Positions 1 to 64,000 of a stretch of DNA of 64,000 bases are shown piece after piece. The stretch comes from Rhea pennata (Eukaryota; Chordata; Aves; Rheiformes; Rheidae). The position numbers and the translations under genes are program-made. The number at the start of each line of letters is the position of its first letter. Positions within the stretch are counted from its first letter, which is position 1. Where the stretch lies: the NCBI RefSeq assembly GCF_028389875.1, contig NC_084664.1:63318703-63382702 (forward strand). The letters are read 5' to 3'. The notes under the pieces are model-generated. The model made no database searches. It was not told the DNA's origin and was given only the letters and a program-made list of their open reading frames with translations.

Positions 1-3000
1 TGGAGCATGGAAAGGGGAAGGTGTGCAAAGGCTAACTTTGCATTCGGGTAAAGGCAAATTTAGGTGCTCTGAAGCAGTGTACGAAACTGCTTTTCTCCCT
101 CCCCGTTCCATCCTGTCGCCCCCGCAGGGCTGGCTATGTGGAGAGCGTGGGGGTGCCCTCCCGAGCCTGCCGTGAGCCAAGCTATACCACCTCACTCCCA
201 AGTTTGCTTTCTTCAGCTGGATAACCAACGCAGTGCAGTCTGAAGCTGCTAAGTGTTCCTGAAGATAACTTCATACGTATCCAGGTTTCACAAAGATTTT
301 GCTTGGTCAGGCAGACTTAAAATTCCTCCTCTAACTACAGTTCACATCATTTGTATGTGAACATATTTCTCCATTCCTCCTGTATTAGACCTTTCACTTT
401 GACCTACAATACCTACTGACCTCATAGCGCATCAAGGACAACTTCCCATGATGACCACCTAGCTTCATCTCAGCATCTACCTGCTTTTCTCACCTAATAG
501 GAGTTTCTCTGGTCTCTCCATTAATTCTCACCTTACTATCTCCTTCTCTCCAAAACACAAATCTTTAAAAAATGCACACTCTCCATGAGCTTTGAGTCCT
601 GGCGATTACAAAGCTCTTGTTTTTACGTTCTTCCAGTCACCATGTGTGACTTCTGCTAGCTAAAGTTTCTGCTGCACTAGTCAAGGGTAGATTAACACTC
701 ATTAATTTCACTGAAGCATGCTTTGTGGATTAGGGTAGGTGGACTAGGGAAGGTGAATGCCTTATAAATGTTAGATTAGGATACATCTGAGGCTTTGCTT
801 CTCTTGGATAAGTGATGCTGTGCAGGGAAGATGAAAGCCATGATGTTTGTGCCTGTAGAGTTTCTGAAGAATAGCACTTCACAGGAGCCAGAGTCAGCAC
901 ATAAGCACATGTATGCACTACATCTGTGTGAGTGGGAATATTTTCATATGTGGGAGTGGTTTTTTGTCATTGTTACGTATTGTTACTTGAGGTTACTTTG
1001 CTTTTTAAACATTTCTTGCAAAATGCCTTCTTGCTACTTCCTCATCTTTTAATGGCGACAAAATAAAGTCTAATGGAAGCAGAAGAGACAAAGATGTTGA
1101 GGATGAGAAGCTCTGTTCTTGCCTTAGTTTGTCAGCAGATCTTTCCCTCCAGTTTGAAACTCTTCCCAACTTACTTCTTGACACAGAAGAGTGTCAAGAA
1201 AGTCTGTTACCAACAGGTGTTTAGCAGATTCCTCATCTTCTCTATCACATAACCAGTAAAAGACACAGAGCACTACATATAGAGGAAGCATGGGTTACAC
1301 ATACATGTGGAACTTGAGAAATAGATTTAGCATGCCTTTTTTTGATAATTTTCTGATAAAACTTAGCTTTACTGGTGCTCAGGTGGACATCAAGCAGCCA
1401 GGTGGTTAACAGCCCTTTGTCAGACAGACAACTTGGTTTTACTACAAAATGTCCTAGTGAGTAGCACAACAAGGAAAATAAGTATGAACTAAATCAGACC
1501 CTTGGAGTGGTTACAGATCCCCTTTCTGTTTAAACCCTCAGAAACATACATAAAGAGCACCTAGCTTCCTGTGTGTGAGTAGATTGCAGTGGTATTACTT
1601 ACATGCTGTCCATCTTTACTGGTGCATTAGAGGCTTCCCATAGATAACTAACTGGAAGTTGCTGGGATTCTGCAAGAACACTTTTTGAACCTAGAGAAGA
1701 AGGATTTTGTTATGTTATGTTGTTCACTTGCTTGTGTTCCCTACAGTTTGGCACAGATGTCATTGCAGGTCTGGAAAATGATCTGTTCTGTGATGCAGTG
1801 AGCACAGTTCTGTGTCCCTTCTTCATGAGGACATTGCAGATGATGGGTGGAGGGTGGAGCTCCTCACACTAGTTGTCCCATAGGAGATAGCTTATCTGAG
1901 GACGCCTGTGTTTCTGGAATAACATACATTTGATTGAAAGCCAAAATTAGAGTAGGGAAGAAATTGGCTGCCCAGGGCTGATTGGTGTTTGGAGTCAAAG
2001 GAGGGGCAGCATTGACCTCATGGGGGTGATCACTCTTATCCTCCATGCCCAGTCTGCTGCTCCTACAGATGTGCCCCAGTGGTTTTTGCTATTACTCTTC
2101 TTTCTGTTATTTTTTGTTTCTCTTTAAAAATCCAACTGAGAGCTTCTCACTAAAAGCCTTCGTTTTTATCTGTTGCCTCCTCTTTGCCATATTGCAGCCT
2201 GTGGTAAAGAATTCAGCACTCTCAAGAAAAGTGATAAGGTCCCTCTACCAAATGGCTAGGCTTCCTCACTGGCCTCAAACACTTGCTGCCGTCTGTATTA
2301 GTGGTCCCACTGTTTTGGGACACAGGGAATTCTGGATCTTTTTTTTAATGGAGATCATAGGTATCAATTTGTTCAATGTGTGCTGGAACACCTATAGCCC
2401 ATGTTATTTACTAATTTGTGAGGTTTTTTTGTCTGTATGAATTAAGTTACACTTTAGGCTCTAGCTTATCAGGCAGTCCTGACCTGACCTCTAACTTTTA
2501 GCATTTTTCCACATACCACAGATGCTTGATTAACTGGTCAATGCAGTGCTATATATAGAAAGGAGTGTGCAAAATAGTCATTTTTAACAGCACTGGGATA
2601 TATCCCCATTTTCCGTAGTTAAATAACTATAGTCACTAAGGATCAGTTCCAGCTATGCTGTGTGGTGTCTTTTGAATTTTTCTGAAGGAGGACTGAAAAC
2701 ATTGCATAACTCATTACAGTTGCTCTGCCCAGACCTTCTGCTGACATTTTTCACAGCTACACGATTCTTCCTGTAGCTTCAGAAGCTCATACAGGAACAA
2801 TATTATTAATGGAAACATATGTTAAAGAACTGGTCTTTGTTGTTGTCAAGACCAGCCAGTGAATACTGAGTCCTTAAATATACTCTGTGGACAGACAATT
2901 TATCTTCTACTTCAGGTGCAGTGCTGCTCCTGTTGTGAGAACAGATCTGGTGCCACAGTAAATGGCTTGTGATATAAAGGGAAAAGGGGACAGGTTTGGA

Positions 3001-6000
3001 TCTCAGGTCACAGCTAGTGCAAAGGTTTAGTGCACTGAAACAAAGCAGAATAGCTGTTATTATGTCTTATAATAGAAATAACAGGCAGAATTGCTGGAAA
3101 TATTCTATCTTATACAGATTTTGCACCTTTACAAGCAGGAAGAGATCCTGGCTGCTTTTGTTGACACAAGTCTTGGCTTGTTGCGGTGGTTTATGTTGGT
3201 CTAATAGGCATTTTTCATCTTGTTCTGCCTTTTTTAACAAGATTTTCTATAATTTGCTAGCAAGGATGGTGTTAAAGGTTTTCTCCTCCTCAGCATAACA
3301 TATCTAATGCACTGTTCAAAACAGTTGAATATTGTTGCAGCTTTATCTGTCTACAGCTTGAATGGTATGATGCCTTATTGCAAAACTCTTGTTGGGCTTT
3401 AAAGCTACCATTCAAGCATCAACTAATAGCAGCAGAATACTTCTGACTTGTCTTGGAGTAACAAATGAACCATTCAAACAAAAAATTACATGCACCAAAA
3501 TTATTTGAAACAACTTTAAGAGGCCTTTTCTTTGCCTTTTTCTACTGGCTGCAAAATGTGAGTGAGGCATTGTATGGAGTAATCCCATGGCCAAAAAATA
3601 GATTATCATGTTTATTTTCAAAGAAGCGCTAAAGGACAACTTCTTAGGGGTATTTATATGCCACAAGATGCTTTATATACCTAGCGAGATAAAAGTCATA
3701 AAGGAAACATAGATAGATGTTTAAATCTCATTAAAAAGGCAATTAGGCACCTCTGTAGCTAAAGTGCTCCAGAAAGCCCAGTAGAGATTTATCTTTCTCT
3801 TTTACTCCCTCAGTTCCTTGGAAGGCTAGGTCTTGTGTTTTTATCCTCTTTAACTATCCCAGCTGAGAAGAAAATGACTTGGAAGATGAATTCCTCATTT
3901 CAAATGGGATTTTAGCCCAGGTACTTAAAAATGTGCCAGTGCCAAAGTCACTGAAAAGATTTTACGTCTGGGAGGGAGTCCTGTAAGAGAGGGCAAAATG
4001 GCTCTGAGCTGAGAGCAAGTTACTAACCCTTCACTTGCCTTTTTTTTCCAGGGGACTCTCTTTCTGTCCTTTAAAAGCCACCCTCCAAATCCTGTTTCCC
4101 AAGAAGTCTATTTGGTTTCTCCTTTCTCCCCACTACCGGACTCTCTTACTCATTGCAAAACACCTCCCTTCCCTCTCCCCGTTGCTCAACTCTTTCTAGG
4201 GAAGTATGACTCAATCTCCTCTCTTTCCTTCCTTCCCATGTGTCCCAGCCTGGCTCCCATGTTGGGCTCAGCTATGCTACCCTTCCACAGAAAAAGGTGT
4301 CTGGAATTGGAAACACAGATAAATCATGTTGTCATCCCTTTTTCTTTTGAATGAATTATCAATTTTTTTTCCCCAGGGACTTTTGCATAAGTCACTGCTA
4401 ATCATGTCTTATGTGACATAAATTCTACGTGCTCTGCAGAAAGTCCTGTGTGAAGCTCCCAGCGCACATCAGATAGCACAAGCCATCTGCCCAGTGTCCT
4501 GCTTTTGGATAACTTTTACACAGTATGGCTAGGTAAAAGGGGAGGTGAGGGGAAGAGCTGCTGTCTCAGTGACCCTCTGGATTCCTTACAATAAAAAAGA
4601 ACTCCAATTAAACAACTTCCCTATACAGAAAGGGGAGAGAAACCACTGAATCACACTGGTATATACATATAGAGTAAAATGTAGAGTTTTTTAAGGGTCA
4701 AAAAGTCATCTCCAAAAAAATTTGAGTAAAATAATTAAGTAGTGATGTATTAATGGTGTTAGAAGAACCAACATGAAATTATTACCATGGATCATTGTAG
4801 AGCTAATTAATGTCTATCTGTATGTGTATATAGACATGCATGTGCACAGCAATTATTACTACAAAGACATCATTGAGTAATTGTTTGAGAGACCCGTACA
4901 AATGCCAAGCATATTCTGTGATCAGTGCATCTGAAAAGTCTGCTTTCCAGATATTTGTCACATTATCTGTGCTCCAAGAATGAATGAATTTTTCCCACTA
5001 GAGAAAGAGATGGCCAGGAACCTGCCTGTCACAAAAGAAATAGAAAACACTCTTGACTGCATTTTTTTTTCAGTCTAAGTCAAGTCTCCCAGCAAAACTG
5101 TACAGCCTGCCTTGCCATTTCTCAGTCAACCTTAGTATTTCCACTAGAGCGGCTTCTCTCTCCTGATCCATTGCCTACTTCCATGGAGCTTCTCCCCTGG
5201 TTTCCTTTTGAAAAACACGTTTGCCGAACACGCTCGGTTTGAACACAAGGTGTTTTTGTGTGCTAACTAAACCTGTAAAACCGCTGTGAGAGTTCAGCGT
5301 GCGGCTGGTGGCTTCATCGCCTCTCAGTCCCCACCTTGCAGAGTGAGCTCCGTAGCTGAAGTTAGACCCTTCCATGAGCAGTACAGGCAGTTGTAAGGAT
5401 ACTCTAGGTGCAAGGCCTGGGCTACGAAGGAGTAGCCACACACTGGCTGGTGCCAGGCCAGGTGCATAGCTGCAGAAAGTTTTAATGAAGGTTGACTGGG
5501 TGAGTATATCTCTAGCATTGCCTGTGTCAGGTAATGAACTGCATTACTGTGCCCCGTGGCATGTTAATTTGGACTCGGTGACTCCTAATAACCGCCGTAG
5601 AGTGTATCTGTGCAGCTACTTTTGTCTAGATGCATCGTGAGGACAAGCCGCAGAAATGCAAACAAAAAAATACGCCGATATACACAGTAATGTATATGTA
5701 ATCTATCTCCCTCCCTTTCCATTACATAAGACCAGCAGGCGTGAGAAGAAGAAGAAGAAAAAAAAGCAAATTCAATTTTTATAACCATGGTGACCAGAAA
5801 CTAGTATATACAAAGAGAAGATCTCTAGAATACACAGATAGCAAGCTGGCCAAAAGCAAGCGTTCAGAGGAGGCTGGCACCAGGGGCCTGGCAAAGTCTG
5901 AGTTAGGTGCTCTGCTCCTGCTGTCCCTCGCCAGGAGCTTTAGCAAAAGTTCCCGTCAGCGCCATAGGAGTTTACCTGCAAGCAAGGGGAATACCCAAGA

Positions 6001-6273
6001 AAAATTACACCTTAACAAAACCTGGTAAAACTTGTTGGCTGCTTTGGAAAAGCGGCATCTTTACAGACGGGAATCGTTCGGTCGGCTGGTTAGAGTTCCC
6101 CTCCGAGCCGTCCTCCCGCGAGTCGCGCTTCGTCCCAAGCCTCTTGGGTTACGTCTGTGATGGTAGTTCTGCCTTGCTCTTGGGTCTGTCTCTCATAGCG
6201 ATAATGCCATCTTCTTTTACGCTTACTGTAGCAGTGCCACAAACCAGCATCCTGTTTGCCTTCTTTATTGCAG
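1..6273 (+). other. IKZF1: IKZF1 intron 3, left part (partial)
   Basis: Non-coding sequence upstream of the 60-bp cassette exon. I looked for the two short N-terminal Ikaros exons (the MDADEGQDMS and PEDLSTTSGG regions) and did not find them, so the window begins inside intron 3. The stretch is AT-rich unique sequence with scattered short homopolymers. The longer open frames on either strand resemble no family I know and look like chance. The last 400 bp before the cassette exon are open in the exon's reading frame. Confidence 0.75.
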
Positions 6274-6333
6274 CTGTATATGGGGCAGAAGGCTTTAGGG
6301 ACTTTCACGCAATAATTCCCAAATCTTTCTCCC
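6274..6333 (+). CDS. IKZF1: IKZF1 60-bp in-frame cassette exon (Ik-H type, 'exon 3B')
   Basis: Sixty bases bounded by an acceptor (TTCTTTATTGCAG) and a strong donor (GTAAGT). In the Ikaros frame, starting in phase 1 like all other internal Ikaros exons, it reads VYGAEGFRDFHAIIPKSFS plus split codons at both ends, which adds 20 residues. From memory, human Ik-H carries an extra 20-residue segment encoded between exons 3 and 4 with almost the same peptide (FRDFHAIIPKSFS). The inserted segment lies N-terminal to zinc finger 1. In human, Ik-H is reported to change DNA-binding behaviour; that function is established knowledge for human only and is inferred here. Length, phase and splice sites are seen directly; the identity depends on my recall of the human peptide. 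The exon lies inside a 201-codon open frame (5907-6512) that otherwise resembles nothing. Confidence 0.82.
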
Positions 6334-8445
6334 GTAAGTATACTGCAAACTCAGCTCACTACAGAGCATTTCCATCTAGTTCCTATTTTGTGGTCTTTTT
6401 TCCATCGTTTCAGTTCTCAGTAATTTACATTTGTGTGCATACGCTACCGACGGACGTGAGTAGTCTTAATCTTTTTTGGTTTGTTCACATGTATTTTGTT
6501 TTCACAGAGTAAGTCTATTTCAAAAGCCACTTTCTCCAAATTTCCTTGCAGGCGAGGGGTCTGTAATCTCTTTAAATATGTTTACATACAAATTCTTAGT
6601 CTTATAATTAAGAGAACAAATTTAGTGTACGATTTATGAAAAACTGTCCTGTAATCAAGCTGAGTACTTCTTTTACTTCTATTCACCGTGGTGAAAACAG
6701 CAGTATGGGGTTATATTCCACTGAATTTGTAGGATACTTTAGACTATTTCTGTTTAGCCATCTTTGGAAAGCATTGTTGAGTCACTGATTTTTTTTTTTT
6801 TTTAATTTTTCTGAACTTCTAAATTATTCCCCTTTTTAGGACAGACATTTTAAAGAAAAGATTGCTATTTATGACATGCACTCACTCTGTTTTAGGTATG
6901 ATTTCTATTAAAAATACAATATTTGAAAAAACATTAAATTCCTAAAATGATAGACTTTATTAAAAGGTGTTCACCCAAGCGGTGTCCAGAAATGTAAATG
7001 CCTTTACTTTCAGCACATTTCCCTGTAGTATTTTGAGTCGTCCTGCTATCAGTCCCACTCGTGCGATCCAGCTGGACCGTCAGGGAGGTTGCAGGGTGTA
7101 ACAGAGAACATGTTGGCAAACATTTCATTTGCAGATAAATGTCAAGATCTTTCGTGCCTTGAGGTATTTATTTCTCATAACTTAATTATGTCATTGCTAC
7201 AACGCCATTTATGAATAGGGCTACCAGAAAATGACTGTTACACGAAAGAAAAAGTCCTTTCTTTATTGGGTGGAACAGATCCCCTGCTTGCTCAGCTAGC
7301 CAGTATGCTTTCTAGGTTGGGAGAGGGGTGAGGGAAGAGGTGTTTCACTGAAAGGAAGGGAACATTTGGGAAAAAAAATTGGAATGGTAATTTTCAGTTT
7401 AACAAAGAACTATTTTCCCACCAAAATCGTGTGATTGGAAAAGAGGGAAGGCAGTATAAAGATGATTTAGTCTACATAAAACATAATCCAGACCTGTGGA
7501 GCGAAGAGGAATGGATAGTGGCATTAACTGACCTGAGCGCTGGCCCTTATCCATAGCCTGTCCAGGTTCAGGCCTTTGCTGCGTTGACATAAGACAAAAT
7601 TTACCTGTCTAGGTGCTATCCCATGCAGTGAGGCTATGCCAACTTTATGCCTGTATTTTACTTACGTTTGCAAGTGATTTTCACCCGTGGGATTATAACA
7701 CAAAGCAGTTCTCCAACAAAGCCAGAGCCGTTGTCCCACTCACCTCCACTGATCTGGCATTTTTTAGCAGTAGCTCATGGCTGCAGAGATCCTCTCCGCT
7801 AACTCAGCCCCCCTAATCCTGCTGTCTTAAAACCACAGCTATCCCTGCTATAATTTTGGTGCTAGCTCTAGCTGCTTCCTCCCAGCCTTCCCCACTCTGG
7901 TTTCTGTATCAGTGTTTGTACTGTTTTCTCTGCTGCTGTCCTTGCTTACCCTATAGACCTGCAAAACAAATATTTGGATTCAGTACAGCCCTCAGTATTT
8001 TCCTGCCAAGTGGAGAATGTTGCATTTTCAATTCATGTTCATCCACTGCCTTTGATGAGTTACTTATTTTCGCACTCACTCGTGTCAGAGAAATGCAAGT
8101 GATGTGGATTCATTGTAAATTTAATTCCAATTAGCCCGAATTGTCAAAATGGACGTTACGAAAGTCTTAAAATGACCTGGGAACAGACTTACGGTGTTAT
8201 TTAGGTGCCCAGCTCCCTTGACGCCTTGTATTTGTCTTACCGATGTTCATTGCTCCAGGTGTTACGAACTCATCACATCATTGCCCGCAGAAATGCAGTC
8301 ATATTTGTTGCTTCTGTTTTTGGGGGGTATATTGTACATTCTGTTTAGAAGTTATCATCATCTCTCTTTTTCGATGTGATTGTTTCTTTGCCACTGGGTT
8401 TGTTGTGCAACAAAACTGAGTGGCATCCTGTATTGTTTTTTGCAG
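6334..8445 (+). other. IKZF1: IKZF1 intron between cassette exon and exon 4
   Basis: Non-coding sequence. It starts with the GTAAGT donor of the cassette exon and ends with the exon 4 acceptor (TATTGTTTTTTGCAG). The reading frame stays open for about 180 bp past the cassette donor. Otherwise it holds only AT-rich unique sequence and short T runs (for example about 6789-6803). No other exon was recognised. Confidence 0.8.
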
Positions 8446-8706
8446 CCGGTAATATTAAAATAGAGACTCAGAGTGATGAAGAGAATGGGCGTGCCTGTGA
8501 AATGAATGGGGAAGAATGTGCGGAGGATTTACGAATGCTTGATACCTCGGGAGAGAAAATGAATGGCTCACACAATGGCCCAGGCAGCAAAGCTATGTCA
8601 GGAGTTGGAGGCATTCGACTTCCTAACGGAAAGCTAAAATGTGATATCTGTGGGATAATTTGCATCGGTCCCAATGTGCTCATGGTTCACAAACGAAGCC
8701 ACACTG
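8446..8706 (+). CDS. IKZF1: IKZF1 (Ikaros) exon 4: acidic linker and zinc finger 1
   Basis: Ikaros is a C2H2 zinc-finger DNA-binding regulator of lymphocyte development that acts in the nucleus, recruiting NuRD-type chromatin complexes. This exon is 261 bp, the size I recall for the mammalian exon. It starts in phase 1 after TTTTTTGCAG and ends ACTG before GTAAGG. It encodes an acidic segment ([20 protein letters not shown]), a serine/glycine-rich stretch, then [10 protein letters not shown] and finger 1 ([21 protein letters not shown]). The Cys and His zinc ligands are all present. The variable part ([13 protein letters not shown]) differs from what I recall of the mammalian protein. Reading on through the donor gives only about ten residues before a stop, so this is a true splice end. 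Skipping this exon would keep the frame and remove finger 1. Confidence 0.97.
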
Positions 8707-10769
8707 GTAAGGCCCGGCATAGTTTTTCCTTTAGTTGACAAGATTTGGCCATGCGTTAGGAGAAGACTTGTTTTCTGTGAGTGTCGCGCATATGTTCCCT
8801 CCTGTACGATGATGCAGCATCTGTGGGCATTTGGAACTGTGTTATTTTGTTATTGTGTTTTGGACTGGATAGGAATTGACATTTCTTCATGATTCATTCG
8901 TGATTGAAATACATCTATTGTGCCAGAAATTAAAAAAAAAAAAAAACCAAGATTCGCCAGCGTAATTAGAAGGCAAGCATAATTTCATTTATTCCAGTCA
9001 AAAGTTATACATTGTGCTGATATCAAATGTTGATGTCAGAAATAGTGTACAGTTTGGTTTGAAACTACATGAAAAATTGAGTTTTACAAAAAAATGACCT
9101 ATGACATTTCTAAGAATTTCTAAAAAAGAAAAAAAAAAGGGAAGAACATAGTTGTGACCAACTTTGCAATGGACACAGTTCTAATGCTTCCAACAGTGCC
9201 ACAAAGTTATTTATGGATTGGTGATTATGAAAGTGATTGGGAAGACATATAAGTGGTTTACAGGTTTAATGGAACTATCCTGTGCAGTTTTAGACAAAAA
9301 AAAATATTAATTCGAATGTTTCATGAAATAAAAGCAAGTGTTGTCACTGGTTGGGTCTGAACTAAAGGGTTTCCATTCGAACTTCAAGAGAGACATGTAA
9401 AGAAGTTGTTCTCCATAGTGACAACATGTCACTATCACAGAGCTGCATATTTCTTGGCTTGATTTTCTAATTCTAAATATCCTCAAAGAGGGGAAAAAGT
9501 GAAGAAGCTGAAACAAAGCAAGAAGTAAAGACCAGAGTGAGTTTCATCTTACCACTAAAAGCTACCTAAAAATTAGGCACCAATGCCAAGCTCTAAGATC
9601 ATCCATAGTCAAAAGGGAACTGAACTGTACTGTGATAGGCTTAAATCCTACCAGGAGGGCTTAAATCCTAGGGTTTCCTGTTATTTTTTATATGAGTCGT
9701 GAAGTTACTTTAAAAATAAATATATAGAGGATCTGACATTTGTGCATGAATACTCAAATGGGAGGGATTTTTAAGATATTTTTAAGGTATGAATGACCTG
9801 TCCAGTGGTCCAGGTTCCCATTGAAATATCCACACTAATGAACAAACAGATGTTTCTTCCTCCCCAGCACCCCCGATTACATTTAAATGATTTCTCCCGA
9901 ACCATCAAGGAGCAAGGTTAATAAAGCATTTTTGGAGTTTACTGTGAGGCCAAGCACAGCAGTAATTGGCAGAGATTCATGAAAAGACCCCCAAGCCTCC
10001 TTCCAGTGATACTGGCTCTCATATTAATCATGGCTGTGCAAGCTCTTGGAGCATGCAAGCTTTTGGCTTGTGGTGATGGTTAGAAAAGCTGTTACCTTTG
10101 CCTGTTTCAAAGCACTCTTCAATTAAATATAATAAATCCTTCTGTCCAAGGAAAAGCAGATACGTATCTTTATTGGAAAAGCCACATCTAGTTCTTAGAA
10201 GAGAGGCTGCAACATACTTCCTAGCTATAATGAGGGTTTTTTGGTTATTGTATACTTTTTTAATTGAATGTTAGGGTGATCCTTTAAAAGCTGATAAAAT
10301 GTATGTGGCAAGTGGCTTGCACAGGAGGCCTTTTTAACAGGCCCATTGCCTTAAAGAGGGTACTATAGTAGTTGACATAAAATGCTGCTGCTTAAAATGC
10401 ACTTCAAAGTGGAAGACTCTGTGCTTGTTTAATGAGGCTGCTGTTTTAATAAAAGCACGTTAAGGAGGTAAGGCAGGAGCTATTGGTTAATTTAGTATAG
10501 CTAAAATACAAAGTCAGTTTGTAATTTGGTAAATATCTGATAAAATGAAAAAAAAAAGAAACAAATAGAATGAGCTTGTCTGTACGTGCACATGCAGGAA
10601 CACACTTGGAAATGGAGAGCTGCTGAACTATCGCCACGCTGGGCCCCATATTGAAAAATTAGAGGCTAAAAGAGAGAGAGAGAAAAAAAAAGGAAAATCT
10701 CAAATCTGTAAATTTGCCCTGAATTGAAGTCTTGCTGTACAGATAGCCAGCGAAAGGCATTTGCATCGC

Positions 10770-11060
10770 TCAGCCCTTCAGGAAAAGGGTCATCGCAAAG
10801 GCCCTGGGGCTCGCGGCCGAGCAGCGCAGGAGCTGCCGGGCAGGCAGCCGCTTTGGGTCCCTAAAGGTCCGCAGGGGCGTCCGCGATCGCCTGGCAGGGG
10901 ATGGACCTGGTTCTCTTGAGCCGGGGGCTGAGCTGGTTGCGGGCAGCACTGCAGACCCCACGCGGTGTCTGGAAGGCCCTGCCGAGCGCCTGCACCTTTG
11001 GAGACCCCTTTTCCCCGGTGCCAGCGTCTCCAGAAGCTCCAGCGGTTTTCTTAATACACA
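10770..11060. other. GC-rich, CpG-containing patch in IKZF1 intron 4
   Basis: The base composition rises sharply against an AT-rich intron, with several CpGs (CTCGCGGCCGAGCAGCGC, GCGTCCGCGATCGCC). Such a patch inside a developmental regulator could be an intragenic promoter or enhancer, but nothing in the sequence proves it. The open frames across it on both strands (up to 100 codons) are best explained by high GC content. Confidence 0.4.
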
Positions 11061-12104
11061 CCTCCAAAACGTTGTGCACGTCAGAGTAATTTTTGAGCGT
11101 GCTAGGTGCGTTTTGGGCAGTTCCTAGTGACACTGTAGGTCCAGGGCATCCACAGGACTTCACAGTAGCAATCCCTTGCCAGTAGGATCCTCTTCTTAAC
11201 CAGAGAATATAATTAAAACTTGCAGTGGAAATACCTAAAGAGCTTCAGTTTGCTCAACAGAGCCACCTCCTTTTGTTTTTAATAAACTGAAGTTGAATCC
11301 CCTGATCCTGCTGTGGGACTTTATAAAGCCTTTGCTTTCCATTGGGTCTCACCCTGAGCCCCGGTGGGGGGCAAAGCTGGTAGCAGGAGCTGTGCTTTTA
11401 CGGGGAGAGACCGGGGAGTAGAGGAGCGGAGCTGGTAGTTTAAATTAAAGGGATGCCATGAGGAAATAGTAGTAACTGCTTTTCCTTTCAGTTGTACAGT
11501 GCAAATTAAAGTAGAAATGGGATATACTATTAGAGTACATTTAACCGACTATACTGAAGCCCATTTCAGTGCATGCCTGATGAAGGAATAAACCTTGTAA
11601 ATGAATTACTTTGCTGCTAATTCATGTAAAACCTGCATATGCAGTGAGGTTTCCTTAAATAAATATTTGATAAGTGAACAAAACTCTGGCACACAAAAAT
11701 GCCAAAATAAAATGACTGTCTGACCTGATAAAAGGCATAATTACATTTAATGAATACACCTGCCAAGTGCAGATATGCAGAGCAGCACCTAATATTTTCT
11801 ACGCCCTTCTGTGTGCAAGCAGCTGTAAAACACTGGCTGTTTTCTAGCACTTTACCTGTTGCTCCCATCTCTGGAGTGCATCCTGCTCAACAGTGTCTGA
11901 CTCCCTTCACTCTCCTGCTCCAAAGCTTCTAGTACTTTAATTTGCTTCAGCCTGCTGTCGCTTTCTTGCTCAGTGTTTAGGGAAAAGGATTTGCAGAGTT
12001 AGCAAAGAGGGAAAAATCCCTCCTGTTTGCTGATGTGACGACCACAGGCTATAGATTCATACTTCACTAGGTTAGTGTGTAGGTTACTGTGCACGTGTCC
12101 GTAT

Positions 12105-12162
12105 GTATAAAAACATATACATGTGTACGTGCGCGCACATATAAATATATATATATATACAC
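12105..12162. repeat. Alternating purine-pyrimidine tract with (AT)n
   Basis: TA/TG/CG alternation (ACATGTGTACGTGCGCGCAC) runs into an (AT)n tract at about 12145-12159. It is a simple repeat within intron 4, prone to length variation and possibly to Z-DNA-like structure. Confidence 0.8.
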
Positions 12163-14626
12163 ATTCCCTCTTTATACGTATAGTACCTTAGCACTTACCA
12201 GGCTTATGCCCTGTTATTTGGATCCCAGTGTGTCAGCCTGAGGCCAGAGGCAAACGCGCTGCACTGGAGCAAAGTAAGCGATAGCGGTTGATTAAATTAG
12301 ACGGTCCCAGGTCAGTTTTTGCTCCTGAGCCCATGCCGGTCCACAGCTACACTCCAGGCAGTGAAACCCAGCCAGGACAGACACATGCTGTGCAGAACAG
12401 GCAAGCAAATAACACAGAAACTAGACCTTTTTACTAAAAGGCATGGTACGTATTGCTTTCTTCTCCTACTGCACCTGCACGGCCCCGGGCCACTGGCGTT
12501 GCAGGGCTCTGCAGCGGCGATGCAGCTGCGCCTGCCTTTGCACAGCAGCCTAAGGACTCGTTCCCCTAGGTGTATCCCACGGAAAGTTTGGCGGAGAGAC
12601 TGGGTGTGCAGCAGTCTGCTTTTAAATACTCCGTCTGTCTGTGTTGGCCGCCCAAAATAAGGTTTCAGCCTGTGATTGCGAGAGCTGTGAGCTGGAGCTC
12701 CGTTTCACTCGTACTTTCCATGTATCTCCTGGAGTACTTTTACAATCCTTGTTTTCTCCTGTTATGCCTCACAGAGTGAAAAAAAATAACTGAAATGAAT
12801 GCTAGAAAAGCTGCTTAGTAAGGGTTAACCATTTCTTCTGAATTTGTGCCCCTCCTTACAAATTCACTTCTTCGTTACTGTTTCAGCCCATTTCTGAAAA
12901 ATACCTTCCACGGTGAGTAGCTGTCACCAAGATTAGAAGGTAAAGCAGAGATAGACCTTCACCCTTTTTTTTTTCCTTAACAACTACTGTGCCTGGCTTA
13001 TTAAGTATGCTGTAAAATCCTGTAAGGCAAACAGCCTCATTTCTGAAGGGCTACCCCAGTTTAAATCAGCTGAGGACACAGTTTAGGTGCCCACAGAAGG
13101 TGAGCTCATCTGGCTTGACAGGGGATATGCTGCCCTGCTTGAAGCTATTTGGCCAGTGATTATCTTGCTGTAAAACAGATTCATTTTCCTGTTAGCTGAC
13201 TGTTAGAGTTGCCAGCCCTGAGAGTAGAGTTTGTGGATTTTTCTGTTGGGACAGTGCTGCTACTTTTCTATTGCATTACCCAAAAGTAAGGAGCCATCAT
13301 GCTGTACATGTATGCACATGTATGTACGTGCAAGTTGGTCTGAAATGCCTGCAATAATAAATGATGATCAAGGGAGAGAGAAGAAAGGAGCAGTTTAACT
13401 TCTGAGGGTTTTTTGCACATTTTAACTTCAGCATTGAGGTTTTTTATTGAATAGTATTGTTATGTAAAGAAAAGCAAAACTGAGAACAGGTCATCTATGA
13501 AGCATTTTGAATATTGTAGATAGATTATAATTACTATAGCATGCCTAAGAGAAATAGAAATCAGTAAAGGAGTTTCAACCACTGGTTGGACTTAGTCAAG
13601 GGGTATCTCTTAGGAGAAATGGGTATGCAGGAGAGGTGCCTGTTGGTGGACTGCTTTCATCTATAAATTGTTTCCTGTGTTCCTGCCTGATACAACTGGA
13701 AACATATTTTATTTCCCACTGACTTAAAAGAAGCCCTCGTCTGTCTTAAGCGAAAAATAAATGAGCAAGTGAGCTTATCAATCAATTTCTAGCAGCACTG
13801 AAAAACAAATGCCATATGAATTTCTGCAGTAGCAATATCTGCTTTGCTAACAGGCACAAATTTAGACAAATAAAGTCTGTGGTACTTAAAGTTTTCCCCT
13901 GTGTTTTTCCGAAGTGCAGAACAGCAGAGCCCATTTCTACAAGTCCTCTGTTAATACCTTGCCTAAAGCAGGGTCAGGACTTTGCTATGGAAATACAGGG
14001 CTTCCTCCGCACTGTCTTAACTTAGGTGATTTTGCTCTCGCTCTTTCTCTCTCTTTCTCTGTCTCTTTCCTGATTTGGCTGCTTAGGGACAGACAGGTAA
14101 TGGAGAAGAAATTGAAAGGGAAAATACAGGGAAAATGTAAATGAAAAGAAGTTATTATAACTGTTATAATGAAGTGCCTTTCATTTAAATATAAGAATGT
14201 AACGCTGAAATGAACTTGTGATCCTGAAATGCATTTTTAATGAGTTTCCTTTTTATTTTGCTGCTTCAGTGGCATATTTTAAAGACCCTTTGAAAAAAGC
14301 CACATTAAAAACCCCACCAAATGCCACAACATGCAAAATTGGATATTGGTTTATTCCAAAACTGCTGATCAGGAAGAGTGGCTCTTCAACACAAAATGTT
14401 GCAGTCACTTTATTTAAATGAGTTTGAATTTGCATTGTGATGTGCCATTCTGATTTAGAAAAAAAAAATTAGATTTTCAGATCAAATTGACCCAGCCAGT
14501 GAAGCATTAAGAAACTGGCAGGTTTAGTCTGAAAGCCTCATGTTATATCAAACCTGCAGCCGGTGGAAGTCACAGAGCAGCAGTGAGAAAACAACTTTCT
14601 CACTGAAATCTTTCTCTTGTTACTGT

Positions 14627-14632
<6 letters not shown>

Positions 14633-14658
<26 letters not shown>
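14633..14658 (+). repeat. T26 homopolymer before IKZF1 exon 5
   Basis: An uninterrupted run of 26 T ending 31 bp before the exon 5 acceptor. It extends the pyrimidine-rich acceptor region (TTTTCTCCTTCTCCCCTTAG). The exact length is uncertain in any assembly. Confidence 0.9.
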
Positions 14659-14689
14659 GTTCTCACACATTTTCTCCTTCTCCCCTTAG

Positions 14690-14857
14690 GGGAACGCCCT
14701 TTCCAGTGCAACCAGTGCGGAGCCTCCTTTACACAGAAAGGCAACCTTCTTCGCCACATAAAGTTGCACTCGGGTGAAAAGCCCTTCAAATGTCACCTGT
14801 GTAACTATGCCTGCCGTCGCAGGGATGCCCTCACGGGCCACCTGAGGACTCACTCGG
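14690..14857 (+). CDS. IKZF1: IKZF1 exon 5: zinc fingers 2 and 3
   Basis: A 168-bp phase-1 exon, acceptor CTCCCCTTAG, ending TCGG before GTAAGT. It encodes ERPF, finger 2 ([21 protein letters not shown]), the linker SGEKPFK and finger 3 ([21 protein letters not shown]). In Ikaros these two fingers make the main sequence-specific contacts with GGGAA sites, and skipping the exon gives non-DNA-binding dominant-negative isoforms. The finger sequences appear identical to mammalian Ikaros as I remember it. Finger 2 also contains the Q-x-x-x-G hairpin ([10 protein letters not shown]) that human cereblon recognises with thalidomide analogues. The frame stays open for 174 codons past the donor into intron 5, which is unusual but probably chance. 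Confidence 0.98.
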
Positions 14858-16558
14858 GTAAGTCGGGTGCCGTGCCGGACCGCTGTGATGTGATGTCCCT
14901 GCGGGATGTCCTCGCCACCGGGGCTGAGGGATCTCCTTGCCCTGGGGAGATGAGCAGGCTCACGTGGCTGCAACGTTTCAGCAGTGAAGAGGTGGTTAAA
15001 CTCTGTTTGCGCTCATGCTCCTTCATGCAAAGAACCACTTGCCCCAGTACTTCTTGGCTGCTTAAAAGTTTTGGTGTTAGTGTTTCACCTGCCAAGCCTC
15101 ATGGGAGTAATCCATTTCATGGAACTGCTGATGTGAATCAAAGATGTGGAACATTTGGGCGGTTTGGGTGTAATTTATCCACATGCAGAGGCAACATACA
15201 CTCTAAATGCAGAGGTTTAAAGAGGTGGAATTTCAAAACCTTTCAAGGTGGTAGCGATTCTCTGTGTAAGGAGCGAATACCACCTACAGCATTTAGCAGC
15301 AGTTGCTTGCTGTACCGTGTTTTTACAAGTACAGTGAGAGAGAAAGGGGAGGAGGAGAGAGACGACACTCCTCTAAATTAGCAGACTCTACTAGAGGCTT
15401 TCAGTGTTTTCTCTCAACAGTAATATGGAGATCTGAATAAACATTTTTATATAACTGGGCTTTTCTATTAACACGAACCTCTCATTGTTTGAAAAAAAAA
15501 CCCACAGTCACAGACCTTCTGTGAAGCAAATCTAATTTAGCACCTCTAAAGAGCCTTTAAGTCAGCCTGTAGTCTCATCCAGTCTCCCAGGCCAAGCTGG
15601 AAATGCAAATTGTTATTTGAGTAGAAGGCCTCCAAGACAAACTTGCAGGAACTGATGCCTGTAACTTTACTTGTGAAATTTGGCTTTGAGACAGTAGTTG
15701 AGTAGTACAAAAGGAGCTTCGCAAGTGACATTTGTGTCTTGTGCAAAACTAAGGCGATTCTTCTAACATATGTTAAGTGATGTGTTGGTCCTAGATGTCC
15801 TCTTGTCCTTTTGGATCCTGACCTGATTCAGGAAAGCACATGTTTAAAATTGTTTTTTGCCTCCCCTTTTCCCTACTGATTTTAGTGGTAGTGCAGTTTT
15901 AATCATACTTTTTTCATGAGTACGTGAAACTACCCCTAGATACTTCCAACAAACTCTTAGGATTTCCTAAGTAAAGAGACACTGTCTAAATCCAGGTTTG
16001 GATTAGTTCTAATAACTGTGAAATTCCTGGAACTGCCTGAATCTCAGTCATTGTATTACAGAAAAACTTAATCATGCCATTTTTCTTGAATTTCCAGAAA
16101 TAGGGAACAAGAAAGCCTGTGAAATCTAACGCTTTACTCACGGGGTTGAGCTAGTTCTTGTTACAGTAGAATTAACCTCCAGTAGTGGACAGGTGTCTAC
16201 CTACAAAAACAGTTTTCGTTGCTGAGCTTCTTGTCAGCAGTCTCTGCAGCAGCTAGGCATTTGAGTATCTCTACTCAGATCTTTAAAAGTGTCTCAGTTT
16301 CTAACTCCTGTAGATTCTGTTTTTGAAGATGTAATGTCACAATCTTTATCTGATGTGAATCATCTGAAATTAGCTCACAGCACCCACGGAACTGGCTTGA
16401 TGATGAAAAGATATCTACAGCTGGCTTTCCATTATTTTTCTAAAGAGCCCAACTCTGTCTTCAGTTCACTACAGTATGGGTTTATTTGGGATGGGTTTTA
16501 CCATTGTTAATATGTTGTTGAAAACATAATTTGAATCTCTCGGTTGTATTTTCTGCAG
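14858..16558 (+). other. IKZF1: IKZF1 intron 5
   Basis: A 1.7-kb intron. The first 524 bp are open in the exon 5 frame, to a TAG at 15379-15381. The remainder is AT-rich unique sequence with many stops. No other exon was recognised. Confidence 0.88.
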
Positions 16559-16684
16559 TTGGCAAACCCCATAAATGTGGATACTGTGGTCGCAGCTATA
16601 AGCAGCGCAGCTCTTTGGAAGAACATAAAGAACGCTGTCATAACTACCTGCAAACCATGAGTATCTCGAGCAGCCTTTATTCAG
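16559..16684 (+). CDS. IKZF1: IKZF1 exon 6: zinc finger 4
   Basis: A 126-bp phase-1 exon following TTTTCTGCAG and ending TTCAG before GTAATA, a somewhat weaker donor than its neighbours. It encodes VGKPHK, finger 4 ([22 protein letters not shown], with the long His-His spacing typical of this finger) and the tail [14 protein letters not shown]. The tail after NYL differs from the mammalian protein as I remember it, while the finger is conserved. Finger 4 completes the N-terminal DNA-binding module together with fingers 1 to 3. Skipping the exon would keep the frame. Confidence 0.97.
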
Positions 16685-18463
16685 GTAATAGCATGCAGCT
16701 GAAGTGTCTGTTCTAGGATTAACGCTCTCCTCACGTGTGCTTAGTAAAAGGAGTGTCGAAGGAACAGTAGTACATATGAGGCATCTCCTGTGTTAGGGAG
16801 GTAGAATATAACATGCTCACACACACATTCATGCACATATGTATGATACTCCATATGGATCTGTTCTATATTTGATAAATGTTTGGTTTTTACCTTGCTT
16901 CACTTAGCTCAAACAAAAAGCCAAAGTAAAACTCAGGTATATAGTAAAACATTTGCAAGACCTGGAATGTTTCGGTTCACCATCTCAAGACCAAGGTGTG
17001 ACTATATCATCTCAGGACCTTTTGCTTTTGCTTCCATTCTATACTGCGATACTGTTGTGGATGTATTCCTAATAAAGTGTTAATATCAGTGTTCTGGGGC
17101 TGGAGAACCTTCTGCATTTTGTATCCCCTGTATATTGCCCCTTCTCAGGCACAGCTTAATGGACTTACTTGAACACTGAGATCAATTCATATGACAAGGA
17201 TGAGCTATCTATCTCTGATTTCATGCTTCCAAGCAAGAGGGCAAGAAGACAGAGGGAATTAATTTAGCGTGTTTGACTGAGACAGTCCAGACAGGGTAAT
17301 AATTTTTGGACAGGATTCTTTAACAAGCAAATTCCCATGTAAAACAAAATTGGGGGGCAGAGGGGTCATGCTTCTCTGAGAAACTGGGCTTATCAGGAGG
17401 GTAAAGTTCATTCCCCAGAGAATCTAATACTATGCCCAGAAATTGAAAAAGCAGATATTGGGGTTTGAGGGTTTTTTTTTTCCTTTAATAAAGGCCCTGT
17501 AGAGCTGTGTGGGACCAATCACAGTAAGTAGCCATACAGAATCCCATTGTGCATACAGTTTTAGATGGTAGATGAATATAAGGTCTAGCACCTGTGGTAG
17601 AGTTTAAGGCTGTAGCCTGTTCAGTAAGCTACATTTCTTGCATACCTTTTTGATCCTGTCAGCATACTTTATTCATTTTGTCAAATGACAAAATGGACAG
17701 TTCTTTCTGATGTGTTTGCAATGATGCCTCATTTAATACTGGATATCTGGACAGAACCTGAGTATGTTCTTACGTGTTATCAGATAATGTAAAGTATATG
17801 CACATAACAATAGCGGTGAATGCAGCTGAGATTCTTCTGACAGACAGCATGTTAGAGCAGCACCCCTTCTAATTTTACTGAGAGGCTGGAGAATATATAA
17901 AAAGAAAGCTCGAGGTAATGTACTGTAGGCAGCAATATTTACTACATGAAGAGGTGATAGGATTTAGAAGCAAATATTCTGTCTGGGATTAAAATTTTCA
18001 GTGTCTGGCACATGGGTCTGAAATGCCTGCACACAAAACACAAAACTATCTAAACTACTCTGAATAATCTCAGGGAACAAGAAATGTCATAAACTTTAAT
18101 AAGAAATAATTTACAAATTTTAGAGCTGGAACTTTGGTTATAGCAAACCATGACAGAAAATAAAAAGATGTTTACAGTAGTTGAGGACTGAATATCTTTC
18201 AGTGGAGTGAAAACTTGGTGAATTCATGAACACTGTAGAAGAATTATTTCTCTTGCATATACAGAAAGTATCATTATATGTATTCCTATTAGGTGTAATA
18301 GGAGGGCTTTAACAAATCAGAAACAAAATTAAAGGATTAACTTCTGTTTTTAGCCCCTATATTCTGCTCAGGATTTCACTCTTAAAAGCGAGAAAAAAAA
18401 GCATAACTACCCAGTTAATAAACTACCCAGTTCTTCATGTTTCTAAAACCAAAATTGTCCGGC

Positions 18464-18484
18464 TTTTTTTTTTTTTTTTTTTTT
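18464..18484. repeat. T21 homopolymer
   Basis: An uninterrupted run of 21 T inside IKZF1 intron 6. It is a simple repeat with no evident function. Confidence 0.85.
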
Positions 18485-20715
18485 GTAGTATTTTGCTTTC
18501 TAAACAATCTATTCTACCTCGTTGCAAACAGAGTAGTCCTGACTATAGATACCTTTCTCCCCATTCACATTTTTTCCTTTATAAATGTAAAATGCAACAG
18601 TTCAGCCTCAGTTGGTGTCCTTCTGGAATTTTTAAATATGTTCTGTATTATATTTAGAAAAGCACGTAGAGCTTACTGGCAAGAACTACTACTGTTTTCA
18701 TGGTGTTTCAGGGTGCGATATGGAGCTATTACAGTCATAGTTAGGTCCCTTTTGTTTTTCATACTCAAAAATGTTGGTATAAAAATCTGTTAAGGCATCT
18801 GCTTTGGTGTTCTGCTACAGCGGGATTGCTTTTCATGTTTTTTTTTTTTTAATATTTTGTGCAATGTTCATTGTAAAAAAAAGAAGTCAGCTGAAAGGAT
18901 CTAAACTGGAAAAAGCTTTCCATCAGCTTGTGGGAAAAGTACATATATAAAGGAAAGAGCCAGCAAAGAGGAGTAAGGAAGGGAACAAGACGTTGTATTA
19001 TATGTTCTCTCTTTTTTTTTTTTTTTGCTTTCTTTAAGAGAAGGAGATTCAGCCTGAAATTCAAAACCTGATGAATTAAATGGCAAAATTCTTACTTTAG
19101 AGAACTGGAATCTCGTTCATATGGAGTTCTTCTCTTAGAGATATTAATTGGAGTTTTTCATCTGAGTTCGGTAGAAGCATGGTGAGGTCTTTCTAAGACC
19201 TATATAAAATAACAGAAGAGATAGTTTATTAAGTTTAAAAAGAGTCAATTACAATTCTTCGGTAACTTGTGGATTTTCATTTGGAAAGAAGAAATATGTA
19301 TATTTTTCCAGTTTGCAGCAACTAAATTTCAGAAAAATAGTTATCAAGTTGGTGGCAAATTTCTTGTATTTTCTGTTGCAAAGGTTGGAAATTAGTATGT
19401 AATTCAATTTCCCCCCCTTTTTATTGCCATTTTTAAATTTGCAATATTAAAAGTTTGAGTGATGTTGAAACCATAATTTACCCTATCTGGAACTGATTTG
19501 AACGGGAATGTTCTTATATCCTAAACAGTTACTTCTTGATCCTTTCAGCTTTCAACTACAAATTTTATGGGTTTTTTTTTTCACTGTTAAGCTGGCTGCT
19601 GTAAAATATTCCCTGTAAATCTCTTCCTGAAATAGCATCTGGAAGCCTCAGGCAGCACAAGATGCTGGTACTTGCCTGTTGAACGAAGACTAGCCACCAT
19701 CAGTGTCCTCTGCTATCCTGCACTTTTGCTACCAAATTCTTTTCACGTCTTGTGTTGGTCACAAATCTTTAGCATCTGAACGGGCTGAGGCCTAATTATG
19801 TGCGACTCCTTGTCACTGCAGTCTGTTCTGCTGCGGCAGCGAATTAAAAGCTACTCGCACGCTCTTCTGTTTGGTACTGCGGGGACGTTCTTGTCTGTAA
19901 TGCTTGGCCTGCTCCTTCCAGTTATCCAGCGCCGCCCGATTTGGCAGCTTGCAGGAGTAATGCAACTTTCACAGTCAGGCTTTTAAAATCGCAACGGCAA
20001 ATTGCCGCAATAACCTTGCACGGGAGCTGCATGTTCTTCTCATGAAGCCTCTTAAGAAGCAACCAGCGTAGCGGCTCTAACCACTGAGAAGCAGCCAAGT
20101 ACAGGGGTGGTGGGTTCTGTGACCCTTTCTCACTTCTAAACGACGTAAATGCAGTGATCAAACATTTCTAGCAGGCACAGGCAACAGCAGGTAGCAAAGT
20201 GGTACACCTAACTGAAATAGCTTGCACAATCGGTGTCTATGAATTATCTTTTTCTTCTCACTTTTACACCAATGCACAAGCTGAGGTGAAATATCCATAT
20301 CCTAGTAGCAGGCAAGAATAAAATTAACCCCCTTTCCTTCCTTTCCCTGCCAAGAAAATGAATTGTGCAGTGATCTCGACACATACTATATTTTCTTAAA
20401 ATTTTGGAAGTCAGAAATGTTTTTCCATAAGTTTTCCAGAGCCATTGCATTTACAATGCCTTTTCATACATGCCTTCTGCTTCTGCAAGGAAGTGCTGAA
20501 GTGAAATACATACAGTCTCTTTTTCTTAGAGCCTCATAGCTAAGACTCCCTTTGCTAAGTTCCTAATTCTACAGTGTCTTAGCAGCAGCAGGAGGTTAGA
20601 AAACAGGTTTGAGTATAAGAAGTCAGTGCTCCACTACAGAAGCATGGTTAGCAATTTAGCTAAAAATGTCATTTACAGTCTAAAACTGCATCAAGAAAGT
20701 ATGGCAGTATCTATT

Positions 20716-20884
20716 GGGGGGGGGGGGGGGAAGAAGGGAGGAGGGTCGGTGCAGCATGCAAAAATATTTATGGCTATGGGAGTCCGTAGGTTTTGCCCAT
20801 CGGTCCTGCCGAAGAAGCGACAAGCAGCGAGGGAGGCTCTTCCCCTGGGAGAGGTGCAGTGGGACAGGGTGGGGGGCGGCAGGG
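20716..20884 (+). repeat. G15 run and G-quadruplex-type motifs in intron 6
   Basis: Fifteen consecutive G (20716-20730) are followed by AAGAAGGGAGGAGGG, and a second cluster GGGACAGGGTGGGGGG...AGGG lies at 20861-20884. Both fit the pattern of four G-triplets with short loops. They lie about 350-500 bp upstream of exon 7, on the coding strand, so they could also form in the pre-mRNA. This is seen in sequence; folding is inference. Confidence 0.7.
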
Positions 20885-21003
20885 TGAGAAGGTGGGCTAC
20901 TCGGGGCCTGGTATCATTTGAGGACCTCGTTCTTCATTGCGCCGCGCTCACGCCCGTGCCGGCTGGCTGTGGAACCAGCGCGCCGCGACTGTGTTCCCTG
21001 CAG

Positions 21004-21057
21004 TCCGATGCCTATCCGGGACGAGGGAAGCGCGAACGCGTGTCCGGATTCATCGGC
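21004..21057 (+). other. Speculative phase-compatible exon upstream of IKZF1 exon 7
   Basis: Within a GC-rich patch, an acceptor-like GTGTTCCCTGCAG is followed by 54 bp and a donor-like GTAAGG at 21058. A second GTAAGG at 21100 gives a 96-bp version. Both lengths are multiples of three, and both are free of stops in the phase used by Ikaros exons 6 and 7. The encoded residues are arginine-rich (VRCLSGTREARTRV) and resemble nothing I know. A chance match in GC-rich sequence is quite possible. Confidence 0.2.
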
Positions 21058-21230
21058 GTAAGGGTCTCTGTTACAAAGAGCCAGCGGTGGCCGGTGTCTG
21101 TAAGGGTGAGCTCCTGCTTCCAGCTGGTCGGGAGCTAAAAGACGTTAACTAAGAAATACTAACCTGAAGACAGTAGTTCCATTAAAATGGAACAAGCGTG
21201 CCTAATCCTTCTGATGTCATTTGATTTCAG

Positions 21231-21365
21231 CCATAAAAGAGGAAACTAACCAGAGTGAAATGGCTGAAGACCTGTGCAAGATAGGGTCAGAAAGATCCCT
21301 CGTGCTGGATAGACTAGCAAGTAACGTCGCCAAACGTAAGAGCTCTATGCCTCAGAAATTTGTTG
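21231..21365 (+). CDS. IKZF1: IKZF1 exon 7: linker between DNA-binding and C-terminal modules
   Basis: A 135-bp phase-1 exon after TTTGATTTCAG, ending TTTGTTG before GTAAGA. It encodes [40 protein letters not shown] and QKFV, closely matching the linker of mammalian Ikaros as I remember it. No zinc finger is present. IKEE looks like a sumoylation consensus (psi-K-x-E) and AKRKSS is a basic patch. In mammals this exon is skipped in several isoforms. Here too the length is a multiple of three, so skipping would keep the frame. Reading through the donor meets a stop within three codons. Confidence 0.96.
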
Positions 21366-24300
21366 GTAAGAGTTAAACGTTTGCTGTCTCCTAAAAAAAA
21401 AAAAAAGAAAAGAAAAAATAAAAAACACACAAAGCAAAGCAAAATCCAAAAAAAAAAGTCTCACAGGATTTTCACTCTTGTTTTATGATATTACTTGTTT
21501 TACTAAATTAGCAATATTTGTCTCAGTAGAAGCAGGTATAGGGATGTGTTGGGGGGAAAAAATATTTCCCCAGAATACATTTCTACAAGTTTAATTTGCC
21601 ACATCTAGGGATCTATTTTAAGTCTTCCTACCTTTTTCTACTGCTTCAGAACCAGATCTTTAGAAGATCTGCTTTGGTTCTGGAGGTTGCCTTAGGAACC
21701 TCAAGATTGCTCAAGGAATATAGGTTTCTTGGTGGCAAAGCATTTGACCACGTGTTTAGGGTTATTTTTACTAATTTCTTGGATGAGATCCAGATCTGTG
21801 CGTATTAATATATGTAAAAGCATTTGTGAATAGCTGAGCATAGGCTGGATAATCCTCTTCACCTCTTCACAAAGACTGTATACTTTTCTAGGCTGTAATG
21901 ATCATGGAAATAAATGTACATGGATCTGAAAATAAGACACAAAAAAAAGATCTTTGGGTACATACTGTAAGCAGTGCAACATTGCAGCTGTAAAGTACAG
22001 TCAGACTCACTGACATTATTTTATCAGCTATGTAAAATTACTTATGTAGTCTTAAATGAATCAAAATATGGGAGGTCAGATAACAGCAGACACTCACGCA
22101 TCTAGCTGGATTCTTTAATAATTCTTTCCGTGTTGATTTATAATTCAGTTCCATAGGAGATAATTGGAGAAAATTAAAGTCTTTTTTAAAAACATCCATT
22201 AAGAAGGTGTTCAGTCAAAAGTCAAGGCAAAAAAAAGACCAGTTTATGGAACAAGAATTCCAAATATACTTTCTTCAAGAAGGACAAAATGGTGAAAGGA
22301 AAATCAGTATTTTTAGGACGAGGAAAGGGGAATCTCAGTTATGTCAGGAGGTGGAACAAAAAAATTGAAATGAAAGTCAAAGATTGGCTTCAAGTCCAAA
22401 GGCAACAACTGTAGGAGATGGTCAAGGGTAAGAAATGCCAACGCTTACAGAATAAAGGACCAAAGTTGTAGTAGAGGTAGTCAGCAAAAATACATCGGCT
22501 ACGTGAGGCATATCAGATTCATTTAGACATCTTAGTAACGGCATGTGTTAGGCAAAAACATTAATTATCTGAAAACTCCAGGAAGACCGGAAGTGTTAAA
22601 ATTTAAAAGATAGTAGCAACTATCCTATATGCAATGTAGCTGAGGGCGTGGACTAGCTTTTTCCATTCTCCTTTTCTCTTTTCACTTGGAGGAACAGACA
22701 GCCAGTTTAACTACAAGTCTTAGGAGGGCAGAGTTTCCTGCCAGTTAGTTATTCAGGGTGCAGTGTAGGAAGACAACCTACTGACAGCAGATACTTATGG
22801 AAATTTGCTAATCTTGAAAAAGATGGGCTTTTCTGGTGAGCAAGCGCCCCCAAAAGCGAGAACCTTTCCAATCCTCACCTGCTGCTTGATGTAATAGGTA
22901 AATTCCTAATTAACATAAGACTGGGACTGCTGGCCAGGAGAGCTTTTGGGGAATAAACCATATTCATTGCTCCTGTAGAGCTCCATGGTGTCCCAGTCCC
23001 CATGCTGAATTCCAGGGAGAAGGAGCAAATGGCATCCTCCACGTAAGAGAAAGCTTGTCTGCTGCTCCACGTGTTGTTCTCAAGGCTAAATGCATTACCT
23101 TTCAAAACTGAAATTGTTCACCAAATTAAGCTAGTTATCTATAAAATTCTTTGACAGCAAAAGTGCTCCTTAAGCCCTCTTAAGTGGCAGCCTGCTTTCC
23201 AGACTGGGATAGCGCTCGTGTTTGAAAGCAGAACGGGCCTTTTAAATGCAAGGGTGAAAACTGCAAGTGAGTTTGACACGTTTATCGTGTTAAAAGAATA
23301 AGCCGCAAAGAAAATCGAGGGGAAAAAAATAAAAAAGCCCACATGCATTGAAGTGCATTTGCAGTTCCTATTTAGGTACCTGCTGCAGAACCTTGAACAG
23401 TGCAAAGCTGGAAGTGCATCAAACCATTAGCAGTTTAATTTACTTATGCTCTAATAACCACAAAAATGAGCTATTATTTTTAATGAATGAAAGTATTATC
23501 TGCATTTCCCAGATACAGAAATGATACCTGCCTACCTCAAGTTTGTGTGTGTTTCAGACAGAATTTGTTTCTTGCCTGGAAACCAATTTTTCTTATGAGC
23601 AGTTGATTCTCTTCATCCATCAACTAGTTATGCTACATAAAGCAAATACTACCTAAGAAATAGCTCTTAAAATTATGCTTTCTGGATGCCCAAAAGGTGT
23701 ATAACGAAGAGCAGTCCAACTTTTTGGTAATACACAGTGCACGTGGAATAGAAATGATTTTCACCTTGCTTTTCCATCATTGAGTCAAAGGAATACATTA
23801 AGAGCGTTTTTCCAAATATCTAGGAGTCTTTTACAGGGCCTATTTTGAATCTCGAGCCTTAAACTCTGCCTGAAAACTATAGCATTAGAATGGGTAAATC
23901 TGGGGAGGGGGGAAGCACTCTACTAGTGGCATGCTCAAATTGGCAGAATAATAGTGAAAGTAGTGAAGAATAAGTAGTAAGTAAGTGATGCACTGTAGTA
24001 GCTAGACGATGTCGACACTCTACATCCCTCGAGAAACTTTTGCACAGCTAAGAGTGTTATTTTTTTTCTTTGCTTGTGGAGCATGGACAAACTAGTGTGC
24101 AAGCATGTTTCCTGGAAAATGTAGCTAGCAGGACTTCTGCACTTTTAAGCGCTGTCACTGCAAGGTTTGATGCCAAAAGCTTTCTGATCTGTGCTCTTGC
24201 TCTTCATTGACTTCGAATATTTTATTTGGGTAAAAAATGGGTGGGAAATTGTTGATAAATTAATTTTGGAGTACTTCTAGGAAATTTTCCTTGTTACTGT

Positions 24301-25587
24301 TTTATCATTTCTTGTAAAAAAATGACAAATTAAGATTTATTTTATAGGATCATTTATATACTGGGAATTTTAGGGTAAAGGAGGGGAGAATCTTCTCCTT
24401 TTTAAGCTCAACAAGCAAATATCATGTTGTCTAGGAAATAGTGACAGCACTATGACCTTCTAGAGACGTTTGTGTCTTCCACTGAATTTCCCAAAACCTG
24501 CAGAGCTAACCCATCCAGACTGTAAATAATGTGCTATTGGTAGTCCCTGGGAACATGTAGGAATGTTTTCATTCCTTTGCATTTGCATAGTTTATTAGAG
24601 GCCTGATAATAATGTTGATGGTTTACAGATACTGTTTGAGAAGACTATTTGGGACCATAAAATCAGGATCTTTTTTTAAAAAATCATTTTTTTTCCTTCT
24701 CACTCCCAAATCTTGCTTTCCATGTTTTGCTTTCTCTTACCTATGGAGAAATTTTCAGAAATACTGGTGATACTCAGCGTTCAATACTAGAGTATACAAT
24801 AATCTTGCTCTATAAATGACTTTTTACCTGACTGGAAAAATACCTTCCAACTACAAGTGCAATTAAAATTTTTCCATGCCTCTTGGCTGCTCCTATAGAT
24901 TATACTTTTTGACATAAATTTTCTAGGAACATGTGGAGCTTCTCATAATGTATCTAACATACGGCTTCTTTTTAAAAAAAGGGGTGGGGGAAGGTTGCAA
25001 TATGAAAAAATAAGTTTTTGATTAGGTTGATTTTTTTTCCCCAAAAGGATTTATGCACACACTATTGATGTGGATTATTTGTAAGATTCTGATGTCTAAA
25101 ACTAAAACACACATTTTTCCAGTCTAAAAAATGTAATGTTTTATGAAAAAAAAATGTTTTTTCTGAAGCATGCTCTGAAGCATGAAGGCCAGGCTCCCTG
25201 TAACTGTCCTGGTCTTCACTAGCCACGAAGGCATGCCATAGCGCAGGGTGGGAGATAGGTGAGGCAATCCAGTTAGGAAGGAGAAGGAAAGGATGAGGCA
25301 CTTGACTTGTAACAACTCCCACAAGTTTTCCTGTGATTTTTCCAGAAATCTCTTTTCATCCATATGCTTTGCCAAAAGCCTCAAATTGTTTTGCAGGTTA
25401 AAAAAACCACCAACCAGTCTTCTGACCAGATATTAGGGAACTGTGAACGCCACAGGTGTACTTGAAATGCAGATTTGACCAATTCTTTTAAGTTCTTATT
25501 TTTCTTGTTGTCTTATTATTCCATGATATTCAGTTCCCTAATTATGCAGCAGTCAGCCATCTAACTCTTGACTGTTTTTCAATGCAG
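21366..25587 (+). other. IKZF1: IKZF1 intron 7
   Basis: A 4.2-kb AT-rich intron starting with an A-rich tract (about 21393-21457). It ends with the polypyrimidine acceptor GACTGTTTTTCAATGCAG. No exon or recognisable mobile element was seen; small ORFs on both strands look like chance. Confidence 0.88.
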
Positions 25588-26294
25588 GTGAGAAATGTCT
25601 GTCTGATCTGCCGTATGATGCCACCACCAACTATGAGAAGGAGAATGAGATAATGCAGACCCATGTTATAGACCAGGCCATTAATAACGCCATCAGTTAC
25701 CTGGGGGCAGAGTCTCTGCGTCCCCTTGTCCAGACACCGCCAGGTGGTTCGGAGGTGGTGCCCGTCATCAGCTCCATGTATCAGCTCCACAAACCTCTTG
25801 GGGACAATCAGACTCGCTCCAACCACACAGCTCAGGACAGCGCGGTGGAGAACTTGTTGCTGCTTTCCAAAGCCAAATCTGTCTCCTCCGAGCGGGATGC
25901 CTCTCCCAGCAACAGCTGCCAAGACTCAACAGATACCGAGAGCAATAATGAGGAACGCAGTGGTTTAATTTACCTGACAAATCACATAGGTCCCCATGCC
26001 AGAAACGGCTTATCTATAAAAGAAGAAAACAGGCAATATGATATCTTGAGGGCAGGTACTGACAATTCCCAGGATGCTTTCAAAGTGATCAGCAGCAACG
26101 GGGAACAAGTGAAAGTTTACAAGTGCGAACACTGTCGAGTCCTTTTCTTGGACCACGTGATGTATACGATCCATATGGGCTGCCACGGGTTCCGTGACCC
26201 CTTTGAATGCAACATGTGTGGCTACCACAGCCAGGACAGGTATGAATTCTCTTCCCACATAACCCGAGGGGAGCACCGTTTCCACATGAGCTAA
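25588..26294 (+). CDS. IKZF1: IKZF1 exon 8: activation/repression region and zinc fingers 5-6 (C-terminus)
   Basis: The last coding exon, 707 bp, starting in phase 1 after TTTTTCAATGCAG and ending at TAA. It encodes 234 residues. In order these are a variable start ([20 protein letters not shown]), the conserved hydrophobic segment [34 protein letters not shown], the serine-rich stretch [38 protein letters not shown], and the C-terminal finger pair. Finger 5 is [21 protein letters not shown] and finger 6 is [23 protein letters not shown]. The protein ends HRFHMS. Fingers 5 and 6 mediate homo- and heterodimerisation with other Ikaros-family members. The five main exons total 1397 bp, leaving about 160 bp (two short exons) outside the window, in line with the usual 519-residue protein. 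Confidence 0.98.
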
Positions 26295-27095
26295 AACTCC
26301 TCCGGCACGGATCCAGCCTCAGCAGCTGCATTGCCGGAGCTGCACGAGCAACAGCAGCAGCAAAGCACAAGTCTACCGGACAGTACACATAACAAGAACA
26401 TCAAACGTTCAGACATCTGCCACGAGAAAAGATTTTTCTTTTGGTAGCAGTCACTGCAACTCAGTTTTCTAAAATGAGTATTGAAATTTGTATTGCAAAT
26501 ATTTGGTCACCAAAACTTTTAGTAATGTAAGTAGGAGCTTTTGTAGTCACAAAGCCGAAAGCCCTTTCCTTTAACTGTTGCTTCCTGCTAAACCTCCCTT
26601 GCCTAAACTGTTACCCACGCACCGAGTGCACAGCACGGATGAGAGCACGACAGGCAGGAGCGGTCTGGCCTTCTGTCTGAGTGTCCCGAGCACAGGGCTC
26701 TTTTACACCACATGTATATTTTCTGACTTCCTGGTATTGTTTGGCTCATTTAGGAAGATTAAACTCAACTAAAGATGGAGGGTCCCCTGCTAGATGACTT
26801 TGCAGATTGCTTGAGTGGGACTGGAACCCAGCCAGAGGGTCCTGAGTTATTCTGGCAGTAAAAAGTAGAGCATTTCCACGTGCAAGGGTGCTGTTTGTAC
26901 TGATGTTATGGCATGCCTTATTTGTAACATGAGGCAGGAGATCAGGTGTGTGAAAGATATAAGAAATACCCTTGTAATACACTCTGTGAAGTATGGATTG
27001 CATTTAATGTATAGAAAAGGGTTTTGTTGCCTCTTTTTTTCCTTTAAATAAATGTTTTGTCTCCCTAGCCAATAAAACTCCTTTTTTCTTAAAAA
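26295..27095 (+). other. IKZF1: IKZF1 3' UTR (minimum extent)
   Basis: Sequence following the stop codon, up to the first pair of canonical poly(A) signals. It contains CAG/AGC-rich sequence just after the stop (GCAACAGCAGCAGCAAAGC) and no open frame of interest. Mammalian IKZF1 has a 3' UTR of several kilobases, so longer forms are likely, possibly to about 30.3 kb. Confidence 0.6.
27047..27076 (+). terminator. IKZF1: Two AATAAA polyadenylation signals after IKZF1
   Basis: Two canonical AATAAA hexamers at 27047-27052 and 27071-27076, the second followed about 15 bp later by a genomic A-rich tract (27091-27113). They are the first good signals after the stop codon. The A tract could also cause false internal priming in cDNA data. 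Further AATAAA hexamers at 27631, 29118-29136 and 30251 could serve longer 3' UTR forms. Confidence 0.5.
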
Positions 27096-27636
27096 AAAAA
27101 AGAAAGAAAGAAATCCTCAAGAAATCCTCCTCTCTCTGCATAAGCAACAGTTATGATGCATTTAAATTTTCTTTTTTTTTAGGTTGTAGTCATTTAGAAA
27201 AGGCTGATGTACGATCAGGGAAAGCACTAGCTACAAATATGCACAGGGCATGTCTGCTTATACATATTTTTCAGCGTTTCTTTCTAAATGCCTGGAAAAT
27301 ATCCAGGTGTCCCTATTTTACATGTGAAAAAATTCCCATTCTACTTGCACAGAAAAAAAGTCCTTTTTTTGAGATTTGTGGCTCTAGCTGGAAGTGTTGC
27401 ACCTAATTATTTTTAAATTACTGAGCTGAATTAAACCCCCCCAGGCAAAATTTGTAGCTTTCTTCTCTTTCCTGGAACTTGCTGTTTAATGAGGGACTGA
27501 GCCCTGCAAAGGTGCTGAGCACCCTGGCTTCCTATTCAACAAAACATTTTCACATGGTCTTTTAAGTTATATTTACTTCAGCAGCGTTTTGCTGAATAGA
27601 GACCAGAGAATGTAGCACTTTGCAGAGTCCAATAAA

Positions 27637-27703
27637 ATCTACTGAGAGCCTTCGCAGCTATTTTAACTATTTTAATCTACTGAGAGCCTTCACAGATATT
27701 TTA
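27637..27703. repeat. 37-bp tandem duplication, about 1.8 copies
   Basis: AATCTACTGAGAGCCTTC is repeated at 37-bp spacing (starting at 27637 and 27674), each copy continuing CGCAGCTATTTTAA or CACAGATATTTTAA. The two copies differ at two positions, so this is a fairly recent local duplication in the possible extended IKZF1 3' UTR. Confidence 0.85.
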
Positions 27704-30700
27704 ATGTCGGTTATAATGAAAACTTCTACGAAGAATAGATTTTAACCCCAAACACAGCTGATATATAAAAAAAAGGGCTTTTTTTTTTCTAACTTCTTCT
27801 TAACTTCCTCTTCCAAAAAGAGCTCATTCCTCTCCCTGAACACCCTCCTAGTTTAAGATTGGGCAACAAAGAAAGAAATTTGTGCAGCTGCATAAACATC
27901 TCTCAGCAGGCTGGAATATTTCTTTCCTGGGTAACATTTGTAAAAATAACCCATCCAATTAGCTCACTTAATGTATAAATGTTGCCACACTATTTTAGTA
28001 AAGGGATATTGTCCAATAATCAAACTCATAGAGCTGCCAAGACCTGGAATTTTGTAATGCAGTTGCACAGGCTGCATTAAAAACACTTGCAAGCACGTAT
28101 ATATTACAAGCGATTTGATGAACACTTGTACCTAGGACAATTTGGTCTGAGGTGCTTAGTTATATTTAATACACATTTGTTTCATGTACACCCAGAGTTC
28201 CTCCTTCTGCTTTCACTTATGCAGGTGTAAGTCAGGAGCAACGCTGAAGTTGGAGGAAAGCTGCTGGTGAAATCCTGAGTTACGAACACAGGCTTTCAGA
28301 GTTCCTTAGCTTTTCCCGCTAACTACAGGCCACGTCCCTCGGTGACGAGGCGCACGGCGGTGGCGTTGCACCGAAAGGCGGCTAGCTTTGTCACCGGGTA
28401 CCAGCGCTGCGCGTGAGCTTTCCCGGGCTGATGCAAACACCTACAACAGCGAGAAGAAGTTGTTAGCACGTGTTAGGTAGAATAACCCCAAAATAAGAGC
28501 GCCAACACCACCAAAAGGGAAAAAAAAAAATAGGGGGGCGGTACAGGCCCGATGCTGAGATGCTGAGTACTGCCCCGTGCCATAGTGTCATAACTTAATT
28601 ACCAAAATTACATTACAGCTTGGTGCCTTCCAGCCACAGCTATTACGGAAGGTAAAAAGCCACAAAAGATTTGTGGGCAGGAGTTCATCACCATGGCCGT
28701 TACCGATCCAGCTTCAAAACAGACTGTACGCAGCTAGGTGGAAGCAGCATTTAAACGTGTCGTGTAGGTATGACGTGCAGCAGACCTTCGAAGAAAGGGC
28801 TTTCAGTGATAAGGTTTTTTTTCTTTTCAATTAAAGTCCAGATTATTTCGTTTTTCTTAGTTGGCAAGAACAAACTCATCTGTTCCTGCCTCCTCTCACC
28901 TTTCAGGTGGGTCTGAGCAAGAAGGGACTTGGTAATTTCTTAGCTCCTCTTCAGTGACATCTGATGAGACTGTAGAGCAACACGCTGCTTTTATTACTGT
29001 TAGTCCACTTTTCTACCGCTCTTAGGTTTAGGCCACTATATATGCCATGCCATAATGTTTTTACCCCTCATTTAGGGGGAGAGCTAATTTGGGGGTTATT
29101 TGTTTGCTTTTAACTAAAATAAAAAAAATAAATAAAACACAAGTAAAACCACATTCATTGTTCATGTAAATGGGCACAGCTCCAGTGGAGTTTAGCACTG
29201 TCTTGGACTTAGTCTTTAAATATGGATTTAAAAGATATTGATATTTTACATATAAGGTCTGATTAGTGGATGGGGGTCACTGCATTGGCATTTGTACGCA
29301 CACGTGCATGGGTGTGTGTGAGGTTCTGTGTCACTTGATGACATGCACATGCCAGTACCTGTGGTTGTGTGTATCTCATACAGGTTTTTTTTATATCTAT
29401 CTACCTGTCTAGCTCTATAAAATGTTTTGTACCACGTGATGACGCACTGTCAATCGAAGTGGATTTGTTTCTTGGGTCTTGAGTTTTCCTATTTGTACTG
29501 TAACACAATATGTTGATGTTGTATATTAAACAGTACAGCAGTATAAGTAAGTTTATTACGATACAGTGTATCAGAGGGTATAGTCAAAGGGCAGGAGCAA
29601 ACAAAACAGCATTCCTGGTTTGTAAAGGGGCTCTCTTCTGTTGCTGGTTTGGTTTTGCACAAAATCATCTTCATATTGTCTGGCAACAAATGTCTCAATA
29701 ATTTTATTTATGAACATGCAAGGAAGGCATGAAAATGGGCTGTTCTGTGTGTACATCTAAACAAACCATGCCCTTAGAAAACTAGTTTAGTATTATCTCC
29801 CTTTTTCTCTCTCATGTGCTGCTGCAATACCCTATATGGTTTAGCTCAACCCTAGAAGGAGTGAATATGATGAATGGCTTAAGTTTATATCTGCTTTTTA
29901 AAAAGAGCTGCTTCCCAACCCTTCCCCAGCACTGCCTTTTCTAATAGGAAAGTTGTATTAACACACTTACTTTTTTTGGGGGGGGGGCTGTGTTTTTATA
30001 TTATAACTTCATTTTTCTTTGAGAGCATTGTATTTAAAAGAAAAATCAAGCGAATTCCATAAAAGTTTGAAATGCAACTAACTTACGTCTGCAAAGCGAG
30101 ATGTATCTTGTAAGACAAGAGAGGCTGGAGCCCCCTCGGTGACGACCCGACGCGGGGCCGTGGGCCTGTGGCGGGGGGCAGGGGGGAAGGATGTGCCCAC
30201 AACACATCCGAACAATTTATTCCAAACAATTTATGAACAGAATGAGATGAAATAAAAATATTCTAATGGTACTATAAGCAGTAATTCTAACCGCTTCCCA
30301 AAATCAAGGTTTTTCCCAAGCTATTGAGGTACGGGTTGATCATAAACTGCAGCCACTCTTCTATAAGAAGAGAGGTTTTAATGTAGTGATTTTTTTGTGC
30401 GTTGTGATAGATAGCTCTTAGTAAACAAAATGAACTAAAAATGTGTGTTGCAGCCGGTGCCTCTGCTGGAAGATAAACACAAGTTGTTAACCAATACCAA
30501 TCACAGCACTAGATCAAATCTAATATTCTCAATCAACATTATTAAATCCTTGAACTTCAGTAGAGACATCCACAGATTTAAATGAAAGTTTGCGCAGCTA
30601 TAAACACATCCTGCCTTTCTACTGTGTTTCAAAGACTTTTCTTGAAATCATCTTTATTTGTATTTTTTGCTAGTCCCTTAACTTGATTAAATTACACTGG

Positions 30701-32110
30701 AAACTGCTGTAGGTGCAAAGACATGAAATATTATGTAGACGCAAACATACAATCATGAGTTGCGAGTATTTTATGCCTTGTGTCCCCAAACGGGCTTTGT
30801 AATTGGCACTTAAGCACTGAACCATCAAAATGGTATCTAGATGTGTCCAGCAACCAACATTTTCTAACCAGTCTTTGCAGGCAAGAAACACTCTAAAACA
30901 GCCCAGATTCTCTTAGCTGATATCAAAATGAGAACTCAGAGCCAGACTTGGAGCACACAGATCTGATAATGCAAGAATTTCCTATTTTCTTCTGCATAGG
31001 AAAAAAAAAATGCATGTATTCAAAAATTTTTTTTTTAGAGGAAAACTGGTTATCAGCATTGAGAATATTACATTGTTTTTACCAGGTTGTGAGTAGAGAT
31101 TGTCAAAGGCATAGGAGAGAGAAGAGGTTTCACTGAAAGGTTCAAGTTTTCAGGAGCTGCAGCAAATTGAAAGCTGAAAATGCTGCAGCTGGAAATCACA
31201 ATATTTGATTTCTGAAAGCTCTGTTGCTGTTGTGTCCGGACAGTGGCTGCTCCAGGGCATCTGTATCTGCGATGGGTCAGCTAAGGCCTGTCTTCCATCA
31301 TGAAACACAACCTACTGCCTGTCCAGGAGGAAAATGGTGCATGAGAGCAACTTCTGGCTCTGATGCATCAGGAACGACAAAAAAATTAATGAGGGAGACC
31401 TTGCCTGCAGAAAGGAGTGGACGTTTTAATTTAAAAAGGAGTCTCATCATGCATGTCACATATAGAGAACCCAGGGGTTTTAAATTGTGGCCCACCTTCT
31501 CCCTTGGTTGCATAGGCCTTGAATTTTCAGGGCTGCTGAGCATGCGACTCTCACTTAAATCACCAGGAGCTGCGGACACGCGGCATTTCTGCAAATCGGG
31601 CCACGGCTGCTGCGAGGTGGATACTCAAAAGCGGGAGGGCCAAACTTTGTCAGGGCTTCTTTGAAAATGGGATAGCTTTTTCTCATCAGAGCGACAGGAG
31701 TGAGGTATCCAACGTCTGGCTTCAGACAACAGGAATTCACAGGCATCTGCAATATAAACGCATCACATTTATATAAAAAATGGACCGCAGCGAGCACGGA
31801 CGAAATTCTGCTCCTCACTATATGAGCAAACTCACTGACAGCAGTGAGGCTTTTGCTGAATCCAGCACGGAGCCTTACTTTTTTTTTTTTTTCCTTTGTG
31901 CATTTAAAGTAAGACCTCACTGCTTTAAAGGATGTCCCAGGTCACAGAATGATTCCCGGGTTTATCTGTCCCGACCACACGTATTAAACGCGGGAGCGAT
32001 AGAGGGCAGCTGCTGCTGGGGCTGCTGCGGGGGGCGGCTGCAAATCACACAAACCAACGCCTTCCTGTCCCTCGGGAGAGAAGTGAAGGTTCTGGTTTAT
32101 AAGCAGTTAG

Positions 32111-32155
32111 AAAAAATAAAAAAAATAAAAAAATATATATTTTTTTTAAAAAAAT
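32111..32155. repeat. A/T low-complexity tract
   Basis: AAAAAATAAAA units run into ATATATAT, then T7 and A7. It is simple low-complexity sequence in the intergenic region. Confidence 0.85.
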
Positions 32156-35100
32156 CTACACCTTGCAGCAGACAGTGAGCCTGGGGCTGGTGGGGTGAGG
32201 AAGTTAATCAGCACCGAGCAGGCTGTTCGGGATGAGGCCAAACAGATGGCTCGTCTCTGAAATGGCAAAACGGGAAGCAGATGTGGCCGCTGCTTCTCCC
32301 CATGCATAACTGGGAACCAGCCGGTTGGTGAGGAAATTTGCATAACAAGGATAATTTGGTATCAAAACTGTCCCTAGAAGTGATCTGAATGGATCTGGGC
32401 ACAGTTGACAGTTTTCACTTCTTGTTTCCCACTCAGTGTTCAACCAGATTAAGTTTTAATTTTGAACCTACTGTTTGCCCGAGGTTGCTCTCTGGTATTT
32501 TCTCGGGAAAGCTGTGCTGCAGGCAGGGGCTTGCCAAGCCTGCCCCGACGCTTTCGGGGCCAAAACCCCTCATCTCCGTCAGGTCAGTTAAGATCTCCGC
32601 GGCTAGTTTCAGCGGGCCCTGATTTTTGGCATCAGGTCCGCAATCATCCCACGACCAAACGGTACCGTTAAGCCTGAACGAATACCGATTTTCACAGTGA
32701 CCGGAGACAAGTTTTGACTCAGGCCTCAGGTTTAGGAAAGACAAAGCCAAGAAGGGCAGAAGGGGCCGGGGGACCTGCGGAGACGGGCGCCCGCGGCACC
32801 GGCTGCAGAACGGCGTCCTCCCGCTCTGCAGCCTCACGAGCCTGCGGCGGCGGGAGAGACCACAGGAGCAGCCCCCACTCTGTTGGACAGGTGGGGAAAG
32901 CAGAGGGAGCGAACGCTCGCTGAAACACCCAAGCTGGGAGGCACCAGCAGAAGTGCTGTCGCCTACATTTTACTTTCAGATTTTTTAGCACAGCACATCT
33001 CAGGTTTACCTCTCCACCTCAGAGGTCTTACTCTGGAACAGACATTTGTAAACTCTCGTTTTCACATTGCATCCAGTCACGAAATTCGTATGAATACAGT
33101 CTAACTATATTTATATTTTATTTGCATAGTCTGTAGCGAATGCACATGGGAAATGCACTTAACACACTTACACATGTATGTAGGGTTTGGTGGGTTTTTT
33201 TGGACTCATGAAAAATTGGTACAAATTAGAATGATCACTTCTGCTCTGGAAACATCTGTCTCACTAATCCCGCTGTCAACATAAGCTGTCTGAGATGCAA
33301 TTAAAAATGTTTGAGAAGGTCAAAATAACTCTGATGTTGTGATAGTACCTGCCAGGGGAATTCTACCAAAGGAACCAAAGGAAGACTAAGCACTAATAAA
33401 AGACCCTGCAGTACCTGTATCCACAGTGTTCTGCTTCTAAGTCACACTTACACGGCATTTAACTGACCTTCAAGCACAGGTTTGATCCTGATCAGCAGAA
33501 ATAGTAGAAATGCACAAGAAGAAAAACTGGGGTGGTTTTAGGAAGCCAATAGAAAGCAAGCGTTAGCAGGCTGCGTAGCCTGAAATTAAGGATTTTCTAC
33601 AAAACTCTGAAGCACAAACCAGAAGAAAGAGCCTATAGGTATCTGTTTGAGTTGTATAAAATAGTTCTTGATGGCTGACCATAATTTGGTCATTTAAAGT
33701 AGGGAGAAATGTACCAGAAGTGATCAGAAGACCAGCAGGGAAATGAGGGGTGGTAGAAGATTGCGTGGAAAAATTAACACATCAAGCTCAGCAGTGATGA
33801 AGAAAGAAATTACTCTCTTCCATAAGGGTTATTACTACAGAACTAAGAAAGGCCAAAACCAGCACATTTCAAGGAAAATTTTGATTCTATCTTTCTTAAT
33901 AGTTGCACGTCTTTTACATGGTGGAGGAGTTGGTCTCTTGTCTTGATTATCCTTAAATGTAAAATCAATTTGCCAAATGTGAAACTATCAGTTCTCCCCC
34001 CCCCCTCCTTTCTTGAGAGCGAAATTGTGGCAAAGAAAGCCTAAATTTCTTATGCAAGATCATGCAGTGAGTTTCTGATAAAATCAAGACTGCTAGTCAG
34101 GTCTTCTACTACTTGCTTGTTCTCCAACTGCTGACTAGGTTTCCTCTTCAACGGGTAGTAAATTTAGCAATCCATATTGGCAGGTCCTTACACTAATTCC
34201 TAGAGCTGTAAAAGGGGCACAAATCTAAGTCTTTAGATTTCATCTGTGTATGTGTGTGAGTGTGTCTACACTATATGGGTGTGCAATTCAAAATATATAA
34301 TAATTTATAAAAAAAATTAACCAATCGTTGCCATTTTTCCTTCCATTTCTTTGTTATTGCAAGATCTTATCTGTTACCAAACATTTCAGGTTATTTTGGC
34401 CAAACATACAAAGATACATAGTCTTTTCCACGATTAAGACAACTTTTGACATGCAAATTTCTTTAAATGATGCACAGATAAAAAGGAAAACACTATTGCA
34501 AAAGCAGCCCTCCAACTGATGCATGGAACTGCAGACCTTTCATCAGTTCTCCTACAGACATAAAATGACCTGCTCAAAATCACTTTCACAGCAATCATCC
34601 AAATTAGAAAATTTGGAATGTCTCCTCAGCCTTAAAAACAAAATAAAACAATGCAAAACCACCCTGTTCAGCCTTTTTCTCCTCCCAACTATCTAAGGAA
34701 AAATTTTTAAAAAATTCCAGGAGGATAACAATGTGAAAATAATGTGCTCCAAAGAAAAGGAAAGGTTTGATGGATTCAGTCAGCAGGCTAGTTTACAATA
34801 GAAAACATAAGGCTTGCTGGAAACTTTGCACAAATACTGACATGCAAAATAGAAACTTCAGATAAGCTGTGGAAAGAGGGTGGGATTTCCAGAAAATAGG
34901 GAAGGACGTGTTACACCCTCCTTGTCAAATTTTGCAGGATCACCCCAGCTTCTTTGGAGAAAAGCTTTGTATATGTAGGGGAAAGCTAAGAGCTTTCCTT
35001 TTGGTTCTGCTTCTCCTACATAAACTGCTTACCTAATTTCCTTTGCAATTAGAGAAATATTCTACTTGAAAAACCATCCTTTCCCACATGCTACTGTGGT

Positions 35101-37898
35101 GCGTACATTTGCTACTCTGCCTTTGGACACTTGCACAATTTGGACTATTATAATTATTATAGCAATAGCTTACTTTTTCATGCAGCTCAAAGCCTAGGTT
35201 GCAATAATCTTAAGTAAGCTAAAATTGCTGATGCTGTGAGAACGGAGAATCACATCAGTTTGCAGCTCTGCAAAGAACTGCTCCAAGAGGTGCACAGGAA
35301 TGGGGGCCAAGTCCCTTTGCTGTGTAACGCCATGCCAACAAGTGGAGTTGCAGAGCTCGTGTTTTTCAGTGGCTTCTGAGGTCCTCCTTGGAGCTTTTTC
35401 TACTACCAGCACGTCTGAAGAATAAACGCTTCCCCATAGGTACACAAGCGCACAGTCTCGCCACTAGCCTCTCCCATCGTGACTGCTTCCTAAGACCGTT
35501 TTAGCTAGAGTTCTTCTACGTGCTTACCCACGTACTTCATTTTCAGCGTGGGACGTGCCCCACTGAAGCTGCTCAGCTCTTCACGTGGCCAAGCTGAAGC
35601 AAGCGCACAGCATTTTGCGGGAGCGAGGCACACAGTGCCACAGCTGGCCCTTGCACCTCAGACAGCTGTCTTGCAGGGAATCATCCGCTTCTAGGCTTAA
35701 CAACACATCTCAAGACATCCAATTTCCTCCCACATGATGGATTCAGCTCCAGAGCATACCTTGGCAAGTTTGCCAGCATGCAGCTAGAAGGGAAATACCT
35801 AGAAGCAAGAAATACAGAGAGTGTAGGGAGCAGGAGAGAGGAGAAGTTAAATGTAAGAAATATATTAAAAAAAGATATTTTCTGGGTAGCAAAATAATAA
35901 AAAATGCTCATTCTTGGCTTTTTTAGACTACACCTGCCTGTGGATCAGGAAAACACTGGAAGAAAGGAAGCTAAATGTAAGAAGCACTTCTTTTTGCAGT
36001 TAGCCTTCTAAAAAGTTTCATTTATTTCAGTGATAAGGAAAACAAAAGAACAAAGACCGTGTATAACAAGCATTTAAAAAAGCAGGCCTGGAAACACGTC
36101 CTGCAAAGATGAAAATTTCAGAAAACGGATTGATTCTTCGTTTTAAAGCAGCCTCATGTTAGTGTCATTCTTAACTATGTATCAGGAAAAAAAAGTCACC
36201 TCAGACTGACTCGTGGAAGTTTTAAAGTACCGTAGAACAAATTTATGGACCATACAGAGCACCTAGTTTACCTGAGACATCAAAATTAGGTAGGTGAGGC
36301 ACAAGGGTAGCCCTTTCCATTGAATCTGCAGGACAGGTACGTTACACGGCACAGCTACGTCCTCAGAGGTGCTAGTAAAAGATCTCCTTCTACTCCAGTG
36401 ACCATCTCTAGCAGGACACCAGTAGCAGCAAGTTCAGCCGCATAGGAAAGAACGAGAGAGATGTTATCACCATTTCCTCTCTAAAACACCTCTCTCTTCT
36501 CCCTCAGATGACCGGTCTTTAAAATGACGGCCCCCTTGGAGAAACAGGAATTGCACTTGCACCCTGCTTTCCACCTGCCCATCCCCACCACTGCCCTGTG
36601 CCAGTGCCGTTCCAGGTATACGCCGAGCAGCGCAACGTTACTGAGGACCGAATGTGTAGTCCAGTAATTTGTTGGTTCAACTAAAGGCATCGCTGAAACA
36701 AGCTCTGTGACTCAATGAGCATACACTTCCTGTTGTTGGCAGAAAGTGAGACTTCATGCTCTTCCCCCTTGCTTCCTTTAAAAACAGTGCTAGGAATTGA
36801 TGTAAATTGGCTGCAAGGCATCTGACCCACCACGCAGGGAAGTGAGAAACTGTAGGACTTGGGAAGATAAAGCAATATTAGCCACCTATATTTAAATATG
36901 TATTTTCTCTCTCGCTCAGTCTCTCTCTATTTGATTAATGATCAGATGCATAAAGGCTTTGCATTTTTCACGTGAAATATGCTCTCAGGGCTTAATTTTT
37001 CAGCAGGTCCTCAGAAATCTGCCCAGTTTTGGTGCTCACAAATCATTCAAGTGGTTTCTTTTGTCACAAAAACAGTCCACAATACCTACCGCAAATGGAC
37101 GTAGCCAGAATAACTAGTCGCTTTAGAAAATGGAACCGTTTGCCAGCCTACACTGCCTGCACAACCCAATCCAACATTAGTGGAGGAACCATTCAGAAAG
37201 TTAACTAATTAACCTGCAGGTAAGTTGACTTTTTGGGGATTTCTGTGAAGTGTGCTAAAAGAAGATCCTTGCACTGGTGGTGGTGTGGTTTCAGAAGCTT
37301 GGACCTGCTAGGATATCCCTACAGACTTTTACTTGTGAGGCAAGTAGAAGAGAGCAACAAATGCAATTTGCTATCAACCAAGACTCAAATGAATTGAGAC
37401 TGCGGAATTAATTGGATTCAGCTCCTGTTACCTACCTGTCATGTACCTAAATTTCAATGCATTACTTTCAGGATCTTCAGGCTTGGGAGATCACTCCTAT
37501 CTGCTCATTTAGTCTGCTGTTACAGAGTTAATTCCTAAGATCAAAGATTGGTTTCGACATCAATACATTACGCCGGGATTTTCACCACTTTGTGCAATCC
37601 CAATTTAATATTAAAGCCTGCGAAACAAGGTAAAATTAATAGAAAAAAATATTATCTTTGTTAAGTAGAGAGATCTAGAGGTGTCAGGCTGGTTTTCACA
37701 GCTCTTCCCCCAACAAAATCTTCTGAAAAATCAAAATGCATCCTACAAACTAGCAACTGCAAAACAGCAATGCTTAACAAATTGCCAGTAACAAGTCATT
37801 AAAACTGGATGATTTTAAGTGACAAAACAAGAAACATAACTTTGGCTACCCTTGGGCTTTCCTTAAGAACTTGGGTGGACTTCTCTGGGAAAAGATCT

Positions 37899-37912
37899 CC
37901 ATCTGGTGGCAG
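37899..37912 (-). promoter_or_regulatory. CTCF-like site, minus orientation
   Basis: CCATCTGGTGGCAG on the + strand. Its reverse complement, CTGCCACCAGATGG, matches the CTCF core consensus CCASYAGRKGGC with about one mismatch. It lies between the convergent IKZF1 and FIGNL1 genes. A match of this kind occurs by chance often enough that binding data would be needed. Confidence 0.3.
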
Positions 37913-38213
37913 GCTATAAAAAAGATCAACTCAACACTTCAAGTGTGTTGCTTTTTCTTGAAACTTCTGTTATTACTAGAAATGGAGTGGATTTATTGTA
38001 GCTAGCATTTTCTCTGAAAAATTTTAAACCTTATATAGGATAGGCTGAGCAAGGTTTCTTTTAGTCTTGTTCAGTCTGTCCTAAATACTTGCCTTTCCAT
38101 TAAATATCCTTTCTCTGATGTGCAGCATACTTTGCTAAGAGCTATTAAATACTTCTTCCTCCCTCCCTCCATTTAGCATGACCAACCAGTCAGAGGAGAC
38201 AGGTAAGGGAATG

Positions 38214-38252
38214 AAAAAAAAAAAAAAAAAAAAGAGAGAGAGAGAGAGAGAG
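38214..38252. repeat. A20 followed by (AG)10 microsatellite
   Basis: A run of twenty A leads directly into about ten AG units. It is a simple repeat in the intergenic region. Confidence 0.92.
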
Positions 38253-41200
38253 AAGAATTTTGTGGTACAACCTGTGAGCACGGTTCCTGCTCTGTGTGAT
38301 TTGGGGTAATCTGTGTAATTTCTGGACCAGGGAAGGCAGGTCTAACACAAGTTGCCTCCCCACAAAGTTTTGTGACGCTCAGGCCATAGACAAACACACA
38401 CGCTAAGAGTGGTTGTCGCTCCTGGGGACACGGGGAAGGCTGACATCAACCCCACTGCTCTCCTAGAGGAAGGATTTGGCTCTGGGCATTCAGCTGCATT
38501 ATTTTAACCAAAAACCAAAACCATTAGCACTAACCTGGCTAACTTTGCCCGTTGCACAGCTCTTCCTGCTGACAGCTCTGCGGGAAAGACATCTCCAGTT
38601 TATGCATCACAAGCAGCAGAGAGTGGCAGGACCATCGCTGCCTGGATCTGCAAGCAGATGTGTCCATGATATTATGGCTCATCTGCAGGCAAGGGCTATA
38701 TCCCTCTATATCAATATAAGTAAGATGGTACTGTCCTTTCCCAGTGTTATAAGGACAAAAAGTTTCTTAGCAGATACAGTTCTTCTCAGGGAATAAATTA
38801 TACAGAAAATTATACAGGTAACTTTCCATTGATACAAACTGCCACTACTCCAAAGGCAATTGTACTACCGTAACTATTTTAAAAGAATTTGAGAAATAGT
38901 TTTAATAGAATGAAATAACAAAGGCCACTACTTGTTCTAGTTTATAAGTTCTGTGACATTTATAGACGCAATATTAGTAAATATTTTTAGCAGATGACAT
39001 TTAAACATTTTTTGAAAATCTGATCTTGAGTTTTCCTGCATTTTTGGTACAAAACTTCTGGTTTTGGAAAGACTTTTCTTATCACTAAAGCCTTTAGTTA
39101 TCCCATGCAAATTTTTTTCAGTTAATAGTAAGACTTAGTGTCATATGACAGTAAAGTACCACATTAAGCAAGTTGGTACCTTTTTAAATTAATATATCAT
39201 TAAAATTGTTGAGAAAATCCCTGGGGGATGTTCAGAAAATACCAGCCTAATCACAGAAATTGGGAACAAATTAGCTATTACTTCCTCCCTTTTCACCACC
39301 TCTTCCTTCAATCTAGTTGTAGATATACTAGCCCAGAGTTTCTGCTACCTTCTTGAAAGTATAGCTCTTCTTTTTTTCAGTTTTATGTCATTACTGCTAG
39401 GTGTACCCTTTATGTGATGTTAAGCTATCAACAGATAAGGAAAGCTATCATATTGCCCAAGTAAGTTCAAAGTATACATGTATATTTGCATCTTTACATA
39501 TAATCAAATTCCCCAGTTTCAATATTTCTATTGTTTCTTTGTGAATTTTCTCCTTTGTTTCCTAGTTTGATGCCAAGTTACGGAGTAGCTGGTACCAGAA
39601 CAGCTTGCAGAAACCAGGCTTCTCCAGGTTAAACCCTTTTCATATGTGTGGGGCTTACTGAAGTTCACACCCTCTCCAAAAGCGATTCTCCAGAATTTAA
39701 GAAAAATCAGGATTCTCTCTTATTCAACTTCACAGTAACACATTTATATCCTGTCTGCAGTGGGCCCAAGGCAAGCCATGCCAGTACTTCCAGTTTGCCA
39801 TGCCGTCCATCCCTGTTGGTTTGCTGTGATGGCTGAGGACTCTCACTGCCTCAACCACGACAGCTAAATCCAAACTAGATTGTAAATCAGTGCTGCAGCC
39901 ACCACGGTTCATAACCCAGTGCCCTGAGGTAGACTGCAACTAGTTGTTAGTACACTGTGACAGTGGCTAACTGCACTCTGTTGTTATGCCTGAGGAATGA
40001 AGCAATATGGGCAATAATTTCTTCTGGCACAAACAGCTTATATCTTGTAAATAATTAGTACACACAAAATGCCATATGTCAGAAGCACTCAAAGTGCCTA
40101 TGTCAATATTTCACATCTTATTTCTTCTCTCTCTTTTTATATTTGGGAAAAAAATACATATGTGAAATAATAATGAAAGCCAAAGTTTTCTTTTTTTCAG
40201 AATATCAAAATAAATATATGAGCACTATCTATTTAATGAATGAATTTGTAAGAAACTTCATTCACTCAACTTGTCTGCAAGCATAAGCAGTCAGTACTTG
40301 AAACTGGTACCAGATAAAGCCATTTTTTTGGAAAAGGAGGAAAGTTCCATTCATTTGGAACTTGATCACCTTTGAGTAATATTTCTATCTGCTGAGTCCT
40401 ATTGATACAAATGATTCTGTGTAACAGGTTAGGTAGAAAGACTATCCTAGTCTTTCCTTTGGCCCTAGATAAGCAGTTATCAGAATAAAGTTTTAATACT
40501 CTCAGTAAAGAGAGTAAAAAATAATAGATGCTACTCTAAATCTAAAAGCAGAAGCCGAAAGCAAGACAACTTCATCTCTCATTACATTTTAACCTACAAA
40601 AAAGAACACAAACTCTGTAAACACTTTGTAAGATTTTTTACAAGAAGTCAGATGGAATATTGTGATTTCCTTAAAAAAAGGCTAGTGTTTTTTTTTTTCT
40701 CCTGACTGCAAATATACAATCATTCCAGACAGTTTCACAGCAAATATTTTCTTTAGCAGACTTATCCTTTGGTTCCACTTCACAAACTCCAGTTAGAATT
40801 TCAGACTGGAGGCTTCCAGTTCCAAAATCAAACAAACTGATATAAAACTAAAATTTTCTATTGGCACAATTTGAGGAAAACTTCAGCTTCTAAAAGTTTT
40901 TTCTCACGTGGCTCTGATGAAAAGCATTGATTTTCAGATTCTCTCTCTTCAGGTGAGGGCAGAGATGCTATGATGTTGGATTGTGTCTTCATGTAGTGGC
41001 AGCCCAAAGGACAGTGTGCTACGTTCAGAAGAACTTCAAAATGCAAGATGTCACACCAACCCCAGTCTACGAAGAGTCAACCCAAATAAAGGCACACACT
41101 TGCCTGTAAGCAGGGCTGTCAGGGTGGTGTTGGTGATTCTAAGAGACCGTCTGAGCCGCCCTGAGTCCAAGGCAGGATGAACTGTACAGCTGTGATGCAC

Positions 41201-41514
41201 AACCAAGTCCAGAACAGCCACAGCCTTCCTTGGTCCTGTTTAAGCTTGCACCTGCAGGTTCCTTTCTTCTGGTATCCTCCTCCTTGCCCAGCTAATGACC
41301 CAGTCATGCCAAGATGGAGAAAGGTCAGATGTTTCCCTTTGCTTGTATAGGAAAATACATAACAAGTGCCAAACATTATAATTTCATCACTGTTATTTTG
41401 GCTATGAACATTCAACAGCAAAGATGACTAAGGCTAAACAGAGATGAAGACATTATCATTACTGAAGGTTTTAAAAAATAGACTAGGCAAAACAAGCAGG
41501 CACCACAAAAATTT

Positions 41515-41590
41515 ACCCTACATAGAATGAGAATATGATGATTTCTCAAGAGTCCTTTCCAGCCTCGTAACTTTGTGATAATGTAATTTT
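41515..41590 (+). mobile_element. Possible degraded CR1 3' tail
   Basis: ATGATTTCTCAAGAGTCCTT followed by TCCAGCCTCGTAACTTTGTG resembles the conserved CR1 3' end (ATGATCT..AGAGGTCCCTTCCAACCT...TTCTGTG). It is diverged and lacks the intact 8-mer repeat. If real, it is an old, heavily truncated copy. Confidence 0.35.
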
Positions 41591-44500
41591 GGCTTCACAG
41601 TACATGTGGGAGCTAAGATTATATGAAATTTGTGACCTAATGGGACAAAAAAAATAGTATGGCTTGAGCTCTACAGCAACTACTTATTATCACAGCACTG
41701 TACATACCTGCTTTTCTGCATATATGAATTAAAATAGTAATAAAAAGTACAAAGAGTAAGAAAGAAAGCTTAAGAAATCCAGTCTCGGGAAATTTTATGT
41801 CAGCATCTTTACTAAGCACAGTAGTTCAGCATGAACATGAGTTCTGCTGATGGCATCTCTTTAGCTAAGAAGACTACTGATAAGATTTTTTTCAAAAGCA
41901 TCCCAAGCCTGAACTTTTATTTAAAATTCAAGTCAAGGTGCACTTGTAAGTTTGAAGAAAAGTGCATGCATTGTTTGTAGACCTACAATTTAAAGCTTCT
42001 TCTTAATAAATAAAAATACTCACCGAGAGCAATCTTCCATTGTCACCAAAATTATAATTTTTAATAGGAAAAGGGGAGTTTTACCTGTTTGCTTGTTCTT
42101 TTCTACAGATATGTCAATTTGGAAGTAGGTTAGTAGTTTCATAATTTCAATTAGAAAAACAGAAATTGCCTTATTTCAATAGTACAATCTCACCAATGCT
42201 CTCAGGCCAGTCTATTTTTCACCCGCTTCCTATTAGCAAAGGATGATTATTGCTGCCTCATCAGCTTTTTCCTTACTCTTGTCGGTGCAGTTGGCTATAA
42301 ATGAAAATTCAGCAGAGGATTTCATAATGCTCTGAGACAATGTAGCCAGTTCAGATAAAACGCACAGTAAGAAAATGGAAAGAGTCTGAATTGCCTTAAT
42401 TATTAATAAGAGCTCACCTTTCCAGCACTGCAGAAATTATTTACCTTTATTTAAGAGAATCTAGAAGATGGTGCACCCAATGTTACTGAACCACAAACCC
42501 CAAGGGGAGTCCTCCATTTCTCCTCAGTTCAGCCAGCCAAAAGGAATAAACAGTAAAGCACATGCATAAACCGAACAGATCCATTAAAGTGGATTTATCT
42601 GCACCATTTCCCTTAAATTACAATCATGTCCTATTTCTGCGCAATTTTCTACATTTTGTGAAATTATGTTCCTGGTGATCTAATCTCTCATTTTAGGTGG
42701 CATTGTTGCAATGGGTAATAAAATACACTTTGGGCTAGTATTAAAAGTCCTGCTGACTTTGCTGAGTCCAGCAGCAAAGCTAGAATAATGCAAGATGGCC
42801 AGAGAGACAGTCATATGAGATGTAGCATTACAAAAGAAGGCGAAAAACAAACAACAAAAAACAACAAAAAATTACCTAGGTTCCCTTTTACCGTACCTGC
42901 ACATTTTCTGAAACCAGAACACGCTGGTGCAATTCGTGAGATTGCTAAGTAACAAGTAACATAAAAATCAGGAGGGAGAAAAAAAATTGCTGCTGCTGCT
43001 GGTCTACCTTTCTCTCTTTCACGAGGTCCACTTTGCAGAAAGTGCATGCAGCTGCATGGCATTTCTCTCCCAGTCCTTGTCACTTCAGGAGGCATTTACT
43101 CTCTATTGACATGTGCATTTTTGCTGGTCCTTTCCATAGAGCCCTGTTTCCATTAAAAATATGAATACTGAGAAACATACATGAAAACAGTATGCTCACA
43201 TAGCACACCAGGGTAAGTCCCAGCATAAACAAGGCATTTAATGATAGATAGTTTTATTATTCTTGAGAAACCCTTGGTATTTACTAACCAATTAAAATTC
43301 TCCGAGTTTTTCATTCACTTGCCTGAGACAATAGATTTTAGAGTGTTTTCATTACAGTTAAGATCTTTGGAAAAAGTAGAAATATTACCAAATACATGTT
43401 TAGCAGCCCTCCAATACTAAATTTTTAAGAGCTGAATCTCCTTTGGCAACTCTAGTTAACATTACTGATAAAAATTTAATCTCATGATCTTTATCCAGTC
43501 GGCACAAAAGTTAATCAATTTGATTCACATCACACATTTAGTCTTACAAAATGATTTAATTGCTGTATCTTCATTATTTCAAAGCTTTCAAATATTTAGA
43601 TAAATTCAAATACCAGAATTTTTACATCTCTGTGAAACAATCTAGTACATATTTTTTTAATCATATAAACTAAGAGTAAAACTGATTTTATGTTTAAATT
43701 GAGATGAGCTCTAAGAAATGCTAAAGTTTTTCAAATTATTCTTAAGTCAAGGTTCAGTATAGTTTCATAGTTGCTGTAGTTAACATCCCAATTGACTTGA
43801 AAAAATGTTAGCTAAACAGTATCAACAATGTATCCGTTTTTATAAGAATCAAAGGGCTAGCTTTTAAACTCTGCATTTCCCCTAGCAAAAGGCACTTTAG
43901 AGAAACTGAAAATAAAACATGGGTAGCATTGCAGCCAGCTCTGCCCCACCAACAAAAATTCTCAAAGGAAAGCTTTTGATTTGTTTTCAGTTTAAGCAGC
44001 TCTATCCAGCCACAAGTGATGGACAGGTTATATGAGCAAATAGCAGTGCCGTTCTTTAAAATCTTTGGTAAGAACATGAAGTACAACTTAGTTATGAAGT
44101 TAGCATTTTAATTAAAATATGTTGCTGAAAGAGTAGTGGAATCCAGTGGACTTCGGGACACAAGATTTCTCCTTCCTGGTCCACCAGAGCCAAATCAAAT
44201 GCACTCTCAGATCGACGTTTATCCCATCTCCGTTGGATGGGCAGCTTAACACAAATATAGACAGAACAGTGCCTTTATCAACACCCACATAAGTATCGCA
44301 TGTGCACACATATGCAGCGCCATAGCTGGCCCCAACCTGTCTCTCCTCTAAGGTTGAACAGGACTGAAGCTCCCCAGTGCAACGCCTCCCCTCACTCTGG
44401 AGCTTCACAAGCACATCATGTTCACGGATCCCTCTGACATTAGCACAGGCTTTAAGTTCATCTCAGATCCAGGCCCAGCCGCTAGGCCCCCTTACACTGC

Positions 44501-45377
44501 CCTGGCTCATGCCATGGCTCCTTCCAGACACTTGTTTCCTCCTGCTCGCCAGCTAGTCCAGCTTGAAGCGTGCTAGCGAATTACACATGCACACGGGGGT
44601 CCCTAAGGTGCCTGGCCCCAGACACCCCGGGTAGCCCCACTTCCTCATCCCTCCAGCTGCTGCCCCCAGGCCAGCCCACCCCTCCTGATAACCCACAAAC
44701 ATACTCCCCCCCACACACCAGAAAGCAAGAATCCGCAGAAATAATCAGGAAGGGGATGTAATAAAAAGATAGGGCAGAGTGCAGTGATATAGTGCAGGGC
44801 TCAGTCAGACAGGAGTTCACATCACTGCTTGCTTACAGGAGACATCCTTCTATTATTGCTCCTTCTGTTCCCCCATGCTTTTGCTTTCTCACCCTCCTTG
44901 ACCCTTTCTTTTTCATGCTCCTGCTGCCTGCCTCCCAGATAAACAAGCTGCCCCTAATATCTTAATCTGCCCTCAGTCCCAGTCCCAGTTTTGCTACATC
45001 TGTACCCAAATTCGCGTACTACCTGGGTCATCTCACAGCGCCTCACACGGTGTGACGGATAAGGCACAGTGGGCCTTGCATGATTCCGCTCCGCAGGAGA
45101 TCCCAATACGCACTTCAATTACCTCTGAATTTTTGCCATCTCTCTTATAACTCTTCCTCAAGCACTGAGGGAATCCAGACATCTCTCCCAGTGGCCATCT
45201 GTAATTTCTGCCAGTTTCTCACACTGTTATTTCTAATGATAAAAAATTTCTCATAGGCTGTTCAGTTAGCTAAACTTCAGGCCAGGGCCTAGACATGTGC
45301 TTACATAACTCAGCAAGACTTATTACAAAGGTAAATAGATACAAAAAAGTAAGTGCAGACTCTCTAAATTATCATAC

Positions 45378-45383
45378 TTTAAT
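45378..45383 (-). terminator. FIGNL1: Candidate poly(A) signal of FIGNL1 (ATTAAA)
   Basis: TTTAAT on the + strand is ATTAAA on the minus strand, 44 bp after the FIGNL1 stop codon. It is the commonest variant poly(A) hexamer. I saw no canonical AATAAA on the minus strand close by, so this is the best nearby candidate, but a longer 3' UTR is possible. Confidence 0.35.
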
Positions 45384-45426
45384 ATGTGACAGTTAGAAAA
45401 GTTTCTGCTCAACGGTCGCAACGCAA

Positions 45427-47502
45427 TTATCTACCACAGCCGAACGTCTGGTTCCAGGTTTCATACAGCTCTAGATCCTTAGAGGAAACACTGGGCCGCA
45501 CAGTTTTGAAGGCACTCTCAAAGTCAAGAAAAGCAATAGGCCGTACTTGGTCTGGCATGATGGTTGTAATATCCATTGACTGAAGACTGCGGATCGGGCC
45601 CAGAGAAGCTTCTCGACAGAGCTGTGTCATGTCTGCCCCAGAAAACCCACTCGACTTCTTAACTATGAGTTCAATTTCCTCCTCATTCAGGCAGCAGTGC
45701 TCTTTTGACATTAGGCGAGTAACAATCTGCTTCCTAGCCGAAGCTTCTGGAAGGGGAATGTACAGTCTCTTTACCAGTCTCCTTCGGGCAGCTTCATCTA
45801 TTTCCTGGGGCCGATTTGTTGCTCCGACTACCAGAATACGATCTTCAGAGGAGGTTGTCGCCCCATCTAACTGCACCAGAAATTCAGTTTTTATTCTTCT
45901 TGAAGACTCGTGCTCCCCATCTCCACGCTGGGACAACAGAGAATCAATTTCATCAATAAAAATAACTGCTGGCTGCTGACATCGTGCCACAGTAAACAAC
46001 GCACGGACCATCTTCTCCCCCTCACCTACCCATTTGGAGGTCAGAGAAGAAGCACTGATGCTAAAAAATGTAGCTCCAGACTGGCACGCAATGCACTTGC
46101 CGATGAGAGTCTTGCCAGTCCCAGGGGGGCCAAAGAGAAGAATTCCTTTAGGAGGACCACGTAACCCAGTAAAGATGTCTGGCCTCAGCATAGGCCAGAC
46201 TACTATTTCTTTTATTGTAGCTTTAGCAAATTCAACTCCAGCAATGTCATCCCAGTTCACAGGAGGCCCATGGTCCATGATCTCATGCATAATGAGTTCA
46301 ACCATTTTTGGTTCTATGTTTTTCAGTCGTTCATCTGTCAGAAGTGATGGTTCTGCTGGTCCTCTTGTAGGAGGTTTACACTGTGCTCCTCCATTTTCAT
46401 TTCCATCTTGCTTTGGAACCGGAGGCACAAACTTGCCAAATGGACCCCGAGATCTGCCTGCACCCAGTGATTTTTTTACACCCCCATATGATGAGATTGG
46501 TGTGCGCTGGGGTACATTTTGAGGTTTCTTTTGCTGATCCACCCACAGCTGTTCTTTTGCAGTTCTAAAACCAGTAATACTGCCCTCTTCATTTCTGTTT
46601 CTGTTCCCGGAAGAACTACTGGCTTCTGTACTAACAGAAGCCTTGTATGGAGCAAGGCTAGAAATCACAGTGCTGCTTTCATCAGCCACATTATAAAATG
46701 CTTTTCTCTTTCCAGAATTTGCAGACCATGTATGTACAGCTGGCTGACTGGAAAGAGACCAATTTTGTCCATCACCAGAGTGACCTGATGCTTGCAGAGA
46801 ACTGCTACTCATTGCTTCTTTATTTCCAAATAGTGGAGTTGCCTGGACACCTGTTTGAATCAGTTCATTGAAGGAAGCAGAAGAGGCAGGAAATATATCT
46901 GAAGTTTTGGTCACAGGAGGCACACTGCTTTGAAAAGACTTTGAAGATGAGGGATGCTCAAGGAGATCTAGTCCCTCACTTGTACATTTTGATGAGCCAG
47001 CAGAGAGGCCAGTCTCTCCAGCACTGCTGAAGACAGTGAGTTTTGGGAGACCTGAAGCGGCAGAGGCACTGACCCCTTTATCAGCGAGCACAACGGCATC
47101 TGCTGGTGCCATCTGAGAGCTTTGGAAATTTTTGCCAGCCTGCATCCTCTCTTGCACACATTTTAACTCAAATACATTCTCTGTTGTCAAGGCAGATTGC
47201 CACTTGTCACTGTCATTTTGCTGACACTTTGCCAAAGTCAAAATGTTTTCAGCATAGTTATTCAAGCCAGTCTCTATGTTGTCAGAGTCAATAATTGCAG
47301 AGTATTTCTCTGCATATTTTTTAAACAGGTTGGCAGCGCAGACCTGGGAGATCTCAGAGTTTGCCCATGCATACTGAATACGCAGAATTTTTGCACGATA
47401 TCCATCTGCCTTCTGTCCGGGTGTGCAGGTGCCAGAGGTAATAGCAAAGTAACTTTTCTGCCAGTCGCTCAGGTGCACGGTACCATGGGTGGGTTTTTCC
47501 AT
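45427..47502 (-). CDS. FIGNL1: FIGNL1 (fidgetin-like 1), AAA+ ATPase, single coding exon
   Basis: This encodes a 691-residue AAA+ ATPase of the meiotic/katanin-spastin-fidgetin clade. It acts in the nucleus with SPIDR in homologous recombination and disassembles RAD51 filaments. A conserved N-terminal region ([34 protein letters not shown]) is followed by a serine-rich, poorly conserved linker (about 120-300). The RAD51-binding segment [15 protein letters not shown] lies at about 312-326 and contains the FxxA motif. The AAA domain runs from about residue 400: [11 protein letters not shown], Walker A GPPGTGKT (about 458-465), Walker B VIFIDEID (about 513-520), the GATNRP sensor region and the arginine finger run AARRR. 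The C-terminus ends TFGCGR. I choose ATG at 47502; the preceding GTG at 47505 is in frame, but an acceptor lies just upstream. The protein is slightly longer than the human one (674 residues), mostly in the linker. The coding sequence is intact with no frameshift. Confidence 0.97.
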
Positions 47503-49650
47503 CACTGACTCTGCAATGTATACAAAATACCTGTTGTTATAAAATAAACTTCACAGCTATTTATTTTGGCTGCTTCCCCATTTCCTAAATACATATAAAT
47601 GAAAACATAAATTATTTTAATTCAGAGAAATAGTGTAGGAGATCTTGTAAGCCACTTGGCCAGTCACTTTATCAATTCCAAAAAAGAACAAGATATGTGG
47701 TATAAACACATTAAGACTGAATTTCTCTTTTCTTTGTTGTTCAAAGAAAAAAAAAAGAGTTTGCTTCTAATCACAGTCTTCTGGGGAGGTAAGTAGACTG
47801 CAAAGAATAGTAACAGATGGCCAAACAAAAAATGGCCTTGTTAAATGAAATCAGCAGTGTTTTCACTCTTGTCTGAGAGAATAGTGCATGGTGCAGCAGA
47901 GGACAGATTACAGACTATTGTCAGAATGACAAAATCTATTACACTGACAGCAATAAAAATTAAACAATGAAACAAATAAATAAGACTATGTGCAAGATCA
48001 GTGAGGAAAGGGGAATGGAATGAATAGGCCTGAATTTAGTAAACTTTCAGATAAAAAAAAAAATATTTAGATTCAGAACAAGCAGTTAAAACTATTTTCT
48101 TGTTGAACCTTTCAAAACCTCCCAATTTTATACTGCAAAGAAACAAAACACCTTATGTCTTTAGAGTGATGCTTGTTTTTCAGTTGTAGAAAGTAGAAAT
48201 TAAATTCCTTCAGCCACTTCTGAGTCTAACAAATATGAAAGATAACTTTTAGCTAGGAAGGAGCATTTACTAGGTTTGAAAAGACATGTTCATATTTTTT
48301 ATAAAATTTCAAAGAACTCTTTCTCTACAATGTGGTCACATGCAAAAATATTTCTGGTAGAGTCAAGAATTAATGATTTCAGAAGAGACAGAGGCACATG
48401 CAAAAATATGGAACCACTGCCTCAACGGGTTTACACAAAGCTCCTAGTGCACAGCAATTCCCATCTTTTGATCTGCTCACAAAAGACATTTGTCTAATAC
48501 ATGACATGACTGAAATGCATCAAATTCTATTTTCTCTTTTTAACTTGAACACATTTGGGGATTTTTAGGTAAAAAAAAATATTTAAAACAAAAGCTGATA
48601 GAGCATGGGTCTACCTATTCTCCTCTCCTTCTGAAAAACAAACAGAAGAATAGAGTACAAGTCAATTCCCAGTCTTCTCTGGAGTCAGCTATAGACTATG
48701 TACGCATGTACACTAATGTAAGGGTGCTCAGAATACATGACTGGAAAGAGATCTGAGGGAAAACTGTGAGGAATTTCCTCTCTATTTGCCCTCAGAAAAA
48801 TATTGGGTCCATGACTGCATCAGTCTACCACAACAGAGAGCATAATTTGAATATGACAAGAGGGGTTACACAAGTAATAAGATGAAGATAAATTATTTTG
48901 TTTTAAATTTAAACCCAACTTTATAGAGCTGTTAAGAAAAATCAGAACATATTTTACGATGAATCATGACTTTAAAAAACCCATTAAAAAAAGCTTTATG
49001 ACTTTAAAAAAAGCCATACATCCCTGCACTAGCAGCTTCTAAAGTATTATAGTCTCATTAAATTGGAGTAATTTTCTTCCTAACACTTAAACAGTTTAAT
49101 GGATAGTCACACACTATATTGCTACTATGGTCCATTCTCACAGTGCATGTGTCTGAATGAGGTGCAAGTTCCATCTGCAAGTGTGTGTCAGGTGAGTAAG
49201 AGATGGAGAGCTCTCTATCCCTCTCCATCACTTCTCTTTACCTCCTCCACACCAAAAAGCAAGAGGTATGGCTTTTCCACTGGTCCAGCCTTATCGCATC
49301 TACCATTACGTGGCTACTGTATCTCATTTATAATTTTAATTTGATTTTTCTTCTTAAAAATCTTCCAGTATCCTATTCTCTCCCATTCTAGATCCCAATG
49401 TTCTCATTTTTCCCTAAGAGATAATCAAATTCATATGTGGATAGTCCACACTTCTTCTTGAGCTGACACTGTTCCCAGATTTTGTAGATACCACACTTCA
49501 ACACAAGTTCCTAAGGCTGGAGGTTAATCGAAGGATTAACAATAGTAAACTTCTGGCATGCAAAACTACGCTTCAATCAACTAAAATCGTTCAGGCTCTG
49601 CAAACAGAAGGGTATGTAGTTACTCGAGGAGCTCCGTGCTGTACGTCCTT
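47503..49650 (-). other. FIGNL1: FIGNL1 5'-UTR intron with acceptor 8 bp before the ATG
   Basis: On the minus strand TATACATTGCAG (AG at 47512-47511) is followed by AGTCAGTG and then ATG. This is a good 3' splice site that places the whole coding sequence in one exon, as in mammals. The intron then spans about 2.1-2.4 kb of AT-rich unique sequence back to the CpG island. Possible donors on the minus strand are GTAAGG at 49652 and GTGAGC at 49961; I cannot tell which is used. No coding sequence was recognised in this stretch. Confidence 0.7.
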
Positions 49651-50570
49651 ACGGTCATACAGGACGCACACGCCTTCCAGCAGCGCGAACCGGCCCAGGC
49701 GCCCGCAGGCGACACAGCGCGAGCGAAAGCGTACCAACGGCGCGGCCGGGGACCCGCGCCCCCCGCTCTCGGCCCGCCAGGCTGCACACCTCATCCCGCG
49801 AAGCAGGTGGCCCCCGCCCCCCACCCCCGGCTACACCTGAAACCACGGCCCCAAAGGGCAGCGAGAGCAACCGCCTACCCGCACCTCGCTCCTCCACAGC
49901 GGCGGAGGGGCGGCGGGCGGTGCTCAACGGTCACCAACCGCCTCCGCCGGGCGGGGCTCACCCCAGCGGCCCCGCGCGCGCCTCCCGCGCAGTGGCGGGG
50001 TGGGGGAGGGGGCGCAGGGGGCCCCTGGAACGCGCCCGCGCCGCCACCCCGGCCCCTCCCGCCGCCCGCGCCGCCCGCGCCCCCCGCGCGCGCGCGCACC
50101 CACCAGCCGCGGCCGCGGCCGGGCTCCTCCTCGGCATCCCGCGCGCGCTCTGCCCCGAGGCCCCGCCCCACCCCTGCCAACCAATCGGGTAACAAGGCCC
50201 TAGGCCGTGGAGCCAATCAGAAACCGGGAGACAGAGCAGGGCAGCAGAGGGAAGGTTCGCTGCTCTGACGTCATCCGTCTGCCGCCCGGGCTTGCCAGCG
50301 GGGGTTGCTGGGTGGAGCCTGCACGGGAGGAGGGGCTTTCCTGCCTCCTATTGGCTGCGAGTGCGGCGCACACCCTCCAATGGACGCGGGATCCGCGTGT
50401 GCGGGGGTGGGGCTGTGTCCGCCCCGCCCGCGGCGCGCGCGGGAGCCGTTGGGCGGTCTGCGGGCGCGGCTGCGTGCGGCCTCCCCGCGTCCCCATGAGG
50501 CACCGCCACCCCTTGCGGCGCTTTGCCGGCTGCTGCGGTTTCTCCTCGGGTGCCCTACGTGTTTACCTTT
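49640..50570. promoter_or_regulatory. FIGNL1: CpG-island promoter, most likely of FIGNL1
   Basis: A sharply bounded, very GC-rich, CpG-dense island of about 0.9 kb, the strongest in the window. It contains CCAAT boxes at 50181, 50213 and 50377, an inverted one (ATTGG) at 50350, a perfect palindromic CRE (TGACGTCA, 50266-50273) and a (CG)n tract at 50085-50097. No TATA box was evident, which is usual for housekeeping promoters. It lies upstream of the FIGNL1 5'-UTR intron, so FIGNL1 transcription should start here on the minus strand. The CCAAT/CRE cluster sits at the right-hand end, consistent with transcription leftwards. CCAAT boxes in both orientations leave open weak divergent transcription. 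The long ORFs across it on all frames (up to 210 codons) are effects of GC composition. Confidence 0.88.
50266..50273. promoter_or_regulatory. Perfect cAMP-response element
   Basis: The palindrome TGACGTCA lies in the CpG island, between a CCAAT box at 50213 and an inverted CCAAT at 50350. This is the full CREB/ATF consensus, typically active when close to a CpG-island transcription start. Confidence 0.6.
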
Positions 50571-53299
50571 TCAGTAACGTGGCTAGATGTATGAGGTAGA
50601 CTCAGCTAACTTCATCATCTGCTCTGCGAGGATTCTTGACTTTGGAAAAACTTAATCATAAACCTCTGTTTCTTCATCTGAAAGTTACTGCAGTCACAAA
50701 GGAAGAAGCTGGAGAACTTACCTAACCTGGGCCATTTTCAGTTGTAACAGAGAAAACACAAGCAGTAAACCATTGTGGGGAGGCAGAAAATGAACAGCCT
50801 TGCATCTGTGCATATTGAATCAATGTACAAATGTAATATAACCCATCTTATGCTAAAATGCCTGCCTGAAATTGCAGGTACAGCCAGCTCTAGTCAAAAC
50901 ATTTCGGGTATCTGTTGTTCATTTCTCTCAATGAAGTTAGAATGCTCTCTAGATATATTCACTTTGGAAAAAGTCTAGTGATTGCTGTCAGAGATTCTGT
51001 CCTCCGTTACCACCATTTTAGTTATTTCAGGGTCTGGGTAGGTGACACTCCCACATGGGAATGTAGCTGGCCATCTCTTTAGTTTGCCAGGGGAACGGGT
51101 TAGCTGAGGTGATAGACCAGTATATCATCAGTGCAAGCTGCACAGGCCAGTTACGGACCCAGGCAGCTCATTCGCTTGTGCTGTTGAATTCTCACTGATG
51201 TGAGTTCCTGAACTGCTTCATGCAGTTGCCACCCTCAGCAGTCACACAGGTGCTGGATAAAGGTACCTGTCCCCCTCTTGCAAGTAGCTCCACAGCAGCC
51301 AGTTTCAAGCACCTCTTTCCCACTGTGGCGCAGAACATGAGTCTGCCACAACCTGAACAGCAGGAACAGAAACCCGCTCTGTCTAGCATGCTCCTGAGGT
51401 GGCAGTTGCTGAAAGGTTTCTTTGGGAGAACAACTCTGCTATAAAAGATCCCAGCAGCAGATGGACTCTATAGGGTAAAATATGGTGGGTGGAGGGATGC
51501 ATACTATGGACTGAAACTGGTCCTGGAGTTCCCATGCAGATCACACCGACCTAGATTCAGATCAGTACCCTACGCTGCAGTGACATCTCCGATATGAATA
51601 TAGTCACTTCTGTGTGGGTGCACATTTAATTTTCTGTGAGAAACACTTACAGTTCCTGTCAGGTTTCTGTTACACATCAAGCTTGTTATATCATTAGTGT
51701 AGACAGCATATTAAACGGTCTGTGCTACTATGTAAGATATCATCTAAGACTATGTTGTGCTAACATTTATAGTTTGCACCACCACTGCTGTCATGCTTTC
51801 TTGATTTCCCTTTGGTTGCAAACAGGGGTGGATGTTACCTCAGTTTGAATAGGAGTGGAGAAGTCTGCAACTGTAATGTATATTTGGGAACACACAGTAA
51901 AATGAGACAATGCTAATAAAATGGGCCATGGCCTTGTCCTATCCACTTGTTCCTGAGCTACAAACTAAAGCAGAAGTTAGCCAGCTAGGTCTAAGGACAC
52001 ATTTAGCTTGCAGGACTGTGAACACTTTTATGGAAGGATCAGTTTTGATGCTGATTATTACCAGGATTTTTTCAGAATCATGTTGTTGAAGAGGAGATTT
52101 CCAACAAGAATTCTATTTTGCAAAGTAATGTTTTCAAAGGATACATTGAGTCAGAGTTACTAATGGTGAAAATAAATGCATTGAAATGATCTAAGTGTAG
52201 CGGTTAGTGGAATAGGGAAGTTAGACCACTAAAAGTGTAGCTGGCAAGAATAAAATGAGAACAACTTGGTCAATATCAAAAGAGAGGCAATACTTACAGT
52301 TTTGATTTACTTTATTAATGCTGTCAGTAAAACGTATGTGGTTAATAGGCTTTGCATACAGATTTCAGAGAAACACCACAGCTCACAATTTGCAATAATA
52401 AAAAGCACTAGAAGTCTGAATATTTTCCCAGTCAGGTCTTAAAGACTCCACATATACTATTTAAATATTATCCATTGATTGTTATTTTATCCCCACCACC
52501 ATCCCAGTCTTCACGGTTTTCCAGTTTTATTTTTCACTTGCTCCTGTCTTTCAGCAATTCAAGTGTACATACATCTCCAGGTTTAAACTATAGTTTTAAA
52601 ACAATGGCAATGTGAGTACTATTCATCAAATATGATATTGTAGTTGACAACAAATAACGCCAAACATTAACAGAATCTTATATGTGAAGGCAAGAGTAAA
52701 TTAGAAATTTAGTAATTATAATGCAGTCCTGAATATATTAGCAGTAAACCGATAAATACATAATCTTTTCAATATTTTACTGTCAGTAATAAAATATATT
52801 TATAATCTGTCATTATTAGCAAGAATGTAAGCATTGTAGTAGCATTGTGCTAGTTAAAAAAATCTGTACGGTTACTGAAAATTTGCTCTTTTCCCTCCTT
52901 ATCTAGTAGCTGCACTGTCTCATTTGAGATCTGGATATTCTACTAAAGTGCAATTCCAAGATTTCATAATTATTAACATCAAACAGTGTTAATCAGCACA
53001 GACTATTAACTTTTGAACACAAGGCACAGTAAATCCAGGTTCACATATTAACTATTCATAAATACAGTGATCATCAACATAAATCATTTCACTTAAAGAC
53101 ATGTTGCAGAGCTACAAAACAGAAACATCAGTTATATCTTTTCTTTCAGAAATATTATTTTTAAAACTTTTGTTCGAGTTGATTATAGAGCCTAGATTTT
53201 TTTTTTTCCAGATGACCTAACATTCATACTCTAGGAAGGAATTATCACATGGGAAAAAGAGAACATGAGAGACTGCTATAAAGACCTTCATTGATTACA
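50571..53299. other. Intergenic sequence between the FIGNL1 promoter and the CR1 element
   Basis: Unique AT-rich sequence with no recognisable gene, RNA or repeat. Small ORFs (66-74 codons) have no similarity to known families. Confidence 0.7.
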
Positions 53300-53324
53300 G
53301 ATTGAAATCATCCCAGAATCTCAG

Positions 53325-53581
53325 AAAAATCAGCAATGGGTACAAACTGAACCACAGAAAATTCTGCCTGAATGTGAGGTGGAATTTCTTCATTGTGAGA
53401 GTGACAAAGCACAGAAACAGGTTGCCCAGAGAGGCTGTGGAGTCTCCTTCTCTGGAGATATTCAAGGCCCGCCTGGATGCAACCCTGTCTAAGATGCTCT
53501 AGGTGACCCTGCTGAGCAGAGAGGTTGGACTAGATGATCTCCAGAGGTCCCTTACAACCTTACCCATTCTGTGATTCTGTG
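53325..53581 (+). mobile_element. CR1 LINE, 5'-truncated 3' end
   Basis: A chicken-repeat-1 non-LTR retrotransposon fragment. It contains the conserved 3' part AATTCTGCCTGAATG...GTGAGGTGGAATTTCTTC, GGTTGCCCAGAGAGGCTGTG, GGTTGGACTAGATGATCTC, CAGAGGTCCCTTACAACCT and the terminal ATTCTGTG 8-mer repeated twice (53566-53581). The 66-codon open frame starting at 53302 covers the end of the reverse-transcriptase ORF and its stop (RNRLPREAVESPSLEIFKAR), with no complete enzyme. CR1 copies are normally 5'-truncated like this and have no target-site duplication. It supports a bird or reptile source. Confidence 0.93.
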
Positions 53582-55362
53582 GACATGTAACTATGAAATT
53601 AGATTTCTGTATTGTGCTAGCTATGGGGAAATATAATTCTATGGGTCTTGTCACCACTGTTTGTTGAAAGCTATGCTTAAGTCATTTCTTTAAAAACGAA
53701 CAACTTTTACTTTATTAGTAATATTTCAACGTAACCTTTATGCTAAGTTCTTTGCCAAAAAGAGTTTTAGTATCTAGGCAAGAGCCTCTTCTAAAACTGA
53801 CCTTCTATATGCTGGAAAAGGTGCAACAAAATGTTTTGGCAACAGTTCTCCCGCAAAGGTCCAATGGGACCTATGACTACACTTCTGGGCTGTTTCACCG
53901 TGCCTGGGTTTAGTTGTATATCCTGCCCACATCCCACTTCCATAGCAGTTTGAGGCTTACACAGGCATGTATTATCCTTCTGTGCTCTGGTTTCCATGGA
54001 GAGGATTTCCACTGCAATCCGCTTATGTTCAGTGTGGTGTTGCTTTAGATTACACATTTCTTTTCCAATTCCTATTAGTCAGGTTTTAATTTCAATTATA
54101 GTCACGTAAACCCAAAGCAACTCCATTTCATTTCAGTGGAATTATCCTGGACTTACTCTGTCGTAGCCTTGGTCAGAACTGATCTCCTTTTTTCCTGGAC
54201 AAAGCTGTTTATGTACTTCACACACAAAATATTGGTCTGTCTCATATGTCAGTATGGACCATATTTGCTATGAATGAATTTTGTTTCCTAAGTCATGAGA
54301 AAAGACTAATATTGTTTTAAAAATAAAAACCAGAAAGTAATAAAAATACTACCAGCATTTTTACCTTTGTTCAATCTACTAATTTGTTGTACTGTGCTGT
54401 CACAGAAAACCTTAATTTCATATTGGTTCTGCTAAAGATAACAATATTATCAAAATTTCTGACAATGCAGCTAAGAGCAGTATCTTGTAGAATGGCTCCA
54501 TCACTTGCTTAAATATTACTTGGTTCAGCCAGACTAATTTGTTACACCTTGCTTCATCTGTTACACGTGAAATCAGTTCTTTAAAGAAACAGTAATCTGC
54601 TTTTCCATCTGGGTGGACAAAATAGCTTCGAATTAGCCTTAACAGAAGGGCTGTATGCCATTGCCTCCCCTACTCTCATGACTTAACATGCTAGAAATAC
54701 AGAGTTTGGTCAGTTTTTTCTAAGTGTCAAGACTAGCGCACATCTCTGTGCCACCTGTATATACATTAAGACTAATCTTCCCCCAAGCTGCATGACAGAG
54801 GAGTGTCTAGAAGTCATCAGAAAAACCCACCTGGTCCACAGTCTGCTTCTTGGTCCCTTCTGGAGAGATGGTGCATAGGAGCAGCTCTGTGCCAAGCTGC
54901 CCCAGTGCATATATGTAACTTTCTAAATGTAGGAACTACATTGCATGGGATGGAGGAAGGAAACCTAACAATTTTGAAAGTTGTTCAGTATACATTAGAA
55001 CATAAAACGAACAATAAAAGGAAAAGATTAAAATAAATGGAACATAGCAATAAATCCTACAGATTATCTTTCTTGGAGTAGCCTTGTATTTTGTTCTTAT
55101 CTAAGCAGAACTGACTGGAATTTGTTTTCAAACTGGCAGAAGTACTCAAGTAAGATATTGTCTCTGACCTTTATTTCATCTCTTTACTGTACATGCATTC
55201 AGCAAGATGATGTATTGATGGTGTGTGTTAACTGCACATTATTTGACTTTCTGAAGATTAATTATTTTTCAATACCCAATTGGATTTATTTTATATTCCA
55301 GATTTGCTTGTCGATGGAACAAAAAACAGTGATGGAGGTGCCAAAGTATATTTTGGGGGTCT

Positions 55363-55397
<35 letters not shown>

Positions 55398-56331
55398 TCA
55401 TTTGAGAAACTGAAAGGAGCATTTTTGCAATCACATTTCTCAGACTATTTTGTCAAAGATTTAAAGTCACACACAATGAAATAAACACAATGGTAGCCAT
55501 AAAAATCACAGGGCTATCTTTCACAAAAGATAATTTTCAAGTTATTTTCAAGTAATTACTGCTTTTAATAACTTTACTAAAAATACAGAAGATCAGGTAG
55601 CACATTGATTTTGACAAAACTCTGAACAAGGAGCTTGTATGAGGCATCATTATGAATGATCAAAGTGAAAATCAGTATAAATCATGTGCTAAGATTTGAG
55701 AAAATGGCTGTCTTAAAACCAAACCCTTTAAGGGAGACTGGTGAACCTGCCATGAGGACTGTTAGTTTCCATTTAACACTCACTCACCTCTGATTTGGCT
55801 TTCTAATGAAAGACATCTTCAAGGCACTGACTTCATTTGCAAAATTACTGCAGCAAGTGTGTCATGACACAACACTGCCCCAAACTGTTGCAACATTGGT
55901 GCTTGCCAGTTTATATAAGACCCAAGCAGTGCTACAACCAGGTTAGTGAACTTCCAATAACCTGTTTTTTTCTGAGGTCATAATAATGTTAAATTAATTG
56001 GTTATAGCACCGCATGGTTTCATCTCTAAAAAGAAGGTGTGGATGTGCAAAGGGTTTAATGGAGACAGTGTTCTGCCTCCACTGGCTGGTTCAGTAAATG
56101 CTCTTGACTGCAAACAGGAACAAAACCAAAGCACCAGCACCCATGGCTATGTCCATCCTCAAAGTGGCCAAGGTGAAATTGTAATACAGAAAAATCAATG
56201 ACTAAGGTTACAACACAACTTGCTGGCAATGATTTTGCTAACACAGCTGGGCTATATAGCAACACTTTTGTAATTTAACTTTCCCACCTGCCCCTAAAAT
56301 AAAACTTGGCAACACAGAGAAAAACAGTTAA
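53582..56331. other. Region between the CR1 element and the DDC stop codon (includes DDC 3' UTR)
   Basis: There is no gene here. The right-hand part must contain the DDC 3' UTR, transcribed leftwards. Canonical poly(A) signals on the minus strand (TTTATT on +) occur at 55285-55290 and 55170-55175, giving 3' UTRs of about 1.0-1.2 kb, but I cannot say which is used. A T28 run lies at 55367-55394, that is A28 on the DDC strand, just before the first of these signals. Confidence 0.6.
55367..55394. repeat. T28 homopolymer
   Basis: An uninterrupted run of 28 T, reading as poly(A) on the DDC strand within its likely 3' UTR. Its length is uncertain in any assembly. Confidence 0.9.
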
Positions 56332-56571
56332 TTACCTCCTAGCCACTGCTATTTCACCACTGCTGTTGCTGCTTTTGCTCCCATGTTTTAGAAGATCAGT
56401 TGCTAGCTGTGAGATGTGCTGCCAGGCAAACTTGACATGGGTAGATTCCACTGTGCGGGAACAAATAGCAAAACGTAGCACAAACTTTTCTCGCAGGTGG
56501 CATGGGACCAGATGAATCTTCTTGGCCTCATTTATGCTTTTAAGAAGTGCCTTATTTAGTTCATTTGAGCC
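56332..56571 (-). CDS. DDC: DDC (aromatic L-amino-acid decarboxylase) terminal coding exon
   Basis: DDC is the cytosolic PLP-dependent enzyme that converts L-DOPA to dopamine and 5-HTP to serotonin. On the minus strand an acceptor TTATTTCAG is followed by a 240-bp phase-0 exon reading [60 protein letters not shown] and then [19 protein letters not shown], stop TAA at 56332-56334. This is the C-terminal small domain of the group II decarboxylase fold; the [22 protein letters not shown] run is a clear DDC signature. The exon is too short and split to stand out as an ORF on this strand. After LATDLLK, where the mammalian protein ends a few residues later, this one continues with a serine-rich tail, making it about 13 residues longer than human. 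The PLP lysine and active-site exons are outside the window. Confidence 0.95.
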
Positions 56572-58820
56572 CTGAAATAATTGTAATTCAACAGATATGG
56601 TGATGAATTTCAGAAGCTAGTTTGGAATATGTAAATCCCACCAAGCAGCCAAGCCGAAGTATAACCAGTAGCATGCAGCCACTTTCTCCTCTCACAGCTC
56701 AAGTCTCTCAGTGCTTTGCCACCAAAAGATTATAAGATGACAGCTCAAAAGATCATTTTTCAGCCACAGAGATTTATGGATTAACTGTGGTTTAAAAACA
56801 GTGTTCACACTGAGGCATTTGTGAAAAAGCTGTCAGCTTTTTCGTGACCTAAGGACAAGAGCTATGTTGCTTTATTTAAAAGCATCCATTATTCCATCCA
56901 TTTCATTACGCTTCTTAGATCTAATCAAACACATGTGGGAGGCAGTTTTGCAATGAACTATACTAACCTTTGTAAAAGAAATTTCAGTCTTCACTTAAGC
57001 AAGGCTCCTATTAGAGAGTCTTTGATTAGAGAGTCTATGAAGATGGAAATCTTACCCTTCGTTAAGAAATAGTTGCAGTAATGTACCCCGGCATAATGTC
57101 AGTAAAATCAAAGAATAAAACTGGTTCATACTATCAGTAGAAACACTAAAACAATATTTGCCTCAAGTTCTATAGTAAGAGAGAACAGAGACTGCTGTAG
57201 GGTCCTTCAGAGACTTTTCTTTGGGATTCTAGAAATGTGCTAAACGGACCCTCCCGCTGCAAGCAAACATCATCTTTTTTGTACAGTCAGGGAAATAAAG
57301 GTGTAAATGTGAAATATCTTGCAGAAAGTTAGAGTGACTCAACATGCATGCATGCATTATTAAATTTTGTCTCCTTCCAACTTAATCAGTCCTATTTGTG
57401 CTCAAATACTAATTGTGAGGTTTCCTTTAGAGGAGCTATATGCTTTCGATACAAAATTCTAATAGAAACAAGACTGCAGAGGGGAGTACTGATTCTATTG
57501 CAGATTCAGCTAATGTTGAATTAATGGCTATCACAATTTATGTTTGTCAGCATTTGAGAATAAAACAAAAGATGTCATCAGATTTCCAAAAACAAGCAAA
57601 TTGCTTTAAATGAAAACCTTACTTGAAAGACTACAGAGTCTTGGGATTTTTGTCTGATTTAGCAATGCAGGATAAAGTTCTACCTGCATATCTTAGTCTT
57701 TGTTACCCAAATTAGAGGAACCTGCCTGTCTAATCTAAAGATGGCTTCAGCTTTTCTGGATGTGTTGCCATAATAGCTTAGGATATACTGTGTTAGTCTT
57801 GAGTACTGTAGTTTTACCCTTCACTCATTTCTGTTATCTTGCTGGTGACACAGGATTGCAAGAGGGGCTGATGTTCCACTATTGAGCAGTGTAGTAGAGA
57901 GCTGCAAATGGACAAATCTCTCTGTAACATGTTCAGCAGCTGTTTTGTTACTGTAATGGCCATAGGCCTTCTTGAAAACCTCCACATCAGAGTACATGGC
58001 TTCTCAAATCTACACAGCTGTGGCCTGCCTACTTAGCCTTTTCCATATGAAAACAAAGCATGAGAGACAGTTTGCCATTAGCAGAGAGGATAAATATATT
58101 CTTCCCTCTTTTGTGGATCATATTACAATTAGAGATGATCCCAAGTCACATCATTGTTCTGATTTAGCGTGAATTTTTAGGCAATTTGGATGAGGATCTG
58201 ATATAGCAGGAGATATTCTTGCAACTTTTGTGAGATTATCATGAATGCTCCAACATGAAAAAAAAAAGGACTAAACTTGGTGGGTTTTTTTCCTACTACA
58301 AGCCAACCTCTAATGATAATAATATATTGCTTTCTTTCCAAAGGTAACCCAATATTAAAATGATGATCTTTACCTTTAATATTAAATGCATGGTACTATC
58401 ATTTAGGCAATAAAAGCAGTTACGTGATGTTCATGCCCTTGGCAGGGGTGAGTGGAGGAAGGAGAAAGGTTCATGCATCTTCTATTCCACTCTCACAGCT
58501 GCACCTATGGGCTTCTGTGACACTCAGGTGTCACATCGCATTGATGTTAGTAGTGACTAATCCTCTCCCAGAGCTTTGGGAAGCTAGCAGCCAGCTCTGA
58601 TCAAGTCTGTCAGTTTTAATAAGACAGTATTCTCATCCCCTTGGAGAAATGACTAGCTTGACTTGTATTCCTTTGCAGACATGACAGAGAAGCCAAAAGT
58701 TAACCCTTTAGCATGATATCAGATTCCCTCTTAGACATTTGATGAAATAGTTATTATTAAAGTCAGAGATTATTAGTCTGCTCAACAGTGTGAAAAGCAA
58801 AGAATTAAAAGTTACAGCTA

Positions 58821-58823
<3 letters not shown>

Positions 58824-58853
<30 letters not shown>
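58824..58853. repeat. A30 homopolymer
   Basis: A run of 30 A in the last DDC intron. It could be the tail of a retroposed sequence, but the bases in front of it show no recognisable element. Confidence 0.9.
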
Positions 58854-58857
<4 letters not shown>

Positions 58858-59098
58858 TTCTCAAGTAGAAAAGAGGGAAAAGTACTGCTATATTTCCATC
58901 TGTATAGCATTACAGTTCAAGTCCCCTTTTCTTCTGTTCTGCTGTAACTATGTAAAAGTTAAGAAGTATCCTAAGGTGCATTTTAATATGAATTACAGAA
59001 ATCACAGGAAGATGCTTTGAAAGAGCATTTTAAAAGAAAATAAAGTTGCAAAAACAACTATAAACAATGATTATTTTAAAAACTTATTAGTTTTGTGC

Positions 59099-59129
59099 TT
59101 TTTTTTTTTTTTTCTTTTTTTTTTTTTTT
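59099..59129. repeat. Interrupted poly-T (T15-C-T15)
   Basis: Two runs of about 15 T separated by one C, within the last DDC intron. Confidence 0.88.
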
Positions 59130-59150
59130 GGACAGGGATGGCAATGCTGC

Positions 59151-59178
59151 TGTTTCAACACTAATGTTTCAACACTAA
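59151..59178. repeat. 14-bp perfect tandem duplication
   Basis: TGTTTCAACACTAA occurs twice head to tail, just after the interrupted poly-T. It is a small replication-slippage type duplication. Confidence 0.9.
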
Positions 59179-60419
59179 TGTTCAGAAGAATCCCACCTTT
59201 ATTCCATAACTTGTTCAAAAGTCTTTTAGCTAGGTAGTCAGCATTTACCTACTATTGTATAATTGTCTTTCCCTGCAGATCTTATTTCTTTCTCTGGAGC
59301 ATCAGGGACAGGAGACCAGTCACAGATGAACCACTGGTCTGATCAAATGTGACAATTCCTATCTTGCTATGCTCTACTTCACCAGGACTGTTCTTTAAAA
59401 GTAAATGTAGAGCATGACTAACAGCTGTCTCTGGACCTGCAAAATTCAGTGTTTGCTTGTTCCACGTGAGAGAGCAGACTACAAGCAGCATGTTGTTACT
59501 GAATGATAAAGGCCATAAAATGTATGCCTTAAAATCTTTAAAAAGTTCTTGTTAGGAAAGATATTATTTGCAGGTTTCCACTTATTGAAAGAACTCCACA
59601 GTATGTAACCCACCTGTTCCTCTAGCAACAGATCTTTTTTTCTTCTTTTTTTTTTTTTTAATTTGCAAAACATTTTTAACATCAAAATGCAAATGAAACC
59701 ATTTTCTTATCCCAGATGAATTTACCATTTACTATAACCCTTATTGTCAATGATTCATTAGATTGCATCAAACTCGGGTAACTGGGGCAACTCAACAACT
59801 GAGAAAAGAATTTGTGAAAAGTAATACCACATAACCCGGAAGGAGCCAAGACATGCTTGTGAACCTTTAGAAAAGATAAAAAGCTCATTTAGGTATCATG
59901 TGAACTAGAAAACACCAGTGCTGTTTTTATTATCGTTCAGATTCAGTGTTCCGGTCCGGCCCTTTACAGAAGCATTAGCTGCAAGCTCCTCTATTAAATG
60001 AGTTCTTTACAAAAAAGAATAAATTTCTCATCTTTCAATGTTCAGTTAAACAAGTGAGTCCTCCCAACTACTGCAGCTCTTACGCTCTAAGTGCGGCGTG
60101 GCTTCTCTAGTTTCTGACAGGCAAGGTCTCTACATTAATGGACTTGGCACATACAGAAATTTTGGGGAATGAAAGGTCAAAAGGGTCATGTTTGGTAAAC
60201 AAACAAACAAAACAGAGACCAGGATCAAAGGCAGTTGGGAACCCAGCCTCTCATGCAACCCATGACTTGTTCCAATTTGCCCAATTTGATCTAGAATTTT
60301 ATGAATTGTTTACTTTTAAAAAATAACAAAAACCCTACTTTAATCTTAATCTATGATAGACATCATCTACTTTCACATACCAGATACTTCTAGTCAATTT
60401 ATTCTTTACATTTATAAAA

Positions 60420-60520
60420 ACTGTATATTATTTATATACACACATACACATAAGATTAACATGACCAGAAGCATCTAATATATATGCTGTGTATATATAT
60501 GTATATATACAGATACATGC
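60420..60520. repeat. TA/CA-rich simple sequence
   Basis: ATTTATATACACACATACAC and, further on, GTGTATATATATGTATATAT form a short, impure alternating tract in the last DDC intron. Confidence 0.7.
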
Positions 60521-61404
60521 ACACCAGAAATATAAGAGGATTTTTCAGGTTACCCGTTCTTTTCAGTAAGTAAACCCATAAGACAACTATAACTTAATAA
60601 TCAGATTCATTCTGAGCAGTACGAATAGATCTAACACAGAACCACTAATAAGTTCAGTTGAACAGTCCAACAGCACTATCAGCCAAAGTATACTGATGAA
60701 TATGGCCCTAAAATTTAAAATAAAAGGATTTGACATTGATACCTTAGACTAAAACAAATGTAAAATTCGTCATAACTTCAAGTCCTCTCGAAAAAAATAG
60801 TACTTTTCCTACTAATACTTCTACTACTGCTTAGTAATGAAAATACAAGAAGAATTTCCAATGAAAATCCCTTCTGAATTAAAAAGAAATGAAGATGACT
60901 AGCAAAGATGACAAGCATTAGGGAAAAATCCCCCAAAATTTAGAGAAATATTAGTTATCCTCGAAAAATTAGGATATTTAGCATTATAGTTGAACTTAGA
61001 AGGAAAAGGACTATATTGAAGAAAAAAACCCTTACCTAAGGTTTCAGTGACACCATGGAAAAATAATCAAAGAAAGAAATGTATTAAAACAACCAGCTTA
61101 ATCAACAACCATCAAGCCTACAATGTAACAGTCATTTTGTATGATTGGGTAGAGCTAAGACTATTTGTGTGTCTTGACTATACATTTCCATGCTCTAATA
61201 TGCTTGAACTTCTCTTAAGCATTTGTTTAAATTTTAAGAGAATTTGCCGTATTTCTTTGATCTGCTTTGATCTATGTGAACTTCCCTTACTATCTTGAGA
61301 AAATAATTAAAGAAGTTTACTAACTATAAACACTATATCCTGTTGCAGGTTATTAAATTGCTGTAAAACATGGCAGAAGAAGTAGGAAGCAATAGCTGCC
61401 TTAC

Positions 61405-61506
61405 CTTTAGTCGAAAACAGACTAGTCCCAAGACGACCTCAGCACAGATCTCAAATCGTTCATCCTCAAGAACTAAATGTTCAAATTCATGTGACAGTCT
61501 GACATG
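61405..61506 (-). CDS. DDC: DDC penultimate coding exon
   Basis: A 102-bp phase-0 exon on the minus strand, after acceptor TTCCCAG and before donor GTAAGG. It encodes 34 residues: HVRLSHEFEHLVLEDERF then EICAEVVLGLVCFRLK. This matches the segment of human DDC just before the C-terminal GSNK motif (about residues 381-414 in human numbering), which continues directly into the terminal exon at 56571. It forms part of the C-terminal domain. The neighbouring upstream exon (the RSLKMWFV region) was looked for to the right and not found, so it lies beyond the window. Confidence 0.95.
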
Positions 61507-62034
61507 CTGGGAAGACAATGAGATTATCTATGTTGTAGAAGTTTGATTCATCAAGACAAGAATTTTGCTAAATTGTTTCCTCTTCTGCTATGTGTCAATA
61601 TTCACATATAGCCATCTGTTCATGTTAACTTGCATCCTGTTCATGACTTTCAGAGATCATAACTGAGCAGTTAATGCATTAGATGCTCAGTCTCTCTTAG
61701 GCAGTACTAGACTGTTTCTTAATGATTTTTTAGCATAATTTTATACCTGTTATGCTGCCATATTAAAAAAAATAATAATAATTGCTTTTTAGGTCTTCTA
61801 CCACTCAAAGTTTTGCTCAAGACTGGCTAAAAAGTCCAAAAATTCCTATGAGGGAAGGAGGAAATGAACAGACATATACCTTGATCACAATTCCAGTGGA
61901 AAACAAGCTAGAAAGGTACGAAAATATGCTTTTTAGTATAATTAACATAACTGTGAAAAAAGGGAGAACTTGCCAACTCTTCTGAAAGGGATGCTCAAGG
62001 TCAGTTGAAAAGAAAAATGATGGTGGTCTGATCA

Positions 62035-62070
62035 AGGAAATGGATAGTAAACCTCTGCTATCCATTTCCT
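62035..62070. repeat. Perfect 13-bp inverted repeat with 10-nt loop
   Basis: AGGAAATGGATAG (62035-62047) and its exact complement CTATCCATTTCCT (62058-62070), separated by TAAACCTCTG. It would form a stem-loop on either strand. It is unremarkable in length but perfect; no function is apparent. Confidence 0.8.
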
Positions 62071-63077
62071 CAAGTTCAAGGAAAAATAATTGCGCAAAAA
62101 TAAAAACTTTACTTTGGGCCAAGGCTAAAAGTGGAATGTTTCATCTCATAAGAACTTTTTCCAAGAGGCAAGAACAAGGCAAAACAGAAATTACAGGAAA
62201 AGGGGGAAAAAAAACCAGTTTGCAAACTTATAGTTTTCTGATGTTTATTTCTCAAAATAGAAGAACATTGTTTATATTGAATCAAAACATTGATTCAAAA
62301 CCTTCAGAGCAGGCATAGTGACAGTCTATTTAACTAGCCATTCTTGTTACCACTTCCCTTCTGCTGTTTGTTACATCCATTTATCATCTCCCTCATAAAT
62401 TAGACTGAAAGCTCTTTCAGACAGGAATAAGAACATCAAAATGTCCAGTTCTTCCCAAGGCATTTGGATGTTATGCTAATTTAAATAACATGAGTTCACA
62501 GCCATAAAAACTGACCAGAATTATATGTATACACACATATATTTGTACACATAAACGTGTGTAAAACATGAGACATACATATATGCTGCAACAATCCTTT
62601 ACTATCTTCTCCTATTCTTATGTTCTATAGCATTAACCAAATTTACGTCTTGTACACAGCCATGCAGAACTTCACAGATCATATATCAGGTGCTGGAAAT
62701 CAGTACCATAAGTAGTTTCATGGTTAATGATATCAGAATTTCACAAATCATACGACTGAATTTAATTACCAACTGAAGTCAATCAAAATTTGCCTCAGTA
62801 AAAACAGAGTAAAAAACACACAAAAAAAATTGTTTCACTGCAAGTAGTTTGTACAAGAAAACTCTAAATTCTCACTGTACATTATTTAGCAGGTATTTAC
62901 ATCCCATGTTTTACTAAAGAATTTTTCGGGACTTTAAAAGAAATAAAAGCAAGGAAAATAGAGAATATTCAGTAAAACACAAATCCAGCAAAAATGCTGG
63001 AAGTATCCTGTGTTCATATATGGATGCAGGTAATTTTATCCCTAGTAAGCCTTTGTAAGTATGAATAATTCGTCAAG

Positions 63078-63092
63078 CCACTGGGGGGCACC
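63078..63092 (+). promoter_or_regulatory. CTCF-like site, plus orientation
   Basis: CCACTGGGGGGCACC matches the CTCF core consensus CCASYAGRKGGCRSY with one mismatch (G for A at position 6). It lies in a DDC intron in an otherwise AT-rich neighbourhood. Binding is not shown by sequence alone. Confidence 0.3.
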
Positions 63093-64000
63093 AAGCGCCT
63101 TAGGTTTTACAAAACCAGAAAGTAGAAGAAGTGGAGACTAACTGGAGTTTCACCTGTTTGGCTTTGCTTTACAGTTACCCAAGGCTCTGCACCTTGTACC
63201 ACAAGGAATTATCTTGAATTGCTTTTACAACAATTGCTGCAGCCTCATCAGCCAAACAGAAGTAAACCCAATAAAGTTAATCATTATTAAACCTGGCAGT
63301 TCCAACTCTAAAAAGCAAAGCGCTTTTAGGTATCACACCTGTGTCTCTGTGATCCAAAGAGCTGTACCTACACTCTGGATACAGGAGCAGTAACAGCTCA
63401 CAGAGAGCACATGTGGTTTTAATGCTTCAGTCTTTTGAGACATACAGGTAAACTGTGGAAATACAGTCCTGTTTGGAGAAATGAGAACACAAATTAAGGA
63501 GAGGAACGTAGGAGAGGTCAAAGACAACCAGCTGTCCTCAGATTTCTGTTGTATACGTTCAAAATAGGCCTGACCTAAAAATATTTTAAACCTCCAGAAT
63601 CTCTTGATTTTGACATTTGTGTCATGCTATGTCCCTAGTATCAGTACTTAAAATAGACATTCAGATTGTATTTAACTTCCAAAAATGACTTTATTTTCCA
63701 CTCTTAAATAAATAAAAAATATACGTACATACACCAACTCAAATATATGATAGTTCTAATAGTACCATTTGGACAATCCTTTTACCACATGGGTCCCCAA
63801 AATGGAATTACACACGTGGTATCAGCAGCCTGAAAAACCTCAGGAAGCAGGAACTGGAGAGCAGCCCTTTTCTTAGGGAAGGTCAGCAAATGGAAGGAAA
63901 GGAGCTTAAAAGGAATTTTTGTGGAGAGGAGGGGAAGAAAAAAAGGACTCAAATTCCAGTTCACGTGATTATGCAGGACTAAGGGAAATCCTTACATCAT

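Follow-up and report, generated by a model that had tools for sequence, protein, structure and literature searches.

A candidate exon 3B of IKZF1 in Rhea pennata, probably derived from an antisense CR1-type LINE

Introduction

Is the 60-nt segment found between exons 3 and 4 of IKZF1 in Rhea pennata the counterpart of a human cassette exon, and from which kind of DNA may such an exon have arisen? The largest isoforms of Ikaros are distinguished by exon 3B, and the proportions of the Ikaros isoforms are important for lymphoid development and in leukaemia (available text of PMC3706598). In the same text, human exon 3B is described as 60 bp inserted where exon 3 ends, found in several Ikaros isoforms, Ik11 included, and without exon status in GenBank at that time. 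The window, that is the whole 64-kb stretch of DNA analysed (C2:63318703-63382702), contains IKZF1 from intron 3 onward. We take exon 3B to be the extra segment of human Ik-H, the peptide of which presumably resembles, or is nearly identical to, the 20-residue peptide encoded here.

Anatomy of the exon

The features discussed throughout are the following.

6239..6347, minus strand: probable CR1-type LINE fragment, antisense to IKZF1, delimited by matches to copies L002 and L005
6255..6273, plus strand: polypyrimidine tract and acceptor, TTTGCCTTCTTTATTGCAG, probably the antisense of LINE codons A-I-K-K-A-N
6274..6333, plus strand: candidate cassette exon of IKZF1 (60 nt; exon 3B / Ik-H type), with phase 1 at both ends, adding 20 residues in frame
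6334..6339, plus strand: donor GTAAGT (GTCAGT at the aligned place of LINE copy L005)
8446..8706, plus strand: IKZF1 exon 4, the next constitutive exon downstream, starting CC GGT AAT and completing the split codon

The initial annotation had placed a 60-nt exon at 6274-6333, with acceptor TTCTTTATTGCAG, donor GTAAGT and peptide VYGAEGFRDFHAIIPKSFS, in a 201-codon open frame. Re-reading of the sequence confirmed all of this: the boundaries are ttgcag/CTG...CCC/gtaagt, and the open frame spans 5907-6512. Of the solved structures, Ikaros is the best match to the translated exons of the window (E 2.4e-72, vs 8e-60 for Helios), and the host gene is therefore IKZF1. Exon 3 resides 21.5 kb upstream of the window, its 3' end (CTTGG/gtaaga) being at C2:63297206, and the introns flanking the 60-nt exon measure 27.8 kb upstream and 2.1 kb downstream. 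The phase 1/phase 1 assignment agrees with the end of exon 3 and the start of exon 4. Translation across the real junctions gives ..NERVL-A-GNIKIE when the exon is skipped, and ..NERVL-AVYGAEGFRDFHAIIPKSFSP-GNIKIE when it is included; both forms are open, and the latter is longer by 20 residues.

Patterns made of a strong acceptor, an open phase-1 frame and GTAAGT occur four times on the plus strand of the window, three of them with the donor at 6334 and one corresponding to the real exon 5, and are missing on the minus strand. At least one such pattern was found in 32 of 100 shuffled windows, and the exon anatomy by itself is thus weak evidence. Acceptor-like sites at 6199 and 6232, upstream of 6274, would define exons of 135 and 102 nt, respectively, open in phase 1 and both ending at the donor after 6333. 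Elsewhere in the window, overlapping open frames of 126 codons (plus strand) and 127 codons (minus strand) lie at 10747-11244.

The Ik-H-type reading of the initial annotation stands as far as a 60-bp, frame-keeping exon between IKZF1 exons 3 and 4 is concerned. Human exon 3B is likewise 60 bp long, sits between exons 3 and 4 and is inserted in frame, and is compared here by size and place; a transposon origin is absent from its description in the available text (PMC3706598). The two exons are probably orthologous, and the present one is probably spliced into mRNA in the species. The exon peptide, written as a degenerate DNA pattern, had no match in the genome contig and viral contig collections, and as text it was found in none of the papers searched. 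Ik-H is named once in the available part of PMC8689071; PMC5006282 was discarded as a source, since the "IK-HA" of its available part denotes a tag.

Likeness to LINE proteins

According to the initial annotation the open frame had no other similarity. This turned out to be wrong, as the antisense strand of the exon resembles LINE copies, which we take to be of CR1 type from their protein motifs, both as protein and as DNA. Read in antisense from 6334 down to 6245, exon and acceptor encode REKDLGIIA*KSLKPSAPYTAAIKKANRML, with one in-frame stop, presumably the stretch that follows the reverse-transcriptase core of CR1-like LINEs. With E values of up to 10 allowed, the 30-residue antisense peptide found 20 non-self places in the genome. 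L005 is the best of them (E 3.4e-4, protein level), the remaining 19 ranging from E 0.249 to 8.12. The reversed peptide had no match in the genome.

A 77-residue region of L005 is matched at no fewer than 149 other places (E 5.6e-8 to 1.2e-4; 150 scored, of 9,125 candidates), with open frames of up to 645 residues, and L005 is therefore a diverged LINE of CR1 type. The CR1 continuation EVILPLYSALVRP(H/L)LEYC is present in L013 and L021. Identification as LINE by the context of the copies themselves rests on L005, L013 and L021, and does not extend to L002 and L003. CR1 elements are abundant, a single CR1 peptide having 15,963 first-look candidates in the 1.27-Gb genome. One of them, a C-terminal LINE fragment at 53323-53499 of the window (plus strand), runs in the same direction as IKZF1 and shares 73% protein identity with L044 (E 1e-18); being much better kept than the exon fragment, it is probably a younger insertion.

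For a CR1 profile, 30 copies were retrieved with a peptide that lies downstream of the exon stretch and clear of it. Fourteen of the 30, carrying an in-frame upstream part and an EKDL-like motif, were used and the other 16 dropped, a filter which biases the profile towards the motif. The exon antisense matches this profile, gathered without the exon peptide, and ranks first of the 858 six-frame pieces of the window (11.9 bits, E 0.0092), the second piece scoring 4.3 bits. Decoys were drawn from the reversed window and 30 shuffled windows; the highest score among their 26,598 pieces was 9.8 bits, so that the margin of the exon over the decoys is modest.

No Pfam family was assigned to the antisense frame of the exon. 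None was assigned to LINE copies L005 and L013 either, which indicates that Pfam does not cover this stretch of the LINE. The 18 matches of the antisense frame to solved structures were taken as noise; the best was a viral glycoprotein (E 0.14), and the remainder comprised IMP dehydrogenases, a ribosomal protein and UPF0076 proteins.

Likeness at the DNA level and at the splice sites

When 201 bases around the exon were compared with the genome, two other places were found, on C3 and C13. The first (L002, C3:53691931-53692026) is 77% identical over query bases 40-134 (E 7.1e-11), the second (L003, C13:20595605-20595660) 84% identical over query bases 45-100 (E 6.8e-8). Neither is a copy of an mRNA, since intronic acceptor sequence is included. 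Paralogous IKZF exons were also considered and ruled out, because both places contain intron sequence and have no GT at the donor place. L002 and L003 are unexpectedly well-kept relatives of the exon and its acceptor, and may be either under constraint or younger copies of this type of LINE.

The likeness covers the exon and its intronic flanks, and extends to interspersed LINE copies. L002 aligns to 6239-6333, and L005 to 6244-6347, across both splice sites. In the exon region L002, L003, L005 and L014 scored 86, 67, 59 and 43, the best shuffles 26 to 30; these four of the 26 loci aligned are clearly above the shuffles, the other 22 at or near their level. When 125 bases of L005 were aligned in antisense (one strand), the score was 60 at the exon and 29 at the next best place of the window, while 10 shuffled windows gave no score above 32. 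All of the 22 non-self segments searched against the window had their best match at the exon spot, minus strand, a result biased by the choice of these segments for their likeness to the exon. A genome search with 456 bases of L003 returned L003 itself and the exon, and nothing else; close DNA relatives are thus few, though CR1 copies are many. The exon is closer to L005 than to young CR1 copies.

At the place of the acceptor TTTGCCTTCTTTATTGCAG, L005 reads TTTGCCTTTTTTACTGCAG and L003 TTTGCCTTCCTTGCTGCAG, and the donor GTAAGTA is aligned to GTCAGTA in L005. In strict register, among 22 non-self copies, AG is found at the acceptor place in five and GT at the donor place in two, both together in none; L005 has the AG in place and the GT one base off. 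Read in antisense, L005 (C10:799711-799797) carries an acceptor and GTCAGT about 60 nt apart, and transcription in that direction could make an exon of L005 too.

Discussion

The explanation that best accounts for these data, to which we assign a probability of about 0.8, is that the segment is IKZF1 exon 3B, a frame-keeping cassette derived from a CR1-type LINE lying antisense in intron 3. This likely origin had been overlooked in the initial annotation. The proposed chain of events is as follows. A CR1-type LINE would have inserted antisense in intron 3, where the antisense of its codons A-I-K-K-A-N would have provided a ready polypyrimidine tract and the acceptor. A near-donor, present in antisense just before the E-K-D-L-G stretch of the LINE (GTCAGT in L005), would have turned into GTAAGT, the 60 nt between the two sites being open in phase 1, plausibly by chance, with openness later kept by selection. 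Few changes would therefore be needed to convert the antisense element into a 60-nt exon. Some transcripts would then join exons 3-3B-4, and others 3-4; inclusion is predicted to place 20 additional residues before zinc finger 1 without altering the fingers, yielding an Ik-H-type protein.

Exonisation of an antisense LINE is favored by the protein and DNA matches, the rank in the profile test, the anatomy and frame of the exon, the size and place of human exon 3B, and the precedent of the ZRANB2 exon described below. Several observations count against it. The stretch is about 100 bases long, has one in-frame stop and matches no Pfam family; only L005 falls below E 0.2 among the 20 non-self protein matches; the profile margin is small (11.9 vs 9.8 bits), with copies filtered for EKDL; few loci stand clearly above the shuffles at the DNA level, and the L003 search is near-empty; none of the 22 copies has AG and GT both in strict register.

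Alternatively, the segment may be the remnant of an antisense LINE whose splice sites are cryptic, and which in this lineage is spliced into IKZF1 mRNA never or as mere noise, its agreement in length and place with human exon 3B being a coincidence. The frequency of exon-like patterns in shuffled windows, and the acceptor-like sites in five of 22 old LINE copies, speak for such a remnant. Against it stand a length of exactly 60 nt, as printed for human exon 3B in this intron, a frame kept at both real junctions, and a complete GTAAGT donor at the place where L005 has GTCAGT in the alignment. On balance, we regard this explanation as unlikely.

Insertion and exon could also be confined to the sauropsid line, human exon 3B being unrelated and equal to it in length only. 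The identity of 77-84% that L002 and L003 retain with the exon region would suit a younger insertion, yet the human peptide, presumably a similar one, speaks for a common exon. Since length, intron and effect on the frame are also those printed for human exon 3B in the available text (PMC3706598), we hold an independent origin in the two lineages to be quite improbable. An old coding exon of other origin, resembling a CR1-type LINE by chance, would fit a short region with one stop, no Pfam match, a modest profile margin and few DNA relatives, but it can hardly be reconciled with protein and DNA matches falling in one register, with controls either empty or much lower, nor with a likeness that spans the intronic acceptor and donor, not expected when a coding exon of other origin is compared with repeats.

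As to the age of the exon, we lean towards a single exaptation of an antisense CR1/L3-type LINE before the mammal-sauropsid split, from which the Ik-H exon of all amniotes, human included, would descend, kept since then as a regulated module, 20 residues long, of a master lymphoid factor. So early an insertion is possible, as 204 pre-amniote CR1 protein fossils are reported in human in the available part of PMC9004415. The 77-84% identity of L002 and L003 fits poorly with a fragment that would be more than 300 million years old if held in common with human, and this identity, together with the lack of copies with both sites in register, lowers the odds of a pre-amniote origin. L002 and L003 may be younger members of a long-lived family, while selection froze the exon; both may be under constraint as well; or the insertion may be younger than the amniote split.

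Among the matches listed in a literature search that mostly covered papers outside subscription, a transposon origin for this Ikaros exon was not found, and no paper was retrieved by combining IKZF1, exonization and transposable element. The words IKZF and Ikaros are absent from the main text of PMC9004415 and PMC5753468, and the exon is not mentioned in the available part of PMC8877892. If correct, a transposon origin would give the Ik-H-type isoform a datable birth, and would explain the position of exon 3B outside the zinc fingers. A comparison of intron 3 across vertebrates could then test when Ik-H splicing began, and one more frame-keeping coding case would be added to the very old LINE-derived exons. 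Parasitic DNA may thus have been the starting point of a splice variant that is known in blood cells of humans.

Two known systems offer a comparison. The ultraconserved PCBP2 exon, which Bejerano reportedly traced in 2006 to LF-SINE, is likewise an ancient retroposon turned into a coding exon, and differs in that the element is a SINE and the gene another one. A closer parallel is the ZRANB2 exon, in which, according to the available text of PMC3384923, an antisense Plat_L3 (CR1/L3) LINE supplies both splice sites. As proposed for the exon in the window, a CR1/L3-type LINE lies there antisense in an intron, and acceptor and donor both come from the element. The ZRANB2 exon differs because it belongs to another gene, derives from a 196-bp element, introduces a premature stop and has been studied in primates (PMC3384923).
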